From Pelagomonas calceolata (Eukaryota; Sar; Pelagophyceae; Pelagomonadales; Pelagomonadaceae), in NCBI GenBank assembly GCA_918797485.1, contig CAKKNE010000001.1, forward strand, positions 4,588,001-4,652,000: DNA of 64,000 nt. Direction: 5' to 3'. This document shows positions 1 to 64,000 of this stretch, in pieces. A program made the position numbers and the translations under genes. Each line of letters starts with the position of its first letter. Positions within the stretch are counted from its first letter, which is position 1. Below the pieces are notes generated by a model. That model saw nothing but the letters and a program-made list of their open reading frames with translations. It did no database searches and had not been told where the DNA came from.

Positions 1-3000
1 TCCGCGTCCTTCAACGGAAACGCGCCCCCTACGAGTCGCTGGTGCGTCCGCAGGAACGCGCTCAGACTAACATTTGACGAGGACGCCTCGCGCTTCAGTA
101 AGCGCCGCACGAGGTCGATCGATACAGGTTCCTCGCCGCCCCACAGCTTTTTAGGCCCGTGCAGCGCCTCGTCCAGTAATGTCGAACTGGAGAGGGCGTC
201 GGCCGCGTCGTCAATAGCTATCGTTGGAGCGTTGCCCCGGACGTCCTCAAAAAGTTTCCGCGCGGCTTCGTTTGATGACGACGGCATTGCAGCCTCGGGG
301 TCCAAATCCAAGAACCGCACGTTGAGCTCCGCGCCAAGCAGCGTCGGCTCTTCCGGTTTGACTACTTCTTCCTCCTCTTCTACGGGTGTAGGCGGCGGCT
401 TTTCAGGTGATACGCCAATGAGTAACGCGTCCTGGAGGATGGACGTGCACTCCAGCAGACTTTTCGCGTCCATGCCCCGCGACGGTCGCGGCGCCAACCC
501 CGGCGCCTTTTCGCCGAAGGGCCGCGGGTTGCCCTTGGAGCGCCTTGCGACGAAGGGGAGGCGGTGCTTGACCGGTGAAGAAGGCTTCTTCTTCTTCCGC
601 TTCTTGGGCACCGTGTTCTCCTTGTCTAATGTGGTCAAGGGATCCTCCACATGATGATGACGGTAGGTGCTGACGTCTCTCGTAGGAGCGTCCACACAAA
701 GGCGTCTCGACGCTCTATCGAAAACGCGTTTTGTGGACGCGTGTTGCTGGCTCCAGGCTTTGCACGTCTTACCGGCGAATGGGGCATCCGTACAACTAGC
801 CAACAACAACTCGCGCGCCGTCCGAGGCGCATGGTGCCGGACGGCTTCGTACAGTAAAGACGGTGATGACGAGTTGGACCTAATCAGAGACGGCGGGACG
901 TCGTCTTCCCGATCGCCGTCGTCATATTCGATGGAGTAGGAACCGTCATGCACTGCCACAATTTTGCCACCATACCACTCGTCGCCGCCCTCGAAGCGCG
1001 CTTCGACTTGTTGATTCATTGATAAAGTTGACTGCACCGAATCCGGGTCCGCCCCGAGACCGATCGCGAGCGCGCACATTTCCGCCGAACCGGCGTCGTC
1101 GCCGCCGCACCTCTCCAAAGCTACTCGCAAGCAGCCCGCGGCCTCTCTACTACATTCGGCCGCGTCCTCTCTTAACAGACGCCTTCCAAGCACTTTTAGG
1201 GAGTCGACGGCGCCGCGCGTCGCGTGAAAGTGTAACGCACCGCTCACGACGGCCTTGACCGTCGAACCGCTCGCGAGCGCCACGTCCACGAGCGCGTCCA
1301 GCCGCTCGGGGTCGGCGCACTCGCGGATCAGTGAAGCGACCAGCGCCTTGTCATCAATGCGTCGTTTCCTGATGATGGCCGGGGCGTCCCGCATGTATCT
1401 CGCCGCGCCGAGGGCCGCCGCTTCGATCATCGCGGCGTCGTCCTCTATTGTTATATCCTCGCCAATCTCCATCATAACCCGTTTCTGGAGGTCCTCGCAC
1501 GGTTTTAGGGAAACCAGCAGATCCCGCGCGGTCCTTCGCCAGTTGTCCGGCCTACTGATAGCGTAGGCGTCGCCTTGTAAACACCCGAGGCGCGTCAACA
1601 CCTCCTCGGCGCAATTGACGTGAGAGCCCCGCAAGCAGATGAAGAGGGCGTCCTGGTAGCATTGAGTGGGCACAGAAACAGCGGGCGCGTCCCCGCACAC
1701 CGGTGAAGCGTTCCCCTTCTCGGGCGACAGGAGGTCCAAGGCGTCATTTGAAGGTGGCGCCGCTACTACTACAGAGGAGGACGTCGTCCAGGCGTCGGCT
1801 GGTAAGCGTGATACGGCCAACAGCGCGTCCCGGTTATCCGCGCAGCAACATAGGGCAGCGCAGGCGACGGCGCCGCGCTCCGAACGCCGCTTCAGGAGCG
1901 AAGCACCCCTATCGGTCGTGGCGAACGCCAACAAATCTACGGCCAACGCCACCGCCGCCGCGTCGTTCGCACGGCAGGCCCCGGCCAATGACGTTATCAT
2001 ACCTTGAGCAACCGCCGGCGGCACTTGGACTCGATCCTCGTCGGCGGCCACGAGCCAAAACTCGTCCTCGTACCCGATCCGACAGATCTGTTCGTTCACG
2101 GGATCGGCCCAGCGCACGACGCACAAACCGGGCTCATTTAATTCCGGCCGTCTTATTTGCGGATAGCTCCCCCGCTTGTCTCCATCAAGGTCGGTCCATG
2201 CTTTCACCAAACCTTCGGCACCTACCCGAGGGTGCTGTCTCTGATGATCACCCCATTCATGGACCCACGACGGGTTTCTTTTGACTCTCAGATCCACTCT
2301 CACTATAGCCGGCGTGATGACTGTGGACGTGCCGCCCAGGCCCTTGCAGAGGACTCGGGCGGCATCCAAAGCGCCGTGCGCGGCGGCGCCGATCAACGCC
2401 GCCGTTCGCGGCGGCTCGACGCCTTCATCTTTACAAGCTCGCAGTAAAAGCTCGACGCACTTCTTTGAAGAAGTCTTCCCGGCGACGCGCACCTCTGCTG
2501 ACGCCACATTCGTGTCCGAGGGCGCGTCCTGCACAAATCCACCACACGCGGCAACTAAAGCGCCCTCGGTCTTCGCGCCGTTCTCGACCAACAACTGGAC
2601 GGCCTGGAACTGCCCCGAGCCGGCGGCGCAGCAGAGGGCCGTGGGCCACCTTTCCTCTATACTCATATCGACGTCGGCGCCCTTGTCCAGTAAAGCTCTG
2701 ACGCACTTTAAAGCGCTTGTTTCGGCTAACGCAGCTCTAGTCATGGGCGAGATGCCGTGCGATGCCACCTTCGACGCTAAGTCCAGGGCCTTGGCGGCCT
2801 TGAGGGACGCGTCATGGCCGCGCCGGGCCGCGGCCTCCACGGTGGCCCGGGCCACAGTTACACCGGGGTGCCGCGCGGCGACGATCGCGTCGACGACTCG
2901 ATCGGGGGCTCCATAACTACTTCCGGCCCAGCCCTTCGCGGCTTGTGCGGCGCCGTCGGAGTCGTACCACAGGATTCGGTCGCGCTGTAAGCGCAAAGCG

Positions 3001-6000
3001 TCCGCTTTACTGGATGCGGCGGCGCGCAGGGCGATGAACAATGGTGAGCCAATCGGACTCGACGCGTCGGGGTCGGCGCCGGCCGCCAATAGTAACAAAC
3101 AGGCGGCCTCGCGCGGCGGCACCAGAGCAAAGCTCTTCCCCACGTCACCGCAGCGCGGCGGTGGTGGTGAATGGGGGAATTTTAAGGAGGAAGACGCCTC
3201 CACATACGCATGATCCGACCCCCACGCGTCGCAGTCTCCTTCCTCAGGCGAGAGGAAGCCCCATCTCGAGGCTCGCAAACCACAAGCGACGTGGAGCGGC
3301 GCCAACCCAGAAGCGTCCCGCTGGTTCACATCTATATGACCCTCCACTATGAGCAAACGCGCCGCGTCCAGGCAGCCGTAGGCCAGCAGGTGGTTCAGCA
3401 CCGCGGGCGTCGTTCGGATCTGGTTTCGGCAGAGCCATTTTACATCAGACTCAGAATCGGGGAGCCAGCTCCAGGGCGTCAGGTCGTCACCAGTACCGGG
3501 CCACGCTTCACCATCGTCGGGAGCTGATGAAGCGCCCCGCCTCTCGAGCTCGTCGGCGAGTGCGTGGCATCGGGCTCGCCTCGCGGCACCGACCAGGGAC
3601 TTAGTTCCGGTGTTCAGGGACGCGCCCGCGTCCAGCAACGCGAGGGCCGTTCGCGACCGGCCGTGCTGGCAGGCGCGCATCAACAAATCTTCGTTGACGG
3701 ACGCGCCCGCCTCCGTCAGAGCTTCCACGAGGGCCGCGCCGGCGGCGTCCGGAGCTATAATACGCCGCGTCCCGCCCTTAATACCCCTGAGCGCATCCTG
3801 GAGGCAGGCCCCGAGCCACTCCGATACATCCTCCTGGAAGTACTGCGCTGATGACGGGTGCCTTATCAATAATGACGTCCAGGCGGCCCGCCTTCTCAAT
3901 TCCGCGATATTTTGGAGACGTGCCTCCGGGGATTCTGATGCGGCCTTGCGCAGGTCTCGTGCTGAGTCTGAAGACGTTTTGAGCAGCGACGCGATCGCCG
4001 GCACCGCCCCCTCCAGAGCTTTGGCGCGGAAGGCGGCACCGTTGTCACACGACATTCGAATGACGTCGGGGCACAGCGCCAAACCCAAACAGGCGCCGTC
4101 GAGGGGCATGGCGTAGGCGTCGCCCACTTCCCTTCGTAACGTCTCGGCCTCCCTCACTAATATAGATACGGCCTCGCCAACATGCCGCCCCTGGTCCTCG
4201 GCGTCCCTCAAACTATTAGAGGCGCACCACGGTCTATCCGAAGCCCAGGGTCTTCTTCTTAACACCTCGGGACACCGCAACCGCACCGCGGTCACGCACG
4301 GAATGCTCTCGCCGAGCCACTTCTCCAGTGATGAATCCCTCAGACACGCCTCGTGCAGATCGTGTAAAGGGCGTACGAAGGGATCATCGTGCGCCGTGAA
4401 GGGCCACCGGTTCTCGAATCCCAGGGACGCGCGCATCATTTTAGTCGGCGCTTGCGATAGTGGAGAGACGGCGTAGTCTCCATGACATCGCGCCGCCTCG
4501 CCCGCGCCGCACTGTTTTCCTGAAAGCAGGTCGTCGTCCGTGCCCGCCAGCTCCCTTAGCCACGAGCTCACGGCGCCGTCGACAGACTCCAGACAGAGCG
4601 CACACACACAAGCCGCCGCGTCCCTGGCGCCCTTGGCGTCATCCACATCATCGTCATCTAGGAGTGGAGGGCCTTGCAGGACTTCCGTCGCCAGTAAAAA
4701 CACGGAGAAGGACGGCAGCGCGGACGCCAGCCGGTCTACGGAAGGTCTCATGCTTTTTGTCATATCAGAGGTCTGGGCCGCCACGCCCAGCAGTTTCCCT
4801 TCGTCATCATCATTTGACGTCAGCGACGTCTCCCGTTCGGAATCGCAGCGCGCGCGCGCCGCGTCTGCGGCCGCGAGGTAGGCGTCGAAGAGCTTTCGAG
4901 CCGACGACGCGAAGCTCGCACGTTCCTCCGGCGACGCGCCCTTTAAGATGAATGCGGCCGCCACGGCCACCTCGCCTATTGTCCGCCACGATTCACTGGC
5001 TTCGTCTGTCATTGTTCTCGGCGCGGCCCACGCCTTGTCGTCCTCGAGGGCTATGAGTTGCTTCAGGCAGGCTTCAATTAACAATGAGAGCGGCCCCGCG
5101 CGCAGCGCCTCCCTTATACTTTGCCGCGCTTCCGGTAAATTTGGGACGCGGTCCGCGTCGTCGATCGCAAAAAGCTCCGCTTCGATGACGCGCCGCGCCC
5201 GCTGCGGCACCGCCTCCAGCAGTTTTTGCCGCTGGCCGTGCATCAAGCCGTCTCCCAATAGTCCGAACTGGTCGCGAATCGCTTTTTCCGTGGCGCGTGC
5301 CAGCTGCGCTTTCCCACCAAGAGAGGACCCTTCCACAACACAAGCGCACCAGGCGGCCACTTTACTGACAGACCACGTTTGAGTGTTGGGCACCTCATCT
5401 TTCCTCGATAGATGGAGCGCCAAGGCCGAGGGGCACCGCCTATGAACCCGTTCCTTGCCGGAACCTTCCAACGCAGCGGCAATGAGGGCGGCCGCCGTCG
5501 CCAACCCATGCGAGGGCGTGGACTTGACGACCTCACTGAGAGTATGAGCGGCCGCCGCCGCGTCCTTCGCTATCAAGTGGCAGAGAAGCCGCGAGCCGGG
5601 GCCGAATCCCAACGCAATATCACCTTGACTATCGCCGGCCGTCCAGAAGGATGAGGACAGGTCCCCGAAGATCAACGAAGCGCGCACATGTGGTTGATTG
5701 GTATGCCACTGCTGCACGGCCTTTGTTAAATAAGTCGGAGGTGCGAGGAACATGTCCGCCTGGCGGCTGCGGCCGTCCCTGCCGCCCAGAATGCATTTGA
5801 GGGACCCGAGCATGTTCACCAAACTCGTATCTGTAAATAACGCTCTCCGTAAACCACCGTCCGACGACACCGTCTTTATGTTCATGTCGATCCGCCCGTC
5901 GAGGGCCTCCTCTATTATCGACACTTGATCTAGCTCAACAAATCCGGGCGTCGCCCGCCGGCAAGCTCTATGGGCCCTTAGTATGTCGGACCGCAGCGCG

Positions 6001-6863
6001 TACCAGTACGCCGCGAAGCGGTCCGCGCGGTTCTTCGACCCACGCACGGCCGCGTCGTCGGCGTCCCACCAGCGTGGTAGGGGCGACCCTTTTATCGAGC
6101 ATGATGCGTCGGAGACCAGCCTTCCAATAGCATGGCGCGCCGCGCAGGTCAGGGGCCACTCGTCTTCATTTGATGAGCGGACGCACAGCGGTAGTGCCGC
6201 GTGGAGCCACGCTAATCTAGCGTTCGTCGAGAGCGGCACGTCGGGCCGCAGGGCGTTGACGAGGCACTGCGCCGCGAGGCTCCGTCCCGGTGGCGTGCGA
6301 ACATTCAGTAGCGTCGTAGGGCCGCCGCAGCTCTCTGATAAACCATCGAGGGCGTGCGCCGTCGCCTCGTTCGTGCTTCGACAAAAGCTCTTGTGATGGC
6401 GCTCGTCGTCGCTCAATAGCGTCGTCAGCGCGACGCCCTCCTCGCTCACCTCGTATTTTCCTCTAACACGAGTTAAGGCGAGCGGCCCGAGCGCTCTAAT
6501 AGCGTCAGATAACGCCGTCGCGAGCGCGTCGACGCCGCGGTGGCGCGCGGCCCAGACGGCGCCCGTCGGCCGCCTCCTCTCAGAATGCTGGCGCGTCCAC
6601 CACGCTTCATGATTGGGCTGCGCCGCGCGCGCCCGGCGCTTCTCGAGAGTGTTGTGAACGGCGAAGGGCCACGTGCTCAACTCGAGCGCTAAATCAGCCA
6701 TGCCCGACGGCCGCGTCGCACTTTTTTTGGAGGGCGGGTCGTCGTCGACGGTCCAGCTGCCCATGCTCTCGTCGCCCTCGCAGACGTCGTTGTCTTCAAA
6801 AGCCGTCACCGAGTCCTGGCTGCCCAGGGCGCTCGGCTCGGACGCGTGGCTTTGCTGGTCCAT
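1..6863 (-). CDS. Giant ankyrin-repeat/Tudor-like protein, C-terminus beyond the window
   Basis: Reading the minus strand from the ATG at 6863 (in-frame TAA just upstream at 6876-6878), I found no stop down to position 1, giving at least 2,287 codons. It can be overlooked because it has no stop inside the window; the many small plus-strand ORFs here are its shadows. Ankyrin-type helices with GADVD/GADPD-like turns lie at residues about 1050-1100, 1155-1190, 1250-1290 and 1370-1510. A Tudor/agenet-like segment (residues about 1951-1991) has the pattern EGGDEWYGGKI followed by YDDGDRED. A basic KKRKKKK stretch near residue 2090 could be a nuclear signal. Ankyrin and Tudor-like segments suggest a chromatin or protein scaffold; that is inference, and no enzyme domain was seen. 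The N-terminal 1,000 residues are helical and unrecognised. Confidence 0.8.
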   Translation of the reverse strand, partial: MDQQSHASEPSALGSQDSVTAFEDNDVCEGDESMGSWTVDDDPPSKKSATRPSGMADLALELSTWPFAVHNTLEKRRARAAQPNHEAWWTRQHSERRRPTGAVWAARHRGVDALATALSDAIRALGPLALTRVRGKYEVSEEGVALTTLLSDDERHHKSFCRSTNEATAHALDGLSESCGGPTTLLNVRTPPGRSLAAQCLVNALRPDVPLSTNARLAWLHAALPLCVRSSNEDEWPLTCAARHAIGRLVSDASCSIKGSPLPRWWDADDAAVRGSKNRADRFAAYWYALRSDILRAHRACRRATPGFVELDQVSIIEEALDGRIDMNIKTVSSDGGLRRALFTDTSLVNMLGSLKCILGGRDGRSRQADMFLAPPTYLTKAVQQWHTNQPHVRASLIFGDLSSSFWTAGDSQGDIALGFGPGSRLLCHLIAKDAAAAAHTLSEVVKSTPSHGLATAAALIAAALEGSGKERVHRRCPSALALHLSRKDEVPNTQTWSVSKVAAWCACVVEGSSLGGKAQLARATEKAIRDQFGLLGDGLMHGQRQKLLEAVPQRARRVIEAELFAIDDADRVPNLPEARQSIREALRAGPLSLLIEACLKQLIALEDDKAWAAPRTMTDEASESWRTIGEVAVAAAFILKGASPEERASFASSARKLFDAYLAAADAARARCDSERETSLTSNDDDEGKLLGVAAQTSDMTKSMRPSVDRLASALPSFSVFLLATEVLQGPPLLDDDDVDDAKGARDAAACVCALCLESVDGAVSSWLRELAGTDDDLLSGKQCGAGEAARCHGDYAVSPLSQAPTKMMRASLGFENRWPFTAHDDPFVRPLHDLHEACLRDSSLEKWLGESIPCVTAVRLRCPEVLRRRPWASDRPWCASNSLRDAEDQGRHVGEAVSILVREAETLRREVGDAYAMPLDGACLGLALCPDVIRMSCDNGAAFRAKALEGAVPAIASLLKTSSDSARDLRKAASESPEARLQNIAELRRRAAWTSLLIRHPSSAQYFQEDVSEWLGACLQDALRGIKGGTRRIIAPDAAGAALVEALTEAGASVNEDLLMRACQHGRSRTALALLDAGASLNTGTKSLVGAARRARCHALADELERRGASSAPDDGEAWPGTGDDLTPWSWLPDSESDVKWLCRNQIRTTPAVLNHLLAYGCLDAARLLIVEGHIDVNQRDASGLAPLHVACGLRASRWGFLSPEEGDCDAWGSDHAYVEASSSLKFPHSPPPPRCGDVGKSFALVPPREAACLLLLAAGADPDASSPIGSPLFIALRAAASSKADALRLQRDRILWYDSDGAAQAAKGWAGSSYGAPDRVVDAIVAARHPGVTVARATVEAAARRGHDASLKAAKALDLASKVASHGISPMTRAALAETSALKCVRALLDKGADVDMSIEERWPTALCCAAGSGQFQAVQLLVENGAKTEGALVAACGGFVQDAPSDTNVASAEVRVAGKTSSKKCVELLLRACKDEGVEPPRTAALIGAAAHGALDAARVLCKGLGGTSTVITPAIVRVDLRVKRNPSWVHEWGDHQRQHPRVGAEGLVKAWTDLDGDKRGSYPQIRRPELNEPGLCVVRWADPVNEQICRIGYEDEFWLVAADEDRVQVPPAVAQGMITSLAGACRANDAAAVALAVDLLAFATTDRGASLLKRRSERGAVACAALCCCADNRDALLAVSRLPADAWTTSSSVVVAAPPSNDALDLLSPEKGNASPVCGDAPAVSVPTQCYQDALFICLRGSHVNCAEEVLTRLGCLQGDAYAISRPDNWRRTARDLLVSLKPCEDLQKRVMMEIGEDITIEDDAAMIEAAALGAARYMRDAPAIIRKRRIDDKALVASLIRECADPERLDALVDVALASGSTVKAVVSGALHFHATRGAVDSLKVLGRRLLREDAAECSREAAGCLRVALERCGGDDAGSAEMCALAIGLGADPDSVQSTLSMNQQVEARFEGGDEWYGGKIVAVHDGSYSIEYDDGDREDDVPPSLIRSNSSSPSLLYEAVRHHAPRTARELLLASCTDAPFAGKTCKAWSQQHASTKRVFDRASRRLCVDAPTRDVSTYRHHHVEDPLTTLDKENTVPKKRKKKKPSSPVKHRLPFVARRSKGNPRPFGEKAPGLAPRPSRGMDAKSLLECTSILQDALLIGVSPEKPPPTPVEEEEEVVKPEEPTLLGAELNVRFLDLDPEAAMPSSSNEAARKLFEDVRGNAPTIAIDDAADALSSSTLLDEALHGPKKLWGGEEPVSIDLVRRLLKREASSSNVSLSAFLRTHQRLVGGAFPLKDA

Positions 6864-7479
6864 TGTGTCCTCTGGTTATTTTTCCGTTTTTGGTGCCAAT
6901 CGCGCTGCGCGACCGCGCGACGGGTATGCCGGGCTGCCTCGGCAGGTTTTGCGCGGCTTTGGGGCTGCCTGGGCAGCACGCAGTCGCACCGCGGCCGCAC
7001 AGTTGACTGCTCGAGTCTGTGCCCCGTACAAAGTTTGTTCATCACCCACCCGTCGGAGGACGGCGTTGCCCCGGGCCCGAGTACCTCTGGGTCTGCCCGC
7101 GGGGGCTTTGGACGCATAGAGAACGCCGACCTCGCGCCGAGGCCGGCGCGGAAGTTTCAGGTGTGCGAGCGGGTAGGGGCAGCCCCGGGCGCCACCCGTG
7201 GGGCCCTGTGACGGGTAGAAGACGCAGACCGCGCGCAAAAGCCGATGTTGCATATTTGGTTGGTCCAGCGGGACCGGCTCGTCCAGTAGACTACGTTTAG
7301 GTTTGTCCGCGCACTATACAACAGGCAACGGCTGCCAAACGCCCGGCACACGCCGCCGACGCGTCGCGTACACCACCGTTGCACTGCCCGCGGCAGCTGA
7401 TCGGCCGCGCGCCGCCCGCGCACCGCGCGAGACAGCACAGGTCCGGCAACTACCGGAAAAGGCTGCCCGACGCGCACCA
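6864..7479. promoter_or_regulatory. Divergent intergenic region
   Basis: This 616-bp stretch separates two divergent ankyrin genes and must hold both 5' regions. It has copies of a GGCTGCC/GGGCAGCC motif near 6931 and 6961-6976, within about 115 bp of the minus-strand start; the same word occurs upstream of several other starts here. I see no credible coding segment or RNA gene. Confidence 0.4.
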
Positions 7480-8877
7480 ATGATGCGGCGCAACCTCTCG
7501 GAGGGCAGCGACGAGAGCCCGCGCGACGTCCAGCAGCTCGAGGCCACGGAGCGCCGCCTCGCGCGGCGCCTCCAGCTCCTCGACGAGTTGAAAGCGAGAG
7601 ACCTCCACGAGTGCAGCTGGACGGGCGACGCGCGGCTCGTCGCGGCCCATCTAGATGATGCAGCTAGGAAAGGAGGCCTGCGCGCGCGCAAGGATGTGAA
7701 AGCGGCGCGCAAGAAGTTGCGCGCGTTGGAACGCGAGGCGGACGCGATGGCCCGGCGCCAGAGCAGCGACGGCGAGGCGTCGGAGTGCGAGATCGCCGTG
7801 GCCTACGACGAGAAAGTGGATGATGCCCGCGAGGCGCTGCAGGCGGCGGAGGCGCGCGTCGAGGTTTCCGAAAGGGAGGCGCGCGTCGCCGCCGCGAACT
7901 TGGTCGACTCGTCGGAGTTCGGCGAGGGCTACCGGCCGATCCACTACGCGGCCTATGCCGGTCACCATGAGGTCGTGGCCTTGTTGTTGAACAACGGCGC
8001 TCGACCTGGTGAGAAGAACGAGGCCGGCTGCACGCCTCTCTTCCTCGCGGCGCAGCAGGGCAAGGCGGCGGTCGTGGAGACGTTGCGACGGAACGACCCC
8101 GGGTTTGACGTGACGCGCAAGCGCGACTGGGTCGACGCCGGCGACGGGAGATATTTGTGCCCTTTGGATGTCTGTAGACCCGCGGACGGCAAGCGCGTCC
8201 CTTCGAGGGCGGCGACGCGCGACGCGCTCATGGAGGGCCTCGACAAGATCGATGTCAGGCCGCCGCCGGCGCCCTTGCTCACGGTGAGTGAACATGGCGG
8301 CCTCGAGGTGTCCTGGACGCCGGACCACTACGAGGTCCAGACCGGCGGGTTGGACGCGCCGCCCGTCCACGCTCTGAAAATCAAGATCGTGCCCTCTGAT
8401 AACGGCGCGGATCCGGCGGCGATCATGGTGATCCGCGCGACGGCCGAGCGCGCGCGCATTCTTACTGGTTTTGAGCGCGGCCGCGTCGAGCCGGGCGTCT
8501 CCTACGTCGCCGTCTGCGCGCGCGTCTCGGCGGCCGGCGCGTCGGCCTACTCGGCGCCGTCGGAGCCGGCGATTGCCGCGGAGCCGGTCGAGCGCGAGGC
8601 GCCGAGCCGCGACGTTGATGACGTGGCGCGGGAGCCCGCGCAACGGGTCCACCCGAAGATCGCGCGCGCGCGCGCCGCCATGCTCACGAACCGCGAGAAG
8701 CGCCGCCGCGTCCAGGAGCTGATCCGAACACCCATGGCGTCGTCGTCACGCCCGTCGCCGCGCGGCGCGTTCGACGCGGAACCCGCGGCCGCGGCGCCCG
8801 GGCCCGCCGCCGGGGACGCCCTCGACCTCCTCGACGACGACGATGATGAGGTCCCGGCGCCCGCGCCTGCCCCCTAG
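7480..8877 (+). CDS. Ankyrin-repeat protein with fibronectin III-like domain
   Basis: 465 residues from the first in-frame ATG; the open frame reaches upstream to 7303 without an ATG. Residues about 10-45 and 65-140 are charged helices. About 147-200 carry two ankyrin repeats (GYRPIHYAAYAGHHEVVALLLNN; CTPLFLAAQQGKAAVVETL). About 265-365 resemble an FN3 fold, with SWTPDHYEVQ at the start and PGVSYVAVCARVSAAG...YSAPSEP near the end. The tail is rich in Ala, Pro and Asp. Ankyrin plus FN3 suggests a protein-binding adaptor; no catalytic residues were seen. It diverges from the giant ankyrin gene across about 0.6 kb. Confidence 0.75.
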   Translation: MMRRNLSEGSDESPRDVQQLEATERRLARRLQLLDELKARDLHECSWTGDARLVAAHLDDAARKGGLRARKDVKAARKKLRALEREADAMARRQSSDGEASECEIAVAYDEKVDDAREALQAAEARVEVSEREARVAAANLVDSSEFGEGYRPIHYAAYAGHHEVVALLLNNGARPGEKNEAGCTPLFLAAQQGKAAVVETLRRNDPGFDVTRKRDWVDAGDGRYLCPLDVCRPADGKRVPSRAATRDALMEGLDKIDVRPPPAPLLTVSEHGGLEVSWTPDHYEVQTGGLDAPPVHALKIKIVPSDNGADPAAIMVIRATAERARILTGFERGRVEPGVSYVAVCARVSAAGASAYSAPSEPAIAAEPVEREAPSRDVDDVAREPAQRVHPKIARARAAMLTNREKRRRVQELIRTPMASSSRPSPRGAFDAEPAAAAPGPAAGDALDLLDDDDDEVPAPAPAP

Positions 8878-8971
8878 CTCTTTTTTAACTACCGATACTA
8901 CTGCGTATGCCCTAGTCGCAGAGCCGACGTGAGGCCTGCGTGAACTTTATTTACTCGGGAGTCGGGGCCGC

Positions 8972-9907
8972 CTAGCTAGAGGTCGCCTTGGCGTCGTTCG
9001 CGCGGCCTTTCGCGAGAGCGTGCTTTAAGCTGTTGTCCTTTTTCGGGCGGCGGCGGGGGCGGCGGCGACGCTTCGAAGCCGGGGGCTGCTTGACCGCGCC
9101 GCCGCATCTGTGCACCAACGCCTGCAGCACCCGGACGGCCTCGCGGTCTATCCGAGCCATGGTCGATGATTCGATCGTCGTCGGCCGCGCGGGATTATCG
9201 AGGACGAAATAGACTTCCGTCTGACGCTTGCCCTTCGGAAATCTCGCGACCTTTTTGAAGTTGACAAGCCAATACCCAGCTGTTTCGATGACATGCTGCT
9301 GTTCACTTTGCAACACCTTTTTCAACTGTCTTTCCATCGCATGAACCGCCGAGAGCAAGGCGTCGCGGGGCACCGCGATGTTGGTCGACGCGGATAAATC
9401 AAGCGTCGTCGAGCTAGAATCTTTGTGGACCGGCCCGCGCCAGAGACGCAACTGCGTCTCCCACGATCGGATCTTCTTCTTCGAGGGATTGACATGTAGG
9501 TCACGCATCTGCGCGTCAAAGTCGTCGTCGACCTCGTGCCTTCGCGGCGGCGCGAAATTCTCGAAGCCAAAGCACTCCGTTCGCCCGTCGTACACGCTTT
9601 TGAGCGTCGTCGCGAGGTCGTCTAGGAGGGACTTCACGGCGTGCGCGTCCACCTGCTTCTGCGGCGGCGGCCGCCGCGGAGCCGCGACGGCCTTGCGGCC
9701 CTTGCTGCGAACCGTGCTGCTTCCGGGATGGCCGGAGAGCGGCTTTGCCGGCGCGGTGAACGAATCGCACATATCCGTCTCCGTCAGGGAGTCGCGCGTG
9801 TCCATTCTCTCGAATCTGGGCAGCCCTTTCTGGGGGGCCTGAGGAGCCTTGGGCGGCGGCGGCTGACGTGCCCGCATCCTCCGCAGCTGATCTTCCAAGG
9901 ACGACAT
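8972..9907 (-). CDS. Hypothetical protein, basic C-terminus
   Basis: 311 residues from the ATG at 9907. The frame continues upstream to 9961 only through a non-ATG codon and is closed by TGA at 9965-9967, so 9907 is the likely start unless an upstream exon exists. The N-terminal 50 residues are Pro/Gln-rich. A folded-looking core (about 80-270) includes RTECFGFENFAPPR and a stretch ending in TEVYFVLDNPAR. The tail is an Arg/Lys-rich KRRRRPRRRPKK, plausibly a nuclear or nucleic-acid-binding signal. I do not recognise the family. Confidence 0.6.
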   Translation of the reverse strand: MSSLEDQLRRMRARQPPPPKAPQAPQKGLPRFERMDTRDSLTETDMCDSFTAPAKPLSGHPGSSTVRSKGRKAVAAPRRPPPQKQVDAHAVKSLLDDLATTLKSVYDGRTECFGFENFAPPRRHEVDDDFDAQMRDLHVNPSKKKIRSWETQLRLWRGPVHKDSSSTTLDLSASTNIAVPRDALLSAVHAMERQLKKVLQSEQQHVIETAGYWLVNFKKVARFPKGKRQTEVYFVLDNPARPTTIESSTMARIDREAVRVLQALVHRCGGAVKQPPASKRRRRPRRRPKKDNSLKHALAKGRANDAKATSS

Positions 9908-10009
9908 TCTCTGCCCGTTGGCTGGTCCCAAATTGCCAGTGAAGCGCCGGCGTGAAAACAAGGCTCATGATGAGACGATCCCGCACGAAGCAGCTCCGCG
10001 CACACGCCG

Positions 10010-10066
10010 TCGCCGCGACCTCTCGGGGTCGCCGCGGACCTCTCGGGGTGCCGCGGACATCTCGGG
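10010..10066. repeat. Three-unit tandem repeat
   Basis: Three imperfect units of about 20 bp, each close to GCCGCGGACCTCTCGGGGT, lie between the 5' end of the orphan at 8972-9907 and the 3' end of the EGF-like gene. Seen directly; function unknown. Confidence 0.6.
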
Positions 10067-10139
10067 AAAGTCTAGAGGAAGAGTCCAGAAATATCAATAT
10101 TTCAGATTAGTGAGAGCGGGGAGGCGCGGACGGGGTACT

Positions 10140-10760
10140 CTACCCGAGTACCGTCTGCATCTGGCACTTCGTGCCGTAGTAGCCCGAGAAGCATTTGCAG
10201 AGGCCCGAGTCGTAGTCGCACAATCCTCTTCCCGAGCAGTCCCGGCCCTTCGTGTTGCCCATGCCCGAGAGGATGTCCGTGCCCGACGGGCACTCCTGGA
10301 GGCTACAGTCGGGGCCACGGAATCCGAGATCGCAGACGCACCCCACGTGCTTCATGGCGTCCCAGGGCGTCGAGTAGACCGTGCCCGCTTCCGAGGCGAG
10401 CTGCTTCTGCGTGTAGCAGATGCCGCGGTCCGAGCAGTCGTTCGGGCAGGAAGTGCGCTCGCACGCGATGCCCTCGTAGCCGTCGAAGCAGTCGCACTCG
10501 CCGGACTTGCGGTCGCAGGAGCCCTGGTTGGAGCACTCGGCCATGCCGTGGACGTCGTTGTGGCCGGCGACGGGGTACTTGACCCAGGCCGTGTCCTTGG
10601 GGCACGTGCGCTCCGAGCAGTCGGCGGCCTGCCAGGCCGTGTCGTTGTTCGGGCGGAGGTGGCAGGTGCAGCGGTCGTCGGCGCCGCACGAGCCGTGGCC
10701 GGAGCAGCCGTTCGGGCAGTAGGCGTAGGCCGAGGCGGCGAGGAGGAGGAGCTTGTACAT
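10140..10760 (-). CDS. Secreted EGF-like repeat protein
   Basis: 206 residues with a clear signal peptide ([13 protein letters not shown], cleavage likely before YCPNGC). The mature part is four Cys-rich EGF-like modules with CPNxCSGHGSC, CSNQGSC...[23 protein letters not shown]...[12 protein letters not shown] and CSGRGLC...[12 protein letters not shown]. No transmembrane segment or anchor, so it is probably secreted or wall-associated. Similar small EGF-like proteins are common in stramenopiles, usually without known function. The start is the only ATG near the signal peptide, and the protein looks complete. Confidence 0.8.
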
Positions 10761-11402
10761 CGTTTTGTGGTGTGGTGTTTTTTTTGTTTCTGCGAGGGGG
10801 GGGCGCGGCGTCGGGTCCGGGGCTCTCAGCGCGCGCGCGGCGGGGCGGCGGCCGGCGGCGGCCCGGGCAGCCCCCGGGAGCTGCGCTCGGTGGGAGCCGG
10901 AGCAGCCCGTGGGAGCGAGGGCACGCGGCGCGATGCCGGGCAGCCCTAGCGCCGCGGGGCGGCCTATTGGTCCAGCGAGCTTATTTAACGAGCGTCTGCT
11001 CTTCGCAGAGCAGGGACGTCGCGGTGAAGCGGGACTCCCAGGATCCGAGGCGATGGTCCTTTTCAGTGTGTTGGCAGCCTAATTTTGTAGTTGCGCGGGC
11101 TGTAACCTTGTCAAAAGAGCCTCCAAAGCTGGTCCAGCGGCTATAATCTCTGCCAGTGGAATTACTAGTGTAGCTTCTAGTTACACGAGGCGCACAAAAT
11201 ATTGCGTCCGGAAATGTCCTGAACGAGGCCTGCACGCTGCCGGGCACCCCTAAAGCCCTATGCGTACGCGTCCAAAAAAATCGGCGCGCGTCCGCGACCG
11301 CGCCAGGCCTCGGAGACAACTGTTGGAAGAAACCTCTAAAATGAGGAGATACCGTCCCCGGGGCGTGTCTTCAAGGGCTCCCGCGCTAGGAAACCCGCGT
11401 GC
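10761..11402. other. Intergenic region, GC-rich, no gene seen
   Basis: The first 250 bp are extremely GC-rich and include a palindrome around CCCGGGCAGCCCCCGGG (10863-10880) and a second GGGCAGCC near 10936, both upstream of the EGF-like gene start. The rest, to the promoter palindrome at 11403, shows no coding pattern. Confidence 0.4.
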
Positions 11403-11425
11403 GCTAGCGGCATGTAAGACACTAG
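11403..11425 (+). promoter_or_regulatory. Promoter palindrome, copy 1
   Basis: GCTAGCGG followed by TGTAAGACACTAG, 200 bp upstream of the SNARE start. One of ten related sites placed upstream of start codons in this window. Confidence 0.5.
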
Positions 11426-11624
11426 GGATGCCTAACAAAACAACACAAGCGCCGCCGCGACAAGCGCTACGCATCGATTGCGCTAGCCGGCACTGGTTTC
11501 GATACCATTTCTGCGAACCACAGCGCAGCGCTTGGCCGCACGGCGTGAAGCGACACCTGCTTTGTACTGGGGCTACAGACAAAGCTTGCAAAGTTCCTCA
11601 CGAACGCGCGGCAGCCATCCGAAC

Positions 11625-12384
11625 ATGGCATCGGTCGCCGAGCTCCTCCCTAGAGCCGCGCGCCTGAAGTATGAATTAGAAGTGCAGCTACGAGCGGTCG
11701 AGCAGGGCGCCGGCGACGCGGGCGACTGCGGCATGGGTCTGCGCGAGCTCTTCACGCAGATTAACACGCTGCGCCAGTTGCTCAACGCGGAGCGGCCCGA
11801 GCGGCGCAATCTCTGGAAGGTCAAGATTGACGAATTGGGCCACGAGGCGCAGTTCCTCTCGAACGATTTGAGGAGGGTCACGAACTTCCACCAGCACCAA
11901 CGGGAACGGGACTCGCTCTTCCGGCGGCGGGCCGGGGCGGCGCCGTCGTCGGCCCACGACGATTTGTTAGAGGCCGAGGACAGCTACGCGCGGTCGGGGA
12001 ACCAGGTCGACCGCGGCGTCCCGTGACGTTCCGCTCATGGAGGTGGTGAATTGGACCGCGCGTCGCCGCGATGGCGTGGAGGTGGTGGAAAAGGCACCGG
12101 CACGCCATCGCCGCGACGACGCACCGCCGCGTCCTCACGAGCGTGCCACGCAGGTCGACGAGCTCATGGAGACCGGCCGCGCGTCGCTCGATTCATTGCG
12201 GGCGCAGCGCGAGCGGCTCAAGAACACGCACCGGAATGCGTTAGATATGATCAACAAGCTCGGGCTCTCGGACACGGTCATGAAGCTGATCAACTCGCGG
12301 AACCGGCAGGACCGCAAGATCGTGGTCGGCGGCTTCGTGTTCTTGTTCGTGCTGTTCTACCTGTGCATGCGGTGGCGCGGGTAA
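11625..12384 (+). CDS. Golgi Qb-SNARE (membrin/GOS-like), two exons
   Basis: Exons 11625-12005 and 12154-12384 join in phase 0 to give 203 residues. The join reads through SGNQ|VDELMETG, giving a continuous SNARE motif (about residues 115-180, with GRASLDSLRAQRERLKNTHRNA then LGLSDTVMKLI) followed by a C-terminal anchor (KIVVGGFVFLFVLFYLCMRW). Without splicing the frame would stop at 12026 before the SNARE motif, so the intron is needed. The N-terminal half is helical, as in membrin/Bos1 proteins, which work in ER-Golgi fusion. The stop overlaps a good donor-like word (GGGTAAGTAC), so alternative 3' splicing cannot be excluded. Confidence 0.85.
12006..12153 (+). mobile_element. SNARE intron, possibly a diverged introner
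   Basis: A 148-nt GT-AG intron flanked by a 9-bp direct repeat CAGGTCGAC across donor and acceptor. The donor lies in the left copy and the acceptor AG just before the right copy, the layout of the clear introners elsewhere in the window. Its interior has an inverted repeat (CGCGATGGCGTG ... CACGCCATCG), and the words GATGGCGTGGAGG and CACGCCATCG also occur in the introners. The ends match the introner terminus only at CCACGCAG versus CCACACAG, so family membership is an inference. Confidence 0.45.
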
Positions 12385-12622
12385 GTACGTGTGTGTTGTA
12401 GTCGCGGTGCGCGCGCGCGCCCCGGCCCGACGGCGCGGAGGCCGGCGCCACCGCTCCCGGGCGCCAGGTCCTCTCCGCGGGCATCGTCTCCGCGGGGCCG
12501 TGCGAGCCCTGAATTCAAGCAGGTGCGGGTCCTTCAGTCTAGGGGCGGATCCCGACGCACGGCCTCGTGGCGCGGAACGGGGAGGCCCTCTAAGAGTATG
12601 TCCTAGACTCGTAAAATGGAGA

Positions 12623-12787
12623 TTAGCGCGAGGAGAGCCTACGCGCGGCTTCTTCGGCGGCGGCGCGCTTCTTCGGGCGTTGCGTCTCCTCGGTGGCGGC
12701 GCGGCCGCGTTTCTGGCGCGCGCGCGGCTTTGCCGGCGCGGCCTTCTTGATGCGTTTGGGAACGGTGCGCAGGACCTTAATTAGCGC
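12623..12787 (-). CDS. Possible 3' exon, Lys/Ala-rich tail
   Basis: The minus strand encodes a basic tail (KKAAPAKPRARQKRGRAA then PKKRAAAEEAARRLSS) with strong GC3 bias, preceded by an acceptor-like sequence ending TCTCAG near 12788. No ATG-started frame contains it, so it would be a terminal exon of a gene not otherwise resolved. It may also be non-coding sequence downstream of the GST fusion gene at 13150-14802. Confidence 0.2.
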   Translation of the reverse strand, partial: ALIKVLRTVPKRIKKAAPAKPRARQKRGRAATEETQRPKKRAAAEEAARRLSSR

Positions 12788-12796
12788 TGAGATTTT

Positions 12797-13057
12797 TTGG
12801 AGAGAGCAGAATCGATAATCTATGTGATTGTGGTTAGCGAGAGCGAGGGAAAAAGCGTGCGGGTTCCCTGGCTTGGCGCTCCCCCACAGGCGCGGGAGGG
12901 AACGGCGTGGTGCATCTGTCCCTGCAACGCCACGATCGTGCTCGACGGCGGCGGGGGCGGCGGCGGCGTTGGCGGCCCGGCGGCGCCCGACGAGTGGGAG
13001 CCCGAGGAGGAGTGGCTCCGCAACTACATGCGCAACGTGAAGATGCACCGCGGCTGA
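12797..13057 (+). CDS. Possible exon, Gly-rich acidic protein end
   Basis: The plus frame closes at 13057 after a stretch with coding-like codon choice: a Cys-rich TAWCICPCNATIVLDG, a glycine run, then EWEPEEEWLRNYMRNVKMHRG. There is no ATG at its upstream end. A CCCCACAG acceptor-like sequence near 12890 suggests a terminal exon beginning at about 12891, but I could not find its 5' partner. Function unknown. Confidence 0.3.
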   Translation: MERAESIIYVIVVSESEGKSVRVPWLGAPPQAREGTAWCICPCNATIVLDGGGGGGGVGGPAAPDEWEPEEEWLRNYMRNVKMHRG

Positions 13058-13098
13058 TTCTTCTGGGACATAGGACTACGAGATAGGACTACTAGTCT

Positions 13099-13145
13099 GG
13101 GAGTTTTAAAATCAAAAGCAGCGCATGCTCCGTCACGCAACTCCC
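13099..13145 (-). other. Hairpin in the 3' region of the Sec-GST gene
   Basis: Read on the minus strand, just after the stop at 13150: GGGAGTT, then GTGA, an 18-nt spacer, TGAT, and AACTCCC. The 7-bp outer arms pair perfectly and GTGA/TGAT resemble the quartet of a eukaryotic SECIS. The 18-nt spacer is too short for a normal SECIS helix II and lacks an apical AA, so this is at best an atypical candidate. Confidence 0.2.
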
Positions 13146-13149
13146 GTAT

Positions 13150-14802
13150 CTAGAGGCGCCCCCTCGCGCCGGGACTCAGGTAGGAGACGTAGTATCGCTT
13201 CGCCGCGTCGAGCATCTCGCCCTCGGGGCAGATCGACTCCTGGCACGACGCTCGGTCGCGGATGGCACGCGTCCACGCGGCCAATGAGTCGAAGGCGCGA
13301 AGAATGTCACCTTCGAAGTCGATGCCGCGGAAGTATGGCCTGCGTGGAAGGTGATGTGAACGGCGTCGACGCGAGCTGCCCGACACCGCACCCGACAGCG
13401 TGACGAAGAAGCGCTGGACCCACGGCGCGGCGACGCATTCCGCGAAGCTAAAATCGTCGCCGAGCAGGAACGGCGCTCTATCGAGCAGCTCGTCGACCGC
13501 CGCGAGCCGGTCGACGAAAAGAGCGCGTCGCTCCTCCGCCTGAGCGTCGCTCGAAGCCCGCAGCAGATCGTAGTACGTCGTCTCGACGTCGGCCCAGCGC
13601 GCCAGGAAGCGTTCTATCCTCTCGAGATCGTCCGGCGTGCGCGGATACAGCTCCGGACCGCCGACGTACTCAGCGATGTACCTCGCCACAACGGTACTTT
13701 CGATGACGAGCTCCTGACCGTGTTCCAACAGCGGGACGAGGGCCGTGCCGGAGCCCACCCGTTTGTACTTTTCAACAAATTCCGCAGGCTTGGCCTTGAG
13801 GTCGATGATCCGGTGGTCGAACTGGATATTCTTTTCTAACAACGCGATCCAGGCCCTTTGCGCGAAGGGTCATACGCCGCTATTCCACAGCGCCACCTTG
13901 CCGCTCGCCTTTTCTTTGATCGCGTCCGTGCCGTCCACGAATCTAGCCTCGACGTTGTATTCCCTCGACTCGTCCAGTGTTTTGATTCCGTTGCTCGTGT
14001 CGAGCAGCACTCTCCGCGTCGTCCGCGTCGAGACGTCGATGTCTAGATCCGAAGCCGCCGCAGCTGCGACGACGGTCGCGACGTCGTCCACGGACGACGG
14101 TGGCGTGAGACTGAGCTTCGTGACTAAATCCTCGCCGCGGTAGCCCACGCTGCCGATCGCTTTATTCGCATCCCTCGCAAAGCGCGCGAAGGGGTTGTCG
14201 ACGGCCTTGATGCGTGCCGAGCCCGGTTCGACGACCTCGTGCGGGCACACCACGACGGCGTCGGCGCCAAAATTCCGCACGGCGGCATCGAGCGCGTCGG
14301 CCTTGCCTTCAAAATACCCCGGGATGCCTCCCGCGAGGCCGTTCTCGGCGTCCGCAGCGACGCCGACGAGGACGTATCGGCCGACGCCGGCCTCCTTGGC
14401 AGCCTTCGCTATGGCTTCGTTCGGCGGGCCGTTCTTCGCGCGGTACTCCTCCTGATCCTGGGGACTGTACGACGCAAATAGAACAGGGATGTCGCCCGTG
14501 CCCGTCGGCGAGGCCTTGGCGCCCGTGAAGCCGCCCACGCAGCTTATGCAGGCGCCGGCGCCGTCCAGCGCGGCGGCGATATTGTCGTTGCCGGCGTCGG
14601 CGGCGACCCAGTCCACCTGGTCCATCCAGGGCTCGGCGTCCGCCGGCCGGCCGGAGCGGCTCACGGACGTGACGGCGACGCCTTTCGCGGCGAGCGTTTT
14701 GCAGACGGCTTTGCCGATGAATCCGCTGCCTCCAATCACGCATGTCTTCAGCGCTGCTGCCGTCGTCAAGACCGCTAGGACCGCGCATCGCAACATCATC
14801 AT
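13150..14802 (-). CDS. Rossmann (NmrA/epimerase-like)-GST fusion, probable selenoprotein
   Basis: Read from the ATG at 14802 to TAG at 13150 through an in-frame TGA (13870-13872): 550 residues with Sec as residue 311. Residues 1-16 are a hydrophobic leader. Residues 18-300 are an NAD(P)-binding domain with GGSGFIGKAV. The GST domain starts before the TGA: KVALWNSGV, TGA, PFAQRAWIALLEKN, the beta1 strand and the catalytic loop where other GSTs have CPFAQR. It continues with VPLLEHGQ...VIEST and an all-alpha C-terminal half. The downstream part has no ATG before its GST core, so two separate genes would each be broken. Known: pelagophytes have many selenoproteins. Inferred: Sec insertion; no convincing SECIS was found by eye. 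A stop codon or sequencing error is the alternative. Confidence 0.8.
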
Positions 14803-14813
14803 AGGCGTTCTGT

Positions 14814-14866
14814 GAGGTGATGCTCTCCCGGAGAGCTTTGGAGGTGATGTGCTCTCCGGAGCTTTG
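14814..14866. repeat. Two-unit tandem repeat upstream of the GST fusion
   Basis: Two units of about 27 bp (GAGGTGATGCTCTCCCGGAG then AGCTTTG, repeated with small changes) start 12 bp upstream of the gene's first ATG. The CTCTCCGGAG core is itself palindromic. Possibly a promoter or 5'UTR duplication; the rest of the 14803-15107 gap shows nothing recognisable. Confidence 0.5.
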
Positions 14867-15107
14867 GACCCAACTTGAGACAGAGATACGCGAGCAGGCG
14901 ATCGAAAAGTGAGCTAGGCGACCCCTGGCGAGCGCTGCCGGTGCGACAGCGACCTTACGACGCCATGGCAGCGGACGAGCCTCGATCTGCACGCGCCTTA
15001 GGCTACGGGTTTTACGGGTTTTACGCGCTCAACACCTATGCACAAAGCCCATGTGCATGCGTGCGAGGATTTACAAAACCGCCTTAGGGCGCGCGCCTCA
15101 CAAGGCA

Positions 15108-15848
15108 TCAGTCCAGGATCTCGTCAAGTTCATCGAACGACGGGAAGAACTTGGGCGTCACCTGCTTGTACGCCCGGTAGGCCGGGTGGATGCGCTCGAG
15201 CTCCTTTTCCTCGTATGCCGACTTGGCGTCGAGCAGCAAGTACAGGAGAAACACGACCAGCAGGCGCTGGAAGCTTTCGGTCGCTACGGAAAGACCCCCC
15301 GCCGCAACAAGTAACCCCCCGTAAATCGGATGTCGCACGTACGAAAACGCGCCCGTCGTCTTGAGCTCGTTGCCCTCGACCGGCGCGGCGAATGGCGTCA
15401 AGTTCCCCGCACCCAGATCAAGCACGCCCTTGGCGATGGCGCCGATTCCCGCCACGACCAAGCCCGGGCCCAGCAGCGTCTCGATGGCGCCGCCGACGAC
15501 CGGCACGTCTCCGACCAAGAGCAGGAGGAGCAACGCGGCCTGCCCGGCCACGTACACGATGCTCGGGCCGGACTGCTCGACCTGGACGTTGCTCTTCACG
15601 CTGTCCACGTATTCCTGCGCGGCGTCCCGCACGTTCGACTCCGTGCCGCGGGCAGCCATGCGTTGCGTGAAGTCTTGCAGCATGTTCGTTTCGACCTCGT
15701 CGACGGACTGCTCCGGGGCGTCCAACGGTGCCGGCGCCGGCGGTGCTTCCTCCAAATCCGCCCTGAGGGAGAGCACCGGCTGCTTTATCCTAAGTGCTGG
15801 CGCGAAGGCTGCTGCACCAGCGATGAATAATGCGCTGCGCAGCATCAT
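15108..15848 (-). CDS. Plastid ICMT-like membrane methyltransferase
   Basis: 246 residues from the ATG at 15848. The leader MMLRSALFIAGAAAFAP carries the AFAP signature of bipartite stramenopile plastid targeting. Three to four hydrophobic segments follow (around residues 95-150 and 195-215). The C-terminal part has GAFSYVRHPIYGG and a late ERIHPAYRAYKQVTPKFFP, the SAM-binding and C-terminal signatures of the isoprenylcysteine carboxyl methyltransferase / phospholipid methyltransferase (PEMT) fold. Many plastid members of this fold act on lipids or quinones; the substrate cannot be told here. Confidence 0.75.
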   Translation of the reverse strand: MMLRSALFIAGAAAFAPALRIKQPVLSLRADLEEAPPAPAPLDAPEQSVDEVETNMLQDFTQRMAARGTESNVRDAAQEYVDSVKSNVQVEQSGPSIVYVAGQAALLLLLLVGDVPVVGGAIETLLGPGLVVAGIGAIAKGVLDLGAGNLTPFAAPVEGNELKTTGAFSYVRHPIYGGLLVAAGGLSVATESFQRLLVVFLLYLLLDAKSAYEEKELERIHPAYRAYKQVTPKFFPSFDELDEILD

Positions 15849-16032
15849 CGTATGGAGGAGCTGTGGAGGAGCTGTGGCCACTACGAGGCCGTGCTGCGGT
15901 TCTGAGAGTCGTTTGACGGCACCGCGTTCGTGCGACGCGAGAAGCTGGCGTCCTAAACACTACGCGAATACCCGCGGCACGAAGTATACAGGCCAAAAAG
16001 CTGCCAGATCCACAAATCCGCACAAATCCGCC

Positions 16033-16056
16033 GCTAGCGTCATGTAAGACACTAGC
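16033..16056 (+). promoter_or_regulatory. Promoter palindrome, copy 2
   Basis: GCTAGCGTC, spacer, GACACTAGC (arms pair 8 of 9), 185 bp upstream of the ICMT-like gene start at 15848. The rest of the 15849-16144 gap shows nothing else. Confidence 0.55.
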
Positions 16057-16144
16057 TCCGCACAAGCGTGCGCTATCAGCTCCTTCTTCGCGCTTTCGGG
16101 ACTACATAGGCGCGAGATGCAAGTACCACAATAAGACGATTACA

Positions 16145-16678
16145 CTATCGCTCGCCCGCAGCGACGGCGGGCGGGTCCTCGACGTCGTCGTCGCCGCCGC
16201 CGCGCTGGTCGTAGAACCAGCGGTACCGCGACGCCTCGAGGCCGTCGAGGGGGCCCGCCGCCGGTTTCGACGATTGCGCAGAAAGGTAGGGGTCGTGCGC
16301 GCGAACGGTCGCGACGACGGCCGCGAACGAGTGCGGCTCGCTTACCGCGAGGTCCGCGAGGACCTTGCGGTTCAGGTCTATGTCTGCCGTCCGCAGGCCG
16401 CAAATCAGCCGGTTGTAGGCCACGCCGTGCTCTCGGCTCCCCGCGTTGATGGTCCGGATCCAGCTCTTGCGCATCTCGCGTTTTTTCACCTTGCGGTCGC
16501 GAAAGGCGTACTGCCAGGCCTTCTCGACGCGCTGCACCGCAATCCGGAAGCAGTTCGTCCTTCCGCGGTAGCCCTTGGCGAGCTTGACGAACTTCTTGTG
16601 CTTGCGGCTCGCGAAGTCGCGTGCGGGCACCAGCGGCGCGCGGGCCGCCGGCGCGAGGAGGCGGCGCGCGGCGAGCAT
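16145..16678 (-). CDS. MRPL20: Mitochondrial ribosomal protein bL20
   Basis: 177 residues. Residues 1-25 are an Arg/Ala-rich presequence. Residues 26-130 match bL20: [59 protein letters not shown], then [12 protein letters not shown]. bL20 binds 23S rRNA and is needed early in large-subunit assembly. An added acidic C-terminal tail of about 45 residues ([15 protein letters not shown]) goes beyond bacterial bL20. The presequence makes the mitochondrion more likely than the plastid, where bL20 is usually organelle-encoded. Confidence 0.88.
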
Positions 16679-16886
16679 TGCTGCGACTTCACGCCGTGGC
16701 GGGGTGTGGTCCTTCTTGACGCGCCGCGTCGGCGTCAGCGACGGCAGCCTGAGTGGCTTGAGTGCTGCGGCGCTCGCGCTTGCGGGACCTAGGCTACCGT
16801 GAATTTGCTGTGAGGGCTCGAGAACGTATCGCGGCCCGCAGCGGCGCGTCAGCTCGCGTCAGCTCGCGGTTCAGCCGTGTAATCGA

Positions 16887-16912
16887 GCTAGCGGACATAA
16901 AGACACACTAGC
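16887..16912 (+). promoter_or_regulatory. Promoter palindrome, copy 3 (divergent promoter)
   Basis: GCTAGCGG, spacer with ATAAAGACACACTAGC. It lies in the 460-bp divergent gap, 209 bp from the bL20 start and 227 bp from the start at 17139, so it could serve both genes. The gap also has GGCTGCC/GGCAGC words at 16960-17045 and nothing that looks coding. Confidence 0.55.
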
Positions 16913-17138
16913 AAAAGGAAGCCGGCACTCTTTTTTGCGGCCGACAAGGGCATACTGCAGCCACAATCGCCGTGCTGTAGCCGCATTTGTCATTTCACTG
17001 CATCCTCGCAGCCTCTGGCTGCCCTTCGGGCCGCCCCGGCAGCACTGCGGCTAGCACACTCAAATAAGCACTTGGTGAGCGCGCCGCAGCGAGGCGCAGC
17101 GACATCAATCGCAAGCGCTGCACGACGACAAAAAAGCG

Positions 17139-18116
17139 ATGCTCGAGGAGCAGGCCTACGACCGCATCGACGCCGCGGATGACGACGCCGCCGCGGACGC
17201 GCCGCCCGCCGTCGGCCCCGGCGGGCTGCAAAACGTCTCGCAGACGTCGGCCTGGGCGGCCAGCGGCCGGGCGTCCGCGCCGCCGCCGCGCGCGCGGCCC
17301 CGCCGGGCGCCGCGACGGGCGCCGCCGCCGCCGCGCACGCCGCCCAAGATTAGACTGGAAAATAAAGTGCGGCAGTCGCTCCGGCAGGCGACGCACGACC
17401 TGCGGCCCGGGCGCGCGTCGAAGGACGAGCGACGGCGCGTGGCGCTCGCGGTCGTGGCGGTCCACGTGTTTTTGGCGCGGAAGCTCGGCGCCTGTACTCC
17501 TATTGTTGTTGTGGTCGGCGCCACGAGCGCTGTCTTCGCTCTACGACACCACGACGACGACGCAGCTTTGAGAAATGCGAGAAGCTACGCGCGACGATTT
17601 CTCTCCTACGCGTTAACGGCGGCATTAACAGCGCTCCGGAACTCGCGGACGTACTACGCGCAGCTCGAGCGCGTCGTGCCGCCCCAGGTGCTGCGGGGCG
17701 TCGCCGGCGCGTGGGCCTGGCGCGTCGCGCAGTTCCTGTGGTCCGCCGAGGCGTGCGCGACGTCGCTGCGGCACGCGGCCGTCGCCGGCGCGGCGCTCGC
17801 CTGCTACGCGGCGGCGTCGGCGCGGACCGCGCCCTCGCTGGCCGTCGCCGTGGGGATCTTGCACTGCGCGCTGGCCCTGGTCGCGCGCCTCGGCGGCGCC
17901 GACGCCGTCGCCGTGGCCGTCGCGGGCCTCGCGTGGGCGCGGCCGGACGTGGGGCCCGGGCGGCCCGCGCGCGACTTCGGCGTCGCGCGCGTCGCCGCGG
18001 GGCCGGCGCGCGGCGGCGGCCGCGTCGCGGACCGGTCCGAGGTCTACCTCGGCGCGTGCCTCGTCTGGATGTCGGGGCGGGACCTGTCCGTTGAGCGAAG
18101 GCCGCCAGACGATTAA
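17139..18116 (+). CDS. Hypothetical membrane protein
   Basis: 325 residues. Residues 1-70 are acidic, then Ala/Pro/Arg-rich (low complexity). After a basic amphipathic stretch (LENKVRQSLRQATHDLRPG) there are about four hydrophobic segments: around residues 100-135 (VALAVVAVHVFLARKL; PIVVVVGATSAVFAL), 155-170, and 215-265 (AAVAGAALACYAAAS; LAVAVGILHCALALVARL). The C-terminal 60 residues are soluble. I do not recognise a family. The stop is 38 bp from the convergent RBM39-like gene. Confidence 0.6.
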   Translation: MLEEQAYDRIDAADDDAAADAPPAVGPGGLQNVSQTSAWAASGRASAPPPRARPRRAPRRAPPPPRTPPKIRLENKVRQSLRQATHDLRPGRASKDERRRVALAVVAVHVFLARKLGACTPIVVVVGATSAVFALRHHDDDAALRNARSYARRFLSYALTAALTALRNSRTYYAQLERVVPPQVLRGVAGAWAWRVAQFLWSAEACATSLRHAAVAGAALACYAAASARTAPSLAVAVGILHCALALVARLGGADAVAVAVAGLAWARPDVGPGRPARDFGVARVAAGPARGGGRVADRSEVYLGACLVWMSGRDLSVERRPPDD

Positions 18117-18153
18117 TTTTGAAAGGGAAGCAACTGGGGGAAACTTTTTTTAC

Positions 18154-19500
18154 TCAGGGCAGCGACTGGTAGTTGTAGGCCGCGGGGTCGGTGTGCGCGC
18201 ACGTGATCGCGCGGCCGCCGAACCAGCGCCCGTGGAGCGCCAACGCGGCCGCGTTCGCTGAGGAAGCGTCTGCAAACAGGACGTGCACCAAGCCGCGCGG
18301 GTCCGACCCGTCCACGTAGACGTGCTTGACGTCGCCCTTGCTCCGGCACTCCTCCGTGACGTCGGCCTTGATGTCGTCGCGCCAGGTGGCGCCGTCCTCC
18401 TTCGCCGGGTCGAACATGTTCGTGATCGTAAACGCAGCAGTAGGCGCGCCGACGCCGCTTTGCGCTGGCGGCGGCGCGAGGCCCGCGCGCTGGCCCAGGG
18501 CGTTCATGAGGTTGGCCCTCCCATCCGCACCTAACGCCACGCCGTCACCACCAGAATTGTCGAACTTCCAGTCTCCAGCTGAGGCCGCGCCCATGACGGT
18601 CGCCCCCGGCTCGTAGAACTGGACGGAGATCGGCGTGCCCGCTCCTAATTCAATGCCCGCGATTTTCGTCGAGGCCTTCATGGCATCCTCGGCCTTCACA
18701 AAAGAGACAACAGCAGAGCCAGGCGCGACGGTAGACATATCAACCGACTCCACATCCCCGAACGGAGCTAATACGGTCCGCAAGTCGCCCTCCGTGATGT
18801 TCGGATGTAAATTACCTACGAGTAACTTCCTTCGCGGCGCCGCGGCCCGTTGATCAATTTCGGCCTGCTGCTCGGCGGCGGCCGCGGATTCTTGTTTGGC
18901 CAGGAAGTTCTTCTCGGCCTCCGACGCCTTCACTAAGATAGGAAAGCGCTGGAAGTCCGGCACGGTGCCGTTCAACATCAAAACCATGGGCACGCTCTCG
19001 AGGTCATTCAACTCAACATATGCATAACCCTTGTGTCTATTGGTATATTTGTCGCGGATCATGATCACATCTCGGACCTTCCCGACCTTCTCGAAGAACT
19101 TGCGGATCTGCTTCTCCGTGGCCTTCATCACTAACTGCGACACGAAGACCGTCCGTTGGTCCTTGGTCAAATCATCAATTTCCGTCTGCTGCCTGATCTT
19201 GTGGATGTCGTCGGCGGTGGCGCCGCGGGGCACCTGGGGCGCCTGCGCCGCCGGTCGCCCGCCGCCGGGCTGGTCCAGGCCGCGCCCGTAGTGGCCCTCG
19301 GAGTAGTCCCCGAGCGCCGGGTTCTTCGACCCGCTCCGCGTCCGGTCGCGGCTGCGGTCGCGGCGGCGCCGGCCGCGGCTCCGGCTCCGCGAGCGGTCGC
19401 GGCGGCGCCGGCCGCGCGACCGGCTCCTACTTCTATAGCCGCGGCGGTCATCTCTTCGGCTCCGGTCCCGGTCGCCGTCGCGGCTCCGCGGCCTATCCAT
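18154..19500 (-). CDS. RBM39: RBM39/CAPER-type splicing factor
   Basis: 448 residues from MDRPRSRDGD at 19500. Residues 1-65 are an RS domain with two near-identical Arg/Ser blocks. RRM1 (about 105-185) has RTVFVSQL and KGYAYVEL; RRM2 (about 215-290) has RKLLVGNLHPNITEGDL and SAVVSFV. The C-terminal UHM-like domain (about 350-448) has FTITNMFDP, DDIKADVTEECRSKGDVKHVYVD and ALHGRWFGGRAI, the RBM39 hallmark. RBM39-family proteins join U2AF/SF3B in 3' splice-site selection and act as coactivators. The upstream extension of the frame to 19653 lacks an ATG with any RS similarity and was not used. Confidence 0.9.
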   Translation of the reverse strand: MDRPRSRDGDRDRSRRDDRRGYRSRSRSRGRRRRDRSRSRSRGRRRRDRSRDRTRSGSKNPALGDYSEGHYGRGLDQPGGGRPAAQAPQVPRGATADDIHKIRQQTEIDDLTKDQRTVFVSQLVMKATEKQIRKFFEKVGKVRDVIMIRDKYTNRHKGYAYVELNDLESVPMVLMLNGTVPDFQRFPILVKASEAEKNFLAKQESAAAAEQQAEIDQRAAAPRRKLLVGNLHPNITEGDLRTVLAPFGDVESVDMSTVAPGSAVVSFVKAEDAMKASTKIAGIELGAGTPISVQFYEPGATVMGAASAGDWKFDNSGGDGVALGADGRANLMNALGQRAGLAPPPAQSGVGAPTAAFTITNMFDPAKEDGATWRDDIKADVTEECRSKGDVKHVYVDGSDPRGLVHVLFADASSANAAALALHGRWFGGRAITCAHTDPAAYNYQSLP

Positions 19501-20216
19501 GGAGCTCAGTCGAGGGGTTGGGGAAGTTTGGTACGCCGGGGGCTCTTCGCACGGCGTTGACGGCCTGCGGTGTTCGCGTCGCCTGTGGGGCTGACCTGCC
19601 GCGCGCGTGTACCTACAGCGGCGACGGCGAAGGCCTACAAAGCAAAGCGCCACGGGAGCGAGCCTGGAGCGAGCCTACAATCAAATAGAGCAACCAGACG
19701 GCGCAGCGCAGCGACCAAGATATATTGAAAAAGGTTCGCGCGAGCAGGCGACACCCGCTTTTGCTGATCGAGCTCTTTAGGAGGAGCTGGCTAGTGTTTT
19801 ACGCCGCTAGCTCAGGTCTCAGCCGTCCTAGCGCCGAGTCTTTGCTCCTCCGTGCGTACATCCTCGCGCCGGCCGCCAGTGCATCGCCCTAACCAAACGA
19901 AAAGCGTGTCGTGCGTCGTTGCTGTGGGCGAAACGCCGACGAGGTGACGCTGTTTGGAGCAGCCTGACGAGCACTAAGGCTGGGGAGTCTAAGACAAAGC
20001 TAAAGATAAATCAATTGCGATCGAGCCCCGGGCCTCCTGAGCTCGCGGGTTTCTACGTCGACAGCCATTTCTAGCACCGTAACATCGACGCTAGGTTCCT
20101 CAGGATTCTTAGGCCTCGCGCCCCTGGCCCATGACTCTTGACGCCGGGTAGTCCCGTCCTGTCCAGAACTGGACATGCAAGTATCTAGCTTGGCTCCGAG
20201 TCATAAGGTCAATAAA
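19501..20216. other. Intergenic region, no gene seen
   Basis: 716 bp between the RBM39-like start and the 3' end of the wax synthase gene. It holds the promoter palindrome at 19789-19811 and otherwise moderately GC-rich sequence with no coding pattern in any frame that I could follow. Confidence 0.4.
19789..19811 (-). promoter_or_regulatory. Promoter palindrome, copy 4
   Basis: On the minus strand GCTAGCGGCGTAAAACACTAGC, 289 bp upstream of the RBM39-like start. Same orientation as its gene. Confidence 0.5.
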
Positions 20217-21814
20217 TTACTCGCCGGCCGCCGCCCGCAGCCGCTCCCAGTGCGCGACGGCCGCGCCGACGAGCGCGTAGGCGTCGTGCGTGCCGTCGGC
20301 GCAGTTGAAACAGAGCGTGGCCTGGCCGCCGACGGTGGACAAAGCAGCTCCGACGGCTACACCGGGCGGCGGCGGCAGGAACGGCACGACGCGCTTCACC
20401 GGCCGGCCGCAGATCGTCAGGGCGACGGGCGGGCCCCGCACATTTGTGAGGGCCACGGCGCACCCGCCCGCCGACGCCCGCAGCGACGCGGGCACCCACG
20501 CCCTCGGGAGGCACCGGCCCGCGAGCCGGGCCGCGTGGTAGGCCACGACGGCCCGGGCGCCGCCGCGCAGCGCGCCGCCCACGCCGTCGCGGACCCGTCT
20601 CAGGTGCGCGGCCTCGTCGCGCCCGGGCAGGGGCAGCCGCGCAACGACCGCGCCGATATGATTGCCCACGTCCACACCGGGCGGCAACGCGCCGCCATAA
20701 AGGTGCACCGGCACGGCGCACGCCACCGCGTCTCTCGAAACGGACGTCCGCAGCGCGGCCGCGACCAGCGCCGCGTAGAGGTCGTTGACGGTCGCGCCGG
20801 GCGCCAGCTTCTTCGCGACGCGCTTGAGCAGCGCGACGTCGGCGAAGTCCGACGCCCACGCGACGGTCCGCGGGCCCCGCCGCCGCGGCGGGGGCCGCGG
20901 CGCCGCGACGACCATCCACAACGACGCCAGCACGGCCCGGAGCAGGCGCAGCGACATGACGAGCGGCCCGAACATCACACGCAGCAGGCGCGCCAGCCGG
21001 CTCCGCCGCCGCCGCCGGGGCCCCTGCCTCAGCAGCGCGTCGATTTCCTCGCGCTGGTCCGACAGATTGCCGAACAGGGCCCCGAACGACGCGCCGTCGG
21101 CGATGCAGTGGTGCGACCGCAGGAGGACGTCCGTGCCCGCGCCGCGCGGCCAGACGAGCGCCTCCCACCAGGGCCGCTTCTCCAGCGTGCCCCTTAAAGG
21201 TAGGTCGAGGACCCTGGCGATCGTCCTTGGTAAATCCATCGTCGGCCGCGCCTCCATGACCTGTGTGGAAATCAACCAGTGCGTCGGGTGCACAAAACTT
21301 CACGAAGTCATTTCTCGGCGATGACGTGGCCGCAAGGTCGAGCGGCGAGGAACCGGCATCGCCACGCCATCGATCAGGCATCGCGTCGATGACGTGGAGG
21401 ACGACTCGATTGTCAACTCTGAACGCGTCGTAAAATTTTGATTTCCACACAGTCCATGACGACGGGCGTCGCCTCCTCCGTCGTCAGATCCTCGACGAAC
21501 TCCAGCCGCTCGGCGTCGACGCGGCTCCGGAGGCGCGGCGACGCCGGCGCGACGCGGTCCGCGAGCGCGCGCTCGAGGTCCCTGGCCGCGAGCGGCGCGC
21601 CGCCCAGCTCGAGCAGCACGGCGGGCACCGACGGCGCGTCCCGCGTCTCCGACAGCAGCGCGAAGCGGCCGATCGGCGTGAGCCGCCGCCGGACCGCGTC
21701 GCAGTCCGTCGGCGGCGCGTCGCAGTCCGTCGGCGGCGGCGCCGCGAGCGACGCCGCGCACGCGCCGGCGGCGTACCTGGCCGCGGCCGTCCAGGGGACG
21801 CGGGCGGCCCACAT
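20217..21814 (-). CDS. Wax ester synthase/diacylglycerol acyltransferase (WSD), two exons
   Basis: Exons 21814-21461 and 21260-20217 give 465 residues, the usual WS/DGAT length. Splicing out 21261-21460 joins TPVV|MEARPTMDLP in phase 0. Exon 1 has RLTPIGRFALL at the N-terminus of the acyltransferase domain. Exon 2 carries the catalytic HHCIADG (HHxxxDG) and, near the end, the WSD C-terminal pattern (VALTNVRGPP then CADGTHDAYALVGAA). The family esterifies fatty alcohols or diacylglycerol with acyl-CoA, giving wax esters or TAG. Several short hydrophobic segments lie mid-protein. The only intron is an introner. Confidence 0.9.
21253..21460 (-). mobile_element. Introner A (intron of the WSD gene) with 8-bp TSDs
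   Basis: Element 21261-21452 (192 bp) has perfect 15-bp terminal inverted repeats CTGTGTGGAAATCAA / TTGATTTCCACACAG and is flanked by identical 8-bp duplications TCCATGAC (21253-21260, 21453-21460). In the gene's sense the donor GT is the first two bases of one duplication copy (GTCATGGA) and the acceptor CAG is the end of the inverted repeat. Splicing 21261-21460 therefore restores the pre-insertion coding sequence exactly. No transposase inside, so it is non-autonomous. This matches published introners of Aureococcus. Confidence 0.93.
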
Positions 21815-21819
21815 CTTTT

Positions 21820-21910
21820 CGCTGAGGCGTTGAGGTGGTGTTCTGGCGCCGCGACGGCGGTGTTTCGCTGACGCGTTGAGTGGTGCTCTTCCGCCGCGAC
21901 AGCGGAGATT
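21820..21910. repeat. Two-unit tandem repeat in the WSD/RF1 divergent promoter
   Basis: Two units of about 45 bp beginning CGCTGA(G/C)GCGTTGAG and containing GTGGTG(T/C)TCT and CGCCGCGACxGCGG, starting 6 bp from the WSD ATG. A weaker third piece (AGAGTGGTGCTCTGG) lies near 21996-22012. The rest of the 367-bp gap shows no gene. Confidence 0.5.
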
Positions 21911-22181
21911 CCAAAAACCTCTCTCTCACACACAGCAAAAAACTACTGCCCGCGAGGCGACAGCTGTTGATCTTGCTGCGGCAGGATTGTACTGACAGAG
22001 TGGTGCTCTGGTAGAGAGCTGCTGCCGCGCTCACGCGCGCTGGCGGCCGGAGCTCCCGTGCTCTCACAGACTGCCAGAGAGCTGCTGAGGACTGGCGCGT
22101 AATTGGCGTCGAGCATACGCAAGCGCTCGCCGGCGTGTCGCGACCTACGACGGAAAACCAAAATCAGCAACAAAGTGATCG

Positions 22182-23324
22182 ATGCTGCGCGTCGCGTCCC
22201 GCAGCAGGCTCCTGGCCGGCGGCACATCATCGCTGCGCATCCGCGTACCGCACCGAGGCGTGCTCAGCCAGGCTGCCAACAAGCGCCTCGACGAGCTGGC
22301 CACGCGCCACGAGGAGCTCTCCAAGAAGGTGCAGGCGGGACACGACGCGAACGCGATGCGCGAGCTGCACGGCCTCGACGACGTGCTCGAGCGGCGCCGC
22401 GCGCTCGCCGCGGCGACGAGCGAGCTCGACGATTTGCGAGAACTCCTCGACGACGTCGACGCCGACATCCGCGCCGAGGCGGAGCGGGAGCTGGACAAGG
22501 TGAAGGCGACCGTAGAGACGCTCGAAGCGGCCCTCAAGGCCAAGCTCGCGCCGGGCGACGCGACGGACGCGGCGGCGTCGTGCCTCGTGGAGATCCGCGC
22601 GGCCGCCGGCGGCGACGAGGCCTCGGTCTTCGCCAAGGACCTGTTGGGCATGTACGAGAAGTACTGCCAAGCGAAAGGCTGGCGCTTCGCGGCGCACGAC
22701 GTCAGGAGGACGGAGTTCGGCGGCGTCGCGAGCGCCATGGCTGAGGTGACGGGAGAGGGCTGCTACGCGGCCTTGCGCTTCGAGAGCGGCGTCCACCGCG
22801 TCCAGCGCGTGCCGACGAACGACGTTAGGATTCACACGTCGACGGCGTCGGTCGTCGTCCTACCCGGTGTCGACCAGATCGAGTTCACGCTAGATGAAAA
22901 CGACGTGCGCATCGACACGTTCCGCGCGTCCGGCGCCGGCGGCCAGCACGTCAACACGACGAACTCCGCCGTGCGCGCGACGCACCTCCCCACGAACACC
23001 GTGGTCTCGATCCAGGACGAGCGGAGCCAGCACCGCAACAAGGCCAAGGCGCTGGAGCTGTTGGCGCGGCGCGTCGGCGGCGCGCTCGCGCAGCGCCGGG
23101 CGGCCGAGGAGTCGGCGCAACGACTCTCGTTGCGCGGCTCGGGCGACCGGAGCGAGCGCATCCGGACATATAACGCTCCGCACGATCGGGTCACCGATCA
23201 CCGCTGCCAAGTGACGAGTCCCGGCGTGCCGCGCGTGCTCGGCGGTGAGATCGAGGTGTTCGTCGACGCGCTGATCCAGCTCGACGCCGACGAGCGCGTC
23301 GCCGCGTTCGAGGCGTCGTCTTAG
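22182..23324 (+). CDS. Organellar peptide chain release factor 1
   Basis: 380 residues. The N-terminus (MLRVASRSRLLAGGTSSLRI) is a presequence, mitochondrial by composition. A coiled-coil domain 1 (about 30-130) is followed by the RF core with VEIRAAAGGDEASVFA, FESGVHRVQRVP, and the peptidyl-tRNA hydrolysis motif GGQ near residue 252 in RASGAGGQHVNTTNSAVR, then RSERIRTYN and DRVTDHR. These are RF1/RF1a features, so it should terminate at UAA/UAG in an organelle. The frame is whole. The stop is 42 bp from the convergent double-HIT gene. Confidence 0.9.
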   Translation: MLRVASRSRLLAGGTSSLRIRVPHRGVLSQAANKRLDELATRHEELSKKVQAGHDANAMRELHGLDDVLERRRALAAATSELDDLRELLDDVDADIRAEAERELDKVKATVETLEAALKAKLAPGDATDAAASCLVEIRAAAGGDEASVFAKDLLGMYEKYCQAKGWRFAAHDVRRTEFGGVASAMAEVTGEGCYAALRFESGVHRVQRVPTNDVRIHTSTASVVVLPGVDQIEFTLDENDVRIDTFRASGAGGQHVNTTNSAVRATHLPTNTVVSIQDERSQHRNKAKALELLARRVGGALAQRRAAEESAQRLSLRGSGDRSERIRTYNAPHDRVTDHRCQVTSPGVPRVLGGEIEVFVDALIQLDADERVAAFEASS

Positions 23325-23366
23325 GTTCGCCCGCGCGCGACTGTTGTGTGTAATGTCCTAGTGTAC

Positions 23367-24197
23367 TTAGCGCCTCGGCAGCACGTGCACGTGCGCGTGG
23401 GGCACGCTCTGGCCCGCGGCGATTCCGTCCTGCACGGCCACGTTCGCGCCCGTCGCGCCGTACTCCTCCGTGATCATCGCGTGGACCCGCCGCGCGGCGC
23501 GCCAGAGGTCTCTATGCAACTCCTCGTCCATCTCGCCGAGCGTCGGCACGACGGCCTTGGGCACGACAAGCACGTGGCCCTCGACCAGCGGCTTGAGGTT
23601 GACGAGGGCCCGGCAGGTCCCGGACTCGAAGAAGACCTGCGACGCGTCGACCGCGAACGGGCCGAACGTCACGTCGGCGGGCTCCGGGAACGGCTCGCCC
23701 CGCCGCCGGTAGCGCGCCGCCTCCGCGGCCATGTCCTCGGCGCTCCGCGGTTTGCGCGCGGCGTCGTCGGGCACGTCGAGCGTCACCGGCGCGCCGCACG
23801 CGTCGAGCGGCGTCCAGCCGTCGATGAGGCCGTAGATCTCGTCGTTGTTCGCGAGGTCGCCCTTCACGCGCGGCACGACGTGCGCGTGGACGTGGGCCAC
23901 GGGCTGGCCCGCGGACGTTCCGTCCTTGAGGGCCACGTTGAAGGCGTCCGCCGCTGGTGTGAGTTGCTGCGCGCGCCGGATCGCTACCGCTAAATCATCA
24001 CCCTCCTCCTCCGTGAGGTCGGCGTAGCGCTCGACGGGCCGCTTCGGCGCCACGACGACGTGGCCCGGCAGCACGGGCCGCAGGTCCCGGACGACGACGG
24101 ATAGCGGCGTCTCGAGCGCGATTTGCGCCGGCCGCAGCGCGACGGGGCCCAGGCGAAGCGCGTGTGACGCGGCGGCCATCGTCGCCAGGCGGCGCAT
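23367..24197 (-). CDS. Double HIT-domain (FHIT-like) protein
   Basis: 276 residues from ATG 24197 (MRRLATMAAASHAL). Two tandem histidine-triad domains: HIT1 (about 15-125) ends in HVHAHVVPR, and HIT2 (about 170-275) has CRALVNLKPLVEGHVLVVPK and ends in HAHVHVLPRR. HIT hydrolases of the FHIT branch cleave dinucleoside polyphosphates such as Ap3A, and the alternating histidines form the active site; both triads look intact. The frame stays open upstream to 25139, but that part is antisense to the glycosyltransferase gene and crosses a 16-bp tandem repeat, so I did not use it. Confidence 0.85.
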   Translation of the reverse strand: MRRLATMAAASHALRLGPVALRPAQIALETPLSVVVRDLRPVLPGHVVVAPKRPVERYADLTEEEGDDLAVAIRRAQQLTPAADAFNVALKDGTSAGQPVAHVHAHVVPRVKGDLANNDEIYGLIDGWTPLDACGAPVTLDVPDDAARKPRSAEDMAAEAARYRRRGEPFPEPADVTFGPFAVDASQVFFESGTCRALVNLKPLVEGHVLVVPKAVVPTLGEMDEELHRDLWRAARRVHAMITEEYGATGANVAVQDGIAAGQSVPHAHVHVLPRR

Positions 24198-24254
24198 CAA
24201 ATTTTCTTCGTCCTGCGCTTTTTGCAGCAGTGCGGCTCTCGCCGCGACTACGTC

Positions 24255-24301
24255 TCGCTGCGACGACGTATCGCTGCGACGACGTATCGCTGCGACGCGT
24301 A
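24255..24301. repeat. 16-bp tandem repeat
   Basis: Three units of TCGCTGCGACGACGTA (the last shortened) about 58 bp upstream of the HIT gene start. A 16-bp period argues against this being coding. Confidence 0.7.
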
Positions 24302-24898
24302 TGGCCTTTTGTTGCAGTGCAGTGCGCACTCCGTCGGAGACCTCCGCAGCTTTTTCAGCTTTTTCCTGCCAGATCGCTTGATGCGTAATCTGTAGATTTT
24401 CTCGAGAGTCCAAGCACCACCGAACGAGCCTGTTGTGTGTGCAGCTAATGCAAAGACCAGGGCATCTCTCCAAAAGCCTCTCAAGTCGCATCGATGCCGA
24501 GCTCAGCGTAGGGGCAGTCCGGACGATTCCTCCAGACGAATGCACCGGTCCGCGAAGGTCCAAAGCCTTGGAGGGCCAAAAACCCGCCAGGAGGCGCATC
24601 TTACCCATCTTACGTCGTTCGACAACTGAGCGCACGGGTGATACGACGTGGGAACGGTCGACGGCGGTCCCGTCGCGCGGCGCGTGCTGCTGCTGCCTCT
24701 GTCCTGCCAAAGTAGCGGCGCTCAGCCGCCGCAGCCGCGCCAGGGAGCGAAGAAAACAAGGCGCCGAGCCTCTGCCGCCTCCCGCGCGACCCACCGAACG
24801 ACTCAGAGGACGAGCGACGCCGCGGCGCCGCTGGCTAAGGCCCTCCAAAGGAAGCAGCCGCTTTGCCAGCTTAGCGACGCGAGCGCCCGACAGAAACG
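24302..24898. promoter_or_regulatory. Divergent intergenic region with a duplicated start segment
   Basis: This gap serves the HIT gene and the glycosyltransferase. At about 24822-24852 it holds a near copy of the first 35 bp of the glycosyltransferase coding region (GACGCCGCGGCGCCGCTGGC then AGGCCCTCCAAAG), 81 bp upstream of the original. No gene of its own seen. Confidence 0.4.
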
Positions 24899-26323
24899 AT
24901 GGGCGACGCCGCCGCGCCGCTGGCCGAGGCCCTCCAAAGCGCAGCGGCCTGGGCCGGCCAAGCGACGACGAACCTGGGCCGCCCGCCGACGAGCCCCTGC
25001 TGGTCCCTCGTCGTGCCGACCGTCGCCGTCGCCACGACGATCCTGCTGAAGGAGGACCGGCCGCGAAAAGCAGCCGAGCAGCGGCCGGTCCCGGGCGCGA
25101 CGTTTTATGACGCGATGCGCCTCCGGTCGGCCGTCTCATTTATTCTCGAGTTAATGTGCTGCATGCTAGCCTACGCTGTATCCTATCTGAGACGACCAAA
25201 AACCGAGAAGGACGTCGTCGCGATCTACTGCGGCTTCGGCTTCATCCCCGGCGAAAAGAATGGGTGGGACGGCAATGCCCTAAAGCGGGGCGCGGGCGGC
25301 TCGGAGCAGTGCGCCATCCGGTTAGCAAGGGGCCTCGTGCACCGGGGCCGGCGCGTCACCGTCTACTCCGGACGGATGAAGCGCTCAATTAATATCGAGG
25401 GCGTCACGTACGCGCCGGCGGCGAGCTTCGACGTGCGCGGCACGTATAACGCCGTCGTCGTCTGGCGCGTGCCCCAGATTTTACTGGTCCAGGCCTGGCT
25501 CGGGCGGTCGCTGGACACGAAAGCTCTCAGTTTTTGGATCCACGACGGCTCGTATCTAGCCATGCTCCACGCCGCCGGTTCTACTTTCCGCGCGCAGATA
25601 CGACGGGCCGTGCGCGTCGCCGACGCCGTCGTGTATCCGAGCCGCGAGATGCGCGTCGCGCAGTTCGGCGCGCTCTTTCCGTCTTCTGATTTTCATGATG
25701 GCGGCCGCGACGTCCTCTCAAAAGCGATGGTCGTGCCGCACGGCGTACCGCGCTACTTCGATGACGTCGACGATGTCGAAAGGCGGGACGGCTGGCTGCT
25801 CTGGCCGGTGTCGCCCGAGCGCGGCCTCGCCGAATTATTGAGGATGCTGCCGGCCTTGCGACGCGCCGTGAAATCAAGGGGAGGCGACTTCCGGGTGGTC
25901 GTGTGCCACCTGCGGGGCGGCTACCACGAAAACACAAAACTGGAGCTGCCGGACGACGTCGTCTTCGCGGGGATGCTACCACCAAAACGGCTCGCGGCGA
26001 TGCTGCGGAGCTGCGCGCTCTTCGTGTTTCCGTCGGCCGTGCCCGAGGCTTTTAGCCTGGCGACGTGGGAGTGCGCGCTGCACGGCGTGATTCCCGTCGT
26101 CTACGGCCTCGGCGCGCTCGCGGCGCTCGGGCGCGTCGGCTGCCCCTGCGTCGCGCCCGGCGACGCGGCGGCGCTCGAGGCCGCGGCCGTCGAACTGCTG
26201 GCGGCGCCGGACGCGGCGGCGGCGCGGCGGCGGGACGTCGTCGCCCGCGCGCGCGCGGCCGCGCGGGACTGGGCCGGGACGGCGCGCTTCTGGGAGGCCA
26301 CGGCCCTGCGGGCGCCGTCCTAA
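24899..26323 (+). CDS. GT4-like glycosyltransferase
   Basis: 474 residues. A hydrophobic segment at about 75-95 (FILELMCCMLAYAVSYL) could be a signal anchor. The GT-B pattern follows: KRGAGGSEQCAIRLARGLVHRGRRVTVYSG (N-terminal nucleotide-fold entry), WIHDGSYLAM, VYPSREMRVAQF, MVVPHGVP, then a C-terminal domain with FAGMLPPKRLAAMLRSCALFVFPS and PEAFSLATWECALHGVIPVVY, the EX7E-like donor-binding region. Retaining GT4 enzymes transfer sugars from nucleotide-sugar donors; donor and acceptor are unknown. Confidence 0.8.
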   Translation: MGDAAAPLAEALQSAAAWAGQATTNLGRPPTSPCWSLVVPTVAVATTILLKEDRPRKAAEQRPVPGATFYDAMRLRSAVSFILELMCCMLAYAVSYLRRPKTEKDVVAIYCGFGFIPGEKNGWDGNALKRGAGGSEQCAIRLARGLVHRGRRVTVYSGRMKRSINIEGVTYAPAASFDVRGTYNAVVVWRVPQILLVQAWLGRSLDTKALSFWIHDGSYLAMLHAAGSTFRAQIRRAVRVADAVVYPSREMRVAQFGALFPSSDFHDGGRDVLSKAMVVPHGVPRYFDDVDDVERRDGWLLWPVSPERGLAELLRMLPALRRAVKSRGGDFRVVVCHLRGGYHENTKLELPDDVVFAGMLPPKRLAAMLRSCALFVFPSAVPEAFSLATWECALHGVIPVVYGLGALAALGRVGCPCVAPGDAAALEAAAVELLAAPDAAAARRRDVVARARAAARDWAGTARFWEATALRAPS

Positions 26324-26706
26324 GTTTTGCTTATTCATTCTCTCCCGCTGGCAGCAGCGCCCTGTCGAGTACAGACCACGACTCCTCCGCCGGCGCGCCG
26401 AGAAATTAGGGTATTAATTAAACCCGCAGCCCCCGCGGCGGTCGTGACTTCGGTCGTGGCGGCTAGGCGGCCTAGCTCTAAGCAAAGCAACCCGAATTTA
26501 CGGCGCAAAGGACCTAGACGTGTCAGCGACTCGGGAGGCGTGGTCTAAACGCGACAGGGCAGCGCCTAGAGGCAAGCACATATGTACATTACTCGCGCGT
26601 CGCGGCGGGATGGTTCGCCGTCGGAGGCGCGGGCGCGGTCAGTTGAGGTACGTGTTGAGGTGAAGCGGGCGGTCGGATGGAATGAAATGAGACGGAGGAG
26701 GGGGCG
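26324..26706. other. Convergent intergenic region, no gene seen
   Basis: 383 bp between the 3' ends of the glycosyltransferase and the ubiquitin-like gene. No coding pattern or hairpin that I trust. Confidence 0.4.
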
Positions 26707-27279
26707 TCAGAGGAAGCGTAGGCCCGCGTCGTCGCGCGTTACGCGGAGCCGGAGCGTCGACTCGGGCTGGATGTGGTACTCGCGGAGCTCCATGTGGTCC
26801 TGGAGGTCCGTACTACCGTGCATGAGGCGCTGCTTGCGGGCCGACACCGCGCCCTTGGAGTGCAGCTTCTTCTTCACGTCGAGGACCGTGTCCGTGGGCG
26901 CGACGTCGAGCAGCGTGATGACGCCGCTCTTGGTGGAGACGTAGAGCTGCATGTGCTCCGCCATGAGCTCGACGTTCTCCTTGGACGGCACGCGGTAGAG
27001 CCGCGTCGGCGGGCGCAGCTCGTCCTCGCTGGCGCGCTGGCCGATGCTCAGGAGCCGCGACTGGATCTCGCTGTCGGGCAGCAGGAGCGCGTCGTCGCTG
27101 GCGTGGCTCGACGCGAGGCCGCTGTCGCTCGCCTGGGCCGACGACCGACGGCTCGACGGCTCGTCGCTCGGGAGCGAGTAGACGACGCCCTTGTCGCTGC
27201 CGACGAGCTGCCCGGGCACCCAGGGCTCGGGCGTCGGCGGCGCGGCGTCGTCCTCCGGCGCCGAGCTGCTGCAGCCCAT
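26707..27279 (-). CDS. Myristoylation-signal, ubiquitin-like domain protein
   Basis: 190 residues from ATG 27279. MGCSSSAPED is a strong N-myristoylation/palmitoylation signal and decides the start; the open frame above it crosses a tandem repeat. Residues about 10-100 are Ser/Asp-rich and disordered (SSRRSSAQASDSGLASSHASDD). Residues about 112-185 are ubiquitin-like: MQLYVSTKSGVITLLDVAPT, VLDVKKKLHSKGAV, QRLMHGSTDLQDHMELREYHIQPESTLRLRV. There is no terminal di-glycine, so it is a UBL-domain adaptor rather than a modifier, probably membrane-tethered. Confidence 0.75.
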   Translation of the reverse strand: MGCSSSAPEDDAAPPTPEPWVPGQLVGSDKGVVYSLPSDEPSSRRSSAQASDSGLASSHASDDALLLPDSEIQSRLLSIGQRASEDELRPPTRLYRVPSKENVELMAEHMQLYVSTKSGVITLLDVAPTDTVLDVKKKLHSKGAVSARKQRLMHGSTDLQDHMELREYHIQPESTLRLRVTRDDAGLRFL

Positions 27280-27301
27280 CGCGCGCGATGCCGGCGCCGC
27301 G

Positions 27302-27412
27302 CCCGCCGCCCGCGCGGGTTCTCTTGCGATGCCGCGCGCCGCCCGCGCGGGAGTCTCTTGCGATGCCGCGCCCGCCGCCCGCGCGGGAGTCTCTTGCGAT
27401 GCGCCGCCCGCG
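27302..27412. repeat. Tandem repeat just upstream of the UBL gene
   Basis: Three and a half units of 29-36 bp, each with GCCGCCCGCGCGGG then TCTCTTGCGATG, starting about 23 bp upstream of the ATG. Each unit holds the CCCGCGCGGG palindrome. Likely 5'UTR or core promoter expansion. The gap up to 27683 shows no gene. Confidence 0.7.
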
Positions 27413-27683
27413 CTACTGCTCCTGCTCTTGCCCGGCTGCAAGGATTGCCTTGCAAGGATTGCAGGACGCGACGCCTGGGTGCCGCACGCCCAAGCGGCTC
27501 CGCGAGCGTCTGCGCGTGGTCCGCGGCGGCAATGGGCAGCAATATCTTGCGCTTGGTCGCCGGCTCGCGCGGTTTAAGCGCCGATCATCATCATTTGATG
27601 GTCGAATTGCGACGAACCTAGCATGCCAGCCGTGAGAGCCGTCAGCCACGTTGAGCTGTGTCGGCGTTTGATCTTGGTTTGGA

Positions 27684-28754
27684 ATGATCCGATGTTCAAA
27701 AACCCGTTTCACTGAGAGCTGCCGGCGCCGGCTGTGGGGAGCCCTGCTGGTCAGGATGAGCACCCCAAAACGCAGACGCGACGAGGACGTCTCCGATGCG
27801 CCGCTTACGCTGCGCGAGGCCGAGACGAGCCTGCGCGGCGCCGCAGGGCTGCGGGAAGCACTCGCACGACACAGCTACGCCGTAGTCGCGCTCGACGCCG
27901 CCGACGCGCTGGCGGTGCGAAACTGCGCAGAGGCTGGTCTCGCCTATTTTAATACACCGGAGGCCACGAAACGCACGCACCGCCACGTCTTCAGCGACGC
28001 GGGCGGCGCCGGGCTCTGCGGCTGGAACAAGCCGCACGCTGCGAAGGAGGTGCTGCGCCTGCGACGCGGCGGGCCGCCGCCTCCGGTCGCCGCCGCCGCC
28101 GCCTTCGGCGTCGTCGAGCGCTGCGCGTGCGCGGCCTGGTGCGCCGTCGCGTCACTCGTTCCGGAGCATGTTGATCTCCAGGCGATGGGCTGTCAAGTCG
28201 GGAGCGGCGGCGGCGGCGCGGTGTCGAGCAGTCCGTTCGATTTGATGTTTTATCCCAACGACGCCGCCGCCGCGCGCGTCCCGAACAGCACGCCGCACGT
28301 CGACAGCCCGGGCCTCGTAACCGTCATCCCGGTCGCGGCGACGCCGGGCCTGCGGGTCCGCAACCGGAGCGGGGTCTGGCGCGACGTCGAGGCGACGGGG
28401 CGGCCTTGTGAAGAGGTCGTCATCCTCGTGGACGCGGCGCTGCAAGCTCTCTCGAAGGGCGCCCTGGAGGCCTGCACGCACGAGGTGGCCAAGGCCGACG
28501 AGCCGCGGCTGTCGCTCGTCTACGAGCTGCGGCCCGCGATGGACATTGGCCGCGCCATCTTGGAGGGAGACTGGCCGCCGGACGAAGAGGACTGCCCGCT
28601 GTTTATGACGGCGCCGCCAAGGGGGGGCGTGTCTGAAAACGCGGCGCTGGCGGGCCTCGCCGCTTTGGTCGACGAGGAAGACGAAGACGACCCGCCAGCA
28701 AAGCGGCGCAGGACGTCCGTCGGCGAGGCGCAGGTGGAGCTGGCGCTGCTGTGA
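27684..28754 (+). CDS. 2-oxoglutarate/Fe(II) oxygenase-like protein
   Basis: 356 residues from the first in-frame ATG, or 332 from MSTPKRRRDED at 27756; the extra 24 residues are basic and could be a presequence. The double-stranded beta-helix iron site is visible: HVD in STPHVDSPGLVTVIP, the distal His in CTHEVAKADE, and the 2OG-binding Arg in PRLSLVYEL. The order and spacing match the isopenicillin-N-synthase-like 2OG oxygenases. A Pro/Gly-rich insertion lies around residue 120. The C-terminal tail is acidic with a PPAKRRR signal, suggesting a nuclear site. The substrate is unknown. Confidence 0.75.
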   Translation: MIRCSKTRFTESCRRRLWGALLVRMSTPKRRRDEDVSDAPLTLREAETSLRGAAGLREALARHSYAVVALDAADALAVRNCAEAGLAYFNTPEATKRTHRHVFSDAGGAGLCGWNKPHAAKEVLRLRRGGPPPPVAAAAAFGVVERCACAAWCAVASLVPEHVDLQAMGCQVGSGGGGAVSSSPFDLMFYPNDAAAARVPNSTPHVDSPGLVTVIPVAATPGLRVRNRSGVWRDVEATGRPCEEVVILVDAALQALSKGALEACTHEVAKADEPRLSLVYELRPAMDIGRAILEGDWPPDEEDCPLFMTAPPRGGVSENAALAGLAALVDEEDEDDPPAKRRRTSVGEAQVELALL

Positions 28755-28894
28755 ACTCGTCGACCCCGCTGCTCGCGCCTCGCGCAGGGTTGTACGTTTT
28801 CGTAGTGTTGTCGTGTACTTCTAGTAAGATATAATTGCTCGTTAATTCGGACAGGAACTCAGCCTGAGGAGGGAGCGGGGGGGGAAAGGAATTT

Positions 28895-31800
28895 TCACCG
28901 CGCAGGAGTATCGGGGCCGCCGCGTAGCTCGGCTTTGATCGCGGCGAACGTCGGCCGCGCGTCCGGCTCGTGGGCCCAGCACCGTTGCATGAGCGCGACG
29001 AGGTCCGCGGGCGCGTCGCCATCGATCTTCGGGCGGTCCTTCTGAATGCACACCTGCATCATGATTTGCATCTGATTGAGGCCCGACCATGGCGTATCTC
29101 CGGTAAGTACCTCGAAGACGATCATGCCGTAGGCGTACACGTCGCCCTTTTCGGTGAAAATGTTGTGCTGGAGTAATTCGGGCGCCATGTACGCAGGCGT
29201 GCCTTTGGCGTCGCCCCCGGCCGTCGCCTGCGTCGCCGCCGTGGCCAGCGACTCGGATTTGCTCAAACCGAAGTCCGTCACCTTGCAGCGCCGGTCGCCG
29301 TCGAGGAGGATGTTTAACGTCTTGAGGTCGCGATGCTCCACGCCCTTGGAGTAGAGGTACGCCATCCCGAGCGAGATGTCCGATAGCCAGCTCCTCCGCT
29401 GCGCTTCGTCAATACTTGCCGCGTCGTCGGCGTCGAGCGCCTCGCGCAGGTCACCGCCGCCGCAGTACTCGACGACCAAGCCCAGCCAAGTTGTGTCCGT
29501 TGTCACCACCCCATACACGGCGACGATGCGTGGGCTCCTGAGCTTGACCATGATTGCGAGCTCGGTCGAGAAGTCCTTCATCATCTTGTTCCGCTTCGTC
29601 GCCGTGATGCCGACCTGTGTGGAAACCAGTGTGTCGGGTGCACCCAACAATTCTTCACTAAGTCACCTCGCAGCGATGGCGCGGCTTTTTTTTGGCTCGG
29701 TCGAGCGGCGAGGAACCGGCATCGCCACGCCATCGAGCAGGCGGCGCGTCGATGGCGTGGAGGACGACGCGGCGATTCAGCACGAACGCGCCGTGAATTT
29801 TTGATTTCCACACAGATGCCGACGAGACTCATCTTCTTCAGCGCGACCACGTCGCCTTGGTACGAAGCCTTGTGAACGGCGCCCTGCGAGCCCTTCGCGA
29901 TGGGCTTCTCTTCGACCGAGTCCAACTCGATCTCCAGCTCCTCGAGCGCCCTATCTTTATCCTGGCGCGCCAGCGCGCGGCCCCGCAGCTTCGAGTTCTT
30001 CGCCGCCACCATCTCTTTCACTTCGTCGAGCGACTCCTGCTGCTTCGTGTTCTGGTCGATGACGGTGCTCACGTCCGCGGCGATCTGGTCCAGCTTCAGG
30101 CCGAGCGCCGAGAGCTCCTCGCTCTCGACGGCGCTGCCCTTCTGGATGCCGCACATGATCGCCGCCCGCTGCGCCGCCGCCTGGTTGTTCGCGTCGACCG
30201 TCTGCTGGCCCAGCAGCTGGATCAAGCCCTCGATCTTCTCGAACCGCTGCGCCTGGAGCGCGAGCTGTTGGAGGTCCAACGCCGAGCCGAGCTCGTTGCT
30301 GAGCTCGCAGAGCCGCTTGTCGAGGAGACCAAAGCGCCGCGCGTCGAGCGAGCCGGAGCAGAGCTTCTTAAACGCGCCCTTCTTCGAGAACTGCTGGAGA
30401 AACTTGGCCGCCTCGTCGAGCGCCTGGCCGATGGCCGTCACCGTCCGAGCGACGGCCTCGACCTGTCCCGTCGGCAGGCCCTGCGTCGCTTTGACGACGT
30501 CCTGGAGCTTCTGGGCGATCTCCGTTCCGCGCCGCTGCAGCATGGCCGCGGCTTCCTTGTTGAAGCGCACCTGACGCACCGCGAGGCCGAGTTCGGCCAA
30601 CGCGCTCGTGAACGGCATCAGACACATATTGAGCGGCGGCGGCGCGGCCGCGGGGAGCGCCGCCAGAACCCCGGAGAGCGGCCCGAGGATGTCCATCTGC
30701 GACGCCGTGAGCGCGGCGCCGGCCGCGGCGCCGGCCGCGGCGCCGGCCGCGGCGCCACCGAAGGCGAGCTTGTTGCCCGTGGCGGACGCGGCCGCCGGTT
30801 GCGGCGCCGGTTGCCGCACCGGTTGAGGCGCCGGCACCGGCACCTGGAGCTGGGTCCCGGGTCCAGCCCCGGGCGGGACGACGATGTCTATGGGTTGTCC
30901 CGATGGCGTCATAACCCGGAGCGTGGTGCCAGGCGCCGCGCCCGGTGGAATTGTGATGGTCATGGTCTGCTGCTGCGAATAAGGCGCGGCGGGCGCTTTG
31001 TCCGGCTTCGCGGCGGGCGCGACCTTCGTGCCCTCGTCCTTTTTCTTGCACATCATCTTGCGGCAGAGGTAAACGATGCCGCAGAGGCAGCATAATGGTA
31101 ACATGACGCAGACTATGAGGATGAAGGCGATGCAACCGCCGTCGCACTCGTCCTCTTCGTACGCCGTTGGGGACTTGGTCGAGACCGGCTGCGCTGCAAC
31201 GGGCGCAGCCACAGCATCGACAGTCGCCGTCGCGAAAACGCTGGAGACACCCGCGTCGGCCGCGGCGGTCTGAACGGCAGCGTCGAAGACGGTGGCTGTG
31301 GGAACCAATGCAACTGCGGCCGTCGCGTCCGCCATGGTTGCGTAGAGAATTGTGTAGTCGACGACGACGCTGCCGCTCTGGAGACGCCTTCGGCCAGATG
31401 AAAACGTCACGGTAACCCTGTTGGCTTGGACGTCGTACACGTCGGCGACTGCCGACGCGTAGACGCCCGCGTTCGACTCTGCGTCCGCCAGCGAGATGCC
31501 CGCGCAAGTCATCGATCCCTCGAGGGCGCCGTCGGAGTTGGTGGGCAATACTTGCGGCGTTGGCGGGGGCGTCGCGCAGTTGTCCATTTGCACGACGCCG
31601 CAGGACGTCGACGCGCACGGGGTGCCGGGGAACGAGGGATTGACGTCGTCGCCCACGCACCAGCCGAGGTCCTGGTTAAAGGCCGAGGCACCGTTGAACA
31701 TCCCACTCATATCTAAGACGCCATCAACCACCCAACCACTGATGTCCTGGTTGAAGGCCGAGGCGCCGAAGAACATCGCGCTCATATCCGTGACGCTGTC

Positions 31801-34047
31801 GACCGCCCAACCACTGATGTCCTGGTCGAAGGCCGAGGCAGAGGTGAACATGAAGCCCATCTCATTGACGTTGGCAACGCTCCAGCCGCCAATATTCTGA
31901 TTGAACGACGAGGCGTACCAGAACATCCCGTACATGCTCGTAACGCCAGAGGTGTCCCACGCGCCGATGTCCTCGTTGAAGGACGCCGCGGCCGTGTTGC
32001 AGTACCCATATCCTGAGTGGTCATCAGGGCTTGCACAAAACAAATACGACATGTCCGTCACCCCTGCGGTCGCCCACGTAGAAATGTGGCCGTAGGTCGC
32101 CTCGGCGGCCGCCTGGTCGTCAAACCAAGCCGCGACGGCCGCCCTGATGTTGGCGTCCGTGACGTCGCCCTTGGCGGTCGGCCGCGGCGTCGGGCGCGGC
32201 GTCGGTTTGTCCGTCGGGCGCGGCGACGGCTGCGGCGAAGGACCAGGTGTTGTCGGCATGGACGTGGGCCGCGGCGTCGGCCATTGAGTAACTTTGCAGA
32301 GAGGCTTCGATCCGCCGTGTTCTTCTGGCACGTCGTACCAACGACCTGTCGACTCGACGCCCTCCGTCTCGCAGCAGTTCATAATGGCGTACCTTTCGTC
32401 GTTCCCCTCGTGATTATTCGGTTCCCAATCCTCCCAGTTCGAATAGCCCCAGGGGACGTAGTCGTAGTCGTCGCAGCCCGACGAGGTCCCCTCGACCTGC
32501 AGCTCAAGCACCCACTCGGTAGAGTACAGCTGGAGCGGCGCGTCGAGCGAGTTGCCACTCTCGGCATGATACGTGCTTCCGGTCTGGCTCGACGTCGCCT
32601 CGACGTCGCCGTTGATGAAAATCGACATCGCCGGCGCGTTGGCAGACGAAGAGAACACGACCGTCACCCAGTCGGTCGATTCCAGCCGTGAGTGCGTATC
32701 CCGGTGCCCCACAAACGCCATGCATGGGCCGCCTGCATTCTTATCTTGAGAGACCACGCTGTTGAGGCACATGTGCGTCGTATATTGATCGCTGTCGCCA
32801 AGCGTGAGCCACGCCACGACGTGCCCCTCGAAGTCGTACAGGGTCCAACCTTCAAGACTCCTTCCATCGTTCACGTCTTGAGCTCTGAATCGGAGCTCGG
32901 CGCCGTCCGGGTTAAAGTCGGACAGGACCAATTGTCTGCTCCCGACGGAGGCAATGTTACAGGCGTAAGTCACCTCCGAGTCGTCCACCCACTGCCACGT
33001 CTGGCTCTCCTTGGGCGTCGACGCGTCGCCGCCGACTTCTTCGAGGCCGATCCAGCACGACGAGTCGCCGCAGGCCTCGCGCGCCAGCTCGTTTTCGGTC
33101 GCGCTATGGATGGTCGCGATCTCGGCGCCTATGCTCTGGCAATAGGATTCGGCCGCTGCGTAGTCGCCCGCCTGGCTTCCCGCGACGAAAAGGGGGTTTG
33201 TACCCGGGCAGCACGTGTATTCACAGTCGTCCTCGGTCGGGTTTGGCGGCATCGGGGTGTAGCCGTTCGCGCATGTCGCCGGTTCGCCCCAATCCATCGA
33301 GGCGCAGCAGTCGTAACCATCTCCGCCATCGGTGGACGTGCAGTAGTCCGCGCGACAGCCGTTCGCCCACCTCCAGTCCTCGTACCAGTACTGGACGGCA
33401 AGCGCGTCGTTGCTGCATCCGACGGTGAGTACGTAGTTGCCCGCCGCGCCCGCGTCGCGCGCGTAGTCGGTGTCGCAGTCCGTCTCGAGTGTTTCGCCGT
33501 GATCCGAATAGCCGGTGACCTGGAGCACGTACGTTTCGCCGGCCTGGAGCGGCTGGGAGGTCCAGACGTCCTCGCGGGGCTCCTCGCGACCGTCGAGTGC
33601 GCGGCAAACGTCCTCGCCGGGGTCGTCCCACTCGCCGATGAGACTCACCGCGCCGGCGTGCGGCGCGGGCGATCGGAGGCAGGTGTCCGCCTCGTAGTCG
33701 ACGACGTCGTAGAGGTAAAGATATGTGTCGTAGTCGGAGCCGCACGTCGAGAAGTGGTAGTAGGCCGTCTCGGAGGGCGTGATCACATAGAAGTGGTCGG
33801 GCGCGTCGTTGCCCGAGAGCCAGTGCGCCGCATTGGCTGTGGACTCATGTCTAGTCTCACCGCACGCGATATTTTCGACGAACACGTCGTCCTCGAGTCG
33901 GCGGCCGCGCTCTTTCGGCGCGCTGACCTCGGCGACGAGGCGCTCGGCCGGGGCCGCGGCGCCTCCCGCCAGCAGCAGCACGCCGGCGAGGCGGCATAAA
34001 GCAGCCCCGGCGCCGCGCGCAGCGCGTTTTCTTTGGGGGCTGCGCAT
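28895..34047 (-). CDS. Lectin receptor kinase with MLKL-like helical domain, two exons
   Basis: Exons 34047-29824 and 29614-28895 give 1,647 residues; the start is MRSPQRKRAARGAG before a signal peptide. In order: PPC-like domain (about 55-205); Cys-rich WRWANGCRADYC module (about 205-280); C-type lectin domain (about 282-587) with a concanavalin-like insert; Pro-rich linker; BspA/DUF285 repeats (about 632-819, FNQDISGW units); SEA-like region; one TM (about 972-990). Inside are PPGAAPGTTLRV repeats (about 1028-1065), a helical domain (about 1117-1260) with LCSGSLDARRF...LDKRLCELSNELGSAL resembling the MLKL four-helix bundle, a coiled coil, and a TKL-type kinase with KGSQGAV, VALKK, HRDLKTLN, DFG and APE. 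The kinase looks active. Ligand and role are inferred (surface recognition). Confidence 0.85.
29607..29823 (-). mobile_element. Introner B (intron inside the kinase domain) with 8-bp TSDs
   Basis: Element 29615-29815 (201 bp) has TIRs CTGTGTGGAAA... / ...TTGATTTCCACACAG; the left one has lost four bases. Flanks are identical ATGCCGAC (29607-29614, 29816-29823). In gene sense the donor is the GT of GTCGGCAT and the acceptor the terminal CAG. Removing 29615-29823 joins KKMSL|VGITATKRN just after the beta3 lysine, phase 0, restoring the kinase. Confidence 0.93.
30715..30756. repeat. 12-bp coding tandem repeat
   Basis: Three and a half copies of GGCGCCGGCCGC inside the receptor kinase gene, coding a GAAAGAAAGAAAGAA linker before the helical domain. 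Confidence 0.8.
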
Positions 34048-34264
34048 CGCAATCGTGGTGCCTCGCGCTGGGATTGGTCTGGCTTGTCCCGATTGTGCCA
34101 CGCGGGCCTTTTCTCGCTTACTGGGAGCCGTTGGGCTGCCTCTGGTAGCAGCAACCCGTGAATCTGGCGGCAGCGCCCCAACAAGTGGTAGCTAGCAACC
34201 CGTGAATCTGGCGGCAGCGCCCAACAAGCAGCTCGCCCTCAACTCCTCACACCAGCCGCAGCTT

Positions 34265-34282
34265 GCTAGTGTCTTTATTACA
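34265..34282 (-). promoter_or_regulatory. Promoter palindrome, copy 5 (half-site type)
   Basis: On the minus strand TGTAATAAAGACACTAGC, 218 bp upstream of the receptor kinase start. The upstream GCTAGC arm is not clear. The 372-bp gap also has a near-duplicate AACCCGTGAATCTGGCGGCAG at 34155-34220 and no gene. Confidence 0.4.
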
Positions 34283-34419
34283 GGACGCGCGTGCTAACGA
34301 CTTGTCTCGCGGGCTTAGTGGCTTTCCTGATAATTCATCGAAGAGGCGTATGAAAAGCCGACGCGGGTGAAAGTGAGCGGTAGCAGCACCGTGCTAAACA
34401 TACCTATAAGAACCCCGGC

Positions 34420-36033
34420 CTACCGCGACACGGGCTCCGCGACGGGCTCCGCCGCCGGCTCCGCGGCGGGCCCCTTTCGCGCGGCGGCGAGGCCCGCGCG
34501 GAGGTCCGCGAGGTACGCGTAGTAGGCGTCGGGCCGCCACCGCGCTTCCGTGTACGGCGTGTGCGGCCCGATCAGGTCGCCGCCGCGCGAGAGGAACGGT
34601 CCGACGAGCTTGTCGAGCAGGTGGGGCAGCGAGTTCAGGAGCATGGGCGCCATGAAGCGCTTCGGGATGCAGGCCCACCAGACGAGGCCGCCCATCCAGA
34701 CGTGGCCCGCGCCCGACAGGCGCCAGCTCAGGAAGTGCTCCCAGAGCGCGTCCGGGAGCCGGAAGAAGCCCGTGAAGAAGTCGCGCAGCTCGCGCGGGTT
34801 CAGCACGCAGAGCAGCTCGAACCCAAAGTGCATGAAGTCCCGCTGCCGCCGGTCGTCCGCGGGCCACGTCGCGGCCCAGGCCGCCTCGGAGAGCGCGTCG
34901 AAGGCGTCTCCGTCGGTGTCGCCGCGCGCCGCCACGCGCCGCGCCTCCGCCAGCCGGGGGTGCGCCGCGAGCGCCGCGCCGACGCGCGGCGCGACTTCCA
35001 AGGCCCGCGCGACCATGTAGCCCGACGCGGGGTGGACGCACGACGCCGTCGCGCCGCATCCCACAACACGCTGCGGCACGACGGGGTCCATGCCGCCCAT
35101 GGGGATGGCCGCGCGCTCGCTCTCGAGGACCTCGAAGTGCTCGATGCCGTACGAAACAGATAGTCTTTTTCGAAGGCGCGCCTCGAGGTCCGCCGAGTCC
35201 GCGCCCGGTCTAGATACAAGCACCGTCTCCTCGAAGAAGATCTCGGTGTCGGAGATGGGCATGACGTACATGAACGTGGGAAAGCGCTCGTTCCGCTTCC
35301 TCATTTCATCGTCGCCGCCGATGTACTCGTCCCGATAGTCCATGAGCACCAACTTGTCGAGGGGGAAGGGGTGCTTCTCCACTTTGAGGAGCGCGCCGTA
35401 GGTCACCTGGTAGCCGGGGTCGAACGCGACGTCGTGTTTTACAAATTTCCTCCTAAATCCAGTAGCGTCGACGACGACGCAGGCGCGGACGGAGGAACCG
35501 TCGTCGAATTCCACCGCGGTGCCCTCGACGTCCACCGCACGCTTCGTCAGGAGCGTCGCGCCGCCCGCGGCGCACGCGTCGACCAGGCGCCGCTTCAGCC
35601 GTTTCCGATCCACGCGGCCGTAGGGCCGCTGGAGCGTGACGTTCTCCAGCGCGCCCGGCGCCGCGTCCTCGAAGACGACCGAGGACTCCGTCCAGACGAC
35701 GTCGACGCAGTCGTCGAAGCCGAGCGGTTCGACCTCGTCGATCCAGACGCCGTAGTTGTTCGGCCAGTCCCGCCCGAGCGCGGGGTCCGCGACGCACACT
35801 TTTAATCCGCGAGCGGCGCACTCGGCGGCCGTCGCGAGGCCCGCCGGGCCGGCGCCGCAGATGGCGACGTCGTAGACGTCGTCGTCATGCTGCGGCGCTG
35901 CGGCGCCGTTAGCCGGCGCACTCTTGAGGGCGGCGAGCCGCGGTCGGCCCGTCAAGGTGGTGCGCGGCCCTGGCGTCAGCGGAGCTGCAGCGGCAAGCAG
36001 AGTCGCCGCGGCGACCAGATGTCGTCGCCGCAT
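34420..36033 (-). CDS. LCYB: Lycopene beta-cyclase, plastid
   Basis: 537 residues from ATG 36033. The leader (MRRRHLVAAATLLAAAAPLTPG) fits a signal plus transit peptide. FAD/NAD-binding YDVAICGAGPAGLATAAECA is at about 55-80, followed by the cyclase signature DWPNNYGVWIDEVEPLG and VDATGFRRKF. The conserved FLYAMP-like PTFMYVMPISDTEIFFEET, then IPMGGMDPV, GATASCVHPASGYMVARALE and a C-terminal membrane-associating stretch (DFFTGFFRLPDALWEHFLSWRLSG) are all present. It cyclises lycopene to beta-carotene, upstream of the diadinoxanthin and fucoxanthin pigments of this lineage. No intron. Confidence 0.93.
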   Translation of the reverse strand: MRRRHLVAAATLLAAAAPLTPGPRTTLTGRPRLAALKSAPANGAAAPQHDDDVYDVAICGAGPAGLATAAECAARGLKVCVADPALGRDWPNNYGVWIDEVEPLGFDDCVDVVWTESSVVFEDAAPGALENVTLQRPYGRVDRKRLKRRLVDACAAGGATLLTKRAVDVEGTAVEFDDGSSVRACVVVDATGFRRKFVKHDVAFDPGYQVTYGALLKVEKHPFPLDKLVLMDYRDEYIGGDDEMRKRNERFPTFMYVMPISDTEIFFEETVLVSRPGADSADLEARLRKRLSVSYGIEHFEVLESERAAIPMGGMDPVVPQRVVGCGATASCVHPASGYMVARALEVAPRVGAALAAHPRLAEARRVAARGDTDGDAFDALSEAAWAATWPADDRRQRDFMHFGFELLCVLNPRELRDFFTGFFRLPDALWEHFLSWRLSGAGHVWMGGLVWWACIPKRFMAPMLLNSLPHLLDKLVGPFLSRGGDLIGPHTPYTEARWRPDAYYAYLADLRAGLAAARKGPAAEPAAEPVAEPVSR

Positions 36034-36134
36034 CTCAAGGCACTGCACCGTATCGCTCCTGTTGGTCTACGCTGCTCTGCGTTGCCACGACTGCTGCAGA
36101 TGTCTTCGTCAAGTCGTGTGGGTTGTGAGTGAGG

Positions 36135-36154
36135 CCTAGTGTGTCACAAGTAGC
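36135..36154 (-). promoter_or_regulatory. Promoter palindrome, copy 6 (weak)
   Basis: On the minus strand the region reads GCTACTTGTGACACACTAGG, 102 bp upstream of the LCYB start. Weaker match than the others. Confidence 0.3.
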
Positions 36155-36239
36155 TGCAGTGTCTCAACGGAGGCCGCGTACGACATCCGAGTCCAACTTG
36201 TGTGCGTGCTTAACCGCTACTCGGAAGTTAGAAAAACCA

Positions 36240-39233
36240 CTACGCCCGCCCCGTCCCGTCGAACGCGTCCAGCGGCGCCGAGTCGTGGAACGGCAGCGCG
36301 AGGATCGCCGCGTCGTGGAGGCAGGACGCGTCGGGCGTCGCGGCGAGGTGCGACGCCGCGAGCCCCACACTCAGGTCGCGCGCGACGAGTTGGGCGGCCT
36401 CCTGGCGCGCGAGGTCCTCGGGGCCGTCGGGCGCCGCCCAGACCGAGAGCACGTCGCCGGGCAGCGCGTCGGCGACGTCGAGCCGGTGCGCGTGCCAGGC
36501 CCAGGGCGACCCGCGCGGGTAGTACGCGTCGGGCTCGTCGGGCGTCGCCGTCTCGCCCGCGCGCGAGCCCGAGGCGAGGCCGTCGGACACGCCGCCCCCG
36601 AGCGGCCGCGACCGGACGAGGTGCCAGCGGAAGCCGACGGGCGCCGGGTGCACGCACGTCGCCCAGCTCACGACGAGCTGGCCCGCGACCGGCGCGTACG
36701 CGCGCCCGACGCAGCGCCAGGCGCTCCGCGGCGGCGGCGCGGGCAGGCAGGGCCGCTCGCGGCGCATCGTCGCGACCTCCGCGGGCGACCAGGCCAGCGC
36801 GAAGCCGTCGTCGGCCCCGTCGCGCGCGGCGCCGCAGGCCGCGCGCACGGCCGCGGCGGCGTTCAGGATCGCCCGGCCCAGAGCCGAGGGCGGCGGCGCG
36901 TCGGCCGCGTCCTCCGCGTCCTCCGGCGCGCTCGCCGCCGCCTCGCGCTCGCGCTCCGCCCGCCGCAGGGCCTCGCCGTCGACCTCGGGGGGCCGCGCGA
37001 CGAGGGGCCCGGCGCCGGCCGCGTAGCGGAGCGTCGCGTCGGGCGGCATGTCGCAGACGGTCGGCGCCGCCTCGTCGCCCGCGTCGTCCTCGCGGATCGT
37101 GATGGTGCGCGTCCGCCCGCCGCCGCCCGCGGACCGGCGCGTCACCTCGAGGCGGTCCGCCGCGCGGCGGGCGAAGGCCGCGACGTCCGCGGCGCGCGCG
37201 CCCGCGGCGCGCGCGCCCCGCAGCTCGAAGAGGCCGGCGCTCTGCGCGCCGGCCTTGAGCAGGGCCGCGCAGGCGTCCGCGCCGAGGTCGTTCCGGCCCA
37301 CGTTCACCGACGCCAGCGTCGGCGACCGCTTCAGCGCCAGCGCGAGCGCGCGCGCGCCGCGCTGGCCGATGCGGTTCGCGGACACGTCGAGCACCGTCAG
37401 CGACGGCGCCCGCGGCCCGGGCGGCGCCGCCGGCGCGGCCGGCGCCGGCGCCTCGCGGCCCGCCCGCTTCCGGTCCTTGGCGCCCCGGCGCGGCGGCGGC
37501 TTCTTCGCCGCCGCCTTCTTTTCCTTTTTCTCCTTCGCGGGCGGCGGTTTCTTTCCTTCGCGCGCGTCGCGGCGCGCACGCGCGAAGGCGTCGCGCGCGG
37601 ACGGGCCGTCGTCGGCCGCCCGCGCCGCGAGGCCGAGCTTGCGCGCGCGGGCGTCGCCGTCGTCGCGCGCACGCTTGTCGACCGCGAGGTCGTAGTAGCC
37701 GTCGGGCTGGGGTTTGCGCAGGGACCCGTCCAGGGCGGCCGCGAGGGCCAGGACGCCGGCGTCGCCGATGCCGTTGTGCGTCAGGTTTAAATACGTGAGG
37801 CCCGCCGCGCGCGCGTCGCCGGGGTCCGCGCCGGCGACGAGCGAGGCCGCCAGGTCCGCGGCCCCGCGGGGGCCGACGAAGGCGAAGGACAGGTCCAGCG
37901 CCGTCAGGCGCCGCATGCGCGCGAGGCTCTGGACGGCGTCGCGCGTGATTTGGGCGCCGCGCAGCGCGAGCGCGACGAGCGCCGCGAGCTGCGGCGCGCC
38001 GTCCGCATCGTCGAGGCTTATCTTGTCCAGGAACGCCGCGGCGTTCAGGGGCCGCGAGTCGCCGGAGGCTTTCGCGGTCGCGGTCGTCGCGCCGCGGCGC
38101 GCCGCCTTTTTGGGAGTTGGCCGCTTCTTTGGAGCGGCCTTTTTGGTGGGGGGCGGCGGCGGGGGCATTGATGATACGGCGTCCGGCGCGTTCGGGTCGT
38201 CGGGCAGGATGGGGTTGTCGGCGAGCGGGTGCCCGCGCGTCCGCCGCCCGAGGACCATGCGCCGCGGCACTTCTCCGTCCCGCGCGAGGCGCGGGTCGTC
38301 GCCCAGCGTGCACGTCACTTCAAACAGCTTCTGCAGGTGGCCCTCCTTGGACCGATTGTACAGGGCCTCGCCGAGCGCCGCGCCGGCGCCCCGCTCGCCG
38401 GCGAAGCCGTTGCCCGCCAGGCACAGCCGCTGGAGCCGCGTGCCCGACGCGCCCGAGGCGTCGGCGAGCGCCCGGCAGACCGCCTCGAGGCCCCGCAGGC
38501 CCAGCGCGTTGCCCTCCAGATCCAAGACGCGCAGCCGCTGCGCCGCGACGAACTCGGAGAGCGCCGGCTCGCAGGCGTCCGTCAGGTCGTTCTCCGCCAG
38601 GAGGGCGTGCGACACGGAGCACGCCTGCGGCGCCTGGTCCTCCGTCGCGGCCCGCGCGTGCACGCGCTTCACGAGCGTCGCGAAGCGCCCGTCGCCCGCC
38701 TGGGCGCCGCTCAGGTCCACGACGTCGTCCGCGCCCTCGTCCTCGTCCTCGAAGCCGCCCTGGGCGTCGGCCTGCGCCCGGACGAGGGGCCGCGACCGCG
38801 GCGCGCGCGCGGGCGGCGCCGGCGCGTGCGCGCGACGCAGGCCGCCCCTCGTCGCCGCGGCGCCCTCGGCGCGCTCCCGCCAGGCGTCGCGTTCGCGCTT
38901 TATGGCCTCATTCTCCTCGCGGAGCCGCTCCGTCCGCAGCGCGCGGAGGTCGCGCTCCAAATCCACGAGAGTCTCGATGCCCTCGGCCAGCTCCTCCTGC
39001 TCCTGCGACGGCGTCGGCGACGGCTCCCGGCTCGTCGACCGCGACCGCGAGGACCGCGAGCTGTAGTCCGAGTCGCTGTAGTCCGAGACGCGGCCGCGGC
39101 GCCGGTCCTTGCGGCCCTTGCGCTTCGGCGACGGCGTCCGGCCCTTCTTCTTGCCGGCGCGGCCCTTCGGCGACGGCGTGCGGCCCTTCTTCTTGCCGCC
39201 GCGGGCGGGCGCCGTCCGGGCGCCGCGCACCAT
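36240..39233 (-). CDS. Leucine-rich repeat protein (ribonuclease-inhibitor/NLRC3-like LRRs)
   Basis: 997 residues. Residues 1-70 are Lys/Arg/Ser-rich with a repeated KKKGRTPSPKxxGRKGR unit. About 75-125 are coiled coil. LRR blocks lie at about 190-300 (LRVLDLEGNALGLRGLEAVCRAL), about 385-520 (LTALDLSFAFVGPRGAADLA; LTYLNLTHNGIGDAGVLALAAAL) and about 610-670 (LTVLDVSANRIGQRGARALALAL; LASVNVGRNDLG). Between them are basic low-complexity segments (KEKKEKKAAAKKPPPRR). The C-terminal 250 residues, with WRCVGRAYAPVAGQLVVSWATCV, are unrecognised. The basic N-terminus suggests a nuclear location; the role is unknown. Several long opposite-strand frames here are GC-driven shadows. Confidence 0.75.
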   Translation of the reverse strand: MVRGARTAPARGGKKKGRTPSPKGRAGKKKGRTPSPKRKGRKDRRRGRVSDYSDSDYSSRSSRSRSTSREPSPTPSQEQEELAEGIETLVDLERDLRALRTERLREENEAIKRERDAWRERAEGAAATRGGLRRAHAPAPPARAPRSRPLVRAQADAQGGFEDEDEGADDVVDLSGAQAGDGRFATLVKRVHARAATEDQAPQACSVSHALLAENDLTDACEPALSEFVAAQRLRVLDLEGNALGLRGLEAVCRALADASGASGTRLQRLCLAGNGFAGERGAGAALGEALYNRSKEGHLQKLFEVTCTLGDDPRLARDGEVPRRMVLGRRTRGHPLADNPILPDDPNAPDAVSSMPPPPPPTKKAAPKKRPTPKKAARRGATTATAKASGDSRPLNAAAFLDKISLDDADGAPQLAALVALALRGAQITRDAVQSLARMRRLTALDLSFAFVGPRGAADLAASLVAGADPGDARAAGLTYLNLTHNGIGDAGVLALAAALDGSLRKPQPDGYYDLAVDKRARDDGDARARKLGLAARAADDGPSARDAFARARRDAREGKKPPPAKEKKEKKAAAKKPPPRRGAKDRKRAGREAPAPAAPAAPPGPRAPSLTVLDVSANRIGQRGARALALALKRSPTLASVNVGRNDLGADACAALLKAGAQSAGLFELRGARAAGARAADVAAFARRAADRLEVTRRSAGGGGRTRTITIREDDAGDEAAPTVCDMPPDATLRYAAGAGPLVARPPEVDGEALRRAEREREAAASAPEDAEDAADAPPPSALGRAILNAAAAVRAACGAARDGADDGFALAWSPAEVATMRRERPCLPAPPPRSAWRCVGRAYAPVAGQLVVSWATCVHPAPVGFRWHLVRSRPLGGGVSDGLASGSRAGETATPDEPDAYYPRGSPWAWHAHRLDVADALPGDVLSVWAAPDGPEDLARQEAAQLVARDLSVGLAASHLAATPDASCLHDAAILALPFHDSAPLDAFDGTGRA

Positions 39234-39522
39234 GGTTTTTTTGCTGCGCGTGCGAGGCCGCGCGCGACGCGGGCAGCCCCCGAGTTCGGCTCGACGACTG
39301 CTGCTCCCGGCGCAGCCGCGTGGGTGTTCCTGCTGCGGTCGTTTCGCGGCGCAAACAGCCCCTCGTGTGAATTTGGCAGCTAACTGGCAGGGTAGAGATA
39401 GGGTATCAGGGAGGGGGTAGAGCTAGGCCTTACGAGGCCTGGCCAGCTGGTTGGATGACCGGGTCCCGGCGGTGCTTCGACTACTGCCTTGGAGATCGGG
39501 ACGCTGTTTTTATTCCTACACT

Positions 39523-39981
39523 CTACCCGACCGCGCACCCCTCGTCGCGCCCAGCGGCCGGGCTCCCGTTCGCGTCGAAGGCAAGGCATCCCGCGCCCGT
39601 CGACGCAAACGTATCGTCGTACTCCGGGATGGCGCGCCGCGACGACTCGCGCGGCCGGCGCCGCGACCGCCGCTTCCGCGGCGATTCGCAGTCGTCGTCA
39701 ATGTCGACTTCGGCGAAAGGCGACAGCGGCGACAGCACGACGAGGGGGTCGGCCACCCCACTAGCGTATTTCTCGGCCGGCGGCGGCGCCACCCAGTCGT
39801 CAAAGGTCATCGGGCCCGGCGGCCGCCGCGGCGTCGGCCGCAGGACGGGCGGCGCCGCGATCGGCGGCGTTCGCGGCGGCGTTCGCGGCGGCGGCGGCAT
39901 CACGTACGGCGCGTCGGCGGGCGACGGCGGCGGTGCGCGGGGCACTGTCGCCATCCGTTGCGAGGCAGAGGGAAATATCAT
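39523..39981 (-). CDS. Hypothetical Pro-rich protein
   Basis: 152 residues from ATG 39981, or 143 from the second ATG at 39954. The first half is Pro-rich (PPPPRTPPRTPPIAAPPVLR). The middle holds MTFDDWVAPPPAEKY and LSPLSPFAEVDIDDD; then a basic KRRSRRRPRESSRR; the C-terminus is Gly/Ala-rich. Mostly disordered, possibly a nuclear linear-motif protein. It diverges from the gene at 40181 across 200 bp with a promoter palindrome between them, which supports this strand over the overlapping plus-strand frame. Confidence 0.5.
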   Translation of the reverse strand: MIFPSASQRMATVPRAPPPSPADAPYVMPPPPRTPPRTPPIAAPPVLRPTPRRPPGPMTFDDWVAPPPAEKYASGVADPLVVLSPLSPFAEVDIDDDCESPRKRRSRRRPRESSRRAIPEYDDTFASTGAGCLAFDANGSPAAGRDEGCAVG

Positions 39982-40104
39982 CTCCGTCGGCGCGCGTTCC
40001 TCACGCGCTGCGCTCCTCTGGTTCGCTCGTCATCCTTCGTCGCGGCCACTGTTCGCAGCAAAACGTCCTCAACGGAAGACATAAAGTGTGTTCGCATACT
40101 GTTG

Positions 40105-40124
40105 GCTAGCTGTAAGACACTAGC
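40105..40124 (+). promoter_or_regulatory. Promoter palindrome, copy 7
   Basis: GCTAGCTGTAAGACACTAGC, 57 bp upstream of the start at 40181 and 124 bp from the divergent start at 39981. Confidence 0.55.
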
Positions 40125-40180
40125 AAAGCAACGGCTCGATCGACTCGTTTGGCCCGCGTTTCACGTCCTACTGTTGCAAG

Positions 40181-42205
40181 ATGCCGAGGATCTTCGACAA
40201 GGACAACACGGAGCACACTGCGGAGGTCGAGCGCTGCGTAAAAGCCGCGAAGGCGCAGACGCCGCCCATCACCGAGTGTGCAGCGCTGCTGGCCGAGGTG
40301 CTGAAAAACTCGTCCATCGATTTCCGAACCGACACTCCCAAAAACAAAAGAAAAGTGAGCCGCTACATCCAAGAGAACTTCTGCACGGCGGCGGACATCG
40401 CCCCCCGCATCCCCGACTCGTGGCACAAGTACGCGACGCCGGCCTCGCCGCTCGACGAGCTGATTGTGCCCGTGCTGCTCGCCGGCACCATGATAGTGAT
40501 CGCGTACTACAGCTGCATGAAGGCGGGCATTAGATACGGGGTCAAGGTGCGCGACCGCGGCTCGATCGGCTTCGCGCCCGCGGCGATGAAGGGCAAGACG
40601 GACGAAGAGAAAGACAAAGCGGCGCGGGACGCGGCGCTCTTCGAGACGTTAGTCGCGCTGCTCATGCACCCGGACCACCAGGGCCAGCAGAAGTTCATCA
40701 AGGACCTCAAACTGAGGACGCGCGTCATGGCGGAGGTCAAGAAGCGCCTCGCGGCCAAGGGCGTCGTGGCGCCCATGATGGGCGGCGCGGGCAAGAACAT
40801 CGGGCCCGGCATGGCGCTCTCGCGCGACCGCAAGACGATCAGCGTCCGGTGGTTCGTGGACGGCGTCCGCCAGCCCGACGCGACGTTCGACTACAACACC
40901 GCGGGCCGAATCGCCGCCGCCGAGTTCGTCCTCAAGAATTGCGGCCACGCCGTGCGCCTCGCGCAGCTCGAGGAGAACCGGAAGGCCTTCGAGAACGGCG
41001 TCCCTCTCCACCTCCTCCCCCACAAGATCGGCCAGGCCGCCGTCGACGCGCGGGAGGGCAAGGCCCTCACGCTGCCGTTGTGGTTAGTGGAGTCGTCGGA
41101 CGAGTCGTCGGACGAGTCGTCGGACGAGGAGATGCCCGGCGCGCCCGACGACGCCGATGAAGAGGAGCGCGGCGCGCGGCCGCGGCGACGCGCGCGCGCC
41201 AAACCCGCGGACGGCACGGACGTGAGCGACGACGACGCGGCGCACGCGCGGCAGCCGAAGCGCGCGCGAGCCGCCCCGGACGTGGTGTCGCTGACCCGCG
41301 CCGAAGTCCGCGATTTATTGAAGCTCGTGCCGACGCCGCGGCGCGGCGCCACGGACAGCTCCGACTCGGACGACGACTCGGACGAGGGCTCGGTCTCGGC
41401 GCGCGACGCCGGCGCCGCGGACGCCGCGTCGCCGCTGCGGCGCGTCGTGGACCACGAGGACCTGCCGCCGTCGCTGCGCGTGGATCCGAGCTGGAGACGC
41501 GACGGCGACGCTTCTGATGAAGATGACGATAGCGACGACGACTGGGCAGTGTCTTTGGGTCCGCCGCTGGTCTTCCATCCCGCCTACGTGGCGTTGGTCC
41601 GGGCCGTCGATGCCAGGAGCCGACGGGACGACGAGCCCGGCGAGTACTGCAGAGCTACGCGCGACGCCGCGCCCTTGTGTGAGAAGTTGGAGCGCCTCCA
41701 CGCCGACACTCTGCGCGACTACGACATTTCGTTTGCGCGGAACTGGCAGTTCTTCTGGCCGTGCAACACGTCGCAGTTGTTGGGCATGGCCCACGTCGAC
41801 GGGCGTCTTTACGGCTATTGGCAGGAAGCGCTGAGCCTCCCACGGGAGCGGTGGCTCGACCACATTAACGACCGCTTCTGGGCCGACCGCGCGCTCGCGT
41901 GCCAGGTACTCCGGCGAGAGTACGGCATCGCCGACGACGTGGAGCTGCCCGAGTTGCTCTTCGGCGAGCTGCGCGGGTTGTGGGTCGTCGCCGCGATGTA
42001 CAATGCCGTAGAACTTCCGTTCTGCGCGCTCGTACTCCGGCCGCGCTCGCTAGACTGCCGCTGGTTTTCCCACGGCGCCGTCCTTGACCCGTATGAGGTC
42101 AAGCGCTACTACGGTCACAAGCGCTTCAAAGTCGTCACTGAATCCGTCGCCTACGCCGAGGGCATCCGCAAGGTCAAGGAACAGGCCGGCGTCTTAGGTC
42201 TCTAA
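40181..42205 (+). CDS. Hypothetical protein, acidic middle, possible TM
   Basis: 674 residues. One hydrophobic stretch near 90-112 (ELIVPVLLAGTMIVIAYYSCM) may be a membrane segment. About 175-235 has KTISVRWFVDGVRQ then TAGRIAAAEFVLKNCG, weakly like an AP2-type or integrase-type beta-sheet DNA-binding fold, but I would not assign it. Residues about 300-440 are acidic Ser/Asp runs with basic patches. The C-terminal 190 residues look globular (NWQFFWPCNTSQLLGMAHVD; PELLFGELRGLWVVAAMYN). No family recognised. Codon use matches the neighbours, so transfer is not indicated. Confidence 0.65.
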   Translation: MPRIFDKDNTEHTAEVERCVKAAKAQTPPITECAALLAEVLKNSSIDFRTDTPKNKRKVSRYIQENFCTAADIAPRIPDSWHKYATPASPLDELIVPVLLAGTMIVIAYYSCMKAGIRYGVKVRDRGSIGFAPAAMKGKTDEEKDKAARDAALFETLVALLMHPDHQGQQKFIKDLKLRTRVMAEVKKRLAAKGVVAPMMGGAGKNIGPGMALSRDRKTISVRWFVDGVRQPDATFDYNTAGRIAAAEFVLKNCGHAVRLAQLEENRKAFENGVPLHLLPHKIGQAAVDAREGKALTLPLWLVESSDESSDESSDEEMPGAPDDADEEERGARPRRRARAKPADGTDVSDDDAAHARQPKRARAAPDVVSLTRAEVRDLLKLVPTPRRGATDSSDSDDDSDEGSVSARDAGAADAASPLRRVVDHEDLPPSLRVDPSWRRDGDASDEDDDSDDDWAVSLGPPLVFHPAYVALVRAVDARSRRDDEPGEYCRATRDAAPLCEKLERLHADTLRDYDISFARNWQFFWPCNTSQLLGMAHVDGRLYGYWQEALSLPRERWLDHINDRFWADRALACQVLRREYGIADDVELPELLFGELRGLWVVAAMYNAVELPFCALVLRPRSLDCRWFSHGAVLDPYEVKRYYGHKRFKVVTESVAYAEGIRKVKEQAGVLGL

Positions 42206-43027
42206 TAATAATTACTTGCCAGTATTGCCTCGTCGCGGCCGCCCTCACTGAAAAGCGAGGAGCCCTCACGCTATTCGCGCGGAGCGGTCCGGAGACCCCC
42301 GCTTCCGCAACGCCTACGTCCGCGTCGGGCTCGCCTACGGATGCGGTGGATCCCGCGCCGCGACGCCGCGCGTTCCCGCGTTGGCTCAAACCTCGGGCCG
42401 CAGTTTTTCGCGGCAAAGACGTCGAGAGAGGCGTCCCTAGGAGTGTCAATACGGATCCGGGGCTCGCGTCCGGTGCGCGTTTCGATGGGACTTCAATCGA
42501 GTAGAGCTTGGCTGCTCTCGGTGGCCACACAGTATTTGATCCGGTGAATCCAGCGCGTTTGCCGTGTTTGCGAGTACTCAGGGCGAGCTTGTTCGAATCG
42601 ATCTGAATGAAACGACGAAGGCCCGCATAGAGCCTTGCGCGCCGCACGACTCATTGCAACCTTCATGACAAGCAGGCTGCAACTAATGTCGTCGGCCTGC
42701 GGGCGGCGGGCCGCGAGGGCTCTGGCATTTGCTAATAGAGTGCGTCGCGACGCTCGCCGATAATTTCCGATCTACGATTGGTGCGCCGCCCGGCGTTGCG
42801 AGGCCGGCGGCGCTCCTGTTCCTGGACGCGTCGAGAAATTACGGCGGCTCGTTCTGTACTATCAACGAATTCATGGCCTGCCCTTTTGTTGAAGGACCAA
42901 ATGGCCTTTTCCACGCGTCTGCGTACGCAGTAGCGGCGCGGGTGGCCGACGCGACGGCCTTCGCGTGTAAGTGATATGTAACATAGAGTTCGATAGCTTA
43001 AAGTCTTAAAAATCCGCGAGCGGCCTC
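42206..43027. other. Intergenic region with one possible exon
   Basis: 822 bp of lower GC than its surroundings. The only frame of note is plus 42729-42974 (no ATG), with AALLFLDASRNYGGSFC and FMACPFVEGPNGLFHASAY, ending next to a donor-like GTGTAAGTGA at 42964-42973. It could be an internal exon or a decayed gene; I cannot place it. Confidence 0.3.
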
Positions 43028-43159
43028 CTACGACGCCGCCGCGACCGCTGATGCGACCGCCCGCGCGGGCCGGCGGCGCTTCGCGGGCGGCGCCTCGGCC
43101 GGCGCATCGACGGCGCTGCGGCAGCAGCGCTGTGATGGCGTGCGCTTGCAGCAGAACAT
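43028..43159 (-). CDS. Possible 43-residue Cys/Arg-rich small protein
   Basis: ATG at 43159, with MFCCKRTPSQRCCRSAVDAP then a basic AKRRRPARAVASAV tail. Two copies of GGGGCAGCC lie 35-60 bp upstream (43193-43223), like other start regions here, which is the main support. No homology recognised. Confidence 0.3.
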   Translation of the reverse strand: MFCCKRTPSQRCCRSAVDAPAEAPPAKRRRPARAVASAVAAAS

Positions 43160-43353
43160 GATAAAGGTGGCCGGGCGTCCTCGCAACCCGCTGGGGCAGC
43201 CTTGGTAGTCAGACTGGGGCAGCCTCGCAGTCAGAGCACCCTTGCAAATCTGCGGTGTCAAGGTAAGATAAGGTACCTTACCCTACATATGAGTACCGCA
43301 GTACAGTACTTTTTGGCTGGGCGGTGATTTCGAGTTTTTCAGAGCTATTTGCA

Positions 43354-43533
43354 ATGGGTGCCACCTCTGGCGCAGAGCCAAGCTATGGTTCGAACCTTGC
43401 GCGCCGCTCAAAACTGATTCTCGGTCTCTCGGCAGCCGTGCTGGGCCTCTTCCTCGTTGCACGCATCGTCGTCGAGGACATTTTACCGCGATTCGGCATC
43501 AGTGGCGGCTCGTCCACGCTGCGATGGTGGTGA
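43354..43533 (+). CDS. Possible 59-residue single-span membrane protein
   Basis: ATG 43354. A basic LARRSK precedes one strong hydrophobic helix (LILGLSAAVLGLFLVARIVV) and a short polar tail. Its stop (43531-43533) overlaps the ATG of the J-domain gene at 43524. It could be a small organelle-membrane protein, an upstream ORF, or an exon of the next gene in another frame. A palindrome AAGGTACCTT sits about 80 bp upstream. Confidence 0.4.
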   Translation: MGATSGAEPSYGSNLARRSKLILGLSAAVLGLFLVARIVVEDILPRFGISGGSSTLRWW

Positions 43534-43991
43534 TTCGAATGTTTCGCGCGGTGCCGAAGCGTTTCGGACCGCGCGCGGCGCCCGCGACCGCGGTGCCGAG
43601 GCGCTTCGGGCACGCGGCACATCCGTCGCGACGCCGCCCGTTCGCGTCCGAGCGGCTCACGGGCGTCATGGGGCTGCCCGTCGACGCGGCGCCGGCCGAC
43701 GTGAAGCGCAGATACCGCGCGCTGGCGCTGGAGACGCACCCCGACCGCCTCCCCAGCAGCGCGACGGCCGCCGACCGCGAACGCGCCAGGCAGCGCTTCG
43801 CCCGGCTCTCGGGCGAGTACGACGCGCGCCTGAAGGGCCGACCGCCGCGCGACCCCTACGAGGGCACGCTCGACCCCGTCTCCGAGGCGGACCAGCTGCG
43901 CGCGCTCGGCTTCATGGTGGTCGCGAAACTCGCGACGATCTTCGTACCCATTGCGGGGCTCGCGGCGGTCGTCGTGGCCCGCGCTAGCTAG
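43524..43991 (+). CDS. J-domain protein
   Basis: 155 residues from 43524; a second ATG at 43539 would avoid overlap with the small ORF before it. The N-terminus (FRAVPKRFGPRAAPATAVPRRFGHAAHP) is Arg-rich without acids, a likely mitochondrial presequence. The J-domain (about 47-105) has LTGVMGLPVDAAPADVKRRY and the HPD tripeptide in LETHPDRLP, needed to stimulate Hsp70 ATPase. A C-terminal hydrophobic segment (FMVVAKLATIFVPIAGLAAVVV) suggests an organelle-membrane co-chaperone, like small Pam18-type or DNAJC proteins, though the J-domain here precedes the TM. Confidence 0.75.
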   Translation: MVVIRMFRAVPKRFGPRAAPATAVPRRFGHAAHPSRRRPFASERLTGVMGLPVDAAPADVKRRYRALALETHPDRLPSSATAADRERARQRFARLSGEYDARLKGRPPRDPYEGTLDPVSEADQLRALGFMVVAKLATIFVPIAGLAAVVVARAS

Positions 43992-44340
43992 CGCCGAGGT
44001 GCTATTATTTGTTGTGTTGATAGATCGTGCGACGGCTAGCGGGCGGGGCCCTTCGTGGTGTGTTTTGCGCCGCTCGCCGCAACGCTCTTTTTTCGAACCG
44101 CCTAAAAAACGCTTCTCTCGGCCCCCGCGTTTCGATGAAGCCTTTTCAGTCGGAGCCGCTGGCGCTAGTAGGTATATCATCAAATCATCATCATGAACAT
44201 CATGCGCGCTACAAACAGCACGCGACCTAAGGGAAGGGGAAGCCCTCGCAACGCAGCCCGCACGGTCGCGAAGGTACCGTAGGTATCAAAACAAGCGCAG
44301 CGTCCTCCCTGAGGTCCTGGGCTTGCCCTCGCAACGCAGC

Positions 44341-46944
44341 ATGGGGGACGAGGATGCCGATGGCGGCTGCTGTACCATCAAGCGCGGCTCCGGGATCTGC
44401 ATCCTCGTGCTCTCCATCATCTCCTTCGTCGGCACCGTCATCTGCGCGCTCATCGCGTCCTTCACGCACATGCCCCTCTACGCGGCCTTCGGCTGGATCC
44501 ACTTCGTCCTCCTCATTTACCTCATCTCGGCCACCTCGGCCTACGTGTGCTGCCGCGCGTGCGGCAGCAAGGTCACGGGGGGGCTCGCCGTCGGCTACTG
44601 CGTCCTCGCCTTCGTGACCTTCATCGTCCTCGCGACGGGGCAGCAGTCCGCCATGGAGCACTATTGCGAAGGTACGGTGGAGTGCGCCTCCATCTCAGAC
44701 TGGGGCGATCATGATCCCGAGTGCGGGCACAAGACGTCGTCCTTCTCGCTGTGCTGGTTGCCGGAGACGGACGACCGCCGCCGCCGTCTCGCCGCAGCGC
44801 CAGCGTACGCTGAACCGGAAGAAGCTTCTGAGAAGAAAAAGGAGAAGACGAAGAAGAAAGATAGAAAGAAAGACCACACCATTACCAAGAGTTCCAAGAT
44901 CAAGACCAATGAGTCTCCGAGCTCGTCAGTCCAAAGCCTTGAGCAGCGGCGCGTGCTCGTCACGTCGTGCCCCATAACGAGGGATTTCTGCACGAACGAC
45001 GCCTCGCTCCCGGACAACTGCAATTGTGGGGATTGTGGCTACCCGGCGTGCGGCGATTGCGACTGCGATTACTACGGCGACGGACAGTGCTGCACGGGCA
45101 GCTGCACGAGCTGGTTATCGGCGCACGAGCGCTGCCACGACGCGCATGCCACGGGAGACGACGTGAGCTGCTGCGTCGGGGGCGACATCCGGGCGACGTG
45201 TCAGTGCGCCGCGCACTACGAGTGGTGGGACGACCGCCGGCTCTCCGCCGTCGACGAGCCGCGGCGTCTGGGTCACTGCTGCGACTACGGCGCGTACTGC
45301 TCTTGCATGGAGTCGGAGCTCGGCGCCGGCTGCACTGCGCCCGACTGCGGCGGCGACGACTGGGACGAGGACGACGAGGAATGCGACATCGAGACGTTCA
45401 GCGACCTCAATTCCTCTCCAGTCGGCACGACGAACCACGGCGCCGGAGACGGGTGGTGCTACAGCGACCTGGACGAATTCGTGGGCTGCGCGGCGTCGCC
45501 GGGCGACTGCTGGGCGATGTGCCTAGGCTACTACGGCGACGGCCTGGTGGCCATCGACTGGTGGTCGGATGAGGGCGGCCAGTGCTACTGCCAACACGAG
45601 TGCGAGTGCATGGAAGACGTCGGCGCCGGCGCAGGCTACACTGTCACGCGCGACTCGAGGGTCGGCGCGCTGCCGCACGAGTGTGGCCCCGACGAGGGCG
45701 ATGGCGGCGACTGGGACGAGGACGACGACGAGGACTGGATGTGGGAGAACGGCTGCCGCCCGGACTACTGCACCTCCTGGGCCAATGACTGCTGCGCCTC
45801 GATGGATTGGGGCGAACCGGCGACATGCGCGAACAGCTACACTCCGATGCCGTCAAACCCGTCCGAGGACGCCTGTGAATACACGTGCTGCCCCGCGTCT
45901 GTCACCGTGTCTGGCAGCGTGACCCTCTACGAGGACAAGAGCCGCGGCGCGGGATGCGACGCGCTCAGTTATATCAACAACGTCGTGGACGCGGACTCCG
46001 CTGACCACTGCTGCCAGGATGAGGACTATTGTTGCGATTACGGGTCATGCGCCTCTGATTCCGACTATTGTGGCCACCGGTTTCACTGCCCGGAATTCCG
46101 CGTTACCGGCGACCTCACCTTCGAAGGCATCACGTACGAAGCGGCGCAGGACAACACCGAAGTCTTCGTCGCCGCCGTCGCCGATCTCTGCGGCGTGGCC
46201 GCGTCCGCCGTGACCGTGGAAATATGGAGGGCCCGCCGCCGTCGCCTCGCGGAGGGAATCTTGGTGACGTACACCGTGTCCGTCGCGACCGCGAACGAGG
46301 CTCAAACGGTCACGAGCGTGATTTCGAGCAGCTCGACAGCAGACGTCGACGCCGCAATCAGCAAAGCCGCGACGGACGCGGGCGTCGACGACGATTTCGA
46401 CGTCGTTACGACGACCAACGTGGGTACGCCCACGACCCTGAGGTCGGACGGTACGCACGTTGACCCGACGTGGTACTACTCGAAGTGGCCCGACGACTGC
46501 CAGCACGGCGGTGGAGGCGACGACGTCTGCCGCGCGTTCAGGACACAAGACGACTGCATCAACTATTGCTATCAGGACGACGACGACGAGCAGTGCGAGG
46601 ACGTGGACGACCCGGAAGACTGCAATTGGTCGATCGTTACGCACGTCAACGCGGTGGCCGGCTGGTCGACGTTTTTTGCAGGGCTGGTGCTCTTTCCGAC
46701 TCTCGTGTGGGTCGTGCTCCTCTTCTTGGTCCCGGACCCGCAAGCTGCTGCGCCCGTGACCGCGGCGGTGGAGTTGCCACGCATGCAACCCCAAGTGATG
46801 ATGGTATCGCCCGTATCGCCGGGGGGCGGGCAACCTCAGGTGATCATGGGCCAGCCCCAGATTGTCCAGGCGGGGCAAGCTCCGGTGATCATGGGCCAGC
46901 CCCAGGTTGTCCAGGGTGCCCCGTCGAAGCTCGCCGAGTTCTAG
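44341..46944 (+). CDS. Four-span membrane protein with large Cys-rich ectodomain
   Basis: 867 residues from ATG 44341. Three N-terminal membrane spans (about 18-44, 46-72, 82-104) and one near 773-800 (FFAGLVLFPTLVWVVLLFLV). The long loop (about 110-770) has many CC and CxC pairs, a WSC-like GWCYSDLDEFVGCAAS...CWAMCLGYYG segment, a module WENGCRPDYCTSW...CCASMDWGEPATCA (about 468-518) almost identical to one in the receptor kinase at 28895-34047, and an SEA-like segment (about 585-697) also shared with it. The cytoplasmic tail repeats QPQVIMGQPQ. Probably a surface protein; no enzymatic motif. Confidence 0.75.
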   Translation: MGDEDADGGCCTIKRGSGICILVLSIISFVGTVICALIASFTHMPLYAAFGWIHFVLLIYLISATSAYVCCRACGSKVTGGLAVGYCVLAFVTFIVLATGQQSAMEHYCEGTVECASISDWGDHDPECGHKTSSFSLCWLPETDDRRRRLAAAPAYAEPEEASEKKKEKTKKKDRKKDHTITKSSKIKTNESPSSSVQSLEQRRVLVTSCPITRDFCTNDASLPDNCNCGDCGYPACGDCDCDYYGDGQCCTGSCTSWLSAHERCHDAHATGDDVSCCVGGDIRATCQCAAHYEWWDDRRLSAVDEPRRLGHCCDYGAYCSCMESELGAGCTAPDCGGDDWDEDDEECDIETFSDLNSSPVGTTNHGAGDGWCYSDLDEFVGCAASPGDCWAMCLGYYGDGLVAIDWWSDEGGQCYCQHECECMEDVGAGAGYTVTRDSRVGALPHECGPDEGDGGDWDEDDDEDWMWENGCRPDYCTSWANDCCASMDWGEPATCANSYTPMPSNPSEDACEYTCCPASVTVSGSVTLYEDKSRGAGCDALSYINNVVDADSADHCCQDEDYCCDYGSCASDSDYCGHRFHCPEFRVTGDLTFEGITYEAAQDNTEVFVAAVADLCGVAASAVTVEIWRARRRRLAEGILVTYTVSVATANEAQTVTSVISSSSTADVDAAISKAATDAGVDDDFDVVTTTNVGTPTTLRSDGTHVDPTWYYSKWPDDCQHGGGGDDVCRAFRTQDDCINYCYQDDDDEQCEDVDDPEDCNWSIVTHVNAVAGWSTFFAGLVLFPTLVWVVLLFLVPDPQAAAPVTAAVELPRMQPQVMMVSPVSPGGGQPQVIMGQPQIVQAGQAPVIMGQPQVVQGAPSKLAEF

Positions 46945-47430
46945 GCCACCGTCCTCGAGTTGAGATTCCTCAGAGCCCCGGCTTCTACCCGATCCGGCTC
47001 CCTCTCTCCCTCCCCCTTGCCACATGTCCAGACCGCCATCCACGTGGAGCATACTATTCACGTCAAAGGTCTAAGTACCTAAATTGCAGACTTGGAGTTT
47101 AGACGGGTGGAAAGGGCTAGTTCCGACGAGCGGCGCAAAACTCACTAGGGCCTGTGCCCTGTACCGCTAACAGTACGGGCACGGGGAAGACACCGCGCGT
47201 CGCCGATCCATTGGCCGGGCGGGCTTCGCCTCTTCGTAACAAACTTCGTAACATATATATAAGTATACATATATGTACCGTCAGGGGACTACAAAAACGG
47301 GGTATGCCTTTTACCCGGGCCCGTTAGGTGCGGCGCAAACCTTGATGACACCGCACGAGTGCCTAGTTTACGCGTGTCGGCTCTCCATGTACATATAGAT
47401 GATTTGTTGACTAGGAGATATTGACACAAA
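46945..47430. other. Intergenic region with AT-rich tract
   Basis: 486 bp with no gene seen. It includes an unusually AT-rich tract near 47250-47275 (ATATATATAAG then TATACATATATG) about 160 bp upstream of the GT92 gene, the only TATA-like stretch of this length nearby. Confidence 0.4.
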
Positions 47431-49662
47431 ATGCGCCGCCTCGTCGCGCTACTCGCCACGACCGCGCGCGCCCAGACGCCGCGCCGCGTGCACGGCTTCG
47501 ACGTCCGGACGAAGGCGGGCCACGCCTTCAAGTGCCTCGACGCGTTTATCGCGCCGGCGCCGTGGAACGCGAGCGCGCCCGCGCTGATCGGCATATGCCA
47601 TCCCGGCCACCGCCAGCTGACCTGGGCCGGGGGCCGCTGCGGCTTTCGTTACGCGTCCACAGAAATGGATGCGCGCGTCGCGAGGGAGGCGGGCCACGAG
47701 GTCTTCGCCTGCGCCGTGCCGCCCACCGAGCAGCTCGACGGCAAGTTTTTGGGCGCGCGCCTCACGGACGGCGATCATAATAAAGCGATAAGCGTGACGG
47801 CGTCGACGTGGCCCTGGCGCCAGCGCTCTAAGAAATACGGCGTGGCGGTGACGTTCATGGGCAAGGACGTCGCCTGCGGCCTTAATAAAGGATTCGAGGC
47901 GCACTGCTTCCGGGACTGGCTCGAGTGGCACCGCCTGCTCGGCGCGGACCACTTTCTGGCGTACGACAACGGGTCGCGCGGGGACCACGCGTGGCTCCGG
48001 GTCGCGCGGCACTACGCGCGGCGCGGGCTGCTCACGCTCGTCGACTGGCCCTACCAGCTCGGCGGCGAGGGCACGACGGGCAACAACGTCGCGCAGCGCG
48101 CGCAGCTCTCGCACGCGGCCTTCGCGTTCTCGCCGCGCGTGGCCTGGCTCGGGACCTTTGACGTCGACGAGTTCTTCGCGCAAGCCGGTGTGGAAACCAT
48201 GGATCGATCTGAGGCGGTCGCGCAGGTCCCGGTGCCGCTCGGCAAAGCACCACAACTCAACGCGTCGATCAAAAAGCTCCTCGACGGCGTCGACGCGCCG
48301 GCGTTCCCCGACGAGGCGTATTCCGTCGTCGCCCCGATGCGCGACGCCCAGGCGCCGGACACGTGTCTTACATCAAACGGCGCGACGACGCGCCTCGCGG
48401 CCTGCTTTTACCTGTGTTGAAATCAAAATTTTACGGCGCGTTCAAGAATTGTCGTGCACCCGACGCACTGGTTGGTTTCCACACAGGCTCGTACTACCAC
48501 GCGACGGACGAGCGGGGCCACCCCAAGGCCTTTCGCCGCGGCGGCCGCGCGCACCCCATCTTCAGCCCCCACCGCGCCAAGGTCCTGCACGGGCCGGCGC
48601 GGGGCGCGACCCTCTGTGTGGAAATCAACCAGTCCGTCGGGTGCACGACAATTCTTCACTAAGTCATTTCTCGGCGATGACGCGGCCGTCCTGGCTCCGT
48701 CGAGCGGTGAGGAACCGGCATCGCCACGCCATCGAGCAGGCGTCGCGTCGATGGCGTGGAGGTCGACACGGTGATTCAGACGAACGCACCGTAAAATTTT
48801 GATTTCCACACAGGCGACCCTGGACGACGCGGCACACTTCGTGCACTACACGGGCCGCTACGGCTGCGGCGCGGCCGAATCCGCGGGCTGCGTCTTGTAC
48901 GAGGCGCTCCGGGCGTCGCCGGCCGTCGCGCGGCTCGAAGCGGTACTAGCGACGCTCCCGCCGCTCCCGATCCCGGCCCAGGCGCCCGTGTCGCCGGTGA
49001 CGCCACGGCCGACGCTCGCGAAGAATTCGGGCCCCTGGGCGCCGGACGAGGTAAAACGCTTCGACGCCGCGTTCAAGCGCTTCTATAACGACGGCCTCCC
49101 CGATTGGTCGGGCCGCGCTGCGGCCTACGTGGGGACGCGGGACAAGTACCAGGTCCAGACGTTCAAGCGCGCCCGCGTAAAACAAAAAGACCCTTACTAC
49201 ACTAGTACCCGACCCACGCGTGGTCGCAGCCGAGGTCGCGGAGCTCGACGGCGTCGAGCCACGCGCACTGGCAGCAGTAGGCCGCGTGGCCGTCGGCGGC
49301 CTCGGCCTCCTCCAGCAATCGCGCTGGATCGGGGTGGTAGTTCCGGAAGTGCAGGTACGCGGCGGTCGGCCGCCACCGGTAGCCCGGGAAGCGCGACACG
49401 TCGTGCGCGCACTTCGTGCAGCGCAGCCGCGCGGACACGACGCCGCGCATCTTCGACGGCGCGGCGCCGGCCGCGAAGCGCGCGCCGCCGACGAGCGCCG
49501 TCTTCCGCCTGCCCGGCTGCGGCGGCGGCGGCGCCCGGTCCTGGGCGAGGCGCGCGAAGAGCGACGACGCGCCGCCGCTCTTCTTTGATGGCGGGACCTT
49601 CGGCGGCGGCGGGTCGTCGCGGACCTTCGGCGACGGGCGGGGCGCCGCGTCCGCGCGCATGA
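47431..49662 (+). CDS. GT92-family glycosyltransferase with C-terminal SANT-like segment, three exons
   Basis: Exons 47431-48403, 48487-48605 and 48814 onward, both introns being introners with GC donors. Joins read LAAC|SYYHATD and ARGA|TLDDAAHFVHYTG in frame. The GT92/DUF23 core has FRDWLEWHRLLGADHFLAYDNGS, LGTFDVDEFF (the DxD-like motif) and HRAKVLHGP then HFVHYTGRYGC. After it comes GPWAPDEVKRFDAAFKRFYN...VGTRDKYQVQTFKRA, which looks like a SANT/Myb helix set, unexpected on a glycosyltransferase. The 3' end is uncertain: the frame runs to 49662, but everything past about 49202 is antisense to the CFAP418-like gene. A real end or donor near 49177-49205 is likely. Confidence 0.8.
48404..48494 (+). 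mobile_element. Introner C, internally deleted (short) copy
   Basis: Element 48412-48486, only 75 bp, with ends CTGTGTTGAAATCAA / TTGGTTTCCACACAG and flanks GCTTTTAC (48404-48411) and GCTCGTAC (48487-48494), 6 of 8 identical. Its halves match the two ends of the long introners with the middle missing, in the opposite orientation to introner D. The donor is the GC of the left duplication and the acceptor the terminal CAG, making an 83-nt GC-AG intron that keeps the frame. Confidence 0.85.
48606..48821 (+). mobile_element. Introner D (second intron of GT92) with 8-bp TSDs
   Basis: Element 48614-48813 (200 bp), TIRs CTGTGTGGAAATCAA / TTGATTTCCACACAG, and identical flanks GCGACCCT (48606-48613, 48814-48821). 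The donor is the GC of the left flank and the acceptor the terminal CAG, so the intron 48606-48813 is GC-AG, phase 0. Sequence is close to introners A and B, so the insertions look recent. Confidence 0.93.
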
Positions 49663-50152
49663 CCTTCGGTGACGGGAGGAGCGCCGCCGCGCGCGTGACC
49701 GACGGCAGCGCGAGCGCCGGCGCGCGCACGGGCGACGGCGTCGCGGGCAGGCCGCCCGCGAAGGTCTGCTGCATCGGCACGCCGAAGGCGTCGAAGGCCG
49801 GCACGTAGGACTCGATGGACGCCTCCGCCGGCGAGCCGCCCCGCAGCACGCCCGGCGAGGCCGCCGCGGGCGTCAACGCGCAGGCGTCGAAGGACGCGGG
49901 CCGCCGCGCCGCGCTCTTCGAGGGCGCCGCCGCGGCGGGCTTCTGCGGCGTCCGCGCGGCGGGGCTGCACGTCCGCGGCGTCGCGATGCGCAGCGCGCGC
50001 GTCGGGCTCGCCACGGGGCTGTTCGACGCGTCGCGGAGCGGCGCCTCGCGCGGCACGAAGCGGCTCCGGCGCACGGCCAGGTACGTCCGGAAGTTGTCGG
50101 GCCGCGGCGCCGTCGGCGTCTTGGGCTGCTTGTCGTCGGTGAAGCGCGCCAT
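49202..50152 (-). CDS. CFAP418: CFAP418 (C8orf37)-like protein
   Basis: 316 residues. Residues 1-235 are Pro/Ala-rich and disordered, with repeated LPSPKV/RPSPKV words. The C-terminal 75 residues match the CFAP418 (C8orf37/RMP) domain: LRCTKCAHDVSRFPGYRWRP, YLHFRNYHPDPARL, AYCCQCAWLDAVELRDLG. In animals this protein acts at the ciliary base and in photoreceptor membranes. The gene converges on and overlaps the open GT92 frame. A GGGCAGCC word sits 5 bp upstream of the start. Confidence 0.75.
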   Translation of the reverse strand: MARFTDDKQPKTPTAPRPDNFRTYLAVRRSRFVPREAPLRDASNSPVASPTRALRIATPRTCSPAARTPQKPAAAAPSKSAARRPASFDACALTPAAASPGVLRGGSPAEASIESYVPAFDAFGVPMQQTFAGGLPATPSPVRAPALALPSVTRAAALLPSPKVMRADAAPRPSPKVRDDPPPPKVPPSKKSGGASSLFARLAQDRAPPPPQPGRRKTALVGGARFAAGAAPSKMRGVVSARLRCTKCAHDVSRFPGYRWRPTAAYLHFRNYHPDPARLLEEAEAADGHAAYCCQCAWLDAVELRDLGCDHAWVGY

Positions 50153-50534
50153 GGCGGGGCAGCCCGCTATCGCACGCGCGGCGGTTTTACGCGGGAGTGC
50201 CGGGCTGCGCGAGGTAAGGGGGGCGCAGAGAAGACGTCCACGCCGTTACGGGTGGTGCTGCGCGGCGCCGGTCGCGTTCCCAGAGGCCAACAATTATGCG
50301 CTGCACGCTCGACGGCGCGCTGAAGATTCCCGGCCGACGGCCGCCGAGGCCTCCCGGGGCCGCCCCGAGGCCTCGTCTGGCCTCCGAGCATTCCTCTCGC
50401 ACCGCGTGGTGCTCGGCTAGTAGGTCCCTTAGCGCCGAGGCGCTCTGCAACGCAGCGCCCCACTCGACTGTCGCGACCGCGCGGCAGCCCAACGCACAAA
50501 ACTGGCGGTCTCCCAGGCACCCGCGGCGGCGGCC
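50153..50534. other. Divergent intergenic region, no gene seen
   Basis: 382 bp between the CFAP418-like and SAM-like genes. Contains GGGCAGCC (50157) and a GGCTAGTAGGTCCCTTAGC word near 50417 that loosely resembles the promoter palindrome. No coding pattern. Confidence 0.35.
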
Positions 50535-51722
50535 ATGGCGCCGCCTGAGCCGCGCAGCGTCGTCGCGTGGCTGGATACCGTGAAGAGAGGCTACGGCAAG
50601 CGCTACAGCAAGTACTTCGACGAGCTGGGCGTCGAGGACGAGGAAGATGTCAGGCGCATGCGGCCGGCGCGCGTTGATGAGTTAAGGGAGATCCTCGCGA
50701 AGGCGAACGTGAAGCCCGTGCAACTCGATTATCTCGCGGACGCCATCGACGCGTGCCGCGAGAATAGGAGGTTGGTCGGGCGGCCTCCGAACTCACCGGA
50801 AGTGCTCCAGCGGCCGCGGACGGCGCCCACCAAGAAGGCGCCCGAGGCGTCGCCTCATTTATTCCGGCCCGACACGTCGGCGGAACGCGCATTGAGGAAC
50901 CGACGGCCCCAGACCGCTCAACCCAAGAAGAAGGATTATGGAATTGAGGACCGGCAACTCGTGAGCAGTCGACCCGGGTCGGCACCCGCCCAGTCCCAGT
51001 CCCACAGCACCGCGCGCGCGCTCATCATGCCGCAGCCTCCAAGTTATTGGGCGGAACCTTCTGATTTGCCTTCGAATATCGTTTCACGAAGAAGGCGGCG
51101 GCCGAAAAGTAGTTCAGGAGGCACCAAAGCAGTCAATTGGACGCAGCGCGAGGCGCCGGGCTACGAGTCTCTCAAAAGGCGCCAGCAGACCGAGGAGCTC
51201 GGGCGTAGAAGACGTTTAGCGTGTCTGGGTAGCTGGGAAAATGATCCCGACCCGCGCGCGCCCTCGGACGAAAAAACGTGTAGAGTCAAAAGGGATCCGG
51301 AAAGCGGCATCTGGCAGCTGGCCATCGACCCGAAGCGCCAGGAGATCTACGAGCGGATCAAGAAACCGGTCCGGTTGGACGGCGACCATCGCGCCGCGAT
51401 CCAGAATCGGGAGAAGTTCCGGCAAGAACAGGCCCAGAAGTATAAACATAGGGTCAAAGTGCAAAAGGACCAGTCGGGTCTCTGGGCCATGGACCTCACG
51501 AAGGACGGCGAGGTGAACGAGGGTCGGCAGGAGACGTGGCAGCGCGTCGCGCAGCCCTTCCGCATCCGCGGGACGCACGTCCACGCCATCGCCACCGCCA
51601 AAGCCGAGGAGAAGGCGCGGCGCGAGAACGCGAAGAAGTTCTACTACGACTCCGCCGAGGGCCGGGAGTGGTGCGACCGCGTGTCCCAGCCGCTCCGCGC
51701 CGCGGCTAAGTTCAAAGGGTGA
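50535..51722 (+). CDS. Hypothetical protein with N-terminal SAM-like domain
   Basis: 395 residues. Residues about 8-75 form a SAM-like helical domain (VVAWLDTVKRGYGKRYSKYFDELGV...ELREILAKANV). The middle (about 85-200) is disordered and basic. The C-terminal half has two related units, each with a W-x-L/M-D-x-T/P-K signature: SGIWQLAIDPKRQEIYERIKKPVRLDG and SGLWAMDLTKDGEVNEGRQETWQRVAQPFRI, followed by helices. No family name. The basic disordered middle and paired units hint at a cytoskeletal or flagellar protein, but this is a guess. It ends 3 bp before the convergent plastid orphan. Confidence 0.65.
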   Translation: MAPPEPRSVVAWLDTVKRGYGKRYSKYFDELGVEDEEDVRRMRPARVDELREILAKANVKPVQLDYLADAIDACRENRRLVGRPPNSPEVLQRPRTAPTKKAPEASPHLFRPDTSAERALRNRRPQTAQPKKKDYGIEDRQLVSSRPGSAPAQSQSHSTARALIMPQPPSYWAEPSDLPSNIVSRRRRRPKSSSGGTKAVNWTQREAPGYESLKRRQQTEELGRRRRLACLGSWENDPDPRAPSDEKTCRVKRDPESGIWQLAIDPKRQEIYERIKKPVRLDGDHRAAIQNREKFRQEQAQKYKHRVKVQKDQSGLWAMDLTKDGEVNEGRQETWQRVAQPFRIRGTHVHAIATAKAEEKARRENAKKFYYDSAEGREWCDRVSQPLRAAAKFKG

Positions 51723-51725
51723 TTC

Positions 51726-52292
51726 TTACTCTTCTTTTGGCTTCTTCTTGAACATATCCATCAACTTGCCCATGACGTCGGCGTCGGGGTCCTCGTAGCC
51801 CTGGTCCACGTAGGGCAGCCGCAGGTCGAAGCGCTCGCCGTTGTCGTATTCTCCGCCGACTCCCGCCTCGCCGCCCAGACCGAAGGACGGCAGAGGGATC
51901 GGCAGGCCCCCTTCCCGCTTCTTGCCGTCCGTGCCGAGGCCCGTCTTCAGGTCGCCAATCTCCCCGCTGTCTCGCAGCTTCTTCCAGCCTATCAACGAGT
52001 CCTGCGTCGGGTCGCGCTGGAACGCCCACTTCGTTACTTGCTCCTGTGTCGCCTTTTGCCGGTTGGCGTCGACGCTGTCGAAGTATTTGTTCGTGGCCTC
52101 CTTGGACTGGCGCCGCTTGAGCACGTCCTGCTGGATGCGCCACTGCTCGTCTTTCGCAGCGTTCTTCGCCGGATCGTCGCTGCCGAAGAGGTCCTCGAAG
52201 AAGCCGTGGCGGCGCGTTTGGACGGCGCGGCGCGGGGCGGCGGGCTGGAGGGCTGCGGCCGCCGCGACGACGAGGGCTGCGGTTGCCTTCAT
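51726..52292 (-). CDS. Plastid-targeted hypothetical protein
   Basis: 188 residues from ATG 52292. The leader MKATAALVVAAAAALQPAAP has a signal peptide and a plausible plastid-targeting junction. The mature part is soluble: GFFEDLFGSDDPAKNAAKDEQWRIQQDVL, KYFDSVDANRQKATQEQVTKWAFQ, a Gly-rich segment (LPIPLPSFGLGGEAGVGGEYDNGERFDLRLPYVDQGYED) and a Lys-rich C-terminus. Algal plastid proteins with such FDLRLPYVDxGYED ends exist without known function, as far as I can recall. No cofactor motif. Confidence 0.65.
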   Translation of the reverse strand: MKATAALVVAAAAALQPAAPRRAVQTRRHGFFEDLFGSDDPAKNAAKDEQWRIQQDVLKRRQSKEATNKYFDSVDANRQKATQEQVTKWAFQRDPTQDSLIGWKKLRDSGEIGDLKTGLGTDGKKREGGLPIPLPSFGLGGEAGVGGEYDNGERFDLRLPYVDQGYEDPDADVMGKLMDMFKKKPKEE

Positions 52293-52493
52293 TTCACACC
52301 TCGGCTCGATTGATGTCGAGCTCTCACTGCTGCTCAGCACCGGGAGAGCACTCAATTGCCGATTGAGAGAGCACTTGTCTCAGGGTCTGGTGATGCGCAG
52401 CACGGAAGGCGAGTTAAGGATCGATGCGGGAGGCTCAGAAATCGGTCCTTTTGCACGTATTTGCGCAGGATCGGCCGCCGATGCGAAAAGCCA

Positions 52494-52516
52494 GCTAGCG
52501 GTCTGTAACACACTAG
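52494..52516 (+). promoter_or_regulatory. Promoter palindrome, copy 8 (divergent promoter)
   Basis: GCTAGCGGTCTGTAACACACTAG, 202 bp from the plastid orphan start and 144 bp from the SANT gene start. The rest of the 367-bp gap shows nothing else. Confidence 0.5.
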
Positions 52517-52659
52517 AAAGGCATGAAAAAACGCGCCTGGCAGCCGTCACGTGGCACCACGCCCTCGCCGACCCGACGTGACAACTTCCTGAACCCACCT
52601 GCGAGCCCCACGACCGCCGTTGCGACGAATAGGCCCGCGAGCCACGCGCACGAAAAAAA

Positions 52660-53085
52660 ATGGCTGCCGCGGCCCCAGCAGCACCCCAGCCCTTCAGCCC
52701 CCAGGAGCACGCGCGCTTCGTAGAGGGCGTCGAGCAGTACTGCCGGGCCCACGCCGGCCAGGTCGGCGGCGACGCGTGCTGGGCCGCGATCGCATCCCAC
52801 GTGCAGAACCGGAGCGCGGACGAGCTCAAGGCGCACGCGCAATATTATTTGATGAGCTTACAGTCGAGGAGCCCCGAGCTCGCGCGGGCGCCGACGCCCG
52901 TCATCTGGACGGCCGAGGAGAACGCGTACTTCGAGGCCCAACTAGCGGTCGTCGACGAGGGCAGCCCCCAGCGCTTCGCGACGATCGCTTCTGGATTACC
53001 GGACAAGAGCGAGGACGACGTGAGGACGTGGTACGAGAAGCTCCTCGGGGATTTGTTGGAGATCGAGCGCGGCGCGCGCGCGTAA
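52660..53085 (+). CDS. Small double-SANT/Myb-like protein
   Basis: 141 residues. SANT1 (about 12-70): FSPQEHARFVEGVEQYCRAH...CWAAIASHVQNRSADELKAHAQYYL. SANT2 (about 82-135): WTAEENAYFEAQLAVVDEGSP...RFATIASGLPDKSEDDVRTWYEKLL. Each has the three-helix pattern, the second with a clear WTAEEN start. SANT pairs occur in chromatin and ribosome-associated proteins; nothing else is present to narrow the role. The protein is complete with a good ATG context (AAAAAAATGG). Confidence 0.75.
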   Translation: MAAAAPAAPQPFSPQEHARFVEGVEQYCRAHAGQVGGDACWAAIASHVQNRSADELKAHAQYYLMSLQSRSPELARAPTPVIWTAEENAYFEAQLAVVDEGSPQRFATIASGLPDKSEDDVRTWYEKLLGDLLEIERGARA

Positions 53086-53238
53086 CTAGATGCTTAGGAG
53101 CTCCTCTCGGCCCGGCGGGTCCAGCCCATCCCTGGGCCCCAGTGGTGCATCGTCCCACGCCGCGGCCGCGTCGGTACGCCACATGGGCCGCCGAACGCGC
53201 CACGTAGATCGTGTGATGATACAGCGATACTTACGGGC

Positions 53239-54741
53239 CTAGACGCTCAGGAGCTCGGGGTGGGCCACATAGTGGGCGAAGGCCTGGAGGAAGGCCGCCG
53301 CCGTCGGCTCGTCGACGACGCGGCGGTCCGACGACAGCCGCGACGTCATCGTCGTGACCTGCCTCACGTCACCGTTCTCCATCGTAAGCTTGTTGACACC
53401 CCCACCGACAGCTAAGATGCAGGCCTGGGGCGGGTTCACGACGGCGCTGAACTCCGTGATGCCGAACATCCCCAAGTTCGACACCGTGAAGGTGCCGCCC
53501 TGGAACTCCTCGGGCTTCAGCTTGTTGTCTTTTGCACGTGTCGCGAGGTCTCTCACCTCGGCCGAGATGACGCTCAGCCCTTTGCCGGCCGCGTCGAAGA
53601 CGATCGGCGTGATCAACCCCGCCGGCGTCGCCACGGCCACACTAATATCAATTTGATCATTTGGTACACTCGTAGTGCCGTCCCAGGACGAGTTCGCGCG
53701 CGGGACGTCCCGCAACGCCAAAGCTACGGCCTTGATCACGACGTCGTTCACGGAGACCTTGACCCCGAATTCATTCATGAGGTGCTTCCGCAACTTGGCC
53801 ACGCCAGCTAAGTCGGCCTCGATCGACGAAAAGGCGTGGGGCACGAAGGCCCTAGATTCCGTCAAGCGCTTGGCGATGACCTTGCGCATCGTCGTCGCCG
53901 GCACATCTTCGAAAGGGGCGCCGCTCGTGGGTATGGTGGAGGGGTCGAAGGGCACCCTGGGTAAAGGCTGGAATGGTTCGGTTTGTGGGGCCGCGGCCGG
54001 TGCCGCGGCCGCCGCCGTCGGGGCTGCTGCTGCCGCCCCGAGCGCCGGGAAGGCCGTGCCCGCTGCGAGCGCCTCGAGTACGTCGCCCTTCGTGATGCGG
54101 CCGCCCTTGCCCGAGCCGACCAGACCGCTCACGTCGATGTTTTGGGAACGGCTCATAAAAGCCGCCGCGGGCATCAGCCGCGCGTCGGGGTTCGCCGCGG
54201 GCCCCGCGGCGGCGGGCGCGGCCGCGGCCGGCGCCGGCGCCGCCGGCGCCGCCGCCTCCGCCGCGGCCGGCGCCGCGGCCGGCGGCGCCGCGGCGGCTGG
54301 CGCCTCGAAGTCCGCGAAAGCTCCGGCGTCCGCGGCGTCCTCGACTTTGACCAAGATCGGCGTGCCGATGGCGATCTCGGTGCCCTCGGGCTGCAGGAGC
54401 CGCGCGACGACGCCCTCGTCCTGGGCCGTAAAATCGATCGTCGCCTTGTCCGTCTCGATCTCGCAGATCGTGTCGCCCTCGCCGAAGCTCCCCCCTTCCT
54501 CTACGTGCCACTTCTGGATCGTGCCGACCTCCATCGTCGGCGACAGCGCGGGGAGGCCCACGACCTCGTGCGCCGGGTACGAGAGCGCGCGCGCGGCGAG
54601 GCGGCGGCCCGGGCGTTGGGTTAAAGCCCGCGTGGCCAGCGCGCGGCTCGGGCGTTGGGTGGCCGCCCGCGTGGCCAGCGTGCGCGGACGCTGCGCCGCG
54701 GCACGCGCGCACGGCCTCAGGAGCGCGCGGAGGACGCGCAT
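53239..54741 (-). CDS. PDH-complex E2-like protein (E3BP-like), catalytic His absent
   Basis: 500 residues from ATG 54741. The Arg-rich presequence contains a repeated RPxRxLATRA unit. Lipoyl domain (about 45-120): LPALSPTMEVGTIQKWHVEEGG and ETDKA with the lipoylated Lys. Then a long Ala/Pro linker, a peripheral-subunit-binding domain (about 190-230: LMPAAAFMSRSQNIDVSGLVGSGKGGRITKGDV) and a full catalytic-fold domain. At the active site the usual DHRxxDG reads DRRVVDE: His is Arg and Gly is Glu. Human E3BP (PDHX) has a comparable loss (DSRVVDD), so this may be a structural E3-binding subunit rather than an acetyltransferase. Mitochondrial by presequence. Confidence 0.82.
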   Translation of the reverse strand: MRVLRALLRPCARAAAQRPRTLATRAATQRPSRALATRALTQRPGRRLAARALSYPAHEVVGLPALSPTMEVGTIQKWHVEEGGSFGEGDTICEIETDKATIDFTAQDEGVVARLLQPEGTEIAIGTPILVKVEDAADAGAFADFEAPAAAAPPAAAPAAAEAAAPAAPAPAAAAPAAAGPAANPDARLMPAAAFMSRSQNIDVSGLVGSGKGGRITKGDVLEALAAGTAFPALGAAAAAPTAAAAAPAAAPQTEPFQPLPRVPFDPSTIPTSGAPFEDVPATTMRKVIAKRLTESRAFVPHAFSSIEADLAGVAKLRKHLMNEFGVKVSVNDVVIKAVALALRDVPRANSSWDGTTSVPNDQIDISVAVATPAGLITPIVFDAAGKGLSVISAEVRDLATRAKDNKLKPEEFQGGTFTVSNLGMFGITEFSAVVNPPQACILAVGGGVNKLTMENGDVRQVTTMTSRLSSDRRVVDEPTAAAFLQAFAHYVAHPELLSV

Positions 54742-54872
54742 TTGTATGAACTTAAGCAAGGCTGTGGTCGTAGGCCTGAGGAAGCGTTTGGACAACTCCA
54801 GTGGCTTGCGGGAGCAACGTGTGCCGCACAGGGCCCGATAAAAGCGTGTGGAAGGCGCCTTAATATTCGACA

Positions 54873-54892
54873 GCTAGCTGTTAGACACTAGC
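54873..54892 (+). promoter_or_regulatory. Promoter palindrome, copy 9
   Basis: GCTAGCTGTTAGACACTAGC, 132 bp upstream of the E2-like start at 54741. The remaining gap up to 55076 holds an introner relic and no gene. Confidence 0.55.
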
Positions 54893-55000
54893 AACGCGGC
54901 GCCGCCACTAGTCCACAATACGTATCGCCACTAGTCCCAGCATCGTAACAATATATAAAAGTCCGGGCTGCTACTGCGTGCGGCGCGGCGCGCTTTCGGC

Positions 55001-55032
55001 GCGAGCAGGCGCCGCGTCGACGGCGTGGAGGG
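55001..55032 (+). mobile_element. Introner interior relic
   Basis: GCGAGCAGGCGCCGCGTCGA followed by CGGCGTGGAGG matches the interior of introners B and D (CGAGCAGGCGxCGCGTCGA then TGGCGTGGAGG) at nearly every base, with no terminal repeats nearby. It lies in an intergenic gap. Could be a fragment or chance similarity. Confidence 0.35.
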
Positions 55033-55076
55033 GATTGTGGACCGTGTATATATGAAGTAAGTAAACAACAGTAGTA

Positions 55077-57188
55077 TTAGATCTTGTAGATCGGCGGCCC
55101 CCTTCCTTCAAATGGGTCGACCGGCGCCGCACTGGGAGGCTTCTTCCTTTCCACCTCGTCCTCGAAGAAGGGCTTGACGGATTCCGTCTTCCGCATAACT
55201 TCGTTCGTCGTGTCCAGCCGGAGCTGGTAGATCAATCTAGCCATCTCCGCGAGGCGCCACTCCCGCTCCTTATGGAGGTGGAAGCCCCAGTACTCATCAA
55301 CGACCTTCTGGTCCGCCTCCGCGAGGCACATCTGCGTCCTTTCTGACGCCTCGCGCTTCACCTCCAGCACCTTGCGCTTCTGTATTTCATCAGCCGCGAT
55401 GCGCGCGTCGGCGGCGCGGATCACGCCATCCGCTCGGAACTGCTCCCGCAACTTCTTCAGCCGCAACTTTTCGGCGTTCCTGGCGCGTATTCTAGCTTCT
55501 CGAGCAGCCTGCTCCTGCTTGAGCTTCTTCTCCCGCAAGTCATCCACCATCAGCGCGTCGTGGACCCAGCCCTCGCAGTCGGTGGAGAACTCGCGCTTCG
55601 CTATCGACTCGGAATGTTCCCTGAAGGCTTTGCGAGAAGCGTCCGACCGCCGCTCAAAGTCCGCGGCCTCCCGCCTAAAAGCTCGCAATTCCTCCGTCTC
55701 GTCCCTCACCACGAGAGGTGTCAACCCGAACGTCGCCGCCGCCGCCGCCGCCGTCAGCGGCACGCCATCATCAGAAAACTCCCTCTTGCGGGAAGAGATG
55801 CCGTTGTTCTGCACCTCATCTCTCCTCCACCGCTCCTTCCGAGGTGCACAATTAGTACGCGCTTCTTTCTCCGACTGCAGTCGGAAATACAAGTCCCGCC
55901 GCGCGAGTTGCCGCTCCATCACCTCTCTATCTTTAGATTTCATCGTCTCCGCGATCCTTCTAGTATAATCGACCACGGCTGACCGGGCGACCTCCTTCGC
56001 TTCCGCAGCGTCATCCAGCAAAAGCTGCCGCGCTCGTTGCTCCGCCTGTCTTCGTTTAAGTTCCGCCCGCGTCTCGACGTTCTCGCGCACTTCATTCAAA
56101 GCGATGATGGCCACATGGAGTAAACTTCGACGGTGCTCCGCCGTCCACCAGGCCGCCCTCGCTTTTTCATTCGCCATGCGCGCCTCGAGCTGCTTGAACT
56201 TTTTTTTACCGGTTAAGTGGTGGTATTCTCTATCATTGGCTAGATGAGCCATCACACCGTACACACCTCGTCGACATTCGGGACATATGCGAGCCGTGTC
56301 AATGCGAAAATTGTAGCCCTTCTTGTCGAAAATGACACAAGCATCCGAATCCTCGAGGCCAAGCTTTCTCAACTCACTGCTGTTGGCATCGGACGGGTCC
56401 TCACTCCGCTCCTCGAAGCAGTAGACGTCGGGCGTGAACGGTAACGCCAATTTATTTTGACTCGTTTCCTCCTCTAGCCCTTGCTCCAGGAGATATTGTT
56501 CCTCGTGCGCGTGCTTTATCCTGCATAAGGGACAGTACTTCGGCGGCAGTTCATTCAAAAGCTGTAGCACGCAGACCATGGGCAACAACTTCCCACACGC
56601 CCGTCCCACCTTCTTCTGCTCCGCGTGCGTCATCTTTCTCATCAAATCTATCAATTCAGTCCGCTGCGCTCGAGGTAGTTCGGGCAGTTCCCGCCATCTC
56701 TCCTCAACAAAGCAGGCGTGTAAATCCACGATCATCCCTGCTTCCTCGGCGTCGTCTTGAAAAGCAGTAACCAACGCTTCGCAAGACGTAGGCCCGTACT
56801 TGCTCAACAACGAATCGCAGCAAAAAAAAGCCCGCAACTGTTGGTCCTCATCAGTAACAACCTCGCTCAAAATCTCCGTGAAGACGCGTCTGTGACTCGG
56901 ATCCATGCGCGACATGACGCGCACACACATTTCTTGATGTGGCGCCGGCATCGACTCCACGAGGTCGTCGATTAGTTTCATCATTTCCGCTCCGGAACTG
57001 TTGGGCCGCGACGAGGAGGACGATCTAGGTCTCAACGATGACTTGGGCGTCTTCACGCGGGCCGGCGGCGTCTGGCGGTCGCGGTTGCTCAATGGCTTCT
57101 TCTTGGGCGTCTTGGAGGGCGGCGGGGGCAGCTCGCGCTTGCTGCCCATGGCGCCGAAGACGGCCATGGGGTTCAGGGAGAGGGCCAT
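55077..57188 (-). CDS. Hypothetical coiled-coil protein with Cys-pair motifs
   Basis: 703 residues from MALSLNPMAVFGAMG at 57188; the frame stays open to further ATGs at 57308 and 57407, but that part overlaps a promoter palindrome and the start region of the divergent gene. Residues 1-80 are basic and Pro/Ser-rich. About 80-230 are helical. CPLCRIKHAHEEQYLLEQG (about 225-245) and CPECRRGVYGVMAHLANDREYHHL (about 305-330) may bind zinc. From about 340 to 690 it is almost pure charged coiled coil. No family recognised; cytoskeletal or basal-body proteins often look like this (inference). Confidence 0.7.
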   Translation of the reverse strand: MALSLNPMAVFGAMGSKRELPPPPSKTPKKKPLSNRDRQTPPARVKTPKSSLRPRSSSSSRPNSSGAEMMKLIDDLVESMPAPHQEMCVRVMSRMDPSHRRVFTEILSEVVTDEDQQLRAFFCCDSLLSKYGPTSCEALVTAFQDDAEEAGMIVDLHACFVEERWRELPELPRAQRTELIDLMRKMTHAEQKKVGRACGKLLPMVCVLQLLNELPPKYCPLCRIKHAHEEQYLLEQGLEEETSQNKLALPFTPDVYCFEERSEDPSDANSSELRKLGLEDSDACVIFDKKGYNFRIDTARICPECRRGVYGVMAHLANDREYHHLTGKKKFKQLEARMANEKARAAWWTAEHRRSLLHVAIIALNEVRENVETRAELKRRQAEQRARQLLLDDAAEAKEVARSAVVDYTRRIAETMKSKDREVMERQLARRDLYFRLQSEKEARTNCAPRKERWRRDEVQNNGISSRKREFSDDGVPLTAAAAAATFGLTPLVVRDETEELRAFRREAADFERRSDASRKAFREHSESIAKREFSTDCEGWVHDALMVDDLREKKLKQEQAAREARIRARNAEKLRLKKLREQFRADGVIRAADARIAADEIQKRKVLEVKREASERTQMCLAEADQKVVDEYWGFHLHKEREWRLAEMARLIYQLRLDTTNEVMRKTESVKPFFEDEVERKKPPSAAPVDPFEGRGPPIYKI

Positions 57189-57281
57189 CGTGGCTGCCCT
57201 TGCCCTGGGCTTGGCCTTTGCCCCCGGAGCCGGCGGAGCGGCTGAGCTGCGGCTCCGACGGCGGACGCCGCTCGGCGCTAT

Positions 57282-57298
57282 GCTAGTGTGTCGATAAC
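57282..57298 (-). promoter_or_regulatory. Promoter palindrome, copy 10 (half-site type)
   Basis: On the minus strand GTTATCGACACACTAGC, 94 bp upstream of the coiled-coil gene start and 123 bp from the divergent start at 57421. Confidence 0.35.
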
Positions 57299-57420
57299 CT
57301 AGGTTCATGGCTTGCTCTCCGGGCTCGCACGGCCTGTAATCGCTGCTATCGATCGAAGTCGTGCTGGCGGAGCAGCCTCGAGACACCACTGACAACGCTG
57401 ATTGCATCGATTTGTAAAGA

Positions 57421-58366
57421 ATGGCAGAGAACCGCAAACGACAGCAGCCCCCCTCCCCGGCGTCGCGGAAGGCCCAGCGCCGCGAGGCCGAGTCGATCTG
57501 GGCTGCCCTCCATGCGCGGCACTGCGTGTACTGCCATGAATGGGTGTTCCGATATATATATATATACGCTCTTCGCCCGCTGCGCCGAGGCCATCAAGCG
57601 CCGCGGCGACGGCGGTGCGATCATCGACACGCTCCCGGCGTCGATGCGGGACCGCGTGCGCGCCGCGCGGTGGTCGGCGCGGTGCAGGGGCCCGCCGCAC
57701 AACGCTCACTGGCCGGAGCGCATCGACAAGTTCAGCTTTAGTCATTCGCGCTGGAAACTCGAGTGCTGGCGCTGCGACAAGAGGTGGATCGCCGACTCGA
57801 ACGTCGGCGACGAGAAGCCCTCTAATTGGCACACCTGGGAGGGGCACCCGCGACCAAAAATCGCCGGAGACGACGGGTGCGCCGTGCCGGGCCACGCGTT
57901 CGGCGTCGAGGGCCTGCGGGAGCGGTACGCGCGGTTTCCCGGGGACTTGACTACTCTGTGGGACGAAGGACAATGTACGACGGTCCTCTCCGAGAAACTC
58001 ACGGCGGCCGGGTGCCTGGCGGACGACGTCGTCAACCGCACGGCGGAGGACATCTGCGCCTCGTATTTCAAACCCGACGACCCGTACGTCGAGTGCCGCG
58101 AGTGCTTCGCGCTCGACTGGCGGCACGGCGTCGGCGCGGGGTTGCTGGCCGCCCAGAAGGGCTGGGAACCGCCGGCGGCCGACGAGGCCACGAGCGCCAC
58201 GACCATTGGCGTGTTCCGCGCCGTCGTCGACGCCTCCGTGGACGACGCCATCGCCGCGGCCGCGGCCGAGGCCCCGCCCCGGCTCGGCGAGGCCGTGGCG
58301 ACCCTGCCGTACGGGGCGCGTGCGGTCGAGCCGCTGGGCAACGGCAACGTCCGGTATATTTTTTAA
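57421..58366 (+). CDS. Cys-pair protein, frame broken at an AT microsatellite
   Basis: The ATG at 57421 opens MAENRKRQQPPSPASRKAQRREAES...CVYCHEWV. The main part is in another frame (TLFARCAEAIKRRGDGG... to stop 58366) and has LECWRCDKRWIADS and YVECRECFALDWRHG Cys pairs that may bind zinc with CVYC. The switch falls at an (AT)7.5 microsatellite (57552-57566). One more or two fewer AT units would join the frames, as would a short intron across the site. It may be a length polymorphism, an assembly slip or a real variable switch. No family recognised. Confidence 0.6.
57552..57566. repeat. AT microsatellite inside a gene
   Basis: A 15-bp run of alternating A and T in otherwise GC-rich coding sequence, exactly where the reading frame changes. 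Confidence 0.9.
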
Positions 58367-58378
58367 CACATGACTCTC

Positions 58379-59947
58379 TTACCCCTTCGCCAGCAGCGAC
58401 GACATCTTGTCCGACGCGTTCAGGTCCCCGCCATCGACCTCATCATCTTCTAAATCGGCGAACTCGTCGTCGTCGCCGGCCTCCTCTTCTGCTGCTCTTG
58501 GATCTTCATAAGGATATTCGGTTAAGCCGGGCTGCTGGATGAGGGGTTTCGACCAGTGCGGCCGCGGGTGCCACCTCAATAGCTCCAAGTCAAAAATCAA
58601 CTTCGCGTAGGGCGGTATCAATGGCTTCACGCCATGCTCGCCGTACGCGTATTCCGCGGATATCGTAAGTTTCGACCGTTCCCCGAAACTCATCTGCAGG
58701 ACCCCGCGGTCCCAGCCCTTGATGACCTGGCCGATACCTAACACGAATTCGAAGGTCTGCTTGGCTTTCCTCGTATTCTCAACCTCCTTGCCCGTATCGG
58801 CGATCTTGCACACGTAATGACACCGCACGACGTCGCCGATCTGGGGGTAGGTCTCTTCGTCGCCCGGGAAGAGCACGTCGATCTGGATGTTGTCCCGGTC
58901 CCGCTTCAGCTCGAGCAACTCCTCCTCCGTCGGCAGCAGGTCGTCGCCGTCTTCCACAATCGCCTCCTCCTTCGTCTTTTCTTCTTCGTCGTCGCTGTCG
59001 GAGTAGCTTTCCTCCGAAGAAGATTTGTCGGACTCGTCCATGTCGCCGTCCACTTCTTCGGCCTGGATGTCGATGTCGTCGTCGCCGCCGGCTTCGCGTC
59101 GCTCGTACCTCAGCTTGTATTTCTTGAGGGCAATGTCTATTTTCCTCTGATGGAGCCGTTTCGTGATGCCTAGCTCCCGGAAGTCGTCCTCATCCATGTT
59201 CAGCAATAGTAACCCATCAACTTTCGAAGCTAGGACCGCAGGCACGTACTCCTCGAGGTCCATCTCGAGGAACCACGCGACTATATGTTCATTCCGCCAC
59301 TCGTCGAAATGTCTAGAGCGCTTCTGGCCCTTCAGGGCGTTGGCCATGCGTTCCAGTCGCAGATCTTTGTCGAGCTTCGCATGTGTGCTGGTTTTGGCCT
59401 CGTAGGCCTCCCTCTTGGCATCTTCTACTTCTTTCTTCAGTCTTTCAATCTCGGAATCCTTACTGACAATCAACTGAGAATCGGGACCGAGCTCCGGCGC
59501 GGCATCTTCAGCTTTGATTAAGCTCAAAGCTTCGGCGGGGTTGTCCCACCGGACTTCATTCGTTCTGACATTGGTATAGTAGTAATCCCCCGAATCGGGA
59601 TCGAAGTCCTTCCGATACACCTCCCTCATCACTTTTGTGACCTCTTTTCTCGCTAATGCACTTCTCATGACGGCCTGGATCGTCGTCGCACAAGAAATGG
59701 CTCGTCGATCCGTGCGGTACGGCGGACACGCCTTGAGAATCAAGGGAGGGTCCCAGAGCGAGTCGCCGGTCATCTTGTTGTAGTAAAAGTACTCCTCTGA
59801 TTCCGCATCATACCCGATCTCGTAGACCCGCCGCGCGATGATCATGAGCAACGAACCGCCCTTCTTCGCCCGTACCAAGCCCTGGATCTTCGAGGCGGCC
59901 TGCCTCCGCACCTTCCAGGCCGGCGCACTTAGGTCGAGGGGGGCCAT
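58379..59947 (-). CDS. IQ/WW/SAM/FKBP multidomain peptidyl-prolyl isomerase
   Basis: 522 residues. IQ-like helix (about 15-35), WW1 (about 43-72, YEIGYDAESEEYFYYNKMTGDSLWDPP), IQ helix (about 85-100, CATTIQAVMRSALARKEV), WW2 (about 107-138, YRKDFDPDSGDYYYTNVRTNEVRWDNP), coiled coil (about 160-205), SAM-like domain (about 215-285), acidic linker, then FKBP (about 355-460): GDVVRCHYVCKIADTGKEV, FVLGIGQVIKGWDRGVLQMS, LTISAEYAYGEHG, IPPYAKLIFDLELL. Key rapamycin-fold aromatics look mostly conserved, so isomerase activity is plausible. The combination is unusual; a calmodulin-regulated scaffold is an inference. Confidence 0.8.
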   Translation of the reverse strand: MAPLDLSAPAWKVRRQAASKIQGLVRAKKGGSLLMIIARRVYEIGYDAESEEYFYYNKMTGDSLWDPPLILKACPPYRTDRRAISCATTIQAVMRSALARKEVTKVMREVYRKDFDPDSGDYYYTNVRTNEVRWDNPAEALSLIKAEDAAPELGPDSQLIVSKDSEIERLKKEVEDAKREAYEAKTSTHAKLDKDLRLERMANALKGQKRSRHFDEWRNEHIVAWFLEMDLEEYVPAVLASKVDGLLLLNMDEDDFRELGITKRLHQRKIDIALKKYKLRYERREAGGDDDIDIQAEEVDGDMDESDKSSSEESYSDSDDEEEKTKEEAIVEDGDDLLPTEEELLELKRDRDNIQIDVLFPGDEETYPQIGDVVRCHYVCKIADTGKEVENTRKAKQTFEFVLGIGQVIKGWDRGVLQMSFGERSKLTISAEYAYGEHGVKPLIPPYAKLIFDLELLRWHPRPHWSKPLIQQPGLTEYPYEDPRAAEEEAGDDDEFADLEDDEVDGGDLNASDKMSSLLAKG

Positions 59948-60714
59948 GGCTGCTGTGTTGTGTGTGGGTGCTGCCCCAGCGGTCGCGAGTTATGTATTCC
60001 GGTGCTGCTCGTGGGGCTGCAGCAGCTTCGCGTTCGTTGGCTGCCGACCCGTGCGCCCGCCGCGGCGGCTGCCCCAACGCGTTTGGTGCCCAAGCCCAGC
60101 CGCCGACGAGGAGCCACTAGAAATCGGCCAAACGTCCACTCTTCCGGCCATGGGTGCGTTGAAGAGTGCTCCCGTCGCCGAGAGGTACCGAAGAGGCCTC
60201 CAAACTCCCCTTTTGCCATCCCGTTTGGTGGGGCTCCTGTTGCCGACGAAGCCAGACAAAGCGCCGTCCCAGCGCCCCAATATCGCGCGGCGGAAGCTAT
60301 CGCAGCGCGAGCGGACGCAGACGACCCGCCGCGGCGCTGTGCTCGTTTTTTTCGGCGCGCCACGCGACGCTCCGGCCGCGCAGGCGAAAAAACAAGATAC
60401 CTCTCGCGGCTCCCAAAAGAGCCCGTGCGCCGCCGTGTCCGTCACCCCAACCGCCTCCAAGAGTGCCCCACGCACCCAAGTACCCCGCGCGCCGCCGTTA
60501 CGCGCCGCGCGCGCACCCCCAAAAATGTTCGCGTCGCACAGGCGAAACCGTGACCACAAAACCACCTACGCCGGCTCCACACGAGCCCGCACGCCCCAGC
60601 GTCCACGTCCACACGACTGCGTTACCGCCGCGACCGCAGGCGAACACCTCGGCAAACATCACGACCCCGCGTCCTACAAACGCGCCCCCTTCGTCCCCCC
60701 TTAGGCGAGCGAAC
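59948..60714. promoter_or_regulatory. Divergent intergenic region, no gene seen
   Basis: 767 bp between the FKBP and methyltransferase starts. GCTGCCCC (about 59970) lies 24 bp from the FKBP start, with further GGCTGC words near 60012 and 60063. Several long frames in all directions are compositional. No palindrome of the GCTAGC type seen. Confidence 0.4.
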
Positions 60715-61715
60715 ATGTCGTCCAAGGCCAAGGCTGCCAAGGAGGAAGCCCCGTTGTCGCCGACGAAGAAGGGCAAGAAGTCGACGAAAGGCAACAGTCC
60801 GAAGAAGGACCCGAAGTCGCCGGCCAAGGTCAAGTCTGTGACGAAGGCGGCGGAGACGCCCGTCAAGACATCGAGCAAGAAGAAGGCGGCGGAGACGCCG
60901 CAGACCAAACCGAAGGAGAAGAAGACCGGCCCCTACGAGGCGCGCTGGAAGAAGGCCATGTACGTTTTCCCTTGATATACTTTCTATCACATATACACGT
61001 AGGAGCATCTTCCAGAAGTTCCAGCCCGGGTTAGGACACGACGGCACCGGTTTGTATGGTACATTGACAGCCGGCACGATGCGCACGATGATTGAAAGAT
61101 GTGAAGTGGTAGGACGGACGCACGTCGACGTCGGCGCGGCCGACGGCAAAGTGTTGCTGGGGGCTTTATCGCTCGGCGCGGCGCACGTCTATGGCGTCGA
61201 GATTTCGGGAGACGGTCTACAGACGAAGTTCGAGGGCATGCGCGACGTGCTGGCCCAGAGCCACAGCATGGGCGCGTCGTCGGCGCGCCTCGCTTGTAGC
61301 ATCGACATCTGCGATTTACGAGGAGCTACCGTCGAGGCTTGGTTAAATGAAGTCTTCAACGAGTCCGACGATACGGAGATTACCGTGAGTGCGGTCTGGC
61401 ACGGGTACGTTCTTTACTTTGATATGTTTATGACATACGTTATATAGGTTCAACACCGAGGCCAAGGAAACTTTACTCAGCGCGTGCGCCCGGTCACAGC
61501 GCGTGACGCGCTTTTCATTGATAGGCCCCGCCAAAAGAGATTACGGCAACCCCGAGGCTGTTATTGATTGGGTCGGCCAGCAGGGCGGCGCGTGCAAATT
61601 GGTAGGGGACGACAAGGGCCACCTGTCGGGGAGCGGCGAGAACCAGCGCATCATGACCTTCGAGAAAACGGACGCCGGGTCCTCGCCGCAGCGGGCGCTC
61701 GCCTTCGACGACTAG
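60715..61715 (+). CDS. DOT1-like SAM-dependent methyltransferase, three exons
   Basis: Exons 60715-60959, 61003-61404 and 61448-61715 give 304 residues; both 43-nt introns must be removed to keep the frame (joins KKA(M)SIFQKFQPG and VWHG|FNTEAKE). Residues 1-75 are a Lys/Ser/Pro-rich, histone-H1-like tail. The catalytic domain begins GHDGTGLYGTLTAGTM, followed by the SAM-binding HVDVGAADGKVLLGALSLGA and VYGVEI, and a DICDL acidic motif. This order resembles DOT1-type lysine methyltransferases, which methylate H3K79 in nucleosomes; another class I protein methyltransferase is possible. A nuclear site is likely from the basic tail. Confidence 0.78.
60960..61002 (+). other. 43-nt intron 1 of the DOT1-like gene
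   Basis: GTACGTTTTC...CTTGATATAC... ending CACGTAG. AT-rich within GC-rich exons. Confidence 0.85.
61405..61447 (+). other. 43-nt intron 2 of the DOT1-like gene
   Basis: GTACGTTCTT...CTTTGATATG... ending TATATAG. Same length and similar internal words as intron 1. Confidence 0.85.
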
Positions 61716-62071
61716 TAGCTCTATCATCATCTCGCTCGGCGCCGACGTTCTGCCGCGGCGCGCCCCTGTTCGACCCGCGTATATCATGGATTAATATAGA
61801 CTACAGAGAGTCGCTTATCGTGGCTATAGCCCCTCTCGCGGACCCCGCGTACGCGTCTCCGGCGTGGAAAACCCGTTTTGTCACGGGCGCGTCGCGGCGC
61901 GCGTAGCGTGGAGGCGCAATAAAGCGGCAGTGAGGTGCGCTCGCACTGATTCGTGACTAGCTCGACACTGCTCGTCAGCTCGCGCCGCTACGAGCCACTG
62001 AGAGATCTCAATTGAGTCACAATTTGAGTGCTTTGGCCCTGGGAAGGCCCTGGGAAGCCAATACGCGCGAG
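61716..62071. other. Intergenic region, no gene seen
   Basis: 356 bp between the DOT1-like stop and the ankyrin gene start, both on plus. No palindrome or repeat recognised; the upstream non-ATG extension of the ankyrin frame (62012-62071) is probably not coding. Confidence 0.35.
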
Positions 62072-63361
62072 ATGGTCCTGGACGAGCATGTTGTGGACGC
62101 CGCGACGTTCGGTGACGTCAACCTGGTGTCGGCCTGGCTCCACAGCTTGGAGCGTCCAGGAGACATAAACGAGGTCGACGCCGACGGAACGACGGTCCTT
62201 AATCTGTGTGCAAGAGGTTTTGACAATCATTATCTTGACGACGACAACGAGGCGGTGGAGAACGAGGTCGCCATCGTAAAAATGATTCTAGCGAAAGGAG
62301 GAGCAAACGTGAACCTCGCGGATAAATACGGCTGGACACCGCTACATCATGCTTGCGATTCGAACCCCCTATTTGGCTTGGCTGTGATTCGTGCATTACT
62401 CGCGGCGGGCGCCGACATCAACGCGAAGACATCAGGGGTTCGGAAAGAAGACTCCTTCGGGGTAGTCGCGGCCGTCCAGACGCCGCTCGCTACTGCTATT
62501 GACTGGTTTCGGTGCGCCGCTGACGACACGGCCCCGGCTGGCTTCGATGCGGAATGCACGCGCACTGCGCTGGAATATGTCGCTCTACTTCTACGTCACG
62601 GCGCGTCACTTGATGACTGCTGGGCCGGCGCGCCGGTGGAGAATTTGCTGCGCCACGTCGAGGACCGGACGACGCCGGCCATGGAGATGTGGTTCGGTAA
62701 TGATAAGTGGGCTGCCAGCACCCCGCAGGACTTGTCCCAAAACGAACATTTCCTCGCGTGTAAGGCTCTTGTTAAGAAGGCGCGCAGCGAACCGCGCAAG
62801 ACGGTCCTCACGCTCCGGGCCCTCGCGATCAAAGGCCGGGCCAAGACGACCGACCCTGTTATGAAATTTCTCGTCGGCATTCCCGACGGCGTTACCGGAA
62901 ACGTCCTCTCATTCTGGCCCCCGGCAACGCGATATATCGCGGCGCGACGGCCGGGCACGAGCCAGCTGCCGTATCGGCCGAAGCGCGAAGTTGAGGTGGT
63001 GAAGGCCCCAACGTGTTACGTCTGCGGCCGTAGCAATCGTCCCAATGGTTGTCCGGGCTGCTTTGGTGCCAGGCCTGGGTTCGACAGGCACACGGAGAAT
63101 GTCCACCACGCCATCAGTATGAGCCCGGCCTACAGCGGCAAGTCGTTCGAGGAGCTGCGGCTCGAGGACTACGAGCTGGGGCGGGACGCCGGGAAGTGGT
63201 GGATCGGGGGGACGTTGCAGATCAACAACGATAGGGATATGGCCGCCGCGCTAGACGCGCTCCAGCTCGGTCTCCCATCCGACAGCAACTTGATCTGTCG
63301 ATTCGAAGAGCCCACATACGGCTCCCCCAGACTAGACAATGAAGGAAACATAATCACGTAG
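62072..63361 (+). CDS. Ankyrin-repeat protein with Cys motif and FEELRLEDY end
   Basis: 429 residues from ATG 62072. Ankyrin repeats at about 8-40, 45-65 (DADGTTVLNLCARG), 85-120 (DKYGWTPLHHACDSNPLFGLAVIRALLAAGADINAK) and 150-195 (QTPLATAIDWF ... VALLLRHGASLDD). A middle helical region follows. CYVCGRSNRPNGCPGCFG (about 314-331) may bind zinc. The tail has GKSFEELRLEDYELGR, a word like the one in Nup98-type nucleoporins and some other nuclear proteins; here it may be only a short binding motif. Function unknown; a protein-binding adaptor is likely. Confidence 0.7.
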   Translation: MVLDEHVVDAATFGDVNLVSAWLHSLERPGDINEVDADGTTVLNLCARGFDNHYLDDDNEAVENEVAIVKMILAKGGANVNLADKYGWTPLHHACDSNPLFGLAVIRALLAAGADINAKTSGVRKEDSFGVVAAVQTPLATAIDWFRCAADDTAPAGFDAECTRTALEYVALLLRHGASLDDCWAGAPVENLLRHVEDRTTPAMEMWFGNDKWAASTPQDLSQNEHFLACKALVKKARSEPRKTVLTLRALAIKGRAKTTDPVMKFLVGIPDGVTGNVLSFWPPATRYIAARRPGTSQLPYRPKREVEVVKAPTCYVCGRSNRPNGCPGCFGARPGFDRHTENVHHAISMSPAYSGKSFEELRLEDYELGRDAGKWWIGGTLQINNDRDMAAALDALQLGLPSDSNLICRFEEPTYGSPRLDNEGNIIT

Positions 63362-63395
63362 TAACACTTAAGAACTTATGGTCAATATCACGAAA

Positions 63396-64000
63396 TCACT
63401 CCCCGACGATCGCCCGCGTCGGCTCCTCTTGTAACAAGCGCGCCACGACGTCGATCGCCGACGTCGTGTGGTCGCTCAGGCCCGACGACGCCGGCGGCCG
63501 TTCAAATAACTCGGCGAGCGTCGCGTTCAGCTCCCGTCTTAATTCCCTCAGTAAAACCGCGGTCCGCGCCGGCGTCTTCACGAGGCGGATCCAGCGCGCG
63601 ATCGTGACCTCTCGTTTCGCGTGGGCCACGTCGACGTCGCCCGGGTACATCAGCAACAGTGCGAAGGGCGTCGCCACGGCGCAGCCTCCCAGCAACAACC
63701 GCCCGCGGCCCGCCTCCCATCTCCTCGAGAAAAAGGCCACGTGGCACGCCTTCTCATCCAGATCGGAAGCTGCTAACATCGACGACTGGGCCAGTCGAGC
63801 TCGATCGAAGCGCACGGCCGGTCTTATACGTTGCGTGGACGTGTCTTCGCCGGAGGCTTTTGCTGAAGCTATCTTCGGTACACTTAACTCCGTATGCGAG
63901 GCATTCAGCGAACCTTTCGAGCCGTTCTGCGCCACAGCGTCGACGCGCGCGACATGGGGAGCTAGAGCACCCACTAACACCGCAGCAATGACATTTGCGT
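63396..64000 (-). CDS. Hypothetical protein with N-terminal leader, start beyond the window
   Basis: The minus frame is open to the right edge; the visible part is about 200 residues. Its first visible residues, ANVIAAVLVGALAPHVARVDA, look like the rest of a signal peptide, so the ATG is probably just outside. The middle has a hydrophobic stretch (LLLGGCAVATPFALLLMYPG), followed by helices (LVKTPARTAVLLRELRRELNATLAELFE). Not recognised. It converges on the ankyrin gene with 34 bp between stops. Confidence 0.55.
   Translation of the reverse strand, partial: ANVIAAVLVGALAPHVARVDAVAQNGSKGSLNASHTELSVPKIASAKASGEDTSTQRIRPAVRFDRARLAQSSMLAASDLDEKACHVAFFSRRWEAGRGRLLLGGCAVATPFALLLMYPGDVDVAHAKREVTIARWIRLVKTPARTAVLLRELRRELNATLAELFERPPASSGLSDHTTSAIDVVARLLQEEPTRAIVGE

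Follow-up and report, generated by a model that had tools for sequence, protein, structure and literature searches.

Selenocysteine (Sec)-containing glutathione S-transferases (GSTs) have been described in several systems close to the one considered here. The selenoproteins of the pelagophyte Aureococcus anophagefferens include a GST, which is over-expressed during virus infection at its final three time points, according to the available excerpt of PMC5917014. A survey of algal genomes, likewise available in excerpt, counts 82 selenoprotein genes from 33 families in Aureococcus, lists GST among the algal selenoprotein families, finds that almost 90% of algal genomes encode GST in a Cys or another form, and reports that GST and MSRA are fused in Emiliania huxleyi (PMC7539508). 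Four Sec-GSTs of COG0625 have been recorded from the Sargasso Sea (PMC1088965, excerpt), and GST terms are absent from PMC6627142. Given these earlier records of algal GST selenoproteins, a Sec-GST is to be expected in such an organism. The initial annotation of the locus analysed here regarded a Sec-GST joined to a reductase-like domain as an unusual redox enzyme; in the light of the excerpted reports, a Sec-GST as such is nothing out of the ordinary in an alga of this kind (PMC5917014, PMC7539508, PMC1088965), and what is new is at most the reductase-like fusion together with an odd 3′ stem-loop. No Rossmann-GST fusion selenoprotein was found in the excerpts, titles and opening parts of abstracts searched, which does not prove its absence from the record.

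The gene lies in a window of 64,000 nucleotides of Pelagomonas calceolata (contig CAKKNE010000001.1, positions 4,588,001 to 4,652,000; G+C content 65.8%), to which all coordinates below refer. Translation of the minus strand revealed a single frame of 550 codons running from an ATG to a TAG (14802-13150), with a TGA at 13872-13870 (codon 311) as its sole internal stop. The sequence KVALWNSGV (residues 302-310; 13899-13873), recognised as the GST β1 strand in alignments with proteins of known structure, abuts this TGA on its 5′ side and PFAQRAW follows directly in the same frame, an arrangement already described in the initial annotation and confirmed by the translation. The claim that the second part lacks an ATG of its own also stood, as the next in-frame Met after the TGA is residue 530. 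In the program-made list of open reading frames (ORFs), the first half has by itself an ATG start and a stop, and the GST half begins at a TTG (13842), already without the active-site motif.

Pfam searches placed an NAD(P)-binding Rossmann domain (NAD_binding_10) at residues 24-198 (14209-14733, minus strand; E 5.9e-12, 46.3 bits versus a cut-off of 27.2), with the GxxGxxG fingerprint present as GGSGFIG at residues 24-30. When the TGA was translated as Cys, the search detected the GST N-terminal domain (GST_N_2) at residues 310-378 (13669-13875; E 4.4e-13, 50.1 bits versus 25), followed by the GST C-terminal domain (GST_C_2) at residues 420-513 (13264-13545; E 1.2e-07, 32.1 bits versus 24.9). 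This domain order bears out the proposed fusion, with the NAD(P)-binding domain in front of the GST. By sequence, the first part combines the fingerprint and the domain profile of an atypical short-chain dehydrogenase/reductase (SDR), and the second has both GST domains and the active-site Cys/Ser column of a Cys-type GST. None of the NCBIfam matches listed (25 of 32) reached its curated cut-off; in particular, the Uxx-star and HUGP-GUXX-star families scored 23.8 and 13.6 bits, with cut-offs of 325 and 66, respectively. A hydrophobic N-terminus, judged by eye, is a candidate signal peptide. Single-sequence structure prediction was unusable (mean pLDDT 37.8).

The best matches among PDB sequences were plant lambda GSTs (4pqi, E 8.6e-13; 4pqh), SspA and omega GSTs, all restricted to the GST half. 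In the four displayed alignments (4pqi, 4pqh, 4qq7 and 6v91), for which the query carried Cys at that place, residue 311 is always matched by Cys, in plant lambda GSTs as well as in SspA. The plant lambda GSTs and the omega GSTO1 share with our gene a Cys-type site and the two GST domains by sequence, but they have Cys where it has TGA. Searched alone, the Rossmann half retrieved weak PDB matches, with the 39 kDa subunit of NADH dehydrogenase (NUEM) at the top (E 0.0019); it may resemble the Coq11-type atypical SDRs. As for the known selenoproteins, the Aureococcus protein, compared by description only, is a GST listed among the selenoproteins of a pelagophyte, and the excerpt of PMC5917014 mentions no Rossmann fusion. 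The E. huxleyi protein is a Sec-GST fused to another redox domain, but its partner MSRA is itself a selenoprotein and not an NAD(P)-binding domain (PMC7539508, excerpt), and the Sargasso Sea proteins are Sec forms of a GST, as the Pelagomonas protein probably is (PMC1088965, excerpt).

The alignment of homologues at the TGA, proposed from the outset, was carried out with bacterial sequences, using the GST domain with X at the TGA against ORFs from 38 fetched loci at a threshold of E 1e-4. These loci came from the phylum of Leptolyngbya, with 194 genomes searched (41 with a match, of which the best 30 places were taken), from five genomes of a second phylum (one matching) and from five single genomes. 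Four of the 38 loci gave no row at this threshold. In the column of the TGA, the 34 resulting ORF rows had Cys in 16 cases, Ser in 12 and a gap in one, the other five not covering it; counting only distinct rows, since two places had been fetched twice, the figures were 16 Cys, 11 Ser, one gap and four not covered. Ranked by E-value, the top two rows carry Ser in this column (STFSQR) and the following four carry Cys. The TGA therefore occupies the position of the GST catalytic Cys, as originally claimed, with Cys in the displayed PDB proteins and Cys or Ser in the bacterial relatives. One mark of a eukaryotic selenoprotein gene, an in-frame TGA that aligns with the Cys of homologues and has coding sequence on both sides, is present here. 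A DNA pattern for U-P-F-[A/S]-Q-[R/S]-x-W, searched in its exact form, retrieved 62 stretches from a prokaryote collection and one viral contig; among these 63, phmmer detected no relatives of the GST half at E up to 10, and no homologues by peptide pattern were confirmed in the viral and genome contig collections.

Coding potential was followed along the frame in 50-codon windows with a codon-usage score derived from 14 further ORFs of the window, hand-picked as likely genes. The score was positive from residue 1, across the TGA, up to the window starting at residue 421, fell to −0.14 and −0.03 in those starting at 451 and 481, and was positive again at 511. When all frames were compared in which a TGA is flanked on each side by 60 or more open codons, the lower-side score of our gene (0.24) was the best of the 93 found in the window, the runner-up reaching 0.17. 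The negative dip may contain an in-frame GT-AG intron of 57 nt (13396-13340) or 45 nt (13384-13340), with a donor, GTCGGG, that falls short of a strong consensus; the dip extends beyond this putative intron, so that the coding support is weaker in that region.

Eukaryotic Sec insertion would depend on a SECIS element, which the initial annotation suggested might lie at 12600-13149 on the minus strand. No canonical form was found there, either by pattern scans or in Rfam. The primary sequence pattern taken from the literature (NTGA, 10-13 nt, AA/CC, 15-39 nt, GA; PMC2375036, excerpt), combined with a loose fold test, gave no passing candidate in the 1000 nt downstream of the gene; 5′ quartets conforming to the pattern occur once within 600 nt and three times within 1000 nt, none folding suitably. 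Extending the same search to 2150 nt yielded one passing candidate, at 11114, which is poor. The fold test was permissive, as 52 of the 128 control segments, each 1000 nt long, contained at least one passing candidate, and the scans were run without a positive control. Other pattern scans produced one weak candidate each, at 11785 and 12167, which we rejected as poorly paired and opposite plus-strand ORFs. Rfam searches of the intervals 10500-16700, 12500-13152 and 13085-13152, with E-values up to 10 admitted, detected no SECIS; the Rfam E-values are spread over 4227 families, so that a weak SECIS could be missed. A SECIS may also lie behind an intron in the untranslated region (UTR) or farther away. 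ARAGORN found no tRNA anywhere in the window. Opposite the GST 3′ region lies a small convergent ORF (12797-13057, plus strand) without Pfam match; if it is real, the two 3′ UTRs overlap.

Four TGA triplets occur on the minus strand within the first 750 nt past the stop codon, at 13135, 13114, 12536 and 12517. The first two, the only ones in the first ~610 nt, are brought face to face by a SECIS-like stem-loop that starts 4 nt after the stop codon (13145-13099, minus strand; GTGA opposite TGAT). Arranged in the manner of a SECIS, it comprises a perfect lower helix of 7 bp, two internal loops (3 and 5 nt), a core with TGAC opposite TGAT and a G in front of the quartet, an upper helix of 6 bp and a loop of 5 nt, TGCGC, without AA/CC. 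Its minimum-energy fold contains the same two helices, but the 5′ GA pairs with UU, so that the putative GA/GA quartet is a reading of the sequence and not of the computed fold. In the excerpted description of Ostreococcus tauri, a G precedes the quartet in all SECIS but one, a trait that our stem-loop would share (PMC2375036). In contrast, its apical loop does not have the two unpaired A or C residues of a SECIS (PMC3316567, excerpt), and neither the upper helix nor the loop reaches the minimum of even the loose type I model for Asgard archaea, with an upper helix of 7-15 bp and a loop of 8-20 nt (PMC11227280, excerpt).

We estimated how often such a structure arises in shuffled sequences, with loose and strict thresholds chosen after the stem-loop had been seen. 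For the shape with TGA opposite TGA, 31 (loose) and 4 (strict) of 5000 shuffles of 150 nt matched, and 12 and 1 of 2000 shuffles of 750 nt; with NGA allowed on one side, the corresponding numbers were 95 and 13 of 5000 and 122 and 16 of 2000. Across both strands of the whole window there were nine loose matches and strict ones at only two places, 13145-13099 itself and position 61517 of the minus strand, which holds the other strict stem-loop with a SECIS-like core. The folding energy of the stem-loop had a z-score of −2.25, with 6 of 200 shuffles equally good, and that of a 90-nt stretch a z-score of −0.89, with 39 of 200 equally good. The structure could alternatively be a 3′-end or processing hairpin.

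Taken together, these observations favour a gene encoding a selenoprotein, with a Rossmann domain, a Cys-type GST and Sec at the TGA 13872-13870, to which we assign a probability of about 75%. This reading is supported by the location of the sole internal stop in the active-site column, by the coding signal on both sides and by the known algal Sec-GSTs, and it is weakened by the lack of a canonical SECIS, by the Ser types in the top two bacterial rows and by the codon dip at 451 and 481. Frame, motif, homology and coding signal support the two main points of the original proposal, Sec at the TGA and a Rossmann domain fused to a GST, whereas the canonical SECIS was not found. The latter result, for the 1 kb downstream, would also be expected if the TGA were a nonsense change or a sequencing or assembly error at an ordinary Cys codon, the gene being then a normal or freshly broken Cys-type GST fusion. 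All nine Cys codons of the frame are TGC, each a single base away from TGA. Nevertheless, 131 other codons are also one base from a stop, via 158 paths, so that a random single-base nonsense change would fall on codon 311 only about once in 160; moreover, the 550 codons contain no further stop, the codon signal persists beyond the TGA and GST selenoproteins are known in algae. We consider an error or nonsense change unlikely, though it keeps some weight.

The TGA might also be a genuine stop, as the standard code and the ATG and stop of the first half would have it, in which case residue 310 would be the last of an SDR protein and the GST half would be untranslated or separate. This appears very improbable, given that the GST β1 strand precedes the TGA in frame, that Met is absent between the TGA and residue 530 and that the GST half retains its codon signal. 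Finally, a donor-like GTATGA at 13875 (GGC|GTATGA) overlaps the TGA, which could then be spliced out; such an intron would remove PFAQRAW, which aligns without gaps to GSTs in the displayed PDB alignments, and we find this scarcely plausible.

The surroundings of the gene are eukaryotic in character. Domain searches identified EGF repeats (10140-10760, minus strand), a SNARE C-terminal domain (12037-12384, plus), an L20 ribosomal protein (16145-16678, minus) and an RRM protein with an RBM39 linker (18154-19653, minus). A PEMT/ICMT-like methyltransferase (15108-15881, minus) has near its N-terminus a stretch, AAAFAP, reminiscent of the plastid-targeting motifs of algae with secondary plastids, and a peptide chain release factor (22179-23324, plus; PCRF and RF-1 domains) is probably organellar.

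As a selenoprotein, the gene product would join an atypical SDR/NAD(P)-binding domain to a lambda/omega/DHAR-like GST with a Sec active site. Its Sec would be inserted via the eukaryotic SBP2/eEFSec route, guided by some 3′ signal; the Sargasso Sea Sec-GSTs differ in this respect, being decoded in the bacterial manner with the signal beside the TGA. In Cys-type GST classes, the attack of the thiol on disulfides, glutathionyl adducts or dehydroascorbate and its recycling by glutathione are established and, by analogy, the selenol might attack the same substrates and be recycled by glutathione. The Rossmann domain might, at a guess, serve as a source of reducing power. It would be bolder to see in the locus a self-contained NAD(P)H-linked selenol enzyme, a Sec-GST with its own NAD(P)-binding domain served by a miniature SECIS, devoid of AA, 4 nt past the stop codon; in this complete form the idea is doubtful.

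If the Sec reading is true, standard annotation would miss the GST half by truncating the protein at residue 310, and the algal selenoproteins would gain a Sec-GST with a reductase-like partner. Should the small stem-loop prove to be its SECIS, the gene would also provide a test case for how small a SECIS can get.
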